Assembly: GCA_944389925.1 (NCBI GenBank)
Contig: CALXOD010000043.1
Location: forward strand, 1 to 57,840
Direction: 5' to 3'
DNA length: 57,840 bases
Origin: an uncultured Victivallaceae bacterium
GTDB lineage: Bacteria > Verrucomicrobiota > Lentisphaeria > Victivallales > Victivallaceae
Below the pieces are notes generated by a model. That model did not search any database and was not told where the DNA came from. It saw only the letters and a program-made list of their open reading frames with translations. The first letter of the stretch is position 1. Each line of letters begins with the position of its first letter. A program made the translations under genes and the position numbers. Of this stretch, positions 1 to 57,840 are shown piece by piece.

Positions 1-43
1 CGATCGTTGGGTAAAAAAATATCGAATTGAGGAAAGAGATCTC

Positions 44-712
44 ATGGCGAATATCAAAGTTCAAAAAATGCCGACCATCCGCCGGCTGCCTACTTATCTC
101 TATAAACTCTCCGAAATGCACAAAGCCGGCGTCGGCATCGTCGCGACGCCCGAACTTGCCCGGTATATGAATCTGGCGGAAATCGTCATCCGCAAAGACC
201 TGGCGATCACCGGCGTCTCCGGTCAACCCGGCGTCGGCTATAAAGTCTGCGAACTGATCGACGCCATCCGGCGTTTTCTCCAGTGGGAAAACCCCGCCTC
301 AGCCATTCTCGTCGGTGCCGGATCACTGGGGCATGCGTTGCTGGGATACGACGGCTTCGAAGATTATGGGTTGAAGATCATTGCCGCGTTTGACGCCGAT
401 CCGGACAAAATCGGCACACTGGTGCATGGCCGCGAAGTTTTTGATATCGCATTGCTGGCGGAAAAGGTCCGGGAGCTGAAAGTCGAACTCGGCATCATCT
501 GCGTCCCGGCAACTTATGCCCAGGAAGTGGCAGACGCCATGGTGGCAGCCGGAATCCGGGGCATCTGGAATTTCGCCAACGTCAGTTTGAAAACCCCGGA
601 TCATGTGGTCGTGCAGCGGGAAGTAATCGCCGGAGGGTTCGCCGTGCTTTCCGTAAAATTGCGCCAGAGCATGGAAAACAGCGACCGTACTGAGCCTGAA
701 CTGAAAGACTGA
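44..712 (+). CDS. rex: Redox-sensing transcriptional repressor Rex
   Basis: A 222-residue Rex-family repressor. Residues 1-80 form the winged-helix DNA-binding part and residues 85-200 a Rossmann NAD(H)-binding domain, with the glycine-rich loop GAGSLG at 91-96 and an acidic residue ending the second strand (FDAD, 116-119). Rex proteins are known to release DNA when NADH/NAD+ rises, de-repressing fermentative genes. The ATG is preceded by GAGGAAAG. It lies 45 bases ahead of the hydrogenase genes and is probably their first cistron and regulator. Only 43 bases upstream are visible, so its promoter and any Rex operator lie outside the window. Length and domain order are normal for the family. 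Confidence 0.95.
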   Translation: MANIKVQKMPTIRRLPTYLYKLSEMHKAGVGIVATPELARYMNLAEIVIRKDLAITGVSGQPGVGYKVCELIDAIRRFLQWENPASAILVGAGSLGHALLGYDGFEDYGLKIIAAFDADPDKIGTLVHGREVFDIALLAEKVRELKVELGIICVPATYAQEVADAMVAAGIRGIWNFANVSLKTPDHVVVQREVIAGGFAVLSVKLRQSMENSDRTEPELKD

Positions 713-757
713 GAAAGACATTTCATCCTATATCCAACAAATCAGAGGTTTCAAAGT

Positions 758-1267
758 ATGCAGCAGACCATGGAGAAGACCCAGGCGATGATTGACCATC
801 TCGCCGCAGTCAACCGGATTCTGGAAAAGAACGGATACCAGGAATCCCGGTTGATTCCGATCCTGCAGGAGGTGCAGGACGTGTATAAGTATCTTTCGAA
901 AGAGATGATCAGTTATGTGGCCACCAGCATCGGCGTACCCCCTTCCCGGGTCTACGGAGTGGCAACCTTCTACGCTCACTTCTCCATGCAGCCGAAGGGG
1001 AAATATATCATCCGCCTCTGTGACGGCACCGCCTGCCACGTCAAGAAATCGCACGGTATTCTCAATGCGCTGTACGCTCATCTTGATCTCAGCGCCGATA
1101 AGCGGACCACCGACGACTTGCTCTTCACCATCGAAACTGTCAGCTGCCTCGGAGCCTGCGGTCTGGCTCCGGTCATGGTGGTCGGCGACGAAGTTCACGG
1201 ACAGGTCACGCCGGAACAGGCGGTCGCCATCGTCGATCAGCTCCGCGCCGCCGAAAAACAAGCCTAA
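758..1267 (+). CDS. hydC: NuoE-like [2Fe-2S] subunit of the bifurcating [FeFe] hydrogenase
   Basis: 169 residues of the NADH dehydrogenase 24-kDa (NuoE/HydC/HndA) family. A helical N-terminal half is followed by a thioredoxin-like ferredoxin fold. The four expected [2Fe-2S] ligands are visible as C88 and C93 (LCDGTACHV) and C130 and C134 (SCLGACGLAP). In trimeric HydABC enzymes this subunit supports electron transfer next to the flavin subunit. The ATG follows AGAGG with a 9-base spacer. It lies between rex and hydB, 15 bases before the latter, in an evident operon. Full length for the family. Confidence 0.93.
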   Translation: MQQTMEKTQAMIDHLAAVNRILEKNGYQESRLIPILQEVQDVYKYLSKEMISYVATSIGVPPSRVYGVATFYAHFSMQPKGKYIIRLCDGTACHVKKSHGILNALYAHLDLSADKRTTDDLLFTIETVSCLGACGLAPVMVVGDEVHGQVTPEQAVAIVDQLRAAEKQA

Positions 1268-1282
1268 CCTACGGAGAATAAA

Positions 1283-3181
1283 ATGTCCGCTGAACCTGTC
1301 ATCGATCTGGAAAAAATTACCGCAGATTATCTGGCCGCTGCCGGAAAGATCAAACGCCGCATCATTCTCTGCGCCGGTACCGGTTGTGTCGCCAACGGCT
1401 CTCTGGAGGTCCGCAAACGTCTGGCCGAAGAGCTGGCCGCCGCCGGCATCATCGCCGAAATCGAACTCAAGGCGGAGACCCCGGAAGGTTCCACCTATTT
1501 ATCTAAAAGCGGCTGTCAAGGTTTCTGCCAGGCCGGCCCGTTGCTGCATCTGGAGCCGGAAGGTATCCTGTATACCAAGGTCAAGGTCTCCGATGTCAAG
1601 GAGATCGTCGAAAAAACCATTCTGCGGGGAGAAATCATTGACCGGCTGCTGTATGTCGACGTGCGTACCGGAAAACATTGCCGCGGCAATGCGGAAATTC
1701 CCTTCTACAGCCGCCAGAAACGTGTTGTTCTCGCCAACTGCATGATCGAACCGGACGATGTGCGCGAATACATCGCACGCGGCGGTTATGCCGGCGCCCG
1801 GAAGGCCGTCCGCGACATGACGCCGGAAGAAGTCTGTCAGACCGCCATCGACTCCGGACTGCGGGGGCGCGGCGGCGGCGGCTTCCCGACCGGACTGAAA
1901 TGGAAATTCACGCTTGCCAGCAAAAATGCGAAAAAATACGTCATCTGTAACGGTGACGAAGGAGACCCCGGCGCCTTTATGGACCGTTCGGTCATGGAAG
2001 GCAATCCCCACAGCGTGATCGAAGGCATGATGATCGCCGCCCGCGCCATCGAAGCGGACGAAGGTTTTGTCTATGTGCGCGCCGAATATCCGCTTGCCGT
2101 CAAGCGCATGCGCGCCGCGGTGAAGGCGGCGGAAGAAGCCGGTCTGCTGGGAGATCACTTGTTCGGTACCGATTTCTCCTTCCGGCTGCAGGTAATGGAA
2201 GGCGCAGGCGCATTCGTCTGCGGTGAGGAAACCGCCCTGATCGCCTCCATCGAAGGGAAACGCGGCATGCCGCGCCCGAAACCGCCCTTCCCCGCCCAGA
2301 GCGGCCTCTGGGGCAAACCCACGGTGATTAATAACGTTGAAACCCTGGCGTCGGTTCCGATGATCTTCCGGGAAGGCCCCGCGGCCTATCGCGCCTGCGG
2401 TACGGAAAAGTCCCCCGGAACCAAAACCTTCGCCCTGACCGGTCATGTGGTAAACACCGGTTTGATTGAAGTGCCCTTCGGCACCACGCTGCGCGAAATC
2501 GTCTACAACATCGGCGGCGGCGTCACCGACAACTCCGGCAAAGTCACCAACGATGACTTCAAGGCAGTCCAGATCGGCGGTCCCTCCGGCGGCTGTCTCA
2601 CCCCCGACATGCTGGATCTGCCGCTGGACTTCGACTCGCTCCGTTCCGTCGGCGCCATGGTCGGTTCCGGCGGTCTGGTGGTGATGAACAAACAGACCTG
2701 CATGATCAAAATCGCCCGTTTCTTCATGCAGTTCACGCAAAACGAATCCTGCGGCAAATGCGTCCCCTGCCGGGAAGGCACCAAACAGATGCTGGCACTG
2801 CTGGACGACATCATCGAAGGCCGCGCCGACCGTCGCACGCTGGAACTGCTGGAGGAAACCGCCAAAGCCGTTCAGCTCGGTTCCCTCTGCGGTCTCGGTA
2901 AAACCGCGCCGAATCCGGTGCTTTCCACGCTGCGTTATTTCCGCGATGAATACGAAGCTCATGTCTTCAAGAAGATCTGCCCGACCGGCGAATGCAAAGC
3001 CCTCGCCCGACCGGAAATCGATCCGGAAAAATGCAAGGGCTGTACCGCCTGTATGCGGAAATGCCCGGTCGGTGCCATCACCGGAAAACTCAAGGAAGTC
3101 CATGTAATCGACGCAGATAAGTGCATCAAATGCGGCGCCTGCAAGACGGCCTGTAAATTCGGCGCGGTCATCGGTCTGTAA
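1283..3181 (+). CDS. hydB: NuoF-like FMN/NADH-binding subunit of the [FeFe] hydrogenase
   Basis: 632 residues, HydB/HndC architecture. An N-terminal thioredoxin-like [2Fe-2S] domain (C30, C35, C78, C82) precedes a NuoF core with the glycine-rich NADH/FMN motif at 195-204 (GRGGGGFPTG). The [4Fe-4S] ligands follow (C490, C493, C496, C536). Two C-terminal ferredoxin clusters complete the protein (C584, C587, C590, C594 and C614, C617, C620, C624). In electron-bifurcating hydrogenases this subunit carries the flavin at which NADH is oxidised and electrons split toward ferredoxin and the H-cluster subunit. That use here is inferred from the architecture and from the hydC and hydA neighbours; NADP+ as partner cannot be excluded. 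The start follows ACGGAGAATAAA. Confidence 0.94.
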   Translation: MSAEPVIDLEKITADYLAAAGKIKRRIILCAGTGCVANGSLEVRKRLAEELAAAGIIAEIELKAETPEGSTYLSKSGCQGFCQAGPLLHLEPEGILYTKVKVSDVKEIVEKTILRGEIIDRLLYVDVRTGKHCRGNAEIPFYSRQKRVVLANCMIEPDDVREYIARGGYAGARKAVRDMTPEEVCQTAIDSGLRGRGGGGFPTGLKWKFTLASKNAKKYVICNGDEGDPGAFMDRSVMEGNPHSVIEGMMIAARAIEADEGFVYVRAEYPLAVKRMRAAVKAAEEAGLLGDHLFGTDFSFRLQVMEGAGAFVCGEETALIASIEGKRGMPRPKPPFPAQSGLWGKPTVINNVETLASVPMIFREGPAAYRACGTEKSPGTKTFALTGHVVNTGLIEVPFGTTLREIVYNIGGGVTDNSGKVTNDDFKAVQIGGPSGGCLTPDMLDLPLDFDSLRSVGAMVGSGGLVVMNKQTCMIKIARFFMQFTQNESCGKCVPCREGTKQMLALLDDIIEGRADRRTLELLEETAKAVQLGSLCGLGKTAPNPVLSTLRYFRDEYEAHVFKKICPTGECKALARPEIDPEKCKGCTACMRKCPVGAITGKLKEVHVIDADKCIKCGACKTACKFGAVIGL

Positions 3182-3205
3182 AATCAAGGGGAAAAGCAAG
3201 CAATC

Positions 3206-5224
3206 ATGGATAAAAATACTCTCACCATCAACGGCCGGGAAGTCGCCATCGCCGGAGAGCGCAACCTCCTGGAAGTGATTCGCAAAGCAGGAATCGACCT
3301 GCCGACTTTCTGTTATCACTCCGAGCTTTCGATTTACGGGGCCTGCCGTTTGTGCCTGGTTGAAATCCAGGGCAAGGGCATTTTCGCCTCCTGCTCGACC
3401 GCGCCGGCACCGGGCATGTCGGTCCTGACCGACACCAAAGCCATCCGCAAAATGCGCAAAATCAACGTTGAGCTGCTTCTGGCCAACCACAAGCGTGAAT
3501 GCCCGTCCTGCGCCCGCAGCGCGACCTGTTCATTGCAGGACATTGCCCGTAAACTCGGTGTTACCACGGTGCGTTACAAACAACCTGCGGCCGATCTCCC
3601 GATCGACGATTCCAGTCCTTCTCTGCTGCGAGACCCGAATAAATGCGTACTCTGCGGCGACTGTGTCCGCGTCTGCTCCGAAGTGCAGACCGTAGGCGCC
3701 CTGGACTTCGCCGGACGCGGTTCCAATGCCCGGGTGGTGCCGGCCTTTTCTCAAAATCTGGCGGACGTGGAATGCGTCAACTGCGGCCAGTGTGCAGCGG
3801 TCTGCCCGACCGGAGCCATCGTGCCGAAATCCAACTGCGATCAGGTCTGGGACGCCATTCACGATCCGGAAAAAACCGTGGTCGTTCAGATCGCCCCGGC
3901 CGTACGGGTGGCCCTCGGCGAGCATTTTGGCTTCAAAAGCGGTGAAAATGTGGCACGCCAGATGGTCTCCGCCATGAAAATGATGGGCTTTGATCAGGTG
4001 TATGATACCTGTTACGCCGCCGACATGACGATTTTCGAGGAAGCCACAGAGCTGATTGAACGGATCACCCAAGGCGGAAAAATGCCGATGTTCACCAGCT
4101 GCTGTCCCGGTTGGGTCAAATTTCTGGAAACGTTCTATCCGGAAATGATGCCGAACTTGTCAAGCACCCGTTCCCCGCAGCAGATTTTCGGCGCGGTGGC
4201 CCGCCGGACGCTGCCGCAGCAGCTCCAGGTCAAACCGGAAAATCTGGTGGTGGTTTCAGTCATGCCCTGCACCGCCAAAAAGTTCGAGGCACAGCTGCCG
4301 AAATTCAGTACCGACGGACGTCCGGACGTTGATTATGTCCTGACGACGATCGAACTGGCCCAGATGATCGAATCGATGGGGATCAATCTGGCCGCGCTGC
4401 CGCCGGAAACCTTTGACATGCCGTTTGGCTTCTCCACCGGCGGCGGGGTGATCTTCGGTGCAACCGGCGGAGTCATGGAGGCGGCCCTGCGTTATGCGGT
4501 AGAAAAGCTTGAAGGCAAACCGCTGGATCGTATTGACTTCAAGGAAGTCCGCGGCCTCACCCCCCGCAAGGAAGCGGAACTGGAAATCAACGGTACGAAG
4601 CTGCGGGTGGCTGTCGTGCACGGTCTCGGCAACGCACGGAAACTGCTCGATGATATCAAAGCCGGTCTGGTTCAGGTTGATTTCGTGGAAGTCATGGCCT
4701 GCCCCGGCGGTTGTATCAGCGGCGGCGGTCAGCCGATTTCGCACGAAACAGATTTCCGTGTCCGTCGGACTCAGGGACTGTACGAAACGGATAAAGTCCG
4801 TCAGCTCCAGAAACCGCAGGACAACTTCTGGGTGGAAAAGTGCTATCAGGAACTTCTCGGAGGGCATCCCGGTTCTCATGCGGCCCATCTGACGTTGCAC
4901 ACGCATTATCAGAACCGCAACCAGATTTTCGATGCCAAAACCCCGGTCCTTCACAGCGAAGGCGCCGCGGACAAGATTCCGGTCTGCATTACCATCTGCA
5001 CCAAACAGGAAAACTGCCCCGGCAAAGCCCTGCTCGGTATGGTCGTCGATTACATTAAGAAGAACAACCTGTCCGAGCGCTTCGATGTAGACGCCGCCTT
5101 CAGCAGCCGTCCGGAGGCTGACGGTACACTGGCTGTAACAGTCGGCGATCAGGAAATCGGTCGCAGCGACTCGCTGGAAGCGACCTTCCAGGCTGTAGTG
5201 GCAGCGTTGAACGCCGCCTGCTGA
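3206..5224 (+). CDS. hydA: [FeFe] hydrogenase catalytic subunit HydA
   Basis: 672 residues. The order is: N-terminal plant-type [2Fe-2S] domain (C36, C47, C50, C63); His-ligated [4Fe-4S] (H95, C99, C102, C108); two ferredoxin clusters (C147/150/153/157 and C190/193/196/200); then the H-cluster domain with all three signatures, TSCCPGW at 297, MPCTAKK at 353 and MACPGGC at 497. It makes or oxidises H2 in the cytoplasm as part of HydABC. After the usual end of the small-subunit-like region (about residue 568) comes an extra tail of roughly 100 residues, with C594, C598 and C604 and a terminal C672. This resembles the thioredoxin-like [2Fe-2S] tail of some trimeric enzymes, but only three of its cysteines are close together. 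A terminator follows 33 bases after the stop. Confidence 0.96.
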   Translation: MDKNTLTINGREVAIAGERNLLEVIRKAGIDLPTFCYHSELSIYGACRLCLVEIQGKGIFASCSTAPAPGMSVLTDTKAIRKMRKINVELLLANHKRECPSCARSATCSLQDIARKLGVTTVRYKQPAADLPIDDSSPSLLRDPNKCVLCGDCVRVCSEVQTVGALDFAGRGSNARVVPAFSQNLADVECVNCGQCAAVCPTGAIVPKSNCDQVWDAIHDPEKTVVVQIAPAVRVALGEHFGFKSGENVARQMVSAMKMMGFDQVYDTCYAADMTIFEEATELIERITQGGKMPMFTSCCPGWVKFLETFYPEMMPNLSSTRSPQQIFGAVARRTLPQQLQVKPENLVVVSVMPCTAKKFEAQLPKFSTDGRPDVDYVLTTIELAQMIESMGINLAALPPETFDMPFGFSTGGGVIFGATGGVMEAALRYAVEKLEGKPLDRIDFKEVRGLTPRKEAELEINGTKLRVAVVHGLGNARKLLDDIKAGLVQVDFVEVMACPGGCISGGGQPISHETDFRVRRTQGLYETDKVRQLQKPQDNFWVEKCYQELLGGHPGSHAAHLTLHTHYQNRNQIFDAKTPVLHSEGAADKIPVCITICTKQENCPGKALLGMVVDYIKKNNLSERFDVDAAFSSRPEADGTLAVTVGDQEIGRSDSLEATFQAVVAALNAAC

Positions 5225-5257
5225 CCTGCCAAACAGCGTCGGCAACCGTAACGGCCC

Positions 5258-5320
5258 CACACACCGCGGAAATCCGGATGATTTTCTGAACCGGATTTCA
5301 GCGGTGTGTGTTTCTAGTTT
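5258..5320 (+). terminator. Rho-independent terminator of the rex-hydCBA operon
   Basis: A 10-bp perfect outer stem (5258-5267 with 5301-5310) continues, after one mismatch, into a 9-bp inner stem (5269-5277 with 5291-5299). A 13-base loop separates the arms, and TTTCTAGTTT follows. It lies directly after hydA and ahead of a new promoter, so it should end the hydrogenase transcript. Confidence 0.85.
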
Positions 5321-5349
5321 AAATTCTCCGTATTTTACCATTCGGCAAC

Positions 5350-5378
5350 TTGCAAAGAAGTCTCTTGTCCTGTATAAT
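5350..5378 (+). promoter_or_regulatory. Sigma-70-type promoter of the receiver-uvrC unit
   Basis: The -35 element TTGCAA (5350-5355), a 17-base spacer and a perfect -10 TATAAT (5373-5378) predict a start near 5385, about 70 bases before the receiver gene. It lies just after the hydrogenase terminator. The open frame that reaches upstream through this promoter is therefore not all coding. Confidence 0.8.
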
Positions 5379-5453
5379 ATAGATAGATTCGCAAGAGCGG
5401 CGTTCTGTGCGTCGGTCCCTGAGCGGACAGCGCGTTTTCACATTGGAGAAAAA

Positions 5454-5870
5454 ATGGCTGAGACCATCAAAGACCTGCCGGGCGGCAATGAAACCATCCT
5501 GATCGTGGATGACCACGAAACCATCTGGGATTTTCTGATCGAAGCGCTGCAATGCCTCGGTTATTCCGTGCTGCTGGCCGAAAACGGAGCAGATGCCGTA
5601 GAAATCTACCGGGAAAATCCCGGTCAGATCGATCTGGTACTACTGGATATGATTATGCCCAAAGTAGGTGGTCATCAAGCATTCTGCCAGATTCGAGCCC
5701 TGGATCCGGAGGCGACGATTCTGCTTTCCAGCGGTTTCGTGTCCGAAGAAGAAGTGCACGATCTGCTGCAGCAGGGAGCCTGCGGGTTCCTGCCCAAACC
5801 GCACCGGCTGCCGGATGTCGCCCGAGCCATCCGCAAGGCGCTCGATCGCAAAACGGTCCAGGCCTGCTGA
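5454..5870 (+). CDS. Stand-alone response-regulator receiver protein
   Basis: 138 residues, consisting of a CheY-like receiver domain and nothing else. The acidic pocket is D19-D20 and the phospho-acceptor is D65 (VLLDMIMP). The conserved Ser/Thr position falls at S92-S93 and the conserved lysine is K115 (FLPKP). No DNA-binding or enzymatic output domain follows, so it should act by protein-protein contact. The frame is open further upstream, but this ATG (GGAGA, 4-base spacer) begins a normal receiver and the promoter at 5350 lies within the upstream extension. No partner histidine kinase is in the window. The gene lies 28 bases before uvrC and is probably co-transcribed with it. Confidence 0.9.
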   Translation: MAETIKDLPGGNETILIVDDHETIWDFLIEALQCLGYSVLLAENGADAVEIYRENPGQIDLVLLDMIMPKVGGHQAFCQIRALDPEATILLSSGFVSEEEVHDLLQQGACGFLPKPHRLPDVARAIRKALDRKTVQAC

Positions 5871-5898
5871 CGATTGACCATCGATAAGCGGATGTGAG

Positions 5899-7356
5899 AT
5901 GAAAAGGGAATTTCACCCGTCTGATCTGCCTCACCAACCCGGCGTGTATGTATTCCGGGATCGTTTCGGCCGGGTCATTTATGTCGGCAAGGCATCTGAT
6001 CTGCGGCGACGTGTTTCCAGTTACTTTCAGCCGTCCCGACTGGCCCGCGCCGACGCAAAATTGCGTTCGCTGGTCAACTCCATCGATGACTGGTCCTTTC
6101 AAACCGTGCGCAATGAGGACGAGGCGCTCATTCTCGAATCCCGTCTGATCAAGGAATATGCCCCGCATTACAACATCCTGATGCGGGACGACAAACGTTA
6201 TCCCCTGCTGAAAATCGATCTGCGCGACCGCTTCCCGACGCTCAAACTGGCGCGAATCAAGAAAGATGACCATGCCCGTTATTTCGGTCCTTTTCCCCAA
6301 GGCGGTGCACTGCGTGCCACGCTGGACTTTCTGCTGGCACACTTCGGACTGCGCGCCTGCCGTGACTCCTCTCCCGACGAGGAAACCCGCAAACGCTGTC
6401 TCAAACGGATCGTCCGGGATTGCAGCGCTCCCTGTACCGGCGACATCAGCGAAGCGGAATACCGACAGCTGGTGGAACGGGTGCTGCAGGTGCTCTCCGG
6501 CGACATCAGCGAGCTTTCCGCCGAAATCCGGAACAAAATGCAACAGGCGGCTGCCGCCAGAAAATACGAAGCCGCCGCCCGGTACCGCGACATTCTGACC
6601 AATCTGGAAACCGTTTGCGGTGAAAAAAACCGTGCCTTTGAACGACCAGAACTGCCGGAACTTCCGAATGGCCCCGCCGCCGTCCGGGATCTGCAGCGGG
6701 AACTGGGGCTGCCGATCTCTCCGAGGCGCATGATCTGTTTCGACAATTCCAACCTGCTCGGAACTTTCGCCGTTTCCTCCATGGTCTGCTTTCATGACGG
6801 ACGCCCGGATCGTGCAAATTACCGCCGGTTCCGAGTGCGTACCGTCGATCAACCCGATGACTTCGAAACGATGCGGGAGGTCATCACTCGCCATTTCGGC
6901 AGACTGCTGCGGGAAGGCCGACAACTCCCGGACCTGGTAGTCATCGACGGCGGGCGTGGGCAACTTTCTGCGGCCCTGGACGCGCTGATTGCGCTGCAAT
7001 GTCCGCCGTTGCCGGTCATCGGACTGGCCAAACGCAATGAAGAAGTATTTCTCCCGGGACGGGAAGAACCGCTGCGGCTGGACCGGCACGGACCCGCCCT
7101 GCGGCTGCTGCAGGCGATCCGCGACGAGTCGCACCGTTTCGCCATCACTTACCACCGACAGCTGCGCATGAAACGGTTGGAACAGTCTCTGCTGGATGAC
7201 ATTCCCGGCATTGGAGAACAGCGTAAGAAGCAATTGCTCCGGGCCTTCGGCTCGGTCCGCGCCATCCGACACGCTGATGTTGAGGAAATCACCCGGAAAA
7301 TTCCGGGAATCGGTGATAAATTAGCCAAAAAGCTGATTGACTTTTTAGCGGAATAA
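5899..7356 (+). CDS. uvrC: Compact UvrC excinuclease subunit
   Basis: 485 residues. A GIY-YIG nuclease domain occupies 12-95 (GVYVF at 15-19, YVGKA at 28-32). A four-cysteine group resembling the UvrC iron-sulphur site follows (C154, C167, C175, C179), then a UVR motif near 205-238. The RNase H-like nuclease domain has D282, D350 and H412, and two helix-hairpin-helix motifs lie at 433-452 and 467-483. UvrC makes both incisions in nucleotide excision repair with UvrA and UvrB. It is about 120 residues shorter than the E. coli protein. The missing part is the segment between the UVR motif and the RNase H-like domain, while every nuclease residue I checked is present. It appears intact rather than truncated. 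Confidence 0.93.
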   Translation: MKREFHPSDLPHQPGVYVFRDRFGRVIYVGKASDLRRRVSSYFQPSRLARADAKLRSLVNSIDDWSFQTVRNEDEALILESRLIKEYAPHYNILMRDDKRYPLLKIDLRDRFPTLKLARIKKDDHARYFGPFPQGGALRATLDFLLAHFGLRACRDSSPDEETRKRCLKRIVRDCSAPCTGDISEAEYRQLVERVLQVLSGDISELSAEIRNKMQQAAAARKYEAAARYRDILTNLETVCGEKNRAFERPELPELPNGPAAVRDLQRELGLPISPRRMICFDNSNLLGTFAVSSMVCFHDGRPDRANYRRFRVRTVDQPDDFETMREVITRHFGRLLREGRQLPDLVVIDGGRGQLSAALDALIALQCPPLPVIGLAKRNEEVFLPGREEPLRLDRHGPALRLLQAIRDESHRFAITYHRQLRMKRLEQSLLDDIPGIGEQRKKQLLRAFGSVRAIRHADVEEITRKIPGIGDKLAKKLIDFLAE

Positions 7357-7412
7357 GAGTATTTTCAATAGAGTTTTCGAACTTCATAAGTGTGAAAGGT
7401 CTAGGAATTATC

Positions 7413-9155
7413 ATGAGGTATCACCGTCTTGTTTTCTGCACGCTCACTGCAAGTTTTCTTCTGATATGGCAGAGCGTCGCCTCGGAAGCTTCGCCAATGG
7501 CAGAAGCCGGACGGCTGTTCAAAGAACGCCTCACCGCGGCAGCCGTTACTCCGGAAACCGGAACCGCCACCGCCCCGATCACGCCTCAGGATATCCCGGG
7601 CAGCGTCGTGTTGATCGGTAGCAGCGATGGGCGCGGCAGCGGTTTCCTGTGCCGGTTGTGGGGCGTTCCGGTGATCGTCACCAATGCACACGTATATGCG
7701 CGCATGTATCAATCCACCATAGAAGACGGACGTCAATACCGTTATACCCCCAAAGCCGCGCTGATTTCCCGGAAACGGGACTTGGCCCTGATCGAAGCGG
7801 ACATTCCCACGGACCGACGCCTGTTTGAAATCGCCGAAAACCTTGCCACCACTCCTCTTAAAACGCCGGCCAATGCCTATGGCGACAGCCTTGGCGCCCG
7901 AGTCATCACGGTTCTGAACGGTCAACTTCTCGGTATCGGCCCGGATGAAATCGAAATCTCCGCCGGCATTGTTCCCGGCAATTCCGGAGGCCCGGTGGTC
8001 AATCAGAAAATGGAAATCATCGGCGTCGCCACTTATTTGAAATTACTGAGTGCAGATGCCAATATGCTGGAAGGTACCCGATTCGGTGCACATACGACGC
8101 AAAACAACAGCGGCGTACGCCGGTTTGCCATCCGCATCGACAACCTGGATCCACAGGAATTCGAAATCTTTGATCCGGTACAGCAGCAGAAGGATCTGAA
8201 CGTCTTTCAGTACCTGACAACCGCTAACGCAAACTTTCGGCGTGCCATCAAAAATGAAAAAGGTATGGCGCTCTGGATTGCTTTTCATCGCGTCTATCGC
8301 CGGGTCAATCCATTCTGGAACTACCAGGGCTCCATCCTGTACCTCAACAAGCTGATCGTTCAGGAACAGCGGCTCATGGCCACCGCCTCCAGCCTGCTGA
8401 ATCTTCCGCTGCATATGTTGACCCCTCAGGAAAACCGGATGGTGAATCACCTGTTTCAGCAAATATCCCGCTACCGGCGGGACAATTTCCGCTGCAATGT
8501 CTGCAACGGAAGAGGCGAACTGCCAGATACCAGACTTCAGGATGGCCGGACCTACTCCTACCAGAGCGACAACAGCCGGAAAATCTGCCCCGAATGTTCC
8601 GGGCTGGGACAGGCAAACGTGCCTTATTACAATATTATGCGAACCAGTCCGATCAGCGTCCGCTACCCGAAATTCCGGATCGCCTCGGTTGCCCCCGGCG
8701 TGGATCAGGCCACCACGTTGAAACTCCTGCAGGCGGGTGATGACGCGGCCCCCCTCAACGTCAACGGTATTTTCCAGCTTTACACGCTGCCCGGCAACCA
8801 TGCCTACTATCAGGCGACCAATACATATCTCACATTCGTCGCCCGGCGTCTGAGCGCCATCAACATTCAGTTTCCGGCGGGACAGTCGTTATGGGAAGAA
8901 CTGAAACAGGATCTGATCCAAAAATTCGGAAAGCCGACCGTCGATTTCGATTACGGCACCCTCTTGGGCTACGTGGTCTTCGAGTACCCGGAAGGGGTCA
9001 TCATGCTGACCAATGAAGATCGCGGCATCCGCCTCACGGCCCGGCATTATCTCCTGACCGAACTCGAAATGCGGTTTCTGGAAAATTTGGGAAAAAAACT
9101 TTTCATCCCGCAGAAAAATAACAGCGGAAAACTTGAGCGCAACTTCTTCATGTGA
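7413..9155 (+). CDS. Secreted trypsin-like serine protease with DnaJ-type zinc motif
   Basis: 580 residues from the chosen ATG. A signal peptide covers about 1-24. A trypsin/HtrA-like protease domain (60-245) shows the full triad: H93 (TNAHV), D123 (KRDLALI) and S191 (GNSGGP). A mostly helical middle follows, then two CxxC pairs spaced as in the DnaJ zinc domain: C361/C364 (CNVCNGRG) and C392/C395 (CPECSGLG). The C-terminal 180 residues are unrecognised. A GTG 21 bases upstream would also be open, but the later ATG gives a clean signal peptide. No PDZ domain is seen. It lies six bases before nfeD. Periplasmic or membrane-associated quality control is an inference from context. Confidence 0.85.
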   Translation: MRYHRLVFCTLTASFLLIWQSVASEASPMAEAGRLFKERLTAAAVTPETGTATAPITPQDIPGSVVLIGSSDGRGSGFLCRLWGVPVIVTNAHVYARMYQSTIEDGRQYRYTPKAALISRKRDLALIEADIPTDRRLFEIAENLATTPLKTPANAYGDSLGARVITVLNGQLLGIGPDEIEISAGIVPGNSGGPVVNQKMEIIGVATYLKLLSADANMLEGTRFGAHTTQNNSGVRRFAIRIDNLDPQEFEIFDPVQQQKDLNVFQYLTTANANFRRAIKNEKGMALWIAFHRVYRRVNPFWNYQGSILYLNKLIVQEQRLMATASSLLNLPLHMLTPQENRMVNHLFQQISRYRRDNFRCNVCNGRGELPDTRLQDGRTYSYQSDNSRKICPECSGLGQANVPYYNIMRTSPISVRYPKFRIASVAPGVDQATTLKLLQAGDDAAPLNVNGIFQLYTLPGNHAYYQATNTYLTFVARRLSAINIQFPAGQSLWEELKQDLIQKFGKPTVDFDYGTLLGYVVFEYPEGVIMLTNEDRGIRLTARHYLLTELEMRFLENLGKKLFIPQKNNSGKLERNFFM

Positions 9156-9161
9156 GGTGCT

Positions 9162-10754
9162 ATGAAACGACTGATGACAGGCTGGCTGACGATTTTGCTA
9201 CTGCTGGTGGCAGCGGCAACGGCAAAATGCGTGACGCCCGGCGCCGGAGAAACGGCGGATCGCCGGCTCTTCACCTCCGGGGATGGTGACGGAACCGTTT
9301 ATTACGTTCCGCAATTCACGGAATTCAAAGAGGTATCCGAGGCGGATCTGCTGTTTCTGCGCAAGGTGCTCAAACGCGCCCGGCAAGAAGGGGTTCGCGC
9401 CGTGATTTTTGAACTTGATACTCCGGGCGGCAGGGTGGATGTGGCATTGCGCTATCTGTCCGTTTTCGCAAAATCCGAGGTCCCGGTGGTGGCTCACCTC
9501 AACCCGCAGGGGATTTCCGCCGGCATGATCATTGCACTGGCTGCAGATCGGATTGCCATCGACCACCACGGCGTCATCGGCGACGCCATGCCGCTGGCGG
9601 TCACTCCGGGAGGCACGCGCCCGATCACGGCCCCACCGGATAAAACGCCGCCGGCCACATCCGAATCGGATAAATCCGAAAAACCGGCAGACAAACCGGA
9701 AAAACAACCGAAACCCGCTTCTCCTTCCACCTGGGAACCGCTGCTGGAAGAGATTCGGAAACTGCGCAAAGACGATTCGCGACAGCCACTCACCAACGAA
9801 GAAAGACGGCTGGCAGATCAGAAATTCCTGACCGTCTTCTTTAAAGTGCTGCAAGTGCTGGCAGAAAAAAACGACCGTCCGGTCAAAGTCATCCGCGCCA
9901 CCGCCGATCCCTATACGGTGCTCACCGTCAAAGACGACGGCATTCAGCATGACGGCCGCGCACCGCTGACACTGTCCGCGACGGAAGCACAGAAACTGGG
10001 AGTCGTCGATTACGTTGTCCGCGGTCGCAACGACATCCTGGCGGAGATCGGCCTGCCCAATGCCCGGATTGAAGAAATACGCCCAAGTTCCACAGATCAG
10101 ATATTTTCGTTTCTGGCCCATCCGACGGTGGCGGGCATATTGGTCATGCTGGGATTGGTCGGACTTTTCGTGGAGGTAAAAACCCCCGGGTTCGGGGTGC
10201 CGGGCATTCTCGGAATCTGTGCAGTAGTCCTGTATTTCATCGGACAGATCGCGGTAGGAGCGTCAGAATGGGGACCGATGGTGATCTTCTTCATCGGCGT
10301 GGTGTTGCTGGCGCTGGAAATCTTTCTGATTCCCGGCTTCGGCCTGGTCGGAGTGCTGGGCGGAGTCTGCGTACTGGGCTCCATGGTGGCTGCGTTCGGC
10401 TTTGACAACCTAGAAACGGCCGTTCAGGTAGTTGGAGGCGGCCTGATTGCCGCCCTGCTGATCATCACGGTGCTGGTGATGTATGTATTGCCAAAAACTG
10501 CACTGTTCCGGCGATTTGCACTGGCGGAGGCAGTCGGCCGTGACGGCGGGGAAGAGGCCGCCCAGGCGGAAGCGTTGGTAGGTCAGGAAGCGGGGACTGT
10601 GGGGAAAGCCATTTCGCCTCTGCGACCGTCCGGAACGGTAGAACTGGACGGGAAGCGTTTTGATGCAGTCACCGAAGGGGATTTCATCGATGCCGGCTGC
10701 GAGGTACAGGTCGTCGGGAAACGTAATTTCCAACTGATTGTTCGTAAAATCTGA
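9162..10754 (+). CDS. nfeD: Long-form NfeD, membrane-bound ClpP-class serine protease
   Basis: 530 residues. A signal or anchor helix occupies 5-20. A ClpP-class protease domain follows, with the probable nucleophile S119 in GISAGM and a probable general-base lysine near K221. It is interrupted by a lysine/proline-rich insert at about 155-190. Several transmembrane helices span 315-445, and a small OB-fold NfeD domain fills about 465-530. Long NfeD proteases are known to be encoded next to flotillin-like partners and to cleave hydrophobic segments of membrane proteins. Here two floA genes follow directly, matching that pairing. The ATG is six bases from the preceding stop, after GAGG. Confidence 0.92.
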   Translation: MKRLMTGWLTILLLLVAAATAKCVTPGAGETADRRLFTSGDGDGTVYYVPQFTEFKEVSEADLLFLRKVLKRARQEGVRAVIFELDTPGGRVDVALRYLSVFAKSEVPVVAHLNPQGISAGMIIALAADRIAIDHHGVIGDAMPLAVTPGGTRPITAPPDKTPPATSESDKSEKPADKPEKQPKPASPSTWEPLLEEIRKLRKDDSRQPLTNEERRLADQKFLTVFFKVLQVLAEKNDRPVKVIRATADPYTVLTVKDDGIQHDGRAPLTLSATEAQKLGVVDYVVRGRNDILAEIGLPNARIEEIRPSSTDQIFSFLAHPTVAGILVMLGLVGLFVEVKTPGFGVPGILGICAVVLYFIGQIAVGASEWGPMVIFFIGVVLLALEIFLIPGFGLVGVLGGVCVLGSMVAAFGFDNLETAVQVVGGGLIAALLIITVLVMYVLPKTALFRRFALAEAVGRDGGEEAAQAEALVGQEAGTVGKAISPLRPSGTVELDGKRFDAVTEGDFIDAGCEVQVVGKRNFQLIVRKI

Positions 10755-10799
10755 TTTCAAGATCCCGAAACAACATTTTTAACAGAAAGGATTGTATTC

Positions 10800-11702
10800 A
10801 TGGGATGGGGGTTGTGGAGTTTCATCCTGCTGGGACTGGCGGCACTGGGGCTGCTGTGGCTGTTTCTGGTCGTCATTCCCGTCCGTCACTGGGTAGCGGC
10901 GCTCTGTTCCGGAGTGCCCGTCGGTATCTTCACGTTGATCGGGATGCGGCTGCGCCAGGTGCCGCCACACCTGATTGTCGATGCCATGATTCAGGCTCAT
11001 AAAGCTGGCATCGGGCTCTCTACGGACGTGCTGGAAGCGCATTTTCTCGCCGGCGGCAATGTCATGCGTGTGGTGGCGGCACTGGTAGCCGCGGACAAGG
11101 CCAATATCGCACTCTCCATCCAGCGGGCAACCGCCATCGACCTGGCCGGTCGTAATGTCCTCGAAGCCGTCAAAATGTCGGTCAATCCCAAAGTGATTGA
11201 AACTCCGGAAGTCACCGCCATGGCCAAGGACGGCATTCAAGTCAAAGCCATCGCCCGGGTTACGGTACGGGCCAATATCGACCGATTGATCGGCGGCGCC
11301 GGAGAGCAAACCATTCTGGCCCGTGTCGGAGAAGGCATCGTCACCACCATCGGCTCGGCCACCAGCCACAAGCAGATCCTGGAAAACCCCGACATGATTT
11401 CGAAGACCGTACTGAAAAAGGGCCTGGATTCCGGTACCGCCTTTGAAATTCTCTCCATCGATATCGCCGACGTGAATATCGGCAAAAACATCGGTGCCCA
11501 GCTTCAGACTGACCAGGCCAACGCCGATAAAAACATCGCCCAGGCAAAAGCCGAGGAGCGCCGCGCCATGGCCGTCGCCCAGGAACAGGAAATGCTCGCA
11601 CGGATCGGAGAAATGCGCGCAAAACTGGTCGCGATGGAAGCGCAGGTCCCGCTGGCCATCGCTCAGGCCTTCCGCAGCCCGGATCTCAAAATGGGCAACT
11701 GA
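10800..11702 (+). CDS. floA: Flotillin-like protein FloA, copy 1 (short C-terminus)
   Basis: 300 residues of the FloA (UPF0365) family, the bacterial flotillin-like scaffold of membrane microdomains. An N-terminal membrane hairpin covers about 5-45. The conserved body follows (VGMRLRxVPP-type motif, HFLAGGNV, a Rossmann-free SPFH region and a helical Ala/Glu-rich stretch). It is closely similar along its whole length to the next gene, so the pair is a tandem duplication. This copy stops near KMGN and lacks the final MDYYRMKN-type tail of the next copy and of typical FloA. The start follows AAAGGA with an 8-base spacer. Confidence 0.93.
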
Positions 11703-11736
11703 ATAACCCTGTAACCCGAAAAGGATTCACATACTT

Positions 11737-12717
11737 ATGGCTGGCATGGTTGGAATTATTGCGCTGCTGGTAGTGCTGGCGGCGGTCTTCGTAATATTTG
11801 TGGTAGTCATCCCGATTCCACTGTGGATCGCGGCAATTTTCTCCGGAGTCCGGGTCAGTGTCTTCGGGCTGGTGGGCATGCGGTTACGCCGCGTCCCGCC
11901 GCAGGTGATTCTCTCTGCCTTGATTCAGGCGCGCAAAGCCGGATTGGAAGGAATCAGCTCCAACGCGCTGGAAGCACATTATCTGGCCGGAGGAAATGTC
12001 TTCCGCGTTATTTTTGCACTGGTGGCGGCGGACAAGGCGGGGATTCCGCTGACGTTGCAGCGAGCCACTGCCATCGACCTGGCCGGACGCGATGTGCTTG
12101 AAGCCGTCAAAATGTCGGTCAATCCCAAAGTCATTGAAACCCCGGTGGTGGCCGCTGTAGCGCAAGACGGTATTCAGCTGCAGGCAGTTGCCCGGGTCAC
12201 GGTCCGGGCCAACATCGACCGGCTGGTCGGAGGTGCTGGCGAGGAAACGGTTCTCGCCCGCATTGGGGAAGGGATCGTCACCACCATCGGTTCCGCAACC
12301 AGCCACAAGCTGGTATTGGAAAATCCTGACATGATCTCCAAAACCGTATTGAAGAAAGGTCTGGATTCCGGTACCGCCTTTGAGATTCTCTCCATCGACA
12401 TCGCCGACGTCGACGTTGGCAAAAATATCGGAGCCGAACTTCAAATGACCCAGGCAAATGCCGATAAGGACATCGCGCAGGCGAAAGCCGAAGAACGCCG
12501 TGCCATGGCCATCGCGCTCGAGCAGGAAATGAAGGCCAAGATCCGCCAGATGGAAGCCGACCTGGTTGCGGCTGAAGCGGAAGTTCCGCAGGCGATCTCT
12601 GAAGCGCTCGCTTCCGGCCGCCTTGGCATCATGGATTACTACCGGATGAAAAACGTGATGGCTGATACCGACATGCGCCATGCCATCGCCAAACCGGCTG
12701 CCGCCGCCGCAGAATAA
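11737..12717 (+). CDS. floA: Flotillin-like protein FloA, copy 2
   Basis: 326 residues, usual FloA length. An N-terminal hydrophobic segment (5-40) precedes the flotillin-like core, which contains long stretches nearly identical to copy 1 (such as [13 protein letters not shown] and [17 protein letters not shown]). The complete C-terminal tail with MDYYRMKN is present, ending in an alanine-rich run. FloA proteins form oligomers at the cytoplasmic membrane and recruit partners such as NfeD. It lies 34 bases after copy 1 and 12 bases before the small membrane protein. Two paralogues could form mixed oligomers; that is inference. Confidence 0.94.
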
Positions 12718-12729
12718 CGGGAGCTTCTG

Positions 12730-13242
12730 ATGAGCGATTTCTGGGAAGTTCTGATCAGTTTCGCCGTCATGGCGGTTCTTGCCGGCAGCGAATACTGGCT
12801 GAAAAAAAGAAAAGAACGTCAGGAACACGATGAATACTGGGCGAAGAAAAGCCGGAGACGCCGGGAAAATGCGGAACGGAACTCTCAACGGGCTTCCCGC
12901 TCCGCGCCGGTAACCCCCGATTTCTTCGAACCGGGCCCTCCGGCGGAGGAAGCATTTCCGCCCCGCAATGGTTCTTTACCGGAAACGGGCTGGGAAACAT
13001 CCGCCTGGATGGAAGAAGAGGAAGAAACTCCGGCAGTCCTGCCATCCACCGAGGGAAACGTTTCCGTTCCGAACACTGCAGCGGCGGTCGAAACGATCCC
13101 CGCGGCTCCTATGTCTTCTCCGCCACGCCCCGGAAAAGCGGAAATCCCGCACCCCTATGTGACTCTGCTGCGCCGTAACAGCCGGACTGCTGTGGTCATG
13201 ATGGAAATACTCTCTCCCCCCAAGGCGTTGCGCAAGCAATAG
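12730..13242 (+). CDS. Small membrane-anchored protein of the nfeD-floA operon
   Basis: 170 residues, family not recognised. A single N-terminal hydrophobic helix (about 5-25) is followed by a strongly basic stretch (KKRKERQ, SRRRRENAERN). A low-complexity acidic and proline-rich middle comes next, then a short ordered C-terminus at about 140-170. This suggests a cytoplasmic tail on a single membrane anchor. It is the last gene of the unit: 12 bases after floA copy 2, with a terminator following its stop. Position suggests a partner of the flotillin module, but no function can be assigned from sequence. Confidence 0.8.
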   Translation: MSDFWEVLISFAVMAVLAGSEYWLKKRKERQEHDEYWAKKSRRRRENAERNSQRASRSAPVTPDFFEPGPPAEEAFPPRNGSLPETGWETSAWMEEEEETPAVLPSTEGNVSVPNTAAAVETIPAAPMSSPPRPGKAEIPHPYVTLLRRNSRTAVVMMEILSPPKALRKQ

Positions 13243-13256
13243 TCCGAATTTTTCCG

Positions 13257-13298
13257 AAGCCGCTGTGCCTGTTACAGGAATGCACAGCGGCTTTTTTT
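13257..13298 (+). terminator. Rho-independent terminator after the nfeD-floA unit
   Basis: A perfect 12-bp stem (AAGCCGCTGTGC with GCACAGCGGCTT) with a 13-base loop runs directly into a run of seven T. It ends the rightward unit and separates it from the convergent kinase gene. Confidence 0.92.
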
Positions 13299-13337
13299 AT
13301 CTTCACCGTACCGGCAAGAACGGGTGCCACGGGAAAA

Positions 13338-15947
13338 TCACTCCGCTTCCTCTGTCAGCATCGTTTCCAGTTCACTGCGAGCTTCGGGCTGTGCACTTTG
13401 TGGCAGCTCGGCCACGCAACGGAAACCAATATCATTTTCACTGTCCCCGGAGCTGCCGATGGACCAGCAACGTGCCTGGCCGGCCCCGGTCAGGTAGGAA
13501 CCGCCCATCACACTGTAAATGTCTCCATCCATATCCGGATTGCGGACAAACTCACGCACATTTCCCGCCAGGTCCTCCACGCCGTAACTGGATCGATCCA
13601 GCGGAAATGTTCCCGGTGGCGCCCCCACCGGATAGGAGGCACGCTTCGGATGTTCGCTCAGCAGAGCGGCATCCTTTCGGAAATCATCCCCCCAGACATA
13701 GGAACGGGCATCAGCGCCCCGCCCGGCCTTTTCCCATTCCAGAACGGTCGGCAGGCGATAGGTCAATCCGGTTTTCCGACTGAGATAACGGCAGTAGGCC
13801 TCTGCCGCTTTTCCGGTAATGCCGACCACCGGCAGATCCTCCCGGAAGGGAGGCAGCAACCTGCCTTCCGCATCCCACAAATCATACGCTTTCCGGTCGG
13901 GGGCGGTAAAGCGTCCCATATAGGCCGCCTTTTGCTCCGGATGCCGCAGTTGCTTCCAGAACTCCAGATATTGCCCGAACGTCACCTCATGCCGGTCAAT
14001 CAGAAACGCCGGCAACGTCACCTGCCGTGCCAGAGAAGAACCCAAAGCATCGCTATAGTGGAATTCTCCTCCGGGAACCAGAATCATTCCTTCCGGAATT
14101 TCCGGAATCGCCGTGATCTCCACACACGCCTCTCCCGCCGGCGCCAGAATAACCGGGAAATACACCGGCGGACGCCGCGGCGCTTCTATTCTGATCAGAT
14201 AGCTCCCGGAATGCAGGTGCTCCAATCGCGCATTCGGCTCCACTTCTTCCCAATCCTCTCTCTCATCAGGGGACGCCATTTCGTCCTGACGCAGATAAAC
14301 CCGGACGTTTTCCGGAAGTTCCAACTGCAGAATACTCTCATCCTCCTCCACCCGCCGTACCAGCTCCGCCAGCTCGCCATTATGCCGGAATAAATCCGGA
14401 AGCAACGCCTTCCAGCGGGAATTCAGCTGACGCAGCAACGACCGGAGCATGCGATCATTTCCGGAGGTAATACAGAATTTGACCTGCCGAAACATCGTGT
14501 CCGCCAGAATTCTCACCATCTCTTCCCGCATCGATTCGCTGCGCACACCGCGGTATTCAATCGCCGACAAACTCTCAATGGCAGCACTGCAATAACTGAA
14601 AAATTCCATTGTCTGCCGGGAGAGTTCATTATCCAGATCCATCCGCCGCTTCCCTGCCGCAGGAGACCCCAGACCGGTATCGTGTTGCAGCTGCCGGGAA
14701 GTACGCAACGCCAGATTGTAATAGGCCTCCGCCTGGGACACATTATAACGAACCACCTGCATCAGAGAACTGGTCTGAATATATTCGGAAATCCGATTGA
14801 CCAGATATACTCCCCCCACGGACAACAAAGCAGCCAGCAACGTGACCGGCACCAGCGGCCGTCGAAGACATAATTTCAACAGCCGGTAGAACCAGCTCGG
14901 CGAATAAGCTTCCACCGGATATTTATCCAGATAGTTACGCACCTCTCGAATCAGACTCTGCACATCGGGATAACGGTTTTCACGCCGGCGACTCATTGCC
15001 TTGAGGGTAATGGCCTCCAGTTCCCGTGGAATTCCCAGCAGCGGCGCCCGACGCCGGGGCCGGACCAGCCGCCCTGCCACCACGTCCCGCAATAATGCCT
15101 CAGTCGGCTTGCTGCTGTCATACGGCGCCGGTTCCAACGTCAGCATGGAATAGAGAATGGCCCCCAGGCAATACACATCGGTCCGCTCGTCAATCTCATC
15201 ATTCCGTCCAGTCGCCTGTTCCGGAGCCATATAGGCGGGAGTTCCGCTGATCAGCGGCCCCTGCCCCGCCCGCGGCGGCTCGGGAGCAAGCGCGCCGTCC
15301 AGTTCCAGAGACATTTTTTTCCCATTCACCGACTGATCTTTCTCCTGGCGATAGGTGGCCAGTCCCCAGTCCAGAATCAGAACTTCTCCATAATCTCCGA
15401 GCATAATGTTGCCCGGTTTGAGGTCGCGATGGATGATGCCGCGGCGATGGGCGAATGCCACCCCTTGACAAACAGAGATGAAAATTTCCATCCTTCGCTG
15501 CAAGGAATAACGCCGTTGATAATCCGCCTGATTCTCCGCCAATTTCCGAATGACGGAACGCAGGGTTTCCCCTTCCACCCGCCGCATGGTAAAATAGACA
15601 CCGACATCACGGAAAATTCCGATACGATGCACCGGCACAATATTCGGATGGTCGATCTGCGCCGTGGTGCGGGCTTCCCGGATAAAACTCTCGATATGCC
15701 GCATCTGATTGCGGAATTCCGGGCGCAATACTTTCAGTGCCACTTCACGATTCAAGCCCGGTTCCTGAGCCGAAAAAACCGCTCCCAGCCCTCCCATGCC
15801 AATGGCGGAAAGACCGGAATAATCCTTGATGTCATCGCCTTGCGGCAACTCCAGCAAGGCCCGCAATTCCTCCGGCGACAGCTTCGCCTCTCCGGGAGAA
15901 CCGTAGATAATGGTACGATCCTCGTCGGAAATCTCACGGGAGTTCAT
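13338..15947 (-). CDS. Ser/Thr protein kinase fused to an FGE/SUMF1-type domain
   Basis: 869 residues. An N-terminal PknB-type kinase domain (about 45-345) has the glycine loop GMGGLG at 50-55, catalytic K72, HRDLKPGN at 173-180 and DWG (D193) in place of DFG. One transmembrane helix lies near 364-384. A helical linker follows (about 390-600), then an FGE-sulfatase/SUMF1-type domain at about 620-848 (ILVPGGEF, NVREFV, GGSYL, GFRC). Both cysteines of catalytic formylglycine-generating enzymes are absent: positions 820 and 825 are Thr and Ala. The outer domain is therefore probably a binding module. Topology suggests kinase inside and FGE-like domain outside. It is the last gene of a leftward operon, 12 bases after the coiled-coil gene. 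Confidence 0.92.
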   Translation of the reverse strand: MNSREISDEDRTIIYGSPGEAKLSPEELRALLELPQGDDIKDYSGLSAIGMGGLGAVFSAQEPGLNREVALKVLRPEFRNQMRHIESFIREARTTAQIDHPNIVPVHRIGIFRDVGVYFTMRRVEGETLRSVIRKLAENQADYQRRYSLQRRMEIFISVCQGVAFAHRRGIIHRDLKPGNIMLGDYGEVLILDWGLATYRQEKDQSVNGKKMSLELDGALAPEPPRAGQGPLISGTPAYMAPEQATGRNDEIDERTDVYCLGAILYSMLTLEPAPYDSSKPTEALLRDVVAGRLVRPRRRAPLLGIPRELEAITLKAMSRRRENRYPDVQSLIREVRNYLDKYPVEAYSPSWFYRLLKLCLRRPLVPVTLLAALLSVGGVYLVNRISEYIQTSSLMQVVRYNVSQAEAYYNLALRTSRQLQHDTGLGSPAAGKRRMDLDNELSRQTMEFFSYCSAAIESLSAIEYRGVRSESMREEMVRILADTMFRQVKFCITSGNDRMLRSLLRQLNSRWKALLPDLFRHNGELAELVRRVEEDESILQLELPENVRVYLRQDEMASPDEREDWEEVEPNARLEHLHSGSYLIRIEAPRRPPVYFPVILAPAGEACVEITAIPEIPEGMILVPGGEFHYSDALGSSLARQVTLPAFLIDRHEVTFGQYLEFWKQLRHPEQKAAYMGRFTAPDRKAYDLWDAEGRLLPPFREDLPVVGITGKAAEAYCRYLSRKTGLTYRLPTVLEWEKAGRGADARSYVWGDDFRKDAALLSEHPKRASYPVGAPPGTFPLDRSSYGVEDLAGNVREFVRNPDMDGDIYSVMGGSYLTGAGQARCWSIGSSGDSENDIGFRCVAELPQSAQPEARSELETMLTEEAE

Positions 15948-15959
15948 AATCGGCTCCGT

Positions 15960-17744
15960 TTACTCTCTGCCGGAGGCATTTTCCCGTGCCCGAATGGCCG
16001 AAAGAACCGGTTGAGCAGCTCTGGAAAAACTTTCGAGATAATCCGAAGACGGCGATTTTGCGATCGGCATGGTAAAAACATTGTCCCAGTTGAAATTATC
16101 CGGGAACACCACACAGCGCGCTTCCTGACGCCGCCCCATGTCGCGGCTTTCCACTGCGACGACTACCGCCACGAATTCGCCCTGCTTGGTCAAGACAAAA
16201 TCACCGGGCTCAGCCCGCAGTTCACTCCCTGTCCCCCGAGCCGTATTGCGAATGTACAAATACTCGTCACCATCTGCGAAGTTCATGGAGCAACGCCCTT
16301 CCAGAGAGCTGGACTCCTTCCCGAACGCCGAAAATTTAAATAAGTACAAATCCTGGATGCCCCGCTGCTTTAAAGCGGAAAGCGTCAACACTTCCAGCGG
16401 CTTACGCTGATCATTCTTCACCTCCAGCAAACCAACGCGGCTTTCTCCGCGCGGCGCATACAGCGGTCCGGATAATACCTGCGCCGGGGCATCTCCTTCC
16501 GGCAACGAAACAGCGTAAGCAAGATCGGTGATGTTGTCAAAATTATGCCGCTCTCTGGCATTACCGGTCAACAGCAGAAAATCACCGACCACACAGCTGC
16601 GGCCGCCGATATTGACCAGCGGCAGAAAATATTCCGCCTCGGCAGTCATGGGAATCATCAGCCGGATTTCTCGGAGTTTGAGTTGCAGCCGCACCACTGC
16701 GGACGAATAGCGCTCCAGCACGTCGCTGCGCAGCCTTTCCTCGGCAAGCGCCAGCTGGGTTCGGGTCGACTTGAGTTCAGCTCCGGCCACTTCGGACTGT
16801 TTCTGAATCTCCAGCAACCGGGCGGCGGTCTCCTCGGCATTCTTTTTGGTAGTCGCCAGTTCCGCCCGGGTTTTTGACAAATCAGAAACGGCGTTCTTCA
16901 AAACGGTCTGAAGATTCTCCAGGCGGCGTCGGGCTTCGGTCAATTCCAGATCGCGGGTGTTAACCGCCTTCTGGGCCCGCTCAAACCGGCTCTGGGATTC
17001 GGCCAGCTCCTTTTCCGTGGCACTCAACCGGCCGCGAGTAAAGGACAGCATGGTCTCAAACTCCCGGTTCTTGCTCCGGGTCGCCTCGGATTCCTTTTCC
17101 AGCTGGCTCAATTCGGCCCGCGTCCGATTGAGATCGGCCTCGCGGACGGCGAGGGACTCCCGATATTGATTGAGGGACGCTCCGGCATCGCCGAGTTTCT
17201 TCTTTTGTTCGGTAAGATCCGCCTGGGTTCGGGCCAGCTCCGCCTGCCGGGCGGCCAGTTCTTCCCGCAATGTCGCATTATGGTCACTGGTTTCTTTTTG
17301 ACGAGCGCGCAGGACGGCCAGTTCCCGTTCCGCATCGCGGTGACGGATGTTCAACTGCAGCCGGTTCTTGACTTCTTTTTCCAACTGTGCCTGCAGCTGT
17401 TCCGGCGTCAAGGCGCCACTGTTTTCCGGTGTGAGCGCCAGTTTTTTTTCCAGAAACTCACTGCGTGCCTGAGATTCGGCCAGCTGCCGGGTCAAGGCCT
17501 GTATCTCCGCTTCGCGGGATGCGGCAAAACCCTTTTCAAACTGAGCATCCAGAAGGGCCTTGCGCGCCTCTTCCAGCCGGGCTTGTTCCTGGCGCAGGGA
17601 ATTCATCACCATCGCCGCGGTATGACTGTCGAGCGGCGCTCCGTGACTGCCGAAGGGATTCTCCACCGGCGATACTCCGGTGGCCAGCGACAGCATCGCA
17701 GATACGATGAAGTCGCAGATGACGATGAGAATGGCGCGATTCAC
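15960..17744 (-). CDS. Membrane-anchored long coiled-coil protein
   Basis: 594 residues. A single N-terminal hydrophobic helix (about 3-22) is followed by a short linker, a very long charged coiled coil (about 45-360, rich in Glu, Arg, Ala, Leu and Gln heptads) and a globular beta-rich domain (about 365-580). The anchor begins with the unusual MNRAILIVICDF. The start is GTG, overlapping the upstream stop as GTGA, so translation is coupled to the MotA-like gene. An anchor plus a long rod after a MotA/TolQ-like channel resembles MotB- or ZorB-like partners in layout, though no peptidoglycan-binding OmpA motif was recognised. Function unknown. Confidence 0.85.
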   Translation of the reverse strand: MNRAILIVICDFIVSAMLSLATGVSPVENPFGSHGAPLDSHTAAMVMNSLRQEQARLEEARKALLDAQFEKGFAASREAEIQALTRQLAESQARSEFLEKKLALTPENSGALTPEQLQAQLEKEVKNRLQLNIRHRDAERELAVLRARQKETSDHNATLREELAARQAELARTQADLTEQKKKLGDAGASLNQYRESLAVREADLNRTRAELSQLEKESEATRSKNREFETMLSFTRGRLSATEKELAESQSRFERAQKAVNTRDLELTEARRRLENLQTVLKNAVSDLSKTRAELATTKKNAEETAARLLEIQKQSEVAGAELKSTRTQLALAEERLRSDVLERYSSAVVRLQLKLREIRLMIPMTAEAEYFLPLVNIGGRSCVVGDFLLLTGNARERHNFDNITDLAYAVSLPEGDAPAQVLSGPLYAPRGESRVGLLEVKNDQRKPLEVLTLSALKQRGIQDLYLFKFSAFGKESSSLEGRCSMNFADGDEYLYIRNTARGTGSELRAEPGDFVLTKQGEFVAVVVAVESRDMGRRQEARCVVFPDNFNWDNVFTMPIAKSPSSDYLESFSRAAQPVLSAIRARENASGRE

Positions 17745-18289
17745 TTTTCACCCTCGCTTTTGGCGATGATCAGCTGCTTCCGCAACGGATAGTTCAGCGA
17801 AAGCCGCAATGTCAAACTGAAAATAATCCCGATCAGCGTCGAAGAATAAGCGATCAGGCGACTGCTCGTCGGAGAGAACGTCATCACCAGAAACGACGAC
17901 ACCGTCCCGAACAAACCGATATAAAGCGGCACATCCAGAAAAATATCCGCATTTTCCAGCTGCTTGAGCTTCAATGCCGGACTCAATTCCGACCGCCGGA
18001 TCCGCCCGATCACCACCGATGCCACAAACAGTGCAGCAAACTGCATCAGCGTCACCCCGCCGAAAACAAACATGGAAATCCTTCCCGCCAATTCCTCGCG
18101 CATCGCCAGGGTTGCCGGATCGCCGGTCGGGAGTTTGCCGATCGCCGCGCCCGTCTGCGCTCCCGGACCGCTGAACAAACTGCGGAAAGCAGGAGAATGA
18201 TTGAACGCATAATTCATCCAGTACAATACGCCGATGAAAATCAGCACCAGTAAAATCGTTTTCCAGATCAGGCCGGCATGTTTCTTCAT
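17741..18289 (-). CDS. Four-helix membrane protein, possibly MotA/TolQ/ExbB-like
   Basis: 182 residues from the chosen ATG, with hydrophobic helices near 8-27, 72-94, 119-138 and 145-165. The last two carry GLFGTV and AYSSTLIGI, resembling the paired conserved helices of MotA/TolQ/ExbB proton channels. This is weak, by-eye similarity. The frame is open to an ATG at 18376, but the promoter at 18377-18405 predicts transcription from about 18370, so that codon would not be transcribed. An in-frame ATG at 18307 is possible; 18289 has GGAG 11 bases upstream and starts at the first helix. It overlaps the coiled-coil gene by four bases, and the kinase follows. Confidence 0.75.
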   Translation of the reverse strand: MKKHAGLIWKTILLVLIFIGVLYWMNYAFNHSPAFRSLFSGPGAQTGAAIGKLPTGDPATLAMREELAGRISMFVFGGVTLMQFAALFVASVVIGRIRRSELSPALKLKQLENADIFLDVPLYIGLFGTVSSFLVMTFSPTSSRLIAYSSTLIGIIFSLTLRLSLNYPLRKQLIIAKSEGEK

Positions 18290-18376
18290 AAGAACGCAAC
18301 GCTCCATGGTTATCGCCGGTCCCGAACGATGCCGGACCGGACGCGCATCATCGTTTTTTTCCGCACTCGTATTCAT

Positions 18377-18405
18377 AAGATAACCGCCATTGAATCAATA
18401 TGCAA
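18377..18405 (-). promoter_or_regulatory. Promoter of the MotA-like/coiled-coil/kinase operon
   Basis: On the minus strand: -35 TTGCAT (18405-18400), 17 bases, -10 TATCTT (18382-18377). It predicts a start near 18370 and argues against the most upstream ATG of the next gene. Confidence 0.65.
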
Positions 18406-18436
18406 GCCGGTATCCGCAATTTTCCCGAGCCCTCCG

Positions 18437-18487
18437 GAAAAAACAAAAAACCGCCCCCTTCCGGCCTTACAGCTCGGAAGAGAGCGG
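18437..18487 (-). terminator. Rho-independent terminator of the V-ATPase operon
   Basis: On the minus strand a 13-bp stem with two G-U pairs (18487-18475 with 18463-18451) is followed by TTTTTTG and six more T. It lies 33 bases after the subunit K stop. Confidence 0.9.
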
Positions 18488-18519
18488 ATGGTCACAACCT
18501 CTGTTTTTCCTGCAGAAGC

Positions 18520-18996
18520 TCAGAGCACCATGATGGCAAACACCAGCACGAACAGCGCCACGGTTTCAATCACCCCGAGAATCATCAGGCTGTTGGCAAA
18601 CCCCTTCTCGGTTTCCCCGAACGCATCGCAGGCGGCCGCCGCGGCCTTGCCCTGGTAAATCGACGAAAACATGAAGCCGACTCCGGCAAAAATCCCCAGC
18701 ATAAAATGGAAGAGCATCATCGGATTTGCCGGATCCATCTTGCCTTTGATCACCATCATCAGCACCAGCGCATAAATCGTCTGCGACAGCGGCGATCCCG
18801 CAAACACAGTCAGCAGAAACGGCGCCGGCTTGTTCATCATGTACCGGCGTTTCCAGGCACCGATCGCCGCGGAACCGGCAATCCCGGCACCAATGCTCGA
18901 TCCGATCGCCGCCAGTCCGATTGCCGCATAACCACCGCACAGCGACAGCGACTGGATAATTTTCATGATGACGTCCTGATTCAAAGTCTGTTCCAT
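18520..18996 (-). CDS. atpK: V-type ATPase subunit K (rotor ring proteolipid)
   Basis: 158 residues in four membrane helices, a duplicated hairpin proteolipid. The ion-carrying glutamate is E144 (GVIETVAL). Q72 in PLSQTIYA and Q115 in YQGKAAA fall where the Na+ ligands of Enterococcus NtpK (Q65, Q110) are found. The equivalent glutamate of the first hairpin is absent, as is usual for this form. The subunit forms the rotating membrane ring driven by, or driving, ATP hydrolysis or synthesis. It is the last gene of the operon, 21 bases after subunit I, with a terminator behind it. Na+ use is suggested but not proven by these residues. Confidence 0.93.
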   Translation of the reverse strand: MEQTLNQDVIMKIIQSLSLCGGYAAIGLAAIGSSIGAGIAGSAAIGAWKRRYMMNKPAPFLLTVFAGSPLSQTIYALVLMMVIKGKMDPANPMMLFHFMLGIFAGVGFMFSSIYQGKAAAAACDAFGETEKGFANSLMILGVIETVALFVLVFAIMVL

Positions 18997-19017
18997 TTTT
19001 CTTTCCTCTCCTTGGAG

Positions 19018-20799
19018 TTATCGTTCCATTGCGATGTTCTGATTGTCTTTTATCCGTCTCCGGAAGGGGTTGAATTCAAACCCCGCCCAGCGCAAACCGA
19101 GGTGGTTGGAGAATTCCAGCGTATTGAGCCGCACGCCGTGCACCAGCACCGCCATGGCGGCCAGTGCGATATTCAGCAGGTGACCGAGCAGCAGCACCAG
19201 CAATCCGAGGGGAATCGTCAATGCCCGATCCATCAATGGCGCCGCCATGTCGTTGAAGCAGGCTGCCAGATAAAAGCTGGACATCCCCACCGCAAACAGA
19301 CGAATGTAGGACAACACATCGACAAAACTGCCCACCACACTGAACGGAAATGCAAAAATACTGCCGACATCCTTCCAGTCGATCTCTCCGATGGCCGTCA
19401 AGACGACTCCCACTCCGTAGCAAACCATCAGCCACCCCGGATACTCGCCAGGATACAGCAGCAGTTTGCAGATCAATACGAAGTTGCCGAACAGAATGCA
19501 GAACCAGCCCAGCTGACCAGCCACATTGCGCCAGTGGCGATCGCCACTCAGCCGCATCGCATGCCCCAGCGCCAGCTGCGCCAGCGCCAGAATAAAGCAG
19601 ATCAGCTGCACATGCTGGTCCTTGGCCGGATCACTGGCCAGCCAGGGCAACCCCTTGCACTGAACCCCGAAATAATTGCCGGTCAGTCCTCCCCAGACCA
19701 CGGCGGCGAGACTCAGCAGCACCAGCAGCGCCAGCGGCAGCCGGGCAGCCGGAACCGCCCGCTTCGCATACAGGCCGTAACCGGAAAGCGCCAGAAAAAT
19801 CAGCCCGTAACCGGCATCGCCCACCAGCATTCCGAAGAAAATGGTGAAGAAAAACAATACCGGCACACTGACGTCGCGTTCATCATATCCCGGGGAAATC
19901 GCCAGAAACTTCATCAACGGCTCAATCAACCGCGCCCAGCGCGGTGGATCCAGCAACGTCGGCACCGCTTCCCGTTTCGGATCGGCCGGACGGTGCAGTA
20001 CCCCCCAGCCGTGCGCCCGCACGCTGGCGAGCACCTTCTCCAGCTCCGGCTCCGGCACAAAACCGGACAGCGTCAGCAGCCGACCATGATCGGCCAGCGT
20101 ATCGCGGACGGTTACAAAATCCAGCGTTTCGGCAATTTCATCATGATAACGGCGCAACAACGGCAGTTCACAACGAATCCGCATCAATTCCTGTTCATTG
20201 GCGGCCAGCTCCGCTCGCCGTGCGGACAATGCCTCCCGGAGCTGCTTCAGCGTCAGCGTTCCGGAAAACTTCGCCAGCGGCAGTTCTTCCGCTGGAATAT
20301 CCTGATCGCTGATCACCACAAACAGCCGGTCTTTGCCTTCCGTACCCACTTCCCGGCAGAGCCGCCCGGCGGACTTGACCGCCTCCAGTTCCGCGGCACT
20401 CCCCCGGCAAAGATAAACCCGCAGACCGCGGCGGCGCAACGCCGTCAGCATTTCAGCGGAAAAATCTCCCCAGGGGGCCAGTTCCGCCGCCTGCTGCTGC
20501 AGCTGTTCCTGTTCCCGAGTCAGGCGCGCCCGGTCGTTGAAAAGTTGCTGCGCATTCCGGAAAACAGCTTCCCCGGTCTCGTCGCCGGCACCGCCGCTGT
20601 TGGCCGCCGGCATCGCTTCCAGCAATCCAAGCACCCGCCCGATTTCTCCGAGCCGGGTGGCCAGATTGGTACGGCCGGCGTTCTCCGCGAGTTCCACGGA
20701 TTCGACATGCATCACGCCGAGTTCACGCAGATCCCGGACCGCAGCAAGGCGGTCTTCCGCCGGCATGATCAGCGTCAGTTTTCGCATTGGTACAATCAT
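19018..20799 (-). CDS. atpI: V-type ATPase subunit I (membrane stator, a-subunit)
   Basis: 593 residues. The cytoplasmic N-terminal half (about 1-300) is rich in alpha/beta segments and short coiled coils. The C-terminal half holds about seven or eight membrane helices, with the FFGMLVGDAGYG motif typical of the family near 320. It provides the ion half-channels facing the K ring and anchors the peripheral stalk. The start overlaps the subunit D stop by four bases (ATGA). Length is normal. Confidence 0.94.
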   Translation of the reverse strand: MIVPMRKLTLIMPAEDRLAAVRDLRELGVMHVESVELAENAGRTNLATRLGEIGRVLGLLEAMPAANSGGAGDETGEAVFRNAQQLFNDRARLTREQEQLQQQAAELAPWGDFSAEMLTALRRRGLRVYLCRGSAAELEAVKSAGRLCREVGTEGKDRLFVVISDQDIPAEELPLAKFSGTLTLKQLREALSARRAELAANEQELMRIRCELPLLRRYHDEIAETLDFVTVRDTLADHGRLLTLSGFVPEPELEKVLASVRAHGWGVLHRPADPKREAVPTLLDPPRWARLIEPLMKFLAISPGYDERDVSVPVLFFFTIFFGMLVGDAGYGLIFLALSGYGLYAKRAVPAARLPLALLVLLSLAAVVWGGLTGNYFGVQCKGLPWLASDPAKDQHVQLICFILALAQLALGHAMRLSGDRHWRNVAGQLGWFCILFGNFVLICKLLLYPGEYPGWLMVCYGVGVVLTAIGEIDWKDVGSIFAFPFSVVGSFVDVLSYIRLFAVGMSSFYLAACFNDMAAPLMDRALTIPLGLLVLLLGHLLNIALAAMAVLVHGVRLNTLEFSNHLGLRWAGFEFNPFRRRIKDNQNIAMER

Positions 20800-21404
20800 G
20801 CGGGCACCTCGCTGCTTTTCTTTTTCGCAATTTTGGAACGGGCCACGGCAGCGGTACTCTGATCACCCAGCTGAATCTGAATGCGGCGGATATTCTCCCG
20901 ACATTCCGGAATCTTCACCTTTTCAAACAGATTGACCCGCTGGCTGGTGGTCCGCAACTCATTGCTGAGCAAACGCTCCTGTTCTTCGATAATCCGCCCG
21001 GCGGCCCGAAGCGCCACTGCATCCTTCAATGCGCTGATCGCCTCGTCCATATACCAGGCCGTAGCCACCGGATCCGGTGCCGGCATCTCGAATTCCGCAT
21101 GACCGAACGTCGGCACCATCACTCCGGCAATATTCATCTGACCGCGTTCGACACGCACCAGCCGCAACCCGGCAATCACCTCGTCAAGCATCGCCCGGTC
21201 ACCGAAAACGGCAATCCATTCGTGCAACTGCCCGACCAGTTGTCGCTGCTGCTCCCGATTCTCTTCGAGCCGTTCCCGGCTGAGGCGGATTTCCACCTGC
21301 AGCTGCTGTTTCTTGAGCTGCAGCGTAGGCAGGAAGCGACGGTACTGCCGTAACGCATCCTGCTGCGCCTTGAGTTCGGTTTTGGTTAATTTGATCTTGC
21401 CCAT
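20796..21404 (-). CDS. atpD: V-type ATPase subunit D (central stalk)
   Basis: 202 residues, almost entirely helical. The characteristic N-terminus (KIKLTKTELKAQQDALRQYR) and the long C-terminal helix form the antiparallel coiled coil of the rotor axle inside the A3B3 head. It lies 14 bases after subunit B and overlaps subunit I by four bases. Length matches the family. No subunit F gene, the usual rotor partner, is present in this operon. Confidence 0.94.
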   Translation of the reverse strand: MGKIKLTKTELKAQQDALRQYRRFLPTLQLKKQQLQVEIRLSRERLEENREQQRQLVGQLHEWIAVFGDRAMLDEVIAGLRLVRVERGQMNIAGVMVPTFGHAEFEMPAPDPVATAWYMDEAISALKDAVALRAAGRIIEEQERLLSNELRTTSQRVNLFEKVKIPECRENIRRIQIQLGDQSTAAVARSKIAKKKSSEVPA

Positions 21405-21418
21405 GGTCTTGCTTTTTT

Positions 21419-22735
21419 TCAGTTCGAGCCGTCAGTGGCGGCATCTTTCGGCCAGTATTCGCGCACCAGGTCACTCTTGATCCCGACCTCCGTCCGATCG
21501 AAGCATTCGGCCAGAGTCTTCCAGCCGAGATCCAGCGCCTCTTCCAGCGGAATATTCACTGAGAGGTCCATCATGCGCGCTTCGAAAAGCTTCCCGTATT
21601 TGAGCAGCTTATTGTCCCATTCGGTCATCATGAAGCCCATCGACTGCTTTTCCAGCGCCCCCTTGTAATCCGAATAAAGCCGAATCATGGAGTCCATAAT
21701 CGCCCGGTGGTCAGGGCGTGTCCGACCGTTCACCTGCTGTTTCAGACGGCTCAGAGAGCCGAACGGCTCAATGCGCCCGTGCCGCAGATAGAACTGCCCC
21801 TCGGTAATATAACCGGTATTGTCCGGCACCGGATGGGTCACGTCATCCCCCGGCATGGTTGTCGCCGCCAGAATGGTAATGGAACCGGCGCCATCGAAGT
21901 CCACCGCCTTTTCGTAACGGGAAGCCAGCTGGCTGTAGAGGTCGCCGGGATAACCGCGGTTCGACGGGATCTGTTCCATGGTAATGGAAATTTCCTTGAG
22001 TGCATCGGCGAAGTTGGTCATATCGGTCAGCAGCACCAGCACCCGCTTCCCGGCCAGAGCGTAACTTTCCGCCACAGCCAGCGCCATGTCCGGCACCATC
22101 AGACACTCCACCGTCGGGTCGGCGGCGGTATGGATGAACATCACCGTCCGAGACAACGCCCCCTGGGCATCAAGCGTATTCCGGAAAAACAGATAGTCGT
22201 CATACTTCAATCCCATACCGCCGAGCACGATCACGTCAACTTCGGCCTGCAGGGCGATTCGCGCCAGCAGTTCATTGTACGGCTCGCCCGCCACGGAGAA
22301 AATCGGCAGTTTCTGCGATTCCACCAGGGTGTTGAACAAGTCGATCATCGGCAACCCGGTACGAATCATGTTCCGGGGGATGATCCGCTTGGCCGGATTG
22401 ACCGAGGGGCCGCCGATTTCGATCATATCGTCGGTAATCGGCGTACGGTTGTCACGCGGCGCGCCGCGGCCATTGAAAATCCGCCCCAGCAATTTTTCCG
22501 AACCGGACACCTGCATCGGGTGTCCCAGAAAACGCACTTCGTCGCCGGTGCTGACACCGCGGCTCCCCGCGAACACCTGCAAAAACACTTTATTGTCCTG
22601 CAGCCGGATCACCTGCGCCAGCGAACTGCCGCGGCGGCTGGTCACTTCGGCCAGTTCGTTGTAAGCGACATTGTCGGCTTCCACGGCGATCACGTTGCCG
22701 ACGATTTGAATGATTTTATGATACACTTTACGCAT
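21419..22735 (-). CDS. atpB: V-type ATPase subunit B (regulatory, non-catalytic)
   Basis: 438 residues from the ATG at 22735 ([14 protein letters not shown]). The frame is open further upstream, but only as overlap with subunit A. The beta-barrel N-terminus is followed by the nucleotide-binding fold with the degenerate P-loop region ([10 protein letters not shown]) expected of non-catalytic B subunits, then the SxMxxxE-type helical C-terminus. B alternates with A in the soluble head and shapes the catalytic interface. The start overlaps the end of subunit A by eight bases, implying translational coupling. Confidence 0.95.
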
Positions 22736-24461
22736 TGCTACGGCACTCCGTGATTTTGGCTTCAATCGCCGCCTGCTGGCTCTTGAATTCTTCCGTATCG
22801 CTCTTGAGGTAATTCCAGTCAATAAACAGCTGGCGCAGCTCCAGGAAATAGCGGCGGGCCGCTGCCTTGTCAGGGAAGGAGAATTTCGTATCCAGCACCA
22901 CCAGAACCTGATCAAACATCAGTTTCTGCCGCGCCGCGCTGCAGGCGCCGTCCACCGCGTCGAAGGTGTTCTGCTGCAAATACACATAGTCCAGAAATTC
23001 GCTCTTGAGGTAGATCACGAAGTCGTCGATGTGTGTTCCGTCTTCCCCGATCACCTTCATCATCTGGTTGACTTCACTGCCGCGTGCCAGAATTTCCCGG
23101 GCCTTGGCCAGCGGGGCGGCGGCCACCAGACTGGGGTATTTGCTCCAGCTTTCCAGCGGGTTGATCGCCGGATAACGCCGGGCATCGGACCGTTCCCGGG
23201 AAAGCCCGAGGAAACATCCCACCACCTTCAGCGTCGCCTGCGTCACCGGCTCTTCGAAGTTCCCGCCCGCGGGGCTGACCGCGCCGCCGATGGTGACGCT
23301 GGCGGTCTCCCCGGTCTTCAGCCGCACCAGACCGGCGCGTTCGTAAAAGTCCGCGATCCGCGATTCCAGATACGCGGGAAACGCTTCTTCGCCGGGAATT
23401 TCTTCCAGACGCCCGGACATTTCCCGCAACGCCTGCGCCCAACGGGATGTCGAGTCGGCCAGAAGCAGAGTATTCAACCCCATCTGCCGGTAATATTCCG
23501 CCAGTGTCACCGCCGTGTAGACCGACGCTTCCCGCGCGGCAACCGGCATACTGCTGGTATTGCAGATGATGATGGAACGGTCCATCAGCGACCGCCCGGT
23601 ACGCGGGTCTGACAAATGCGGATATTCGCGCAGAATTTCCACCACTTCCCCGGCACGCTCTCCGCAAGCGGCGACGATCACCACATCGGCTTCGGCATTC
23701 TGACTGATGGTATGCTGCAACACGGTTTTGCCGGCGCCGAAGGGGCCGGGGGTGCAGAACGTGCCGCCGCGCGCCACCGGAAAGAAAGTGTCAATGATCC
23801 GGGTCTGCGTAATCAAGGTGTTTTCCGGCAGCAACTTTTCCTCGTAATGGGGAATCGGAATCTTCACCGGCCAGTATTGCAGCATGGTCACGTCGCGAGT
23901 TTCCCCGTCGGCGTTGCGCACCACGGCCACAGTATCCACCACCCGGTAATCACCGGCGGGTTTGAGTTCTGTCAGCTCCCACTCACCGCTCCAGGCCAGA
24001 GGAATCATAATATAATGCTTGAAAATCCCCTCCATCACAAATCCGATCCGGTCGCCGGCCGTGACCTTCGCCCCGACAGTCGCCTCGGGCGTGAATGTCC
24101 AGAATTTTTCACGATCCAGAGCATGCAGGTAAATTCCCCGCTTCAGAAAGAAACCGGATTTCTCCGCCAGCAACTGCAACGGATTCTGCAACCCGTCATA
24201 CACACCGGTCAACAAGCCGGGTCCGAGTTCCACACTGAGCAGCTCACCGGTGAATTCCACCGGGTCGCCGACGGACAATCCGTTGGCACTCTCGAACACC
24301 TGCATATCGGCCCGATTGCCGCGCACCCGAATGACTTCGCTTTTCAACCGTTCCTCGCCGACGATGGCATACGCCACTTCGTTCTGCGAGACGCCGGCCT
24401 CAAATTCGACGGTCAACATATTCCCGTTGACGCCGACGATTTTGCCTGTTTTCTCCGGCAT
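22728..24461 (-). CDS. atpA: V-type ATPase catalytic subunit A
   Basis: 577 residues. A beta-barrel N-terminus (1-75) is followed by the non-homologous bulge region typical of V/A-type A subunits (about 110-200). The Walker A motif is GPFGAGKT at 239-246, and the Walker B and catalytic glutamate region is followed by a helical C-terminal domain. It hydrolyses or makes ATP in the soluble V1/A1 head. The ATG is preceded by GAGAAGAGGAG-type sequence. It follows the DUF2764 gene by 91 bases. Confidence 0.96.
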
Positions 24462-24552
24462 TTGCTGCTCCTCTTCTCTCTATTGAATCATCGTCTTATG
24501 CTTCGTTCACATCCGTCCGCGCCCATCCGGCTCCCAACGCGCGGTCATCGTC

Positions 24553-25101
24553 TTACTCTGCGGAATTCCGGTCGATCAGCCCGACCGCCTCTTCAAAATT
24601 GTTCCGTCCTGTTTCGGCAACAAATTGACGGTTCTTTTCCAAAATCGCCAGCCGCAGCCGGTAACAAGCCACTGCTTCCACCGTGAATTCATGTCCGAAC
24701 GCCAACTCATCCAGTCTTCGCCAGCGCAACTGATCGACCCGGCGTTCCCGTTCCAGCGGATTGGGGGCGCTGGCCGCGCCGCCGATCTGCTCTCTGATGT
24801 CGGCGAAAGCATCCGTCTCCGGCGGCAGATCGATTGCGTCGCCATGTCCTTCGGCCACCCGTAGCCGCGCGATCTCTCCCCGCAACGCGAATTCCCAGCT
24901 CCGGTAGGCGGCGCCGACCGAGCCCGCAGGCAAATCCGCCCCGCGGTCCGGCGGAAAACCGCACCGACTGACATAGGCGAAATCCGCCGGCGGCAGAATC
25001 CCCGCGACGCGCTCATCGAATTCCGCCAGCGTGAACGGCGGCACGGCTCCCGGCTGCAGCGCGGGGAGCTGGGAACAGAAATAATAATAGTTACCGCCCA
25101 T
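24553..25101 (-). CDS. DUF2764 family protein of the V-ATPase operon
   Basis: 182 residues, starting MGGNYYYFCSQLPALQPG, the diagnostic N-terminus of the DUF2764 proteins found between subunits E and A in chlamydial, spirochaetal and Bacteroidetes-type V-ATPase operons. The rest is mainly helical and contains many acidic and arginine residues. No enzyme motif is visible. It lies 18 bases after subunit E. Because no subunit C or F gene accompanies this operon, it may take a stalk or linker role, as yet unproven. Confidence 0.88.
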   Translation of the reverse strand: MGGNYYYFCSQLPALQPGAVPPFTLAEFDERVAGILPPADFAYVSRCGFPPDRGADLPAGSVGAAYRSWEFALRGEIARLRVAEGHGDAIDLPPETDAFADIREQIGGAASAPNPLERERRVDQLRWRRLDELAFGHEFTVEAVACYRLRLAILEKNRQFVAETGRNNFEEAVGLIDRNSAE

Positions 25102-25119
25102 GATCCGTCCCCGTCGGCG

Positions 25120-25728
25120 TTATTCCGAATCCGATTCCAGCAGCTTCGCCAGTTCGCCGCCGAGATACCCGGCGAGCAACTCACGAATCGCCGCCTCGGA
25201 AAAATCATAGTAAACGTCAGCCCCGTTGAAGGATACCTGAAATCCTCCGCGAATGCCGGCGGAAGCGAATACCCGGGGCTCTTCCCGGAAGCTTTCACGC
25301 AACGTCCCGCTCAGCACGCCGCGCAACGCCTCCGCATCGCGCGCTGAGGTCAGCACCGTCACTTCCCCGTTCGGATCGGCGGCGAAACCGGCGGCCAGAT
25401 TCCGGATCAGTTCCCCCATGAATTCCGGAGTCAGCGCAGCGGAAGCGTTCCGGCTCAACGCCCGGTTGAGGCGACTTTCCAATTCAGCCCGCAAGGCCAG
25501 CACCACGTCCCGCGCCGCCTGTCGGGCCGCGGCTTCGCTCCGGGCCTGAAAACCGGCGGCGGCCTTGTCCGCCTCCGCTTTCTTTGCCGTCGCGGCCGCT
25601 TCGGCTTCCGCCACGATCCGGGCGGCTTCCGCGCGGGCGGCGCTCAGGATTTCCTCCTTCTCCGCTTCCGCCTTCTGCAAATAATCATTGTTGATTCGCG
25701 TCAACAGCTCCTGCAGTTCTTCAGCCAT
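25120..25728 (-). CDS. atpE: V-type ATPase subunit E (peripheral stalk)
   Basis: 202 residues. A long Ala/Glu/Lys/Arg-rich amphipathic helix (about 1-105) forms the peripheral-stalk coiled coil. A compact C-terminal domain (about 110-200) binds the top of subunit B. It is the first structural gene of the V-ATPase set and starts 55 bases after aspartokinase, with no promoter evident between. The usual heterodimer partner G/H is not found beside it. Confidence 0.9.
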   Translation of the reverse strand: MAEELQELLTRINNDYLQKAEAEKEEILSAARAEAARIVAEAEAAATAKKAEADKAAAGFQARSEAAARQAARDVVLALRAELESRLNRALSRNASAALTPEFMGELIRNLAAGFAADPNGEVTVLTSARDAEALRGVLSGTLRESFREEPRVFASAGIRGGFQVSFNGADVYYDFSEAAIRELLAGYLGGELAKLLESDSE

Positions 25729-25783
25729 GATCTCTTCCTCTCCCGCGCCGAAGCGCTACTGTTTTCTCCTCGCGCCGAAACGC

Positions 25784-27199
25784 TTAATTATACGACGCTT
25801 CCTTTTCCACAAACTCATGATGCAGCGCGATCTGGGCTTTCTTGAAATCCTCGCGATCCAGAATGAACTGCATATTAACCTGCCGCATGCACTGGTCCAG
25901 CGCCAGCACATTGATGCCCGCCTCCGCCAGCGCACCGGCCGCCCGTGACAGGAAACCGGGCAGTTTCATATTGCTGCCGATCACCGCCACCACGGCTACC
26001 CGGCGGGTTGTAATGGAGGCTCCGGAAAAATTGCGCTCCAGCATCTCCAGGCACTTGTCAAGATTACGGGACCGTTCCGGCACGTAATGAGTAATGGTAT
26101 TGGCGTTGGTGTTCTTGGCCACATAACTGATGCGGAACTGATTGAAACTTTCCAGCAAATGGTAGTCATACCCACTTTGACCGACCATTTCCGGATCGAA
26201 CACTTCCACTGCCACCAGATCGTTCCGCCCGCAGATCATATCCACCCGCGGAGTGGGCGATACGTATTCCTTGCTGATCAGCGTCCCCGGATTGCCGGGG
26301 TCGAAGGCGTTGGTCACGCGGATGGGAATATTCTTGTGTTCCATCTCTTTGGAAGCCTTCGGATGAATCGCCTCCATCGCCAGGTCGGCCAACTGGTCGG
26401 CAATGTCAAAATTGGTATTGCCGATGGTCCGCACCTTGTCTGCGCCGATCAATTTCGGATCGCCGGTGGACAAATGGTATTCCTTATGAATCACCCCTTC
26501 CCGCGCACCGGTAACGACCGCCAGCTTACTGAAGGTAATTTCACTGTATCCCCGGTCAAAACGCGCCATAATCCCTTCGGCGCACTTGGCATAACCGGTT
26601 ACGATCGGCATGCATTCGGAAAAATCCAGCCCGGCCAGGTGACGCTCAATCATCTGTTCGATCGAGCAGCTGGTATTGTCCTTCCAGCCGGTCAGGTCGA
26701 TGAAGCGGGCATCCACTCCCCGCTTGCGGAGAATCAGCACCGAATTGTGAGCGCTGTGCGCCTCTCCGACGGCACTCAGAAACTCCCGGCTTGCCGGCAG
26801 GTAGTCTTTCGGATGAAAATGTCCGAACGTGCGCAATTGCATCAGGTGCCGCAGGCCGTCACGGATACCGAACATGCGTTCATTGACAAACGCATCCGCC
26901 GCTTTCAAGTCCAGCCCGAGGTCTGTAAACGAACGGTTCAGTTTGAGCATTTCCAGCCGGGTTTCCTCCAGCTTCTCCTCCCACTGGGGGTCGCCTGCGG
27001 CGAACTTCCCGAAAATTCCGGGCTCTCCGCTCTTCTTGTCTTCCAGCAGCAGATTGGTGATTCCGCCGTAGGCCGACACCACGAAAATGCGGTTGTAAAG
27101 CTCCTTCCCGGTACGGGAGCCGATCAGAACGTTTTCCATGACCTCCCCGAAACGGGTCATTGTGGTTCCGCCGATTTTTTCTACCGTATGCTGTCCCAT
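25784..27199 (-). CDS. Aspartate kinase
   Basis: 471 residues from the ATG at 27199, which has GAGGAG eight bases upstream. A second ATG six codons earlier overlaps that ribosome-binding site and is less likely. The N-terminus (MGQHTVEKIGGTTM) carries the KxGGT phosphate-binding motif of aspartokinases, and the form resembles the Ask_Ect type known from ectoine clusters. No ectoine genes are present here. C-terminal ACT repeats lie at about 385-471 (VAVIGSNMKLPG, INVLALDQ). It makes aspartyl phosphate for lysine, threonine and methionine synthesis. It lies 23 bases after homoserine dehydrogenase, which supports that pathway. Confidence 0.92.
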   Translation of the reverse strand: MGQHTVEKIGGTTMTRFGEVMENVLIGSRTGKELYNRIFVVSAYGGITNLLLEDKKSGEPGIFGKFAAGDPQWEEKLEETRLEMLKLNRSFTDLGLDLKAADAFVNERMFGIRDGLRHLMQLRTFGHFHPKDYLPASREFLSAVGEAHSAHNSVLILRKRGVDARFIDLTGWKDNTSCSIEQMIERHLAGLDFSECMPIVTGYAKCAEGIMARFDRGYSEITFSKLAVVTGAREGVIHKEYHLSTGDPKLIGADKVRTIGNTNFDIADQLADLAMEAIHPKASKEMEHKNIPIRVTNAFDPGNPGTLISKEYVSPTPRVDMICGRNDLVAVEVFDPEMVGQSGYDYHLLESFNQFRISYVAKNTNANTITHYVPERSRNLDKCLEMLERNFSGASITTRRVAVVAVIGSNMKLPGFLSRAAGALAEAGINVLALDQCMRQVNMQFILDREDFKKAQIALHHEFVEKEASYN

Positions 27200-27222
27200 G
27201 TGCAAAGCTCCTCGCATTCCAC

Positions 27223-28512
27223 TCAGATGTCTTCAATGCGGAAAATCCGGACCCGATCCCGGACTACATCCAGTTTCTCCATTTCGTCCACAGCAGCACG
27301 CAACCGGGATTCACAGGCACTGTGAGTCAAAATCACCAGCGGAACCTGATCACCGGCATTGCGCTTTTCGTGCTGGATCAAACTGGAAATACTGATATCA
27401 TGCGTCGCCAGAATCTGCGAAATCGAGGCAATCACCCCCGGACAATCCGTAACCGTCAACCGCAGATAATAACGCGACTGCACATCCCCCATCCCGGTGA
27501 CCGCCCGGAACTGTGCCCCCTCGCGGAAAGCTACGCGGCGAGCGCAGCCGCAGCTCAGATTGAGCGCGACATCGGCCAGGTCGGCCACCACGGCGCTGGC
27601 CGTCGCCAGACGCCCCGCTCCGCGTCCGTAAAACAAAGTCTGCCCCACCGTATCGCCTTCCACCAGCACCCCGTTGAATACATCAGAGATATTGGCCAGC
27701 AACGTATTTTTGGGAATCAGCGTCGGATGTACGCGAATCTGTACATCGTCATCAATCTGTTTGATAATGGCCAGAAGCTTGATCCGGTATCCCAGTTCAT
27801 CAGCATACCGCAGATCGTCCAGAGAAATATCCCGGATGCCTTCGACATAGACCGGGTCCAGCCCGAACCAGCGCCCGTAAGCCAGAGCCGCCAGGATTGC
27901 CGCCTTGTGTGCGGTGTCGAAACCATCGATATCCAGGGACGGCTCCGCCTCGGCATAACCGAGTTTCTGGGCATCGGCCAGCACTGCGGCGAAATCGGCG
28001 CCTTCGTTTTCCATCCGGGTCAGAATGTAATTGCAGGTGCCGTTCATGATCCCGTAGATGCGGTGAATCCGGTTGGACACCAGACCTTCCCGTAGCGCCT
28101 TGATAATCGGGATGCCGCCGGCGACACTCGCTTCGTAATAAATATCCACATTGGCCGCTTCCGCCGCCGCAAAAAGTTCCCGACCGTGCAGCGCCAGCAA
28201 TGCCTTGTTGGCCGTCACCACCGGTTTTCCGGCGCGCAATGCCCGGAGAATAAATTCCCGAGCTACAGTAGTTCCGCCGACCAGTTCGACCACCACATCC
28301 ACTTCGTCGATCAGCTTCCCGGCATCTGTAGTCAGAATTTCCGGGGGCACTGCGACACCGCGGTCCGTGGTAATATCCAGATCGGCGATCCGCGCCAGCT
28401 TTACCATGACGCCGGTTCGTTTCGCGATTACCTCCGCGTTCTGCAACAAGTTGGCGGCGACACCGGCGCCGACCGTTCCGAATCCGATAATACCTACTTT
28501 AATTTCTTTCAC
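27223..28512 (-). CDS. hom: Homoserine dehydrogenase
   Basis: 429 residues. An N-terminal Rossmann fold (GIIGFGTVGAG at 8-18) binds NAD(P). The catalytic domain has the GIMNGTCNYI signature and the conserved acidic/lysine region (about 190-225), and a C-terminal ACT domain (about 350-429) is the usual site of threonine feedback. It reduces aspartate semialdehyde to homoserine. The start is GTG with weak GGGAA upstream. It has its own promoter and a probable operator at 28547-28593, and leads the unit that continues through aspartokinase into the V-ATPase genes. Confidence 0.95.
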   Translation of the reverse strand: MKEIKVGIIGFGTVGAGVAANLLQNAEVIAKRTGVMVKLARIADLDITTDRGVAVPPEILTTDAGKLIDEVDVVVELVGGTTVAREFILRALRAGKPVVTANKALLALHGRELFAAAEAANVDIYYEASVAGGIPIIKALREGLVSNRIHRIYGIMNGTCNYILTRMENEGADFAAVLADAQKLGYAEAEPSLDIDGFDTAHKAAILAALAYGRWFGLDPVYVEGIRDISLDDLRYADELGYRIKLLAIIKQIDDDVQIRVHPTLIPKNTLLANISDVFNGVLVEGDTVGQTLFYGRGAGRLATASAVVADLADVALNLSCGCARRVAFREGAQFRAVTGMGDVQSRYYLRLTVTDCPGVIASISQILATHDISISSLIQHEKRNAGDQVPLVILTHSACESRLRAAVDEMEKLDVVRDRVRIFRIEDI

Positions 28513-28546
28513 TTGAGAGGAATTCCCGCATTAATAGTCCGACTGA

Positions 28547-28564
28547 AAACAATACATGTTGTTT
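28547..28564. promoter_or_regulatory. Inverted repeat at the hom transcription start
   Basis: AAACAA and TTGTTT arms (28547-28552 and 28559-28564) are separated by six bases. They lie directly downstream of the minus-strand -10 element and cover the predicted start point, so a repressor bound here would block hom transcription. The regulator is unknown. Confidence 0.5.
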
Positions 28565-28593
28565 AATGTAACTCCCCCCAGACATTTTTACAA
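28565..28593 (-). promoter_or_regulatory. Promoter of hom and the downstream unit
   Basis: On the minus strand: -35 TTGTAA (28593-28588), 17 bases, -10 TACATT (28570-28565), predicting a start near 28558. The remainder of the gap between hom and the deacylase gene holds no further feature I can support. Confidence 0.55.
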
Positions 28594-28784
28594 CCTTTTC
28601 CCGCCAAAAAAACATCGTTCTGCAAACCGGAAAAAATCCCCCTTCCCCGGCCAATCGGCATCAGTCGGAAAAAAACGTCCCCAAAAGGCGAAAATCTTTC
28701 CGGGAAAACTTTTTCCGAATCCGCTTTCCCCTTCTTTCCCCCCCGCAGGCTTCCCGTATCCGGGACAAGACCGTCCCCTGCCTG

Positions 28785-30323
28785 CTAAAGCCCCCGTTCT
28801 GGATGTGACCCGCCATATATCCGCTGTCCGTCAATCCAGACACCGAGTACTCCTGTCGCCGGTTGGTGCGGATGATGAAAATCCGCCCTGCTGCGGAACA
28901 TCTCCGGTTCCACCCATACCAGATCCGCCGCCAATCCCCGGCGCAAAAATCCTCGATCACGCAAGTTGAACTTCGTCGCCGGCAGCCCGGTCAGCTTCCG
29001 GACCACCTCTCCAACCGGCATCCCTTCTGTCGTCAATCGCCGAAAAAACTCCGGAGCGGCCCCGAAACCCCGGGGATGGCTGAGTCCGATCGAATTGTCC
29101 AGCGGACGGGCACTTTCATCGCTGCCGCAACAGCACTCCGGCAACGCCAGAATTCGTGTCAAATTCGCCTCCGACATCCCGCGAAAAGCAGCCATGGTGC
29201 CGACGGCATCTTCCCGCAGCAACTCCAGTACCGCCCTCTCCGGCTCATGCCCCCGGATTGCAGCGATCTCGGTAAATGACATTCCGGTGAACTGCCGATA
29301 GGCCGTTACGCCGGTAGAGGCCAGACGGACCTGACTCCAATCTCGTTTTCCAGCTTCCAGCGCGGCCAGAAACTCCGTCTCATGCCGCCGATCCGCCAGC
29401 CATCGGGACAGCGTGGTATCATCCCAGCTTCCCCACGGTTCCGGCGCCGCCACACTGAGTTGAGTCAGCGACTCCACATAGGGATAGCGGTCACAACCAA
29501 CCTGTATGCCGTCGCGACGTGCCTGCTCCATCAATTCCAGTGCCGGCTCCAGCTTCGACCAATTCGGTGAACCGGCGGTCTTGAAATGGCTGATCTGCAC
29601 CTGCTGTACTCCTGCCGCCCGGGCGACGTCGAAGGTTTCCTGCAGCGCCTCCAGCAACTGCGCACCTTCGCTGCGAAGATGCGTGGCATACACGCCGCCA
29701 TGACGTGCCACCACCTTCAACAGCGCAATGAGTTCTTCCCGATCGGAAAAGCACCCCGGCGTATACAGAAGCCCGCTCGACAACCCGCGCGCCCCCTGCC
29801 CCATCATCTCCTCCAGCAACCGCACCATCTCCTCCAGTTGCCCGGACGAAAGCCGCTGTTGCGCATATCCCGCCACCGCGGCACGCAGCGTATTATGACC
29901 GCACAACGGTTCCAGCTTCATTTGTACACCCCGGCTCTTCAAAAAACGCCGATAGCCGTTCCAATCCGTCCAGTCCAGTGCAATCCCGTATTGCCGGTAC
30001 AGGTCATTCAGGTGCTCCCGGTTGCATTCCGTCAATGGAAACGGCGACAAGCCGCAATTCCCCGAAATCTCGGTGATAAAGCCCTGGGAAATTTTTCCAA
30101 AACACGCCGGAGACGCCGCTGCCGACAGATCCGAATGCCCATGAGCATCAATGAAGCCGGGAGTCAGCATCCCCCGCCCGCCGCAGTCCACCACCTCACA
30201 ATCCCCTCCGGCAGGTGGCTGCCCCACTTCCGCGATCAGCCCATCCTCCACCAGAACCGCTCCCGATTCCGGCGGCCTTCCCGTCCCGTCCGCGAGCAAC
30301 ACATTGCCGATCCATGTGCGCAA
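28785..30323 (-). CDS. N-acyl-D-amino-acid deacylase
   Basis: About 512 residues if translation starts at the TTG at 30323. An ATG at 30365 is in frame but lies at the T-run of the maf terminator, so it is unlikely. A GTG at 30299 is also possible. This is an amidohydrolase-fold enzyme of the D-aminoacylase group, with metal ligands in GFIDAHGHSD, ATHLRSEG and ISHFKTAG. SGLLYTPG and SDES near the C-terminus are also present, as is a late beta-sandwich return (ATGVLGVWIDGQRIYGG). It removes acyl groups from D-amino acids in the cytoplasm. The last gene of the leftward run, it may be read through from maf or have its own unrecognised promoter. Confidence 0.85.
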   Translation of the reverse strand: MRTWIGNVLLADGTGRPPESGAVLVEDGLIAEVGQPPAGGDCEVVDCGGRGMLTPGFIDAHGHSDLSAAASPACFGKISQGFITEISGNCGLSPFPLTECNREHLNDLYRQYGIALDWTDWNGYRRFLKSRGVQMKLEPLCGHNTLRAAVAGYAQQRLSSGQLEEMVRLLEEMMGQGARGLSSGLLYTPGCFSDREELIALLKVVARHGGVYATHLRSEGAQLLEALQETFDVARAAGVQQVQISHFKTAGSPNWSKLEPALELMEQARRDGIQVGCDRYPYVESLTQLSVAAPEPWGSWDDTTLSRWLADRRHETEFLAALEAGKRDWSQVRLASTGVTAYRQFTGMSFTEIAAIRGHEPERAVLELLREDAVGTMAAFRGMSEANLTRILALPECCCGSDESARPLDNSIGLSHPRGFGAAPEFFRRLTTEGMPVGEVVRKLTGLPATKFNLRDRGFLRRGLAADLVWVEPEMFRSRADFHHPHQPATGVLGVWIDGQRIYGGSHPERGL

Positions 30324-30345
30324 TTGTCTACCCAGCTCCTGTCCA

Positions 30346-30373
30346 TAAAAAAAACGGAACCACAACGGTTCCG
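30346..30373 (-). terminator. Terminator between maf and the deacylase gene
   Basis: On the minus strand a 7-bp stem (CGGAACC with GGTTCCG) with a 5-base loop is followed by eight T. It ends or attenuates the ftsK-to-maf transcript. Confidence 0.8.
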
Positions 30374-30393
30374 ACTTGTTTTTGAATATATTT

Positions 30394-30972
30394 TTACGGA
30401 GCGACCGGTTTGATCCCCGCCTCCGCCAGATGTGCCAGCAGAGTCCGGCATGGTAATCCGATCACATTATCCAGCTCGCCATCCAGCTCCGCCACCAGCA
30501 TATCCCCGTACTCCTGAATGGCATAAGCCCCAGCCTTGTCCAACACTGAAACCCGCTGGAGATACACATCCACGGTCTTTGCATCGAACGGCTTGAATTG
30601 CACCCGGGTTGTCTCCGCAAAATCCCGCTGCCAACCGTCCTGCTCCCGACGCAGCGCCACCGCCGTCACCACCTCGTGCTCCCGGCCGGAAAGTTGCAAC
30701 AGCATTCGCCGTGCATCTGCCATATCTACCGGCTTCCCCAAGGCTTCACCATCCAGCAGCACCACTGTGTCCGCGCCGATCACCAGTGCCTCGGGAAATG
30801 CGGAGGAAACAGCGTCGGCCTTGAGCGCAGCATTGATTCTCGGCACAGTCCGAATATCGGGAGCCGTCTTCCACTCCTGAACCGGTAAGGCGCACGCCGA
30901 AAACGGCAGACCGCATGCCGCCAGCAGTTCCTTGCGGCGCGGCGATGCCGAAGCAAGAATTAACCGACTCAT
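30394..30972 (-). CDS. maf: Maf-like nucleoside triphosphate pyrophosphatase
   Basis: 192 residues from the ATG at 30972, which overlaps the preceding stop as ATGA. A GTG three codons earlier is also open. The N-terminus LILASASPRRKELL is the Maf signature, with the catalytic acidic and lysine residues in IGADTVV and GEALGKP. Later come the conserved VYLQRV and GAYAIQEYG segments. Maf proteins hydrolyse dTTP/UTP or modified nucleotides. Here the YAIQEYG segment suits the YhdE-like dTTP/UTP group, but this is not decisive. A terminator lies 21 bases after the stop. Confidence 0.93.
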   Translation of the reverse strand: MSRLILASASPRRKELLAACGLPFSACALPVQEWKTAPDIRTVPRINAALKADAVSSAFPEALVIGADTVVLLDGEALGKPVDMADARRMLLQLSGREHEVVTAVALRREQDGWQRDFAETTRVQFKPFDAKTVDVYLQRVSVLDKAGAYAIQEYGDMLVAELDGELDNVIGLPCRTLLAHLAEAGIKPVAP

Positions 30973-31523
30973 TTTTCCCACGGCGGCGCCGGCGGAAGAC
31001 CGGTCGTGACGGACGGCACAGGCTCCGGCGTTGCCTGAACATCCTGATGTTTCTGAACGACCGCCAAACCGGTGAGGTTCTCCAGGCGGACCCGGACGCG
31101 CTTCACACTTGCAATCCCGAATCGCTCTTTGAGCACGGAAAAAATCCGTTCCTTCACGGACTTCACCTCATCCGGGAAATGCCCTTCTCCGGATGCATCG
31201 TAGCTGCAGAAAAGTTCCAGAAAATAATCCCCTCTGCTGCGAAACAACTTCATATCCCGCACGTTCAATGCGGAAAAATCCTCCAGCGCAGCACAAACCG
31301 CTCCGTTCAAGGCATCGTAAGCTACCAGAATGTCTCCATCCGGCGCCTTCACTACGATTTCCCGGCAGCGCCGGACCCGGAACATCAGTCGGAATACGAT
31401 TTTCAGCACCACTACTGCCAGAATCACCAGCAGTACCAGCGCCACGCCGGTCACATAACCGCGATTGAAATCATTTTCAAAAATCACACGCCACTCCGGC
31501 ATGCCGGCCAGAAAACCACCCAT
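30969..31523 (-). CDS. AmaP-like membrane-anchored Asp23-related protein
   Basis: 184 residues. One strong transmembrane helix (about 22-46) ends in a basic stretch. An Asp23/AmaP-like alpha-beta domain follows (about 55-150, with IVVKAPDGDILVAYDALNGAV and a late IASVKRVRVRLENL strand), then a proline-rich tail. AmaP of Gram-positives has two membrane helices and recruits Asp23 to the membrane; here only one is seen. The gene follows asp23 by 108 bases that include a possible attenuator, and it overlaps maf by four bases. Role as Asp23 anchor is inferred from this pairing. Confidence 0.8.
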   Translation of the reverse strand: MGGFLAGMPEWRVIFENDFNRGYVTGVALVLLVILAVVVLKIVFRLMFRVRRCREIVVKAPDGDILVAYDALNGAVCAALEDFSALNVRDMKLFRSRGDYFLELFCSYDASGEGHFPDEVKSVKERIFSVLKERFGIASVKRVRVRLENLTGLAVVQKHQDVQATPEPVPSVTTGLPPAPPWEK

Positions 31524-31579
31524 GGCCTCCTCCCTCTCTCCAGGGGGAGGCCTGACGGCGGCCCCCCCGTTCCGGTTGT

Positions 31580-31620
31580 AAAAAACATGCGGCCGACTCC
31601 GCCTTCACAGAATCGGCCGC
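31580..31620 (-). terminator. Possible terminator/attenuator between asp23 and the AmaP-like gene
   Basis: On the minus strand an 8-bp perfect stem (GCGGCCGA with TCGGCCGC, 16-base loop) is followed by ATG and six T. It lies just after the asp23 stop, with co-directional genes on both sides, so partial termination is likely. Confidence 0.65.
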
Positions 31621-31631
31621 TTCCGTTGGAT

Positions 31632-32090
31632 TTACCGTGCCGGTTCCACCGGCTCCTCATCCACTTCCGGTTCCGTTTCCAGCTCCTGAACAATGACATT
31701 CACACCGGTTACGGTCATGCCGGTAGTCTGTTCCACTTCTTCGATCACCGCTTTCTGAATCGCGGTGGCGATTACCGGTACCTTGTACCCGAATTTCAGA
31801 TTCACCTTGAGATCGATCGACACCCGGTTTTCGGTCCCCAAATTGACGGTGATCGCCCGATCCTGCAACCGGCGGTTGCCGACGATTTCGGCGATATTGT
31901 CCATCAACGTACTGCCGGCCAACCGGGAAACGCCATCGATATTCAGAATGGCTTTGCGCACCAGGGCAGAAATCACATTTTCATGAATTTTGACTTCTCC
32001 CATGCCATTCACTTCGACCGCAGCACTGGAGGCGGCTTCGGTGTTCTGGCCGGCGGCTGTTTTTTCTGCGACTTTGATGGAAGCTTTCAT
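31632..32090 (-). CDS. Asp23/Gls24 family protein
   Basis: 152 residues. A central Asp23 domain (about 27-125) has the family pattern [22 protein letters not shown] and NVIVQELE, between low-complexity alanine-rich N-terminal and acidic C-terminal ends. The start overlaps the accC stop as ATGA. In Bacillus the Asp23-family gene yqhY sits in the same place, directly after accBC, and is linked to control of acetyl-CoA carboxylase. That precedent makes a similar role plausible here. The next gene is an AmaP-like candidate anchor. Confidence 0.9.
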
Positions 32091-33472
32091 TCCGCATCCT
32101 CCTTTTCCTGCGCCCGCGACGCGGCGGAACGCTCCTGGGTGAAACGTTCAATAAAGCCGGTATCGTACTTCCCGGCTACAAAATCCTTGTTCGCCAGAAT
32201 CTGCTTCTGAAATGGAATCGTCGTCTTGATTCCTTCTATCGTAAACTCATCCAGCGCCCGACGGCAGGTAGCCAACGCCTCTTCGCGCGTATCGCCCCGA
32301 ACAATCAGCTTGGCAATCATGCTGTCGTAATACGGCGGGATCTGATAACCGCTGTATACATGGGAATCCACTCGGACATTCATGCCGCCGGGGGGAATAA
32401 TCAAGTCCACCTCGCCGGGCGAAGGCGTAAAATTGTTGAACGGATCTTCCGCATTGATCCGGCATTCGATCGCATGTCCGGAAAAATGCACGTCCTTCTG
32501 TCGAATCGACAACCGTTCCCCTGCCGCAATCCGGATCTGCGCCTTGATCAGATCAATCCCGGTTACGGTTTCTGTAACCGGGTGTTCCACCTGAATCCGG
32601 GTATTCATCTCCATGAAATAATAACTGCCATCCTCAGTATAGAGGAATTCGATCGTTCCGGCATTGGTGTAGCCGGCCGCCTTGGCCGCCTTGACCGCCG
32701 CGGCACCGATTCTGTCGCGCAACTTCGGCGTCAAAACGGGAGAAGGAGATTCCTCTATCAGCTTCTGATTCCGACGCTGCACGCTGCAATCCCGCTCGCC
32801 GAGATGGATGACGTTTCCGTAATTGTCACCGAGAATCTGTATTTCGATATGCCGGGGATTCACCAGGTACTTTTCCATATAAAGCGCGCCGTTGCCGAAG
32901 GCGTTCTCCGCCTCGGTCCGCGCGGCATGGTACCCCTGGATCAAGCTGGCATCGTTATGGGCAATCCGCATCCCGCGTCCACCGCCGCCGGCTACAGCCT
33001 TGATGATAACCGGGTATTTGAGCTGGTGCGCCGTCTTGAGGGCATCCGCTTCACTGATGATCAGTCCATCGCTGCCAGGCGTGGTCGGCACGCCGGCTTT
33101 TTTCATGGTTTCCCGGGCAACGGCCTTGTCCCCCAGTGCCCGCATCGCCTCCGGGGTCGGCCCGATGAAGGTAATGCCATGTTTGCGGCAGGCTTCGGCA
33201 AAATAGGCGTTCTCCGCCAGGAAACCGTATCCGGGATGCACGGCATCAGCATCGCAGATCGCCGCCACCGAAAGAATCCGGTCGATCAGAAGATAGCTCG
33301 ATGCAGATTGGGCGGGCCCGATACATACCGCCTCGTCGGCAAACCGTACCGCCAGACTGTCGGCATCCGCCTTGGAATAAACAGCCACCGACCGGATACC
33401 CAGCTCCCGGCAGGCGCGAATAATCCGCAACGCGATTTCGCCCCGGTTGGCAATCAGTACTTTATTGAACAT
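32087..33472 (-). CDS. accC: Biotin carboxylase subunit of acetyl-CoA carboxylase
   Basis: 461 residues from the ATG at 33472 ([17 protein letters not shown]), with AGGAA nine bases upstream. An open extension of 12 codons has no such signal. ATP-grasp enzyme: N-terminal domain (1-114), the glycine-rich lid (AGGGGRGM near 164), catalytic residues within [10 protein letters not shown], and a C-terminal domain to about 445. It carboxylates the biotin of AccB using ATP and bicarbonate. It lies 28 bases after accB and overlaps asp23. AccA and AccD are not in the window. Confidence 0.96.
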
Positions 33473-33500
33473 GAAACAGGGTTCCTTGCATTGCTCCGGA

Positions 33501-33959
33501 TCATTCAATGATAATCAGCGGCTGACCGTATTCGACCGGCTGGCCGTTTTCCACCAGAATATCCTTGATGACGCCGCATTTTTCGGCCTTGATCTCATTC
33601 ATGACCTTCATCGCCTCGATGATCCCGATCACCGTATCGGCGTTGACCCGGTCGCCCACCTTGACAAAGGCGGCGGCATCCGGAGATGCAGCACGGTAGA
33701 AGGTCCCCACCAGCGGAGCATCAATTGTTTCCGCCGGCGCAGCAGTCTCTGCCGCCGGGGCCGGAGTTGCGGCTGCTGCGGGAATCGCGGCAGGAGCCGC
33801 CGCCGGGGCCGGAACCGCCATGACCGGAGCGGCAGCCGTCACGACTGCAGCCGGGCCACGTTTGATGCAGAGATTATACGCTTCGGCCTCGACTTTGAAC
33901 TCCGTCAGATCGTTCTCGGCCATCAGCTTGACAATCGTTTTGATTTCTTCGATTTTCAT
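33501..33959 (-). CDS. accB: Biotin carboxyl carrier protein of acetyl-CoA carboxylase
   Basis: 152 residues. A short helical N-terminus (1-38) is followed by an alanine/proline-rich flexible linker (38-78) and the biotinyl domain (80-152), with the modified lysine K118 in EAMKVMN. The thumb-like segment [15 protein letters not shown] is present. It carries CO2 from biotin carboxylase to carboxyltransferase. It precedes accC in the same unit. The 128 bases between it and aroQ hold no promoter I can support. Confidence 0.96.
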
Positions 33960-34087
33960 TTCCGTTTATGATCCCTTTTCATTCTGTTGAGGGCACCGGC
34001 CGGCCGCACTTCCGTGTGGATTGCAAACCGCCGTCATCATAGATCGCAACGCCCGACCGTCTTCATCCGATCGGCGCAGTTCCTTCC

Positions 34088-34549
34088 TTACTTTTTCCGC
34101 TGTTCCGTGTCTCGACGCAAAATTTCCGCCAGGGCCAGCAGTGCCAGCCGGTAACTGTCCGCCCCGAATCCAGCGATCACGCCGCAACACACCGGTGCAG
34201 TCAAAGATCGATGCCGGAACTCCTCCCGACCGTTCACATTGCTCAGATGAATCTCCACCGCCGGCAGCCGGACCGCGGCCAGAGCATCCCGGATCGCCAC
34301 GCTTGTATGCGTATAAGCGGCCGGATTGATCAGAATACCGTCAGTACCATCGCTTAAAGTCGCTCCGATCCGGCTCACAACCTCGCCTTCGCTGTTTGAC
34401 TGAAACGCCGTCAGCGTCAACCCCAGCTCCGCAGCCAGAGCATGTTGCGCCGCCACGATGTCATCCAGCGTGACCGTGCCGTAAATATCCGGTTCGCGCC
34501 TGCCCAGCAGCTGCAGATTCGGACCGTTGATCAACAGTACCTTCTTCAT
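34088..34549 (-). CDS. aroQ: Type II 3-dehydroquinate dehydratase
   Basis: 153 residues, normal for the dodecameric type II enzyme. The conserved N-terminus is [23 protein letters not shown], with the catalytic arginine and tyrosine in the flexible loop. [13 protein letters not shown] holds the catalytic histidine, and [13 protein letters not shown] completes the site. It removes water from 3-dehydroquinate in the shikimate pathway. aroQ next to accB and accC is a widely seen gene order. Confidence 0.96.
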
Positions 34550-34595
34550 AACGTTTTACTATAGCACACAAATCCCACTTTTTCCAGTATTCTGC

Positions 34596-35423
34596 TCAAC
34601 GCCCCGATTCAGACGGCAGCGGTACCACCTCCAGCGCTGGCTGCGGCTGCATCTCCAGCAATCTTTTTTCATCCAGCAGCACAGTAGAACCTCCAGGAGG
34701 CATGGCCGCCTCCGGCTCCGACTCGGACGTGAGCGCCAGCACCAGCAAAGTCAACAGCACTGTGATCAGGAACACGCCGGCCCCCGCTACCAGTAGAATT
34801 CGTTTCAGCAGAATCGGATTTTCTTCGGATAATTCCATATCCACTACGGATTTCAACGGATCCCCCGGCGCCTCGTATTCCAGTCTCTGGCGGATGTCCG
34901 CCGTCAGGGACTCCGTCAGCTCTCCATCGACTCCGTAGAACGAACACAGCGTCTTAACGTAGGCCAGTACATACACCACCGGAGGCAGCGAAGAATAATC
35001 CTCCGCTTCAATCGCTTCAATGTAAATACTGCGAATCTTCGTCGCCTCCCCCACTTCCGAGGTACTCATCCGACGCTGCTGACGGAGTTCGCGTAAATAG
35101 GAGCCGAAGCCCGCCTGCTCCCCACTTTCTCCACTATGGCGATGGAGTGTCGGGCGCGGAGGCGGAGGCGCTATCGGACGCTCCGGCACCGGAACCGGTG
35201 ACGGCTCCACCTTGGGAACAGCCGTCACTGCCGGCTCCGTTTTTTCCGGCCCCGGTTCCGACGCCGGAATGGAACGCGGTCCCGGTAACGGCATGGAAGC
35301 AGGAACAGCGGCATTCCCCACCGTTTGGAACACGGCACCGGCAGACGTTTCAACCGTTTTTTCCGGGGCATCGTCGAACAGCGGCAGTGAATCTTTCCGC
35401 GCTTGATTCTGCGTGTCTTCCAT
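34596..35423 (-). CDS. RodZ-like helix-turn-helix membrane protein
   Basis: 275 residues. A proline-rich, low-complexity N-terminus (about 1-100) precedes a RodZ-type helix-turn-helix domain (about 107-175, GSYLRELRQQRRMSTSEVG and the conserved YVLAYVKTLCSFYG). A transmembrane helix (about 210-235) and a short outer tail follow. RodZ links MreB to the membrane and controls cell shape. The long region before the HTH and the very short periplasmic part are unlike E. coli RodZ. It starts three bases after ftsK, so it is co-transcribed with the division gene. Confidence 0.82.
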   Translation of the reverse strand: MEDTQNQARKDSLPLFDDAPEKTVETSAGAVFQTVGNAAVPASMPLPGPRSIPASEPGPEKTEPAVTAVPKVEPSPVPVPERPIAPPPPRPTLHRHSGESGEQAGFGSYLRELRQQRRMSTSEVGEATKIRSIYIEAIEAEDYSSLPPVVYVLAYVKTLCSFYGVDGELTESLTADIRQRLEYEAPGDPLKSVVDMELSEENPILLKRILLVAGAGVFLITVLLTLLVLALTSESEPEAAMPPGGSTVLLDEKRLLEMQPQPALEVVPLPSESGR

Positions 35424-35426
35424 AGA

Positions 35427-37997
35427 TTATCCCTCTATTTCATCAAAAATCAGAATTTCCCGTTTACTTCCACCGGGCAGCGGCGGCCCGACAATGCCCC
35501 GTGCCTCAAACAAATCAATCAGCTCCGCCGCCTTGTTATAGCCGATCCCCAGACGGCGCTGCAGATAACTGGTACTCGCCTTTCGCTCCATAATAATGAT
35601 TTCCAGAGCCTTGCGCACATTGTCCCCGTCTCCCGGACGCAGATATTTGCGCACCAGCGGCGCAATATCCCGCAAATCCTCCGCATCCATATCCTCGTCG
35701 TCCTCCGCACCGTCCGCTCCCCCCTCGTCGGCCTCCCCTTCGGCCATCACCTGGGAATTGAACTGCTGCGGCGCCTGGGCGGAAACAAATTCCACCACCT
35801 TCTTGATGTCATTGTCATCCACCATCGCCCCCTGAATCCGCTCCAGTCCGGCACTGCCCGGCGGCAGGTACAGCATATCGCCTTTGCCCAGCAGTGTTTC
35901 TGCTCCGTTCTGGTCGAGAATCACCTGGCTGTCCACGCGCTTGCCCACCATGAAGGCAATCTTCGTCGGCAAATTGGCCCGGATAACCCCGGTGACGATT
36001 TCACGACTCGGCCGCTGCGTGGCAATAACGATATGAATCCCCGCCGCACGGCCTTTCTGAGCGATTCGCGCGATAGAAGTTTCCACATCTTTCCGGGCAT
36101 CGGTCATCATCAGGTCGGCCAGCTCGTCCACAATCACCACCAGCACCGGCAGCGTGTCGGGAATCGGCAGCCCGTCATCATCCAGTACCGGTTCCGGCGG
36201 CAGCGTGCGGGCATTGTAGCCACGCAGGTGTTTCACTCCGGCCCGGGCAAGAATCCGGTACCGTTTTTCCATCTCCGCCACCGCCCAGCGCAGAGCAATC
36301 GGCACTTTGCGTGGATCGTTGACCACCGGCGTGATCAAATGCGGCAACGTCCGGTATGCTTCGTGTTCCACCACCTTCGGGTCCACCAGAATCAGCCGCA
36401 GTTCATCCGGCCTGAAACGGAACAGCAGACTCATGATCAGCGTATTCATGCAGACGCTCTTCCCGCTGCCGGTAGCACCGGCGATCAACAGGTGGGGAGC
36501 TTTGGCCAGGTCCAGAATCACCGGTTTTCCCGCCACATCACGCCCCAGGACAATCGGAATTTCCGCGGAAGTCTCCTGCCACTGTTTCGACTCCATGACG
36601 GAACGCATGAAAACTGCCTCGGCCCGGCTGTTCGGAGCTTCCACCCCCACCACATTCCGACCGGGAATCGGTGCCAGGATACGCACACTCTGCGCTTCCA
36701 GCTCCATAGCGATATTGGATTCGAGGTTGACGACTTTCTCCACCTTGACGCCAGGCGCCAGCTGAATTTCATACCGTGTCACCCGCGGCCCGCTGATATG
36801 ATTGACGACCGTACCGTCCACCTTGAAGTTATCCAGCGTCCGCTGAAGGATTTCCCGACACCGGACAATCGATTCGATATTTTCGCCGGTGGCTTCCGCC
36901 CCCTTGCTCAGCATGGTAATCGGCGGCAGGGTATAATTCCCGAACAACGATACTCGGCCACGCTTGCCTTCTTCGACAATTCGGGTGTCCGGATCTGCGC
37001 TGTTGCGTTTCCCCCCCTCTGTCGCCGATACAACTGACCGCGGCGACGGCATCTCCGGAATTTCCGGCAGCTCCGGTGTGTCTTCACGCTCCGGCACCAA
37101 AGGTGCAGAAACCGCTTCCGGAGCCGTATCTTCGGCAGCATGGCTGCGTTTCAGCGCCTCCAGGGCTGCCCGGGCCCCGCCCAGCAACCCACCTCCTCGA
37201 CGGGGCGGCTCCGCCTCCGAAGCTGGAGCCGGAGCTGGAGCCGGAGCTGCCACAACTGGCGGCGCCGGTTGTGGGGCCGGTACGGACGCAGCCTTCTCGT
37301 CGCGCCCCATGGCAGCGGCCAACGCCTCCACTCTGCTGCGCGGCGCCTCTTCGTCCACGCCCTCTTCCCGCCTGGCCAACTGCGCCGCCACCAGCCGATG
37401 GAAATCCGCAAGATAAATCATCACCATACCGCCCAGCAGCAGAGTCCAGCCCGTCACCATGGTTCCGATCGGACCGATGAGCCGGCGCAGCCACCCTTCA
37501 GGAAGCGGCGGATTCTCCACCTGCGGCGCGGCAAAGAACTGTCCGATCACGCCCCCCGGCAAGGCCTGCTGCGGCGTCTCCGCCCGGCCGAGGCCGAAGC
37601 GATCGGTCAACTCTGCAAATGTCTCCGGCGCAATGGCGAACAACAACATGGCCCCCAGCATCATCAATGCGGATCCACCGAGAAACCGGAGCCGGTGTCC
37701 CCGTTCCGGCAGAAACGACCGGAACATCCCCAGCAGCAGCAGTCCGAGAAACAAATACGCGGCAAACCCGCAGCAAATAAACAATGCATAGGCCAGATGC
37801 GCCCCGAGGTTTCCGATCCAGTTCTCCGGCAGAGCGTCCGTACCTCCGCCAAGAGCGTCCATGTCTCCCGGAGCATAGGAGATGATCGCCAGCACCAGCA
37901 TCAGCGCAAAAGCGCAGAAAAATACATGGCGCACCTTAAATCGCCGCGGCTCCTCTCCACCGGACCGCCCGGCGCTGTTTCCTTTTTCTCTGCTCAT
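35427..37997 (-). CDS. ftsK: DNA translocase FtsK/SpoIIIE
   Basis: 856 residues from the ATG at 37997. An in-frame ATG at 38027 is also transcribed and cannot be excluded. About four membrane helices lie in the first 200 residues, then an Ala/Pro/Glu-rich linker (about 210-340) and the motor. The alpha domain (about 365-480) leads into the beta domain with Walker A GATGSGKS at 507-514 and LVVIVDELADLM as Walker B. The C-terminal winged-helix gamma domain (about 780-850, AASTSYLQRRLGIGYNKA-like) reads KOPS sites. FtsK pumps chromosomal DNA through the closing septum. It leads the leftward unit that includes the rodZ-like gene, aroQ and accBC. Confidence 0.94.
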   Translation of the reverse strand: MSREKGNSAGRSGGEEPRRFKVRHVFFCAFALMLVLAIISYAPGDMDALGGGTDALPENWIGNLGAHLAYALFICCGFAAYLFLGLLLLGMFRSFLPERGHRLRFLGGSALMMLGAMLLFAIAPETFAELTDRFGLGRAETPQQALPGGVIGQFFAAPQVENPPLPEGWLRRLIGPIGTMVTGWTLLLGGMVMIYLADFHRLVAAQLARREEGVDEEAPRSRVEALAAAMGRDEKAASVPAPQPAPPVVAAPAPAPAPASEAEPPRRGGGLLGGARAALEALKRSHAAEDTAPEAVSAPLVPEREDTPELPEIPEMPSPRSVVSATEGGKRNSADPDTRIVEEGKRGRVSLFGNYTLPPITMLSKGAEATGENIESIVRCREILQRTLDNFKVDGTVVNHISGPRVTRYEIQLAPGVKVEKVVNLESNIAMELEAQSVRILAPIPGRNVVGVEAPNSRAEAVFMRSVMESKQWQETSAEIPIVLGRDVAGKPVILDLAKAPHLLIAGATGSGKSVCMNTLIMSLLFRFRPDELRLILVDPKVVEHEAYRTLPHLITPVVNDPRKVPIALRWAVAEMEKRYRILARAGVKHLRGYNARTLPPEPVLDDDGLPIPDTLPVLVVIVDELADLMMTDARKDVETSIARIAQKGRAAGIHIVIATQRPSREIVTGVIRANLPTKIAFMVGKRVDSQVILDQNGAETLLGKGDMLYLPPGSAGLERIQGAMVDDNDIKKVVEFVSAQAPQQFNSQVMAEGEADEGGADGAEDDEDMDAEDLRDIAPLVRKYLRPGDGDNVRKALEIIIMERKASTSYLQRRLGIGYNKAAELIDLFEARGIVGPPLPGGSKREILIFDEIEG

Positions 37998-38045
37998 TAT
38001 CCCGAAATAACAACTTCCTGTTTGCATTCCAATCGTTCACGAGTT

Positions 38046-38074
38046 ACAATATGCCGGTTCCACCCGCTTTGCAA
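38046..38074 (-). promoter_or_regulatory. Promoter of ftsK
   Basis: On the minus strand: -35 TTGCAA (38074-38069), 17 bases, -10 TATTGT (38051-38046). Predicted start is near 38039, upstream of both candidate ATGs. Confidence 0.65.
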
Positions 38075-38108
38075 GCACAAAATCTCATTCATTCAGGAAT
38101 AAATCATT

Positions 38109-38507
38109 ATGAAATGCGTCACCCGGGAACTCATCGCCGAACTCCTTGAACAGGCAGCCGCCAGCCCTCGCCGCAGGGCTCATCACAATTTCCATCCCAC
38201 TCTGGAAGATCCCATTCATCGACTTCTGATCGGCGCCATGCCGGATACGGTATTTCCCACGCACCGGCACCGCACGAAATGGGAATTGTTTACCTTGCTG
38301 CACGGGGAAGTGGAAGCGATTTTTTTCGACAGCGACGGCCGGGAAATCGAACGCCATATTCTCTCTCCGGACGGGGAATGCTCCGTGTTGGAAATCCCCG
38401 CCGGCCAGTGGCACCTCTACCGGGTACGGCGTCCCTCCGTCATTCTGGAAGTCAAACCCGGTCCGTATGAACCGATCAGCCCGGAAGACACCGCGGATTT
38501 CACCTGA
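38109..38507 (+). CDS. WbuC family cupin metalloprotein
   Basis: 132 residues. A single cupin domain has metal-binding histidines in FPTHRHRTKWELF and in PAGQWHLYRV, preceded by the family's N-terminal RRRAHHNFH segment. WbuC proteins are often encoded in O-antigen or capsule loci, but their reaction is unknown. Here the gene stands alone between ftsK (divergent) and a regulator (convergent). The ATG follows AGGA with a 10-base spacer. Confidence 0.88.
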   Translation: MKCVTRELIAELLEQAAASPRRRAHHNFHPTLEDPIHRLLIGAMPDTVFPTHRHRTKWELFTLLHGEVEAIFFDSDGREIERHILSPDGECSVLEIPAGQWHLYRVRRPSVILEVKPGPYEPISPEDTADFT

Positions 38508-38530
38508 AAAACCGGCCTCAGTCAAGCCGG
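38507..38530 (-). terminator. Short terminator overlapping the end of the regulator gene
   Basis: On the minus strand a 5-bp stem CCGGC with GCCGG (9-base loop containing the TGA stop) is followed by five T. Short but well placed for the heparinase-regulator transcript. Confidence 0.5.
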
Positions 38531-39549
38531 AGCGTACCCGGCATCCAGATACGCCGCCGCGGACGACCGGGATGTTCTATCAAGGTAAAACATTCTTCAA
38601 ATGCGGCCCGGCCTATCTCCTGCCAGTCCACCGCAATCGTGGGAAACGTTGCAAAATCCGACATCAGCAGGCGTTTCCCATCCACACCGAGCACACAGGC
38701 GTCCGCCGGCAGCGTACGTCCCGGAAAACGCCCAGCATAATAGTCGCAATACACCTGCAGCAGGTTGTCGGACGTGAAAAAATGACCGGTATCCGGAGCG
38801 AACTCCACCTCATAGTGCATTTCGCCTCTGCCGTGCAGGAAAAGTTCCGGCATGACTCCCGTCTCCTGACGCCACCGCCGCATGAAAATTTCCGCACGAA
38901 TTTCATAGCTGGGCAGCTGCGTGGCGAAAACCCGCATTTTCTTCACTCCCCGCTGCCGAAAAAAAGCCGTCGCCTGTTCCGCCGCATTCAGCGGATCGAC
39001 GTCCACCAGCGAAATCCGACCTCCGAAATCCTGGACCATCTGCACCCCCACCGTCGGCTGCAGCAATGGATATTCTGAAATAAAAGAATCATATTCCAGC
39101 AACAGCACAATCCCGCTGGCTCGCGTGGCGCTCTCCTGAATACGGGCCACATGATCACTCTCCGGCTCCAGCGGATCCACCAGCACCGAATACCCTTTTT
39201 CCAGCGCCGACTGCTGAATCCCCTGCAGTACGGAAAGATAAAGCCCCGCGCGCTGACTGAGCCGGTAAGACAAAAGATACACGGCTATCTGCCGGATGGT
39301 TTTCCGTGTCCGGCCTCCGCTCTCCCGGCCGATCAGGATGTCCCGGCCGGATTTTTCCAGCAATCCCCTGGAGCAAAGATAGGCGATACCGCGCTGCACA
39401 GTACTGTAACTGAGGTGAAAATCCGCCTGCAGCTGCCGCAGCGGCGGCAACCGGTGTCCCGCAGGAAACTGGCCGGAAACAATTTTTCCCTCCAGAAACT
39501 GGATCAACTCCGCGGCTTTGCGAGGACGTGGCGGAAGCAGAAATGCCAT
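38518..39549 (-). CDS. GntR/LacI-type transcriptional regulator
   Basis: 343 residues. An N-terminal winged helix of GntR type (about 8-75, LPPLRQLQADFHLSYSTVQRGIAYL) joins a periplasmic-binding-protein-like ligand domain (about 90-340), as in AraR-like regulators that sense sugars. The ligand is not predictable from sequence. It starts 21 bases after the heparinase 1 stop and is probably co-transcribed, so it likely controls that locus. Candidate operators lie at 42333-42343 and 42394-42404. The start ATG follows GGAGAA. Confidence 0.88.
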   Translation of the reverse strand: MAFLLPPRPRKAAELIQFLEGKIVSGQFPAGHRLPPLRQLQADFHLSYSTVQRGIAYLCSRGLLEKSGRDILIGRESGGRTRKTIRQIAVYLLSYRLSQRAGLYLSVLQGIQQSALEKGYSVLVDPLEPESDHVARIQESATRASGIVLLLEYDSFISEYPLLQPTVGVQMVQDFGGRISLVDVDPLNAAEQATAFFRQRGVKKMRVFATQLPSYEIRAEIFMRRWRQETGVMPELFLHGRGEMHYEVEFAPDTGHFFTSDNLLQVYCDYYAGRFPGRTLPADACVLGVDGKRLLMSDFATFPTIAVDWQEIGRAAFEECFTLIEHPGRPRRRIWMPGTLRLD

Positions 39550-39570
39550 GATGGTCTTCTCCAGCGTTTT

Positions 39571-42279
39571 CTATTGTCCCTGTACGAATTCCAGACGTCC
39601 GGCTCCGGCGGGAACGGTGAAAATCGCGCAATTCCGACCTTTTTCCACCACGACCGGCGGCTGTTTTTCTCCTCCGGCGACGAGCTGCCATCTGCCCGGC
39701 GCAAGTCCGGTCACCGTCAGCCGGTACGATGCCTGCTCCGCCGGCAGTTCCCAGGAAATCCCGGAACGAAACAGTCCCCCTGCGCCATGCAATATCGCCG
39801 CCCGGTCCCCCACCACCAGCAGCAAACGGTCCCCTTCCCGGACGGATCGGACCGGCAGCGGCACCGCATCCTTCTCCGTCATCTGCAGTACATGAACAAA
39901 CAGATCATCCGCCGATGCAAGCCGGGGAGAAATCATCACTCGCGCCCCCTTCGTCGTCCAATGGTCAGAAATAGGCGGGGTCAGACGAGTCCCGAAAACA
40001 TTCATCGAATCGGTCCCCGCCAGAATCTCCACCGTCCGTTCCGCCGCTGCCGGCAACACTGGCAGCAGGTGTACGACGCCTTCACCTCCGGCGTTGCGGT
40101 TGGAAATACGCAAACCGTCCCCCTCCGTTGCCACCGGCCCCGCGGTATTGAACAGGCAGAACTTCCGCCACTGCGCCCGGGCCGTTTGTACCCGATCCAG
40201 CAGGATCACGGTCGCCGGACGCGCCGCGGAACCAAGATTCCAGAAAAGGAAACTGCGCACATAATGCTTTGCTTTCGGGGCATAGGCGGCCGTCAGATCC
40301 ACACTGAAATAACTGTATTCCGGCTTCATCCGGTCCGGCCCGAAGGCCGCCGACAGCACGGTTCCATGTTGAAAATACGGTTTTTCCCGAACCTCGCGCG
40401 GCGTCAACGGCAGCCGCTGATTGAACCGGATCCCCCCATCATTGACCGAACTGTTTTCAAAAGTTTCTTCCGGATCGCGGATCAGCATCATGCTGTGAGC
40501 AACGGAACGTTTGTTGAAACCGAAGTCATAAGGCGTACCGTAAAACCGGTACTGTCCGAGATCTACAATCTGGTGTCCCCGGAAATACAGTTGCAGTGCC
40601 CCCGCATCGGCGTGCTGATGATTGCCGAAATGATACCCCCCGCCGCGAATTTCCGCAATCACGTCACCAGATTCCGGCGACAGATCCCAACCGGTACGTG
40701 CCACCATTCCGCCGAGCACCGGTCCGAAATCCCGGGTCAGCGGCATGGTGTCAAAACTTTCATCCGGCTTCTGCTCGGGATCGTTGAAGAGCAACGCCAT
40801 CATGGGAAATTTCTCCAGACTCTTCTGCCGGACCATCTCTCCCTTGACCTGTGCGGAACGGCTGCCCGCCTGCGCCAGCATGGTCGTCAGCGGGTAGCAC
40901 CAGTAACGTCCCTGAATACGGCCGTCCCCGCATGGCAGCATATCATTTCCCGGCAGCCGCATGTATGTCCAGAAATCAATCACCCCGAAAAGATTTCGAT
41001 CAAACACCGGCCGGTTCGCCATGCGCTCCATCAGCCACGCCGCGTGCAGGTCACAACCATACCGCAGATAGCCGTAATTGGTACCCTGATTATGCCGGGG
41101 CGATACGTATTCAAAACGCCGCATCGGCAGCAACACTTCCAGCACCTGATACGACAGATACCGGTACGGTTCCGGATTCTCGTCGTAAACCGCAATCGCC
41201 ATGGCCAGCAAATCGCGGGTCATCTGCCACTCGTTCCCGTGGCCGTTGACAATCACCTGCCGGAAAGGCGGCCAGTCCACTTCCATTTCCGATGCCAGTT
41301 CCAACATCCGACGGCACAGACTTTGTCGTTGTGCCGGGGTGAAAAGATCGTAACACCAGTCATAAACCAGACTGGTGGCATAGACCGCCGCACCGATCTC
41401 CCGGGCGACGTCCAGCATATTGCCGAATTCAACCCGATCAAGATAGCGGGTGATCAGCGCCACCGCTTCCTGACCGGTTTGCCGGTCTTTTTCCATAAGA
41501 TACACAAAGGCCTTTTCGACGGCAGCCTGCTCCAATGCCGCGTCCGGCAGCACCGTTTCCGCCGGAGCCGGGTCGAAGCGAAAAGGCGTAAGCGCCCGTT
41601 TCTTCAACGTCTGATACAGATTCCGGTGCTCGCCTTTGTCCAGATTGGCGCGCAGTTCCGGCAACACGGAAGCATTCACCCAGAGTCGGGGATGCGGCAT
41701 GTCCGGACGGATCGCGGGACGATACCGCATCGCCGCAGCGGGCACGGTGGGAACCGGATACGGCGCCACGATCAATCGCATCAGACGTACGCCGCGCGGC
41801 AGCTGCAGATGCAGACGCTGGGTCTTGCCGGTCAAATGGAATCGTCCCAGAGCTGTCCGATTCGCCTCGGCTTTAAGCCATGGGGAAAAAGCGGAGCGGT
41901 GCGTGGGACGGCCTTCATCAAACCACATTTTGACACTGAAATCCAACGTCGTGCGTTTCCATTTCGGAATCAGGCTTTTGCCGTAATCGTCTACGGCGGT
42001 GATCGCACTGATCAGATATCGGCCGGGTTTTGTCGCCCGGATCTCGAATGTCAGATCCGCTGTCCGGTTGTCTCCGGTCTCCGTCAGCGGCGCCACGCCT
42101 TCCGCCAGCGTGACCGCCCCTTCCGGGAAACCCTCCTGCTTCACCACCTGTACCCGATCCGGATGGCGGCAAGCCGCAGAAACCGCCACGTCCGTCGACT
42201 TCAAACCGATCTGGACCGGAGCGCTCCAGGCCACCGGAATCACGGCCAGCAACATTCCCCACAACCACAACAGACGCAT
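39571..42279 (-). CDS. Secreted heparinase II/III family protein (copy 1)
   Basis: 902 residues from the ATG at 42279, with GGAGGAG nine bases upstream. An in-frame ATG seven codons earlier overlaps that signal. A signal peptide (1-19, MRLLWLWGMLLAVIPVAWSA) is followed by a beta-rich domain (about 20-150), an (alpha/alpha) toroid (about 160-470, RHNQGTNYGYLRYGCDLHAAW) and the heparinase II/III beta-sheet part, with the HQHADAG motif that holds the catalytic histidine region. The family cleaves acidic polysaccharides by beta-elimination. The exact substrate (heparan, chondroitin, alginate, ulvan) is not determined. Similar to the 52269-55745 gene through the toroid and HQHADAG regions. Confidence 0.9.
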   Translation of the reverse strand: MRLLWLWGMLLAVIPVAWSAPVQIGLKSTDVAVSAACRHPDRVQVVKQEGFPEGAVTLAEGVAPLTETGDNRTADLTFEIRATKPGRYLISAITAVDDYGKSLIPKWKRTTLDFSVKMWFDEGRPTHRSAFSPWLKAEANRTALGRFHLTGKTQRLHLQLPRGVRLMRLIVAPYPVPTVPAAAMRYRPAIRPDMPHPRLWVNASVLPELRANLDKGEHRNLYQTLKKRALTPFRFDPAPAETVLPDAALEQAAVEKAFVYLMEKDRQTGQEAVALITRYLDRVEFGNMLDVAREIGAAVYATSLVYDWCYDLFTPAQRQSLCRRMLELASEMEVDWPPFRQVIVNGHGNEWQMTRDLLAMAIAVYDENPEPYRYLSYQVLEVLLPMRRFEYVSPRHNQGTNYGYLRYGCDLHAAWLMERMANRPVFDRNLFGVIDFWTYMRLPGNDMLPCGDGRIQGRYWCYPLTTMLAQAGSRSAQVKGEMVRQKSLEKFPMMALLFNDPEQKPDESFDTMPLTRDFGPVLGGMVARTGWDLSPESGDVIAEIRGGGYHFGNHQHADAGALQLYFRGHQIVDLGQYRFYGTPYDFGFNKRSVAHSMMLIRDPEETFENSSVNDGGIRFNQRLPLTPREVREKPYFQHGTVLSAAFGPDRMKPEYSYFSVDLTAAYAPKAKHYVRSFLFWNLGSAARPATVILLDRVQTARAQWRKFCLFNTAGPVATEGDGLRISNRNAGGEGVVHLLPVLPAAAERTVEILAGTDSMNVFGTRLTPPISDHWTTKGARVMISPRLASADDLFVHVLQMTEKDAVPLPVRSVREGDRLLLVVGDRAAILHGAGGLFRSGISWELPAEQASYRLTVTGLAPGRWQLVAGGEKQPPVVVEKGRNCAIFTVPAGAGRLEFVQGQ

Positions 42280-42332
42280 GACAACCAACTCCTCCGGCAA
42301 AATAATTATGGTTCTTTATTCAGTCATCCTCT

Positions 42333-42343
42333 TTCAATTTGAA
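42333..42343. promoter_or_regulatory. Candidate operator TTCAATTTGAA, site 1
   Basis: An 11-base palindrome around a central T. It overlaps the proposed minus-strand -10 element (TCAAAT, 42342-42337) of the heparinase 1 gene; the matching -35 is TTGCAA at 42359-42364, with a 16-base spacer. A near copy lies 61 bases away. Confidence 0.45.
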
Positions 42344-42393
42344 CCACATTGACCCGAATTGCAAGAAAAAAGTCCCATATTGATTCATATGGA

Positions 42394-42404
42394 TTCAATT
42401 TGAT
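42394..42404. promoter_or_regulatory. Candidate operator TTCAATTTGAT, site 2
   Basis: Shares its first 10 bases with site 1 in the same orientation, 61 bases (about six helical turns) away. It lies upstream of both divergent promoters, a spacing that would allow DNA looping by a dimeric regulator. Confidence 0.4.
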
Positions 42405-42438
42405 CGCACCAAAATGCGGCTTTCCCCTTCCCGCAAGT

Positions 42439-42467
42439 TTGTTTTTCTCCATGTTTTTCCCTATAAT
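42439..42467 (+). promoter_or_regulatory. Promoter of the first pseudopilin gene
   Basis: -35 TTGTTT (42439-42444), 17 bases, -10 TATAAT (42462-42467). Start predicted near 42474, leaving a 40-base leader with AGGAGAATC before the ATG. Confidence 0.75.
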
Positions 42468-42514
42468 TAAAACGTGATCTTCATCATTCACTCTAAAACA
42501 GGAGAATCAGAACC

Positions 42515-43279
<765 letters not shown>

Positions 43280-43367
43280 AAAGAGATCCGTTCCGGTTTA
43301 TATTCTCCGGCATCGGGCATGACCGCATCGGCATGCGGAGAAAAAACAAATTCCACCAAGGTGAATC

Positions 43368-44879
43368 ATGAAACCATTGTTCGCAATTGTTCTGTCTCTA
43401 CTCGCTGCCGTCGGGCCATCGGCCGCTGCCGGAGAAACGCGCACCGTACCCGCCCGAACTTCCGCCATGGAACAGGCGCGCCGGGAAACCGTCGCCAGAG
43501 ACCTGAAACATGTCCGGGAAATGCTTCAAGCGGCCGGACCGGCGGCGGAATACCGGCAGAAAACGCAGGCTTTTTTCGAGGAAAATCAAACTGCATTCCG
43601 CTCTGGAGCGACCAAGTGGGTGAAAGACGCGTATTATGCGGCCGGACCGGTGGCTCAGAACCCGCGATTCGGAAATTTTGCGGAAGGCATTCTGGCACTG
43701 CGGGATTATCTGAAAGAGCAGAACGTCGATCTGATCGTCATCCGGGTGCCGTCCCGGCATGAGGTGGCCTTTCCTCATTTCATTTCGGGCAAGATGATTC
43801 CGGGCATGCTGGATCCAGCCTATCTGCAGCTGGCGGAGCAGCTGCTCGCCGCCGATGTGGAATATATTGACGGCCTCGAAGCCATGCATCTCCATAGCGC
43901 GGAATATCCCCTGAGTTACTGGTACATGCTGCCGCGCGAAGGCCATCCGGCCGAAGGTCTTTCGCGCATTCTCGCGCCCGTGATCGCGGAGCGTCTGGCC
44001 CGGTATCAGCTGCCGCAGACCGGCGAATACCGCCTCGACGAAACCGCCGATCTCTATCGCAAAGTATCTTATCCGGATGGGAATCCGCATTTCCCCGCCG
44101 AACGGCAGGTCTCCGCCGCCCGCGTGATCGATGCCGCCGGTAACGTACCCTCCATCGAAGAAATCAACACTTCGCCGATCCTTTTCGTCAGTGATTCCTA
44201 CGGTGCGTATCCCGGAGTCAAAGCCGGAGCCAGCATCCCGCATTACGTGGCACAACTGACCGGACATCTGCCGGACTGGCTGTACCGCAGCGGCTCCTCG
44301 GGGGGGACGCCGGGATTCGTTTTCCGCAAGGGCGAAGATTTTCTGAAGGGACGCCTGGCGGTGGTGGCGATCTGTCATCCCGGCAATCTCTTCGGCGTGT
44401 ACGGCACCATTCCTTCGAAGGAACTGCGCGCGGCACCGGAACGCTGGACCGTATTGAAAAAGTTTGACGCGAAAAACTGGACCGAACTTCCCGCGGAACC
44501 GGCAGTCGGCAGTCACGACCGCTCTTTTGCTCCGCTGCCTGATGGCGAACTGCAACTGTGGCCACTCAAAGAAGGAGCGGTCAACGGCAACGGCGGACGC
44601 CTCGTTTTTCCGTTAAGCCGGGAAGAACGGGAAACATATCGCGGCTTCGCGGTCCGGCTGTGTTTCGGCAGTCAATGCTACCTGACCGTCAGCGTAACGG
44701 CAGGTGCCGGGGCTCACCACGAATACGTTTCCGTATCAGATTTTGTACCGGAACTTTTTCTTCCGGTCGCGGCAGCTCCGGAGACGGAGAATTTGACGCT
44801 GAATTTCCAGAACGTCAGCATCCGCGGGAAAACCGCTTCCTCCCTGAAATCCGTGGAATTGCTGGGGTTGAATCGCTAA
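43368..44879 (+). CDS. Secreted AlgX/AlgJ-like SGNH-fold protein
   Basis: 503 residues with a signal peptide (1-21). The region 100-370 resembles the SGNH-hydrolase-like fold of AlgX/AlgJ polysaccharide O-acetyltransferases: a probable nucleophile S277 in VSDSYGAYPG, and E191-G-H193 where those enzymes have the Asp-x-His motif. The C-terminal 120 residues are beta-rich. It may act on an acylated extracellular glycan, fitting the adjacent heparinase, but the similarity is by eye and the Asp is replaced by Glu. The ATG follows AAGGTGAATC. It lies 88 bases after the pseudopilin, probably in the same transcript. Confidence 0.78.
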   Translation: MKPLFAIVLSLLAAVGPSAAAGETRTVPARTSAMEQARRETVARDLKHVREMLQAAGPAAEYRQKTQAFFEENQTAFRSGATKWVKDAYYAAGPVAQNPRFGNFAEGILALRDYLKEQNVDLIVIRVPSRHEVAFPHFISGKMIPGMLDPAYLQLAEQLLAADVEYIDGLEAMHLHSAEYPLSYWYMLPREGHPAEGLSRILAPVIAERLARYQLPQTGEYRLDETADLYRKVSYPDGNPHFPAERQVSAARVIDAAGNVPSIEEINTSPILFVSDSYGAYPGVKAGASIPHYVAQLTGHLPDWLYRSGSSGGTPGFVFRKGEDFLKGRLAVVAICHPGNLFGVYGTIPSKELRAAPERWTVLKKFDAKNWTELPAEPAVGSHDRSFAPLPDGELQLWPLKEGAVNGNGGRLVFPLSREERETYRGFAVRLCFGSQCYLTVSVTAGAGAHHEYVSVSDFVPELFLPVAAAPETENLTLNFQNVSIRGKTASSLKSVELLGLNR

Positions 44880-44893
44880 AGCCGGTAATTCCT

Positions 44894-44950
44894 GAACGCC
44901 GGACTCCCGTCTCCGGTCATCCGGCGTTCTTCCGGATTATTTTAATTTTA
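44894..44950 (+). terminator. Terminator after the AlgX-like gene
   Basis: A perfect 10-bp stem (GAACGCCGGA with TCCGGCGTTC, 16-base loop) is followed 6-21 bases later by a T-rich stretch. It separates this rightward unit from convergent dnaE. Confidence 0.65.
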
Positions 44951-47900
44951 TGCCGTTGCCGCGGCTGCGGCGGCCTTGTCCCGGCGCCAATTGTTGCGGG
45001 GACGTTCGGCGGAGTGCGGCTTGCCCTTCACCCGATACTGTTTTTCACCCAGCAGCGCCTCCACACCACGCAGCAGTTCCGAAGTCACCCGCACGCTGCG
45101 ACGCCGATCCGCTTCGATAAAATATACGGCCTCATCTTCGCCAATCACGCAGATCACCACCGGCGTATCACCGGGACTTTCATGACACAATCCGGCCAGT
45201 TTCTCCAGCCGGCCATGATCCATTTCCGTCTCATGAACATCCAGATACAGTTTCTCGGCATAGCGCGGCACCGCATCATCCAGAGTCATGATCCGATCCA
45301 CCACCACCCGGGGGCGTTCCGAATCATCCCGGCGGCTCACTGACGCCTCCACCAGAATCGGCAGCCCCGGTTTCAACGCCAGACCGGCCTGGTTCATTTC
45401 TCCCAGCACCCGCTCATAAAGCATGCATTCAATGGAGCAATCCAGATCTTCCAGCAGAAGAATCCCCATCGGCTTGCCGCTGTTCTTGCTGAACTTCGTG
45501 GTAAAGGCCCCCACCATGCCCGCAAGCCGGACGGAACTGTTGTCCCGGACCTGGTCCAGTTCCCGGATCGGCACCGAGGACAAAGCCCGCACCAGTTCCG
45601 CCTGAGGATCCAGCGGATGGCCGGTCACATAAAAGCCCAGCAGTTCCTTTTCGTTTTCCAGGATCTCCTCCAGAGAAAATTCCGGAATGTCAGGAATCGG
45701 AATGGAACAGCTCTCTTCCGCCTCTCCCCCATCAAGCAGATCGAACAACGATCCCTGCCCGCTGGCCCGGTCCGCCATGCGCGATGCGGCAAATTTCAAC
45801 ATCGGCTCCGCGATTGCCAGAATCTGGCTTCGCCGCAGTCCGAGCTGATCGAATGCTCCAGCCCGGGTCAGATGTTCCATCATCCGGGAATTCATTGCCG
45901 CGCCGCAGCGTTCGCAGAAATCCTGGAAACTTTTAAACTTTCCCTCCGCCTGCCGCGATTCGATGATCTTGCGTGCGGCCACTTCGCCCACGCCCTTGAT
46001 CGCGCCCAGACCGAAGCGGATCGCACCGTTGTCCACCCCGAAGGCAATCTGACTGCTGTTGACGTTCGGCGGCAGCACTTTGATGCCCATTTCCCGACAG
46101 GCATTGATCAGAAAAGCGATCTGATCGGCATTCGCCAGTTCGCTGGTCAGCACCGCCGCCATGAACTCCACCGGATAGTTGGCCTTGAGGTAAGCCGTCT
46201 GATAGGAAACCACGGCATATGCCGCACTGTGCGATTTATTGAAGCCGTATCCGGCGAACATTTCGATTTTTTCCCAGATCTGGTTGGCCAGCTCTTCGGA
46301 AATCTGATTGGTTTTGGCACAGCCTTCCACGAATTTCGCTTTCTGCTGTGCCAGTACGTCCACCTTTTTCTTACCGATAGCGCGCCGCAGAATATCCGCG
46401 CCCCCCAGGGAAAAGCCGGCCAGAACCTGCACCACCTGCATGATCTGCTCCTGATAAAGCATGATGCCGTAGGTTTCCTTGAGGTAACGTTCCATTTTCG
46501 GATGGTCGTAGATGATCTCCTCTTCCCCCTTCTTGCGGCGAACGAACTGAGGGATGAACTGCATTGGCCCCGGTCGATAGATGGCCAGCAGAGCGATAAT
46601 GTGCTCAATGGTTTCTACCCCGAACTGGCGGCAGAGATTCTGCATACCGCCGGATTCCAGCTGAAACACTGCCACTGTGTCACCCCGCTGAAGCAGGTCG
46701 TAGGTTTTCGGATCATCCAGCGGCAGCTCATCCATATTGATGACCACGCCATGATTTTCCTCGATCATATCCAGCGCATTGCGGATAATGGTCAGCGTAC
46801 GCAGCCCGAGGAAGTCCATTTTCAACAGCCCCAGTTCCTCACAGGGCACTGCGGTAAACTGAGTGATGATTTCCCCGCCGGCACCGATGGTCAACGGCAC
46901 AAGATTGTCCAGCCGCTGGTCCCCGATGATCACGCCGGCGGCATGAATACCGAGCTGCCGATTCAATCCTTCCAGAACTTCGGCGAACTGGAACACTTCC
47001 TCCACGTCGGGATCATTCTGAATCAAAGCCGCCAGCTCCTCGGATTTTTCCACGGCTTTGGCCAGCGTCATTTTCAGCTCATCCGGCACCAGCTTGCTGA
47101 TGCGGTTACCGAATTCGAAATCATGGCCGAGTACCCGGGCGACATCCTTGAGCACGGCCTTGGTCTTCAACGCACCGTAAGTACAAATCTGGGCAACGCT
47201 GTCCTCTCCGTATTTATGTCGGACATATTCGATGACTTCACCGCGCCGTTTTTCGCAGAAGTCGATGTCAAAGTCGGGAGGACTGACCCGCTCCGGATTC
47301 AGGAACCGTTCAAACAGCAAATTGTACCGGAGCGGATCAATATTGGTAATCTCCGCCAGATAGGCCACCAGACTGCCGGCACCGCTGCCGCGCCCCGGTC
47401 CGACCGGAATTCCCTGAGACTTGGCATGACGGATGAAGTCGCTGACCACCAGAAAATAGGAACAGTATTTGGTCCGGTCGATGATGCTGAGCTCATAATC
47501 CATGCGCTCGATAATTTCCTGTTGTTCCGGCGTCAAATCCGGTGCGGTCGGGTCAAAATGATAGCGTTTGGGAATGTTGTCCAGACAGATTTTCCGCAGA
47601 AATTCCTTCCCCGGCACCGTACCGTCCGGCAACGTATAAACCGGATAATGATTCACCTCCGGCACATACCGAAAAGTAACTTCGCAACGCTCGGCAATGG
47701 CGCGGGTATTGGTGATCGCCTCGGGCAGCTCGCGGAAAAGCTCCTTCATTTCATCGGGACTTTTGAAGTAAAACTCCGGTGCCGAAAAACGAAAATGCTT
47801 CGGATCGGACAGCAGCGCACCGGTCTGAATGCAGAGCATGATTTCATGCGCCTTGGCATGTTCTTTTTTCAGGTAGTGCGCGTCGTTGGTGGCGACCAGT

Positions 47901-48508
47901 CCGAGTTGGAATTTTTCCGCCATCTCCGCCAGCGCCCGGGTGACCCGGCGTTCCTCCTCCATGCCATGATCCATGACCTCCAGGAAAAAGCGCTCCGGCC
48001 CGAAAATCTCCAGATATTCCCGCAACGCCTTCTCGGCCGCCGGCATGTTTCCCTCCAGAATGCGCTGAGGGATCTCCCCCGCAATACAGGCGGACATGGC
48101 GATCAGACCATCGTGGTACTGCGTCAGCAGCTCCTTGTCGATTCGTGGTTTTCCGTAATACGAACCGGTCCGGAACCCTTCGGAAATCAACTTGCACAAA
48201 CTGTGATAGCCGGCATTGTTTTCAGCCAGCAGCAGCAGGTGAAAGCCGCGCACATGCGGCGTCGCCGGATTTTTGTCAAACCGCGGTCCAGGAGTAATAT
48301 AGGCTTCACAGCCGATAATGGATTTGACTCCGCTTCCCTTGAAGGTTTTGTAGAAATCCTGCGTTGCTCCGAGAAAACCGTGATCGGTGATGGCCACCGC
48401 GGGCATGTCAAACTCTTTGGCCATCTGCAGCAGCCCCTTGGTGGTGCAGGCTCCGTCGAGCAGACTGTAGTGGCTGTGAACGTGCAGATGTACGAAATCA
48501 GACGGCAT
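44948..48508 (-). CDS. dnaE: DNA polymerase III alpha subunit
   Basis: 1186 residues from the ATG at 48508, which has GGAGAA upstream. The open extension beyond it runs through the promoter. A PHP domain starts at H7/H9 (HLHVHSHYSLLDG). The polymerase core carries the catalytic acids D412 and D414 in PDFDIDF. The helix-hairpin-helix region (about 800-900, with RFGLGAIKGVG), an OB-fold (about 980-1060) and a C-terminal region to an alanine-rich tail complete the protein. It is the replicative chain-elongating polymerase of DnaE type. No epsilon-like exonuclease domain is fused. Confidence 0.96.
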   Translation of the reverse strand: MPSDFVHLHVHSHYSLLDGACTTKGLLQMAKEFDMPAVAITDHGFLGATQDFYKTFKGSGVKSIIGCEAYITPGPRFDKNPATPHVRGFHLLLLAENNAGYHSLCKLISEGFRTGSYYGKPRIDKELLTQYHDGLIAMSACIAGEIPQRILEGNMPAAEKALREYLEIFGPERFFLEVMDHGMEEERRVTRALAEMAEKFQLGLVATNDAHYLKKEHAKAHEIMLCIQTGALLSDPKHFRFSAPEFYFKSPDEMKELFRELPEAITNTRAIAERCEVTFRYVPEVNHYPVYTLPDGTVPGKEFLRKICLDNIPKRYHFDPTAPDLTPEQQEIIERMDYELSIIDRTKYCSYFLVVSDFIRHAKSQGIPVGPGRGSGAGSLVAYLAEITNIDPLRYNLLFERFLNPERVSPPDFDIDFCEKRRGEVIEYVRHKYGEDSVAQICTYGALKTKAVLKDVARVLGHDFEFGNRISKLVPDELKMTLAKAVEKSEELAALIQNDPDVEEVFQFAEVLEGLNRQLGIHAAGVIIGDQRLDNLVPLTIGAGGEIITQFTAVPCEELGLLKMDFLGLRTLTIIRNALDMIEENHGVVINMDELPLDDPKTYDLLQRGDTVAVFQLESGGMQNLCRQFGVETIEHIIALLAIYRPGPMQFIPQFVRRKKGEEEIIYDHPKMERYLKETYGIMLYQEQIMQVVQVLAGFSLGGADILRRAIGKKKVDVLAQQKAKFVEGCAKTNQISEELANQIWEKIEMFAGYGFNKSHSAAYAVVSYQTAYLKANYPVEFMAAVLTSELANADQIAFLINACREMGIKVLPPNVNSSQIAFGVDNGAIRFGLGAIKGVGEVAARKIIESRQAEGKFKSFQDFCERCGAAMNSRMMEHLTRAGAFDQLGLRRSQILAIAEPMLKFAASRMADRASGQGSLFDLLDGGEAEESCSIPIPDIPEFSLEEILENEKELLGFYVTGHPLDPQAELVRALSSVPIRELDQVRDNSSVRLAGMVGAFTTKFSKNSGKPMGILLLEDLDCSIECMLYERVLGEMNQAGLALKPGLPILVEASVSRRDDSERPRVVVDRIMTLDDAVPRYAEKLYLDVHETEMDHGRLEKLAGLCHESPGDTPVVICVIGEDEAVYFIEADRRRSVRVTSELLRGVEALLGEKQYRVKGKPHSAERPRNNWRRDKAAAAAATA

Positions 48509-48548
48509 GTTGCTTCTCCAGGTCGTTCCTATAGGGTTCTTTTGAGAA

Positions 48549-48576
48549 ATTATAACGGTTCGTCGGAGAAATTCAA
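48549..48576 (-). promoter_or_regulatory. Promoter of dnaE
   Basis: On the minus strand: -35 TTGAAT (48576-48571), 16 bases, perfect -10 TATAAT (48554-48549). Predicted start near 48542, about 34 bases before the chosen ATG. Confidence 0.65.
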
Positions 48577-48637
48577 ATGCCGGGACGTTTTTTTTCTCTT
48601 CCCCGGAAAATTCGATCAAAAAAGCGATCATTCAATC

Positions 48638-48666
48638 TTGCATCATCACCCTATCAATGCTATAGT
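48638..48666 (+). promoter_or_regulatory. Promoter of the MATE transporter gene
   Basis: -35 TTGCAT (48638-48643), 17 bases, -10 TATAGT (48661-48666). Start predicted near 48673, leaving a 56-base AT-rich leader. Confidence 0.75.
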
Positions 48667-48728
48667 ATTGATTTTATCTGAACTCTGATTAACGATCAAT
48701 AACAACCATCTTCTGAGAATTTGAAGTC

Positions 48729-50168
48729 ATGATTTCCATTCCTTATTTCACCCGGCGTGACCTTTTCGGACGGGGGGGGTATCTGGAGCTCTGGAATATC
48801 GCATATCCGCTGATCATCCTGAGCGCAAGTAACACCTTCATGCAGTTTGTGGACCGCAAGTTTCTCGCATCCAACTCCACGCTGGATGTGGCGGCGGCCA
48901 TGCCGGCAGGCATTCTTTATTTCACACTGTTCAGTTTTTTCATGGTGACTGCGAACTTCACCTCGACGCTGGTCGCACAATATTACGGCGCCGACGATCG
49001 TAATTCCCTGCTGGGGGCGGTGTGGACCGGCTTTTATTTTTCAGTCGGGGCATCGCTGCTGATTATCTTTGCGCTGCCGATGCTTGGAGTGGCGTTGATC
49101 GAACGGGGAGGACACTCGCCGGAGCTGATTGAGCGGGAGCTGGAATATTTTTATGCGCTGATCCCCAGCGGGGCATTCGCCTGCCTGGCGGCACCGTTTT
49201 TCTGTTTTTTCTCAGGACGCGGCAAAACCGTACCGGTCTCTTTAATCAACACCATTGCCTGCCTGCTCAATATCCCACTGGATTATGTTTTCATTTTCGG
49301 GTGGGGCCCGATCCCGGCCCTGGGCATTCTCGGGGCGGGAATCGCCACTTCGCTGTGTGCGAGTTTCTCCTTTCTGACGATTCTCTGCTATTTCCTGTCG
49401 GTTGACCAGAGGCAATTTCCGACACGGGATCGGAGCGGGGTGAAATGGGATTTTCTCCGGCGGCTGCTGTGTTATGGTACGCCGTCCGGACTGCAGGTGT
49501 TCTTTGAAGTGGCTGCATTCACGCTGGCGACCTTTCTGATCGGCAAGCTCGGCAGCCTGCCATTGGCGTCGCACGTCATCGCGCTTTCCATCAACAATAT
49601 GTTTTTCATCCCGCTGCTTGGCATGAGTGATGCCACATCCATCGTCGCCGGTCAATACATCGGACGCCAGCGACATGAGATCGCTCGCCGGACAGCCTAC
49701 CGGGCCTGGCGGCTGGGGCTGCTGTACATGTGTCTCGGCGGATTTGTCTATTTATTTTTCCCGACCGCCCTGGCTAATCTTTTTGCACCGAGTGGTGCCG
49801 CCGCCGGGGATTTCGCGGAAGTGATTGACACCACCCGGTGGCTCCTGGTGTGCGCGGTCTTCTTCAATTTCGCGGACACGCTCAAATATATTTTCGTCGG
49901 TGCGCTGCGCGGAGCAGGAGACACCGCCTCGGTCCTGCTGATCACCAGCGGCTGCGCTTACCTGGTAATGGTACCGGGGGTATTCATCCTGATCCATGTC
50001 GTCGGTGCATCCGTGGTAACGGTCTGGATGTTTCTGGCGGCATGCGCGTTTCTGGAGGGGGGGCTGGTACTCTGGCGTTTCCGATCCAATCGCTGGCAGA
50101 AGATCCGACTCATCCAGCACAAAACTGCCGCGGTGGCAGTGGATTCCGGAGAACCGGCCGTGCTGTAA
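48729..50168 (+). CDS. MATE family efflux transporter
   Basis: 479 residues in 12 predicted membrane helices arranged as two repeats, typical of the MATE family (LWNIAYPLIILSASNTFMQFVD at the first helix, ASHVIALSINNMFFIPLLGM in the second half). MATE proteins export cationic drugs or metabolites using H+ or Na+ gradients. Substrate and coupling ion cannot be told. The gene is divergent from dnaE and alone in its unit. The ATG follows GAGAATTTGAAGTC. No regulator sits beside it. Confidence 0.93.
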   Translation: MISIPYFTRRDLFGRGGYLELWNIAYPLIILSASNTFMQFVDRKFLASNSTLDVAAAMPAGILYFTLFSFFMVTANFTSTLVAQYYGADDRNSLLGAVWTGFYFSVGASLLIIFALPMLGVALIERGGHSPELIERELEYFYALIPSGAFACLAAPFFCFFSGRGKTVPVSLINTIACLLNIPLDYVFIFGWGPIPALGILGAGIATSLCASFSFLTILCYFLSVDQRQFPTRDRSGVKWDFLRRLLCYGTPSGLQVFFEVAAFTLATFLIGKLGSLPLASHVIALSINNMFFIPLLGMSDATSIVAGQYIGRQRHEIARRTAYRAWRLGLLYMCLGGFVYLFFPTALANLFAPSGAAAGDFAEVIDTTRWLLVCAVFFNFADTLKYIFVGALRGAGDTASVLLITSGCAYLVMVPGVFILIHVVGASVVTVWMFLAACAFLEGGLVLWRFRSNRWQKIRLIQHKTAAVAVDSGEPAVL

Positions 50169-50297
50169 TGCCTGCCGTCATGACTGCGGCACAAGCCCTG
50201 TTCATGACGCCCTCGTCCGCTGTACCCCGGAGTGGGTTTTCACCCGGGGCGGCCAGCGACAATTCGGTCATACGGTTCTCCGTCCCACCGCTTCGCC

Positions 50298-51776
50298 TCA
50301 CCGTTGATGATGACGGACCCGGCGGCGGAAATCAGCCCAGTCCCGCAGTTCTCCGGGCGTCCAGACTGTTTCGCAGAACGCCAGAAGCCGCGGGAAAAGT
50401 TTCCCCATGACCCGATCGGGAGTTACCAGCTCTGTCCAGAGGCAGGCTTCCGCCCCGAGCACCTGACTGCGGCGACCGGTCGGAGTCTCCTCCGGCAGCG
50501 GATCAAACTGATAGACCCGCTCCAGCGGCAAATCCGGCATCCAGCTGCTGTGCGGTTCACTCCGACGCATCGGATAATCCAGATACGTGTAATCATGCCG
50601 GGAATTGATCAAATCGGCGCCACGCATCAACGCCAGCTCCATCTGAGCTGCAGCAACGGCACCGATCCAGGAGGTCTGACAGCGAACCATGGAGTGGTTC
50701 CCGGCGAGCGAACCGCGACTGAGCTCCGGATCCAGGGGGCGTCCGCCCCAGCACTGCATGATGATCCGGGGATCATAAGCACGAAGAGAAGACCATAAAA
50801 TCGGTCGGACATCGTGATCCAGCACCCGCCGGGCCAGCTCGGTCATGAAGTGATGCTCCAGATCCCGCTCACCGCTCAACCCCAGATTGCGGATGGCATT
50901 CTGACAGACGGGACACTGCTGCCAGTGCCGGGGAGACGCCTCATCGCCGCCCAGATGCAGATACCGGATCCCGGAAAAAATTTCCATGGTTTCATCAATG
51001 ATTTCTCCGAGAAAACGCCGTGAAGCGGGATTCCCGATGCAATATTCACCACGGGTAAGATCAATCGGCAGCCCGTCGGGGCAGGCCAGTTCCGGATGGA
51101 TCGCGAAAACGCCGCTGCTGTGCCCCGGCATTTCCAGCTCGGGAATGACTTCAATATGGCGTTCGGCGGCATAGGCGAGAATTTCCCGGATTTCCTCCGG
51201 CGTATAATAACCGGAAGAACGGGCGTGTCCGGGGAAAGATTCCAGCATTTCGGCGTGACGCCTGAATCCGATACGCCAGCTGAAGTGATCTACGAGATGC
51301 CAGTGAAAACGGTTGAATTTATAACGGGCCAGCGCATCTATAACCTCCCGCACCTGTGCCGCACTCTGAAAATGCCGGGCGGAATCCAGCATGCACGACC
51401 GCCAGTGAAATTCCGGCGCATCGACAATCCGCAACGCGGCAAGTTCATTGCGTCGCATTTTCCGCGCGCCTTCCAGCAACTGCCGCAAGGTCTGAATGCC
51501 GTAAAAAACACCGGCGCGATCGCCACCGCCAATCCGGACGCCTTCCGCGGCAACCACCAGTTCATACCCTTCGGCGGGCAATTCGGTATTCAGCAGCAAC
51601 CGACACGGCAAAGCTTCCCCCCAAAGCTGCATCTGCTGGAAGAGTGTATCTGCCGCACGTGCTTCCGTTGCCAGCAGATCCGGCGCTTCCGCATGCAGGA
51701 GTGTCAGCGGCATGGCACCGCCGGTCAATTCGATTTTCCGGGGACGGGGAATCAGCAAATCCTGAGGCATCGCCAT
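50298..51776 (-). CDS. Glycoside hydrolase family 20 beta-N-acetylhexosaminidase
   Basis: 492 residues from the ATG at 51776 (AAGGA eight bases upstream). An ATG two codons later is possible. An N-terminal GH20b-like domain (about 1-110) is followed by the GH20 barrel (about 115-440, RSCMLDSARHF and the catalytic Asp-Glu pair in HLGGDEASPRHW). The enzyme releases terminal GlcNAc or GalNAc by substrate-assisted catalysis. No signal peptide is seen, so it should act on imported oligosaccharides in the cytoplasm. The open upstream extension crosses a TATAAT and is not coding. Confidence 0.93.
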   Translation of the reverse strand: MAMPQDLLIPRPRKIELTGGAMPLTLLHAEAPDLLATEARAADTLFQQMQLWGEALPCRLLLNTELPAEGYELVVAAEGVRIGGGDRAGVFYGIQTLRQLLEGARKMRRNELAALRIVDAPEFHWRSCMLDSARHFQSAAQVREVIDALARYKFNRFHWHLVDHFSWRIGFRRHAEMLESFPGHARSSGYYTPEEIREILAYAAERHIEVIPELEMPGHSSGVFAIHPELACPDGLPIDLTRGEYCIGNPASRRFLGEIIDETMEIFSGIRYLHLGGDEASPRHWQQCPVCQNAIRNLGLSGERDLEHHFMTELARRVLDHDVRPILWSSLRAYDPRIIMQCWGGRPLDPELSRGSLAGNHSMVRCQTSWIGAVAAAQMELALMRGADLINSRHDYTYLDYPMRRSEPHSSWMPDLPLERVYQFDPLPEETPTGRRSQVLGAEACLWTELVTPDRVMGKLFPRLLAFCETVWTPGELRDWADFRRRVRHHQR

Positions 51777-51798
51777 CTTGCATATCCTTTCATAAAAA

Positions 51799-51804
51799 AT
51801 TATA
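51799..51804 (-). promoter_or_regulatory. -10 element of the GH20 gene
   Basis: A perfect TATAAT on the minus strand, with a start predicted near 51792, only 16 bases before the ATG. No convincing -35 lies 16-18 bases upstream, so an activator or another sigma contact may be needed. Confidence 0.4.
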
Positions 51805-51902
51805 GCCTTTTTACCATACCCGCCGGATTTCGGCGATGCCAGAAAATTAAAAGAATTTTTCGTAATTTCCCGATTCCCGGCGAGGCATTCCCGGCGGAGT
51901 TC

Positions 51903-51922
51903 CGGAAAAATACGGAAAAATA
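51903..51922. repeat. Two tandem copies of CGGAAAAATA
   Basis: Two perfect adjacent 10-base copies (51903-51912, 51913-51922), one helical turn apart, in the gap between the GH20 gene and tRNA-Cys. Could be a bent or protein-binding site; otherwise chance. Confidence 0.6.
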
Positions 51923-51934
51923 CGAGAAATGGAC

Positions 51935-51962
51935 TGGACTTTTTCCAGAAACAGGTTATTAT
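51935..51962 (+). promoter_or_regulatory. Possible promoter of tRNA-Cys
   Basis: -35 TGGACT (51935-51940), 16 bases, -10 TATTAT (51957-51962), with a start predicted a few bases before the tRNA. Confidence 0.4.
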
Positions 51963-51973
51963 ATAAGCGCAAT

Positions 51974-52047
51974 GGCGTGGTTGCCGAGCGGCTAGGCAGC
52001 GGTCTGCAAAATCGCGAAGATCGGTTCGACTCCGATCCACGCCTCCA
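51974..52047 (+). tRNA. trnC: tRNA-Cys (anticodon GCA), CCA encoded
   Basis: The acceptor stem GGCGTGG pairs with CCACGCC and is followed by discriminator T and an encoded CCA. The D arm is GCC/GGC. The anticodon arm is GCGGT-CTGCAAA-ATCGC with anticodon GCA, and the T arm contains GTTCGACTC. U73 is the expected cysteine identity base. A run of T follows directly. No integrase or att-like repeat lies beside it. Confidence 0.95.
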
Positions 52048-52137
52048 TTTTTTTATAATCCCTTCTGATTCTCTCCCGATAATGTTGTTTTTCCTGGTTT
52101 ATCGCTGCGGATTGACCTTTTGATCGCCTCTGTTTGT

Positions 52138-52172
52138 AAAAAAAACCGCTCCCCGGAAAATTCGGGAAGCGG
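52138..52172 (-). terminator. Terminator of heparinase 2
   Basis: On the minus strand a 10-bp stem with one G-U pair (CCGCTTCCCG with CGGGGAGCGG) is followed by eight T. It lies 97 bases after the stop. Confidence 0.88.
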
Positions 52173-52268
52173 GAAAAGTGAACAGACCGTTCCTCATGCC
52201 TTCATTGTCTTCAGCAGAAAACGGCGGCGCGGATCCGCTCCGGATAAGAACGGATCCTGCGACCGTGT

Positions 52269-55200
52269 TTATTGGGCGTCGTGGGGAACCATCGAAATGA
52301 TCGAATTCCACTCATTGGCACTGTTGCCGTTGCCGGTAAAACGCAGCTGACAGACCTTCTGCGCGGGGAATGAATAGAGCACCGGCCCGGAACTCTTGCG
52401 ACTTTCTCCGTCATAAACGGTCTTCCATTCCCGGCCATCGGAAATTTCCAGCTTGAACTTCGCCGCACGGCTTGCCCCCTGATAATAGCAGAGTTCCACA
52501 CCGTCGAGCTTACGCGGTTCCGTGAATGTCAGCGTGAAGCTCTTGCCGGCGCCATTCGCCGCCCAGTAAGCAGACTTCCCGGTATACGCATCCAGCAGGA
52601 ATGCCAGATCATCCTCCTGGAACCCGCAGTTGGAATCCAGCCACATGACCGGCGATGGTTTCGTCCGCTTAAAATACATGGAACTGCGATCCATCGCATC
52701 GCTGACCGTCAGATATCCGGCCAGACCGGCGGGTACGGAGTCACAGACATACCAGACGCCGTCCACCCGTTGCGCGGGAACTGCCATATCCAAACGATCC
52801 CCGTTCCACAAAAACGTCCGGGAGCCATCGCTGAAGACGGCCTTCCGTCCGCCAAGTTCAACCGTCAAATCCTTGGATGCGACACACTTGCCCCCCAGTG
52901 CGGCAAAGACCGCTTCCGCAGGCACCAGCACCTGCTCACCCTGGACAATATTTTCCGGCGCATCCGCCACCGGTTTACCGTCAATCAGGCAATGCCCACT
53001 GGCCGGATTGCGGACCTCCGGCACGGCAATCCGGGGAACATCATACCGGACCGCATCGCTGGAAGCTCCCGGAGAAACCGTATATTCGCCGCCGGGAACC
53101 ACCAGAAACGCCGTCCCTTTATCTGCGGAAACGAACAATTCATAATTGATTTTTCCGTCGGCATTCCGGAAATTCCAGATGCCCGGCATCAGATCGGCCA
53201 GCAGCACCTGCATATCGCCACGCCCCTGCGGTACCTGCACCGAGAACTGCCGTCCTGCCGGACGCTCGGAGGTTCCGAGTACGACAACGCGATTGCCAAG
53301 TGTAATCTGGCAATTTTCATGATTTTCGATCAGATCGACCGGCAGCGGTTCAGCTGTGGGGTCGCCGATCTGCATGACGGCGACAAATACATCCGTCGCA
53401 TTTTCTTCCGCAGGCGTGAACATGGTACGCCATCCCTGGGCGGGAGCAGCCCCGGCGACCGGAGGCTTCAGGTTCGCACCGAAGAACTTGGTGGCGTCCC
53501 CTTTGCCCGCGGTTTCGACCTTGACTTTCCGGGGCAGCAGCATACGCACATCCAGACGGCCGGGCAAAACGCTGCGGTCGGAGACAATTCTTACCTCGTT
53601 ATCCGTAATTTCCGGCTGGGTCAGGGAGTTGATCAGCCAGTATTTCCGATATTCCGCCCGGGCGGTTTTCATCCGATCCACGGTGATCAACGCCGCCGGA
53701 TTCCCGGCATCTGCCAGATTGAGGAAGCAGAAGGCGCGCGTATAATATTCCATCTTATCACTGTAAGCAGGCGCGAGATCCGCCTTGAAATAACTGTAGA
53801 AGGGGCGTTTCGCGTCAGGCCCGAAATCCGCCGCCAGGGTTTCACCGTATTTGAAATGCGGATCACTCAGCAGCTGCTGCACACTGGTCGGACAGGTCTG
53901 ATTGAAACGCTGACCGCCATCGTTGACGGCGCCGCGCAGGAATTTTTCATCCGGCTGATAGGCCAGCATGACATTATGCGCGATCGACCGTTTGTTGTAG
54001 CCGTAGTCGTAAGGCGTCCCATAAAAATGGTACATGCCGAGGTCCGTTGCCAGCCAGCCGCGGTAAAAAATCTGAAACGCTCCCGCATCGGCATGCTGGT
54101 GATTGCCGAAATGATAGCCGCCGCCCTTCATTTCCACAAATACATCAGGAGAATTCTTGCCGATATTCCAGCCGGTCCGGGCGATCATGGACGCCAGCAC
54201 ACCTTTGAAATAATGCGTCAGCGGCAATGCGTCAATACTCTTTTCCGCCTTCAGGTCCGGATCGTTCAAGAGCAGGAACATGATCGGATCGCCAAGCGTC
54301 CCGCCCTGTCGTTCAAACTCCGCCTTGAGGATCGGATCCCCGGTATAGGCGTAACAGAGGAACGTAGTCTGCGGCGACTGCCAGAAACTGGTGGACAAAG
54401 TTCCGTCCCCGTCCGGCATCATCGTCCCCGCCGGAGTCAGCGCGTAAATCCAGTAATACCCCACATTGTTGATCACATCGTCAAAAACGCGCTTGCCGCT
54501 CATCCGATACATCAGCCAGGCCGCGTGCATTTCGCAGCCGAACCGGAAGGTACCGTAACCGACCCCTTGATTGTGGCGGTTGCACTGATATTCGAGATTG
54601 CGCAACGGCACCAATTCCTCCAGAATCCGGTAGGCGCAATACTGATACGGCAGGTTGTAGTCACCGTACAATGCGATCGACATCGCCAGCAGGTCACGGT
54701 TGACCTGAGCTTCATTGCCGTGGCCGTTGACGATCGTCTGGCCGAATGGCGGCCAGCCGATTTCCATATCTTCGGCCAGACGCATCAGATTCTTGCGGAA
54801 AAGTTCCCGGTCTTCCGGAGTAAGCAGGTCGTAGCACCAGTCGTACACCTGCGCTCCGGAATACAGGACAAGACCAATCTCACGGGTGATATCAAGCATG
54901 TTGCCGAACTCCACCGCGCTGAGATAATCATGCATGAGCTTGACCGCTTCTTCGCCGAGTTTGCGATTGCCGGTCATCAGATAAACGAACGCTTTATTGA
55001 CTGCGGCGTTCTGAAGTTTCGGATCGTACTCGGCCGCGGTACGGGGCGCCACCTTGAATGTGTAAGGCACCGCTGCCGCCTTCTGCACCTGTTCCCAGAC
55101 AGCCCGGTTCGCTCCTTTATTCAGGTTGGCCTTCACCGCGGCCAGGGATTCGGAGTTCACCCACAACCGGGGATGAGACGCGGGAGGGAAAATCTTCGGC

Positions 55201-55745
55201 ACATATTTCTGCGCGGCCTCCGGCACTTTCGGCGCCCGGTACGGCGTAATGTCGAGCCGATCCAGTGCCGATCCTTCCGGCAGCCAGATCCGGATCTCAT
55301 GTTTACCCCGGGTAAAATCCTGCTTCATCAGCCGCTGATAGCAGCCGTTCTGGTTTCCCCACGGCACGACCAGCACACGATTGCGCGGAAAATCATCGTC
55401 AACGGCGATCATCACCCGCAGCGAATCGTATTTGGTCCCGGCCTTTTTCATCGCCTCGCGCGTGGCGCCGGTGGTATCGGCCAGAGAAGAGATCCAGTAA
55501 CGCCCGGTTTCTGGAATATCCACATGAAATGTCAGGTCCGGCTCTCCGGTCGGATTGGCCATTTTGGACTTCTGTCCGCTTTTGAGCATGACTCCCTTTC
55601 CACCGGAAAATCCGGCACGCTCCACCGCCTCGGCCCGGGCAGCATCAAACTGTGCCTGCTCCGCCTGGAGCGTCAATCCGGCCGGCGCCGCAGCTGCGGT
55701 CACTGCCGCAGCGGTCATGACCAGTCCCAAGCTCCAACCTTTCAT
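52269..55745 (-). CDS. Secreted heparinase II/III family protein with C-terminal accessory domains (copy 2)
   Basis: 1158 residues from the ATG at 55745, eight bases after GGAGG. The ATG two codons earlier is too close to it. A signal peptide (1-20) is followed by a beta-rich N-terminal domain, an (alpha/alpha) toroid (about 180-500, RHNQGVGYGTFRFGCEMHAAW) and the heparinase II/III part with FGNHQHADAG. Two extra modules then follow: a copper-amine-oxidase-N-like domain (about 925-1020, ALGGKCVAS and GDRLDMAVPAQRVDGVWYV) and an F5/8-type or CBM32-like domain (about 1035-1158). These probably bind wall or glycan. Copy 1 lacks both. Polysaccharide substrate unknown. Confidence 0.9.
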   Translation of the reverse strand: MKGWSLGLVMTAAAVTAAAAPAGLTLQAEQAQFDAARAEAVERAGFSGGKGVMLKSGQKSKMANPTGEPDLTFHVDIPETGRYWISSLADTTGATREAMKKAGTKYDSLRVMIAVDDDFPRNRVLVVPWGNQNGCYQRLMKQDFTRGKHEIRIWLPEGSALDRLDITPYRAPKVPEAAQKYVPKIFPPASHPRLWVNSESLAAVKANLNKGANRAVWEQVQKAAAVPYTFKVAPRTAAEYDPKLQNAAVNKAFVYLMTGNRKLGEEAVKLMHDYLSAVEFGNMLDITREIGLVLYSGAQVYDWCYDLLTPEDRELFRKNLMRLAEDMEIGWPPFGQTIVNGHGNEAQVNRDLLAMSIALYGDYNLPYQYCAYRILEELVPLRNLEYQCNRHNQGVGYGTFRFGCEMHAAWLMYRMSGKRVFDDVINNVGYYWIYALTPAGTMMPDGDGTLSTSFWQSPQTTFLCYAYTGDPILKAEFERQGGTLGDPIMFLLLNDPDLKAEKSIDALPLTHYFKGVLASMIARTGWNIGKNSPDVFVEMKGGGYHFGNHQHADAGAFQIFYRGWLATDLGMYHFYGTPYDYGYNKRSIAHNVMLAYQPDEKFLRGAVNDGGQRFNQTCPTSVQQLLSDPHFKYGETLAADFGPDAKRPFYSYFKADLAPAYSDKMEYYTRAFCFLNLADAGNPAALITVDRMKTARAEYRKYWLINSLTQPEITDNEVRIVSDRSVLPGRLDVRMLLPRKVKVETAGKGDATKFFGANLKPPVAGAAPAQGWRTMFTPAEENATDVFVAVMQIGDPTAEPLPVDLIENHENCQITLGNRVVVLGTSERPAGRQFSVQVPQGRGDMQVLLADLMPGIWNFRNADGKINYELFVSADKGTAFLVVPGGEYTVSPGASSDAVRYDVPRIAVPEVRNPASGHCLIDGKPVADAPENIVQGEQVLVPAEAVFAALGGKCVASKDLTVELGGRKAVFSDGSRTFLWNGDRLDMAVPAQRVDGVWYVCDSVPAGLAGYLTVSDAMDRSSMYFKRTKPSPVMWLDSNCGFQEDDLAFLLDAYTGKSAYWAANGAGKSFTLTFTEPRKLDGVELCYYQGASRAAKFKLEISDGREWKTVYDGESRKSSGPVLYSFPAQKVCQLRFTGNGNSANEWNSIISMVPHDAQ

Positions 55746-55793
55746 TCCCATTACCTCCCATGATTTGCGTGATGAACGAGACAATCCGTTTTT

Positions 55794-55822
55794 ATCATAT
55801 CACCGTCTTTTCCCGAATGCAA
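55794..55822 (-). promoter_or_regulatory. Promoter of heparinase 2
   Basis: On the minus strand: -35 TTGCAT (55822-55817), 17 bases, -10 TATGAT (55799-55794). Start predicted near 55787, about 42 bases before the ATG. Confidence 0.75.
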
Positions 55823-55885
55823 CCGCCGGAACAACGGCAGTCCGCAAAAATCCGCTTGTATGCAGTTTTCATCCGGAAAACCGAC

Positions 55886-55914
55886 TTGCTTATCTCTTCC
55901 TGAAGCGATATTTT
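55886..55914 (+). promoter_or_regulatory. Promoter of the GT-C-like membrane protein gene
   Basis: -35 TTGCTT (55886-55891), 17 bases, -10 TATTTT (55909-55914). Start predicted near 55921. Confidence 0.55.
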
Positions 55915-55971
55915 ATCCTGTCGTCCGGCACATTCCGTACCGGATCATACTGTCAACCCCGAGGAATCCGC

Positions 55972-57570
55972 ATGAAAGGCATGGTTGGTCTGCTGCTCTG
56001 GCTGGCATTGCTCTGTGCCGCCCGGGCGGAGTTTCCTATCTTCGAACGTCCCGACGCTGCGTCCCGCTGGATCGGCGTTGCCCGGCAGTGCCCCGAACCG
56101 GATGAGGCAATCGCCCGACAGACGAATTACCAGATCGGCGGCCATCTGGCCCGACGCCTGACTTTCCTGGAAATCCCCACGGCACCTGGGAAAACTGTTT
56201 TTGTCACCCCGGATCTCGCCTGCACTCAGGAACCGGACGGCACTTGGCATATTCAGCCTCAACCCGCCCGGCCGTTATGGCCGCGAATCTGGGGCGGAGC
56301 CTGCCTGCTGCTTGCAGGAGGCCTCTGGCTGGGCTGGAGAAGGCGCCTGCTGCCGGACTGGACGCTGGCATTCATCCCGGCGGCGGTGCGGGGAGCACTC
56401 ACGGCGTGGATCGTATTGCAAGGAGGAGAGGTGTATCTATTTTCCAGCGACGAACCGGATTTCTTCCGGACGATGCAGGAACTGGCGGAAGGCAACTGGC
56501 ACGGTGCCTGGAACCGCACGGTGGGGTTGCCGCTCCTGTACTGGCCGTTTGCGGCGATTATAAATTGCAACTCCGTGATGGACCTGCTGCCGGCCTTCTC
56601 TTTTTTCAACGGCTTTCTTCTGGGGCCGGGGAGTGTGGCATTGCTTGCCTGCGTTGCCACCGGCTGGCTGGGATCGCAGAAACGAGGACTGATCACGGCA
56701 TGGATCTATGCCGTGCTGCCGCTCTTCTTCTTTCATCTGGAAGATCCGGCGAGTGGCATCTACCGGGCTTTTTTCGCGTTACCGGACGCCTCCTGGGCAT
56801 TCGGTTATTACAAAAGCCTGACCTGGTGCGGCTACAATGCCATGAGCGACATGCCCGCCACGGTACTGCTGCTCGGCTGTGCCGCGTTACTCACCTGTAC
56901 CCGCCCCATACCGCGGATGGCGGTGCTGGCGGGATTTCTGTTCGGGGCGGCGATTCTGGTGCGGATCAACGCCATCCTGTTTGCACCGTACTTTCTCTGG
57001 CAGTTTCATACCCGCCACCCGAAATCGTGGCGGCTCTGCCTGACTGCGGGAGGCATTGCCCTGCTGCTGACCGTGGCCGGACAGCTGATCCTGAATACGG
57101 TGCAATTCGGCGCGCCCTGGATCACCCCATTTTCGCTGCACGACCGGGCCTCGGAAGGCTTTGTCTGGTCGATGCTGCCGATCAATATACCGGCGCTTTT
57201 CGGGGCGAATCTGCCATGGGTGGCGGCCGGCATGAGCGCACTCCTGCTGTTGCAGCGCCGGGAACTCCGGTTGATGCTCGGACTCTGGTTGCTGCCGACG
57301 CTGTTGTTTTTCTGCGGGTATCCGTTCACGGCGGAACACACCACGCGATTCATTCTGCCACTGTACGGCGCCTGGATCGCCGCTGCGGTCGGATTGTGGC
57401 CGACACAATGGAGTCGCCGCAACGCTCGGACACTGTTCTGCTGGGTGCTGACTGCGGGAGCGACGTGGTTTTTGCAGGCGGTCTGGTTTGTCTTTTTCCT
57501 GGCGCTGTCGGCGGCGGCGCGGATACCGGCAGATCTGGTGGTGACGCTGCGACAGAAAAAGCAGTTGTGA
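55972..57570 (+). CDS. Polytopic membrane protein, probable GT-C-type glycosyltransferase
   Basis: 532 residues from the ATG at 55972 (GAGGAA, 5-base spacer). The frame is open 139 codons further upstream but only antisense to heparinase 2. A signal-like helix (4-19) and a short outer domain (20-100) are followed by about ten membrane helices. An acidic pair D160-E161 (SSDEPDFF) lies in the first large outer loop, where GT-C glycosyltransferases such as ArnT/PMT-type enzymes carry catalytic acids. It would transfer a sugar from a lipid-linked donor outside the membrane. This is fold-level inference; donor and acceptor are unknown. Confidence 0.78.
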   Translation: MKGMVGLLLWLALLCAARAEFPIFERPDAASRWIGVARQCPEPDEAIARQTNYQIGGHLARRLTFLEIPTAPGKTVFVTPDLACTQEPDGTWHIQPQPARPLWPRIWGGACLLLAGGLWLGWRRRLLPDWTLAFIPAAVRGALTAWIVLQGGEVYLFSSDEPDFFRTMQELAEGNWHGAWNRTVGLPLLYWPFAAIINCNSVMDLLPAFSFFNGFLLGPGSVALLACVATGWLGSQKRGLITAWIYAVLPLFFFHLEDPASGIYRAFFALPDASWAFGYYKSLTWCGYNAMSDMPATVLLLGCAALLTCTRPIPRMAVLAGFLFGAAILVRINAILFAPYFLWQFHTRHPKSWRLCLTAGGIALLLTVAGQLILNTVQFGAPWITPFSLHDRASEGFVWSMLPINIPALFGANLPWVAAGMSALLLLQRRELRLMLGLWLLPTLLFFCGYPFTAEHTTRFILPLYGAWIAAAVGLWPTQWSRRNARTLFCWVLTAGATWFLQAVWFVFFLALSAAARIPADLVVTLRQKKQL

Positions 57571-57576
57571 GCGAAC

Positions 57577-57611
57577 TTCCCCCTCTGGGGAAAAACGTCC
57601 CGGCTTTTTTT
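57577..57611 (+). terminator. Weak terminator after the GT-C-like gene
   Basis: A 6-bp stem (TTCCCC with GGGGAA, 4-base loop) is separated by 12 bases from a seven-T run. Suboptimal spacing, so only a possibility. Confidence 0.3.
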
Positions 57612-57642
57612 CGATTTTTTTCCCATTTTTTTCACAAAATCC

Positions 57643-57671
57643 TTGCTTTCCCGACCATTTTTGCCTATAAT
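57643..57671 (+). promoter_or_regulatory. Promoter of the second pseudopilin gene
   Basis: -35 TTGCTT (57643-57648), 17 bases, -10 TATAAT (57666-57671). Start predicted near 57678. Layout and local sequence resemble the promoter of the first pseudopilin at 42439. Confidence 0.8.
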
Positions 57672-57710
57672 TACAAAGTCGAGTGGTTGATTCTTTTTTT
57701 TGAATGCATA

Positions 57711-57728
57711 ATCGCAAGCGCTTGCGAT
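57711..57728. promoter_or_regulatory. LacI-type operator, 18-bp perfect palindrome
   Basis: ATCGCAAGCGCTTGCGAT is fully symmetrical with a central CG, the form typical of LacI-family operators. It sits at about +33 to +50 of the second pseudopilin transcript, where a bound repressor would block elongation. No LacI gene adjoins it in the window. Confidence 0.75.
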
Positions 57729-57787
57729 CATCTTTTTCAACAGAAATCCGTTCTGTAAACGGATCTCGTCAGAAGAGGAAAAACATC

Positions 57788-57840
57788 ATGAAAAAAATCT
57801 TCACGCTGATTGAATTGCTGGTCGTAATCGCGATCATCGC
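57788..57840 (+). CDS. Second pseudopilin (partial, cut by window end)
   Basis: Only the first 17 codons are visible: [17 protein letters not shown], a prepilin-type N-terminus nearly identical to that of the gene at 42515. It is preceded by AGAAGAGGAAAAACATC as ribosome-binding region, a strong promoter and a LacI-type operator. The residue before the expected cleavage point is Ile, not Gly. The rest, including any H-X9-DG motif, lies beyond the window. Confidence 0.88.
   Translation, partial: MKKIFTLIELLVVIAII

Follow-up and report, generated by a model that had tools for sequence, protein, structure and literature searches.

An operon in a 57,840-nucleotide stretch of DNA from an uncultured Victivallaceae bacterium (the window, which is contig C43 in a draft genome of 2.8 Mb) encodes two membrane proteins, A and B, that probably form an ion-driven unit of the MotAB/ExbBD/TolQR/ZorAB type, with a periplasmic rod conveying its output to a tip of pseudo-protease type. 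Ion-driven motors power the rotation of flagella and exert pull on the outer membrane; to our knowledge, those built as ring and axle come from a handful of families only. If A and B are a motor, a pair spread across a large part of Verrucomicrobiota and unseen by current family models adds a branch to this group, the rod with its pseudo-HtrA tip is a new type of periplasmic output, and the means by which these bacteria carry energy outward from the inner membrane, as far as the wall or the outer one, becomes open to test. The kinase-linked form found here would, as far as the open-access literature shows, be the first such unit tied by its operon to a Ser/Thr kinase. The broader proposal, that such ion-driven motors of the envelope make up a widespread and as yet unnamed class, with a ring family to itself, a partner combining axle, rod and pseudo-protease, and direct kinase control in Victivallales, is tentative and, taken as a whole, doubtful.

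The genes for A, B and the kinase occupy positions 13338-18289 of the minus strand and are transcribed in that order (Table 1). The initial annotation described them as tightly coupled, and the ORF coordinates agree: the stop of A overlaps the start of B within GTGA, and the kinase ORF begins 12 bases past the stop of B. An alternative start for A at 18376 is possible and would give a product of 211 residues. The single shared promoter claimed for the three genes was not recovered in a consensus promoter scan, but a terminator-like site upstream parts the operon from the genes of the V-type ATPase. The description of the products holds in each case. Both motifs (GLFGTV and AYSSTLIGI) and four hydrophobic helices are seen in A; the N-terminal anchor, coiled coil of about 300 residues and globular tail ascribed to B correspond to a membrane helix, a repeat region and a modelled tail; and the third gene carries the Pfam domains and the helix expected of a membrane kinase with an FGE-like domain.

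Table 1. Features of the A-B-kinase operon and its upstream border, in window coordinates
Feature	Position	Strand	Basis or remark
Kinase gene	13338..15947	-	869 aa; accessory in Victivallales
FGE-like domain, residues 619-845	13413..14093	-	Pfam; probably both periplasmic and non-catalytic
Kinase membrane helix, residues 365-383	14799..14855	-	Hydrophobicity
Ser/Thr kinase domain, residues 46-342	14922..15812	-	Pfam; catalytic residues
Gene B	15960..17744	-	594 aa, GTG start; coiled-coil protein with a membrane anchor; putative "axle" (as a dimer) and rod
B residues 336-594, HtrA/trypsin-fold tip	15963..16739	-	Model, structure match, conservation
B residues 44-345, coiled-coil rod	16710..17615	-	Heptad repeat
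B residues 4-22, only membrane helix	17679..17735	-	Asp11 codon 17712-17714, invariant
GTGA, A stop/B start overlap	17741..17744	-	Sequence
Gene A	17741..18289	-	182 aa from ATG 18289; membrane protein with four helices; putative subunit of a ring ("wheel")
A residues 147-155, AYSSTLIGI, fourth helix	17825..17851	-	TolQ/ExbB counterpart in alignment: AL.TT..GL
A residues 125-130, GLFGTV, third helix	17900..17917	-	TolQ/ExbB counterpart in alignment: GLLGTV
Terminator-like hairpin	18447..18468	-	Between V-ATPase subunit K and gene A

A and B are inherited as a pair. In a scan of bacterial species genomes, A had 36 relatives, almost all of them under the label Lentisphaeria; one is in Victivallis vadensis, which carries the operon (L007). 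The source genome, too, belongs to Lentisphaeria to judge from its closest relatives. The two genes are adjacent in all 36 loci, with the kinase next in most. Together with 60 more, 96 loci were read, and B adjoins A in 95 of these. Genome G343 (loci L083 and L164) keeps both genes some 70 kb apart, and its B retains the membrane Asp. Among the first 20 distant loci read, A and B are the only neighbours common to different families. In related genomes the A-B-kinase order persists amid different flanks, to an extent far beyond chance. A profile search finds A in 126 of 388 sampled Verrucomicrobiota genomes, one copy each (125 with a broader profile); the survey was of Verrucomicrobiota genomes, and restriction to the phylum is therefore not claimed. 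No homologue of A was found among plasmids and phages, so that a role in mobile defence is not favoured. The initial annotation let its case depend on the three genes staying together in related genomes; the proposed A-B pair stands up to this, at 95 of 96 loci, while the kinase is missing from the 20 distant loci first read.

The conservation within A is concentrated where a pore would be expected. Hydrophobic helices span residues 5-23, 76-94, 116-134 and 145-163, and charge placement puts both ends of the protein inside; about 20 residues separate helices 2 and 3, and the chain stops about 15 residues past helix 4. Entropy is approximately 1.0 bit in helices 3 and 4 versus 2.3-2.8 bits in helices 1 and 2, as expected if helices 3 and 4 line the pore. 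Within these two best-conserved helices, positions 129 and 151 align with conserved Thr residues of TolQ/ExbB, and hydroxyl residues prevail at both predicted lumen positions: across 94 homologues, position 129 is Thr in 84 and Ser in 10 (Thr or Ser in 94/94), and position 151 is Thr in 90 and Asn in four. Invariant in the same set are Q83, L122, Y123, G125, A147, Y148 and G154. In many distant lineages the four-helix core forms the C-terminal end of a protein of about 570 residues (for example L081:4904-6586, L069:4839-6494 and, on the minus strand, L086:6331-8034), preceded by an extra N-terminal helix and a domain of about 310 residues. This domain is probably periplasmic, judging by its charge pattern; it has no match among Pfam and NCBIfam models, and its role in these lineages might be to hold the ring fast to the wall.

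The complementary element resides in B, whose only membrane helix bears Asp11 at every aligned locus (95 of 95) and likewise in the unlinked B at L164, for a total of 96 of 96; the residues around it vary (ICDF, IMDF, MIDV). The flanking charges (mean +1.0 vs -0.6) fit an N-in/C-out orientation, such that B has the hallmark of an axle, a lone N-terminal helix with an acidic residue in this orientation. A profile comparison of the helix with ExbD N-termini was uninformative, the segment being too short. Beyond the anchor, residues 44-345 show a strong 7/3-residue hydrophobic repeat, the heptad harmonic. Matches of B to SMC and Rad50 were rejected as coiled-coil background, and the only PADLOC match of B is to a coiled-coil stretch of ZorA1 (E 0.007). 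The AlphaFold2 model of the tail (pLDDT 93.6) matches DegP with an E value of 4.9e-7 and a probability of 1.00, and superposes on HtrA/DegP over 182 residues at 3.2 Å (Z 12.7). No catalytic Ser/His/Asp triad is conserved in the three corresponding regions, which were placed by eye, and an invariant G-D stands in place of the catalytic residue in the Ser-loop region. An HtrA fold lacking conserved catalytic residues identifies the tip as a pseudo-protease.

In known motors the Asp of the axle is set against a ring of Ser/Thr on the wheel (PMC11890865, PMC9389320), as in ZorAB, where the ZorB Asp packs against the ZorA Ser/Thr ring (PMC11890865). A and B have both elements, the Asp helix and the hydroxyl positions. 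By this model, A would form a ring with helices 3 and 4 lining the lumen and carrying the hydroxyl residues, the N-terminal helices of a B dimer would stand inside it, and Asp11 would serve as the ion-binding residue. The short cytoplasmic segment between helices 2 and 3 of A leaves little surface to drive a cytoplasmic rotor. With next to no cytoplasmic domain on A and a long rod on B, force would be expected to exit through B, as has been proposed for GldLM and for the vWA partners of TolQ-like rings (PMC9389320, PMC12204202). The likelier output is, then, the periplasmic coiled coil, which would pass motion or tension to the HtrA-fold tip, and the tip may in turn grip a partner located at the outer membrane or cell wall. 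What the data show is that the pair is conserved, that the Asp never varies, where the hydroxyl residues lie, how many helices there are and which folds are predicted; rotation, ion flow, ring stoichiometry, the direction of output, the partner and any role of the kinase, gating included, are inferred. The same architecture could be read as a static membrane anchor or envelope scaffold, in which A grasps the helix of B by its Asp, the rod and tip of B act as a periplasmic tether or sensor and no ion-driven work is done. The coiled coil and pseudo-protease tip suit a tether, and A has no counterpart of the MotA cytoplasmic torque domain, but an unfailing Asp in a lone membrane helix, paired with conserved Thr/Ser positions in A, is a high price for simple anchoring, making this account rather unlikely.

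The proposed assignment of A as a ring subunit finds support in structural comparison. A Foldseek search with the AlphaFold2 model of A (pLDDT 80.7) returned TolQ and PomA as its first two matches, with non-significant E values (0.6 and worse). Upon realignment, the best entry is type II ZorA (8vvi_C; 98 of 99 residues, 2.2 Å) with a Z of 9.9, in a range (below about 13) that can reflect a common helical arrangement. ZorA, TolQ, ExbB, PomA or MotA account for 17 of the 50 realigned entries, and the order of superposition among these relatives is ZorA, followed by TolQ, PomA, MotA and ExbB. A structural match of the kind that the initial annotation had called for exists among these entries; taken with the E values and the Z, it supports a candidate MotA/ExbB fold, short of proof.

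At the level of sequence, the MotA/ExbB, ExbD and MotB models of Pfam, NCBIfam and PADLOC recognise neither A nor B. PF01618 matches neither A nor appears among the families listed for 28 A homologues, and the TolQ model scores A at 12.5 bits (E 0.09) against a cut-off of 221. A search of PDB sequences with the A profile found nothing, and a search of viral structures yielded no stator. Profile alignment of A with ExbB/TolQ of related genomes places GL.GTV on GLLGTV and A..ST..GI on A..TT..GL, with a score of 23.4; under another treatment of columns the same smaller comparison scores 14.6, about the permutation mean. The score depends on the choice of columns. The 94-sequence profile alone was used further, and its score of 25.4, matched by one of 200 column permutations, is weak. 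Homology of A to MotA/ExbB in sequence is likely but unproven. The original guess of a MotA/ExbB-like protein with a MotB- or ZorB-like partner is supported by structure and adjacency and strengthened by the Asp and the hydroxyl positions, with sequence homology its weak part. The weak sequence statistics and the middling Z values speak for a rival reading, in which A is an unrelated four-helix protein resembling MotA/ExbB by convergence or as a bundle artefact. This explanation is improbable, given that several separate branches of the MotA superfamily appear among the top structural matches, that the register of the motifs agrees, and that B carries the expected Asp helix.

The product of the third gene has a kinase fold complete with the catalytic Lys, Asp and DxG (Pfam Pkinase, 115 bits, cut-off 31.7), and K72, D175, N180, D193 and G195 are invariant in 32 orthologues. 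Its FGE-like domain (Pfam FGE-sulfatase, 107 bits, cut-off 23.3) is found by Pfam in only 17 of the 32 and is probably periplasmic and non-catalytic; by reading, just one of the two FGE active-site cysteines has an apparent counterpart (ARCW...). The solved structures nearest in sequence are the ToxD kinase domain, SUMF2, CalU17 and PorK. Kinases bearing FGE-like domains have long been known (PMC1262709). The kinase follows B at 58 of 64 usable loci in the family of the window (f1) and at one of two in f4. It is absent from ten loci of family f2, of the same order (one with an incomplete span), from the first-read 20 distant loci over spans of 9-13 kb, and from the other distant lineages beyond f1 and f4. 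The kinase is a Victivallales addition outside the A-B core, as its absence from the distant and f2 loci indicates. The three-gene set first claimed is common in f1 but is not the conserved core, nor is the FGE-like domain a constant part of it. In Victivallales, the co-encoded transmembrane kinase would probably report on or regulate the A-B unit, whose state it may sense or control. A chiefly signalling operon, with the kinase as the active part and A and B relaying an envelope signal to it, would account for the frequency of the kinase in f1 and its invariant catalytic residues, but is very improbable in view of the occurrence of A and B without it across the rest of the phylum, in the ten f2 loci and in several f1 loci. 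An ABC-F-like ATPase gene lies 3' of the kinase in L013, L004 and about 20 other Victivallales loci, and directly after B where the kinase is missing; the window has no such gene.

Among published systems, the TPH-vWA group (PMC12204202) is the closest in kind to A and B, from which it differs in tip and ring. There too, a TolQ-like ring gene adjoins that of a partner with an Asp "transpore" helix and its own periplasmic output domain, and the group also occurs in Verrucomicrobia. The TPH-vWA tip is a vWA domain, pairs are mostly heterologous and the ring can be recognised as homologous to TolQ, whereas A escapes TolQ models and has one partner gene, with a coiled coil and a pseudo-HtrA tip; no vWA domain is seen at the C-terminus of B, which models as an HtrA/trypsin fold. 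Type II ZorAB (PDB 8VVI, PMC11890865) offers the nearest structure: the resolved ZorA core (residues 1-99), with its short cytoplasmic linker, superposes on residues 78-179 of A, and its partner likewise has an essential Asp in its only helix beside a Ser/Thr ring. In ZorAB, however, the long tail is cytoplasmic and belongs to the ring subunit, whereas the ring here is nearly tailless and it is B that carries the rod, on the periplasmic side. The ZorB tip is a wall-binding domain, in contrast to the HtrA fold of B; no Zorya partner genes lie nearby, and inheritance is phylum-wide rather than patchy. PADLOC gives no match for A, which ends too soon after helix 4 to hold a long ZorA tail.

GldLM shares with A and B a motor ring, a long periplasmic shaft and a co-operonic protein with a repurposed FGE fold. 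The GldM shaft consists of globular domains rather than a coiled coil with an HtrA-fold tip, and unlike in GldLM-K, the FGE domain is carried by the kinase and is optional; the FGE protein scores 52.3 bits against the GldK family cut-off of 350. MotAB/PomAB, ExbBD and TolQR resemble A and B in MotA-like four-helix topology, the GL.GTV and A..T..G motifs, the Asp helix and gene adjacency. Unlike these systems, A and B lack both a large cytoplasmic domain and a periplasmic domain of OmpA or ExbD-like type, and have no PF01618 match; specifically, neither the large domain between helices 2 and 3 of flagellar MotA nor an OmpA-like domain on B is present. On available evidence, A and B would work like a 5:2 motor, yet fall outside the MotAB, Zorya, type IX and vWA systems on features that were tested. 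No paper on the A-B-kinase set was found in the open-access literature, and no curated family names A-B.

The surroundings of the operon in the window include a V/A-type ATPase operon directly upstream of gene A (18520-24461; K, I, D, B and A subunits by reading). Convergent to the kinase, positions 7392-12717 hold, by reading, genes for a trypsin-like protein that bears a DnaJ-type zinc finger and for an NfeD-like protease, together with a tandem pair of flotillin-like (FloA) genes. Among the 36 loci of the species scan, flotillin-like and V-ATPase neighbours are kept only in the closest relative, and the idea that the V-type ATPase operon is linked to A and B was rejected on this ground. Elsewhere, the source genome has three conventional PF01618 genes, on contigs C7, C34 and C8, so that gene A is additional to ExbB/TolQ rather than a replacement.
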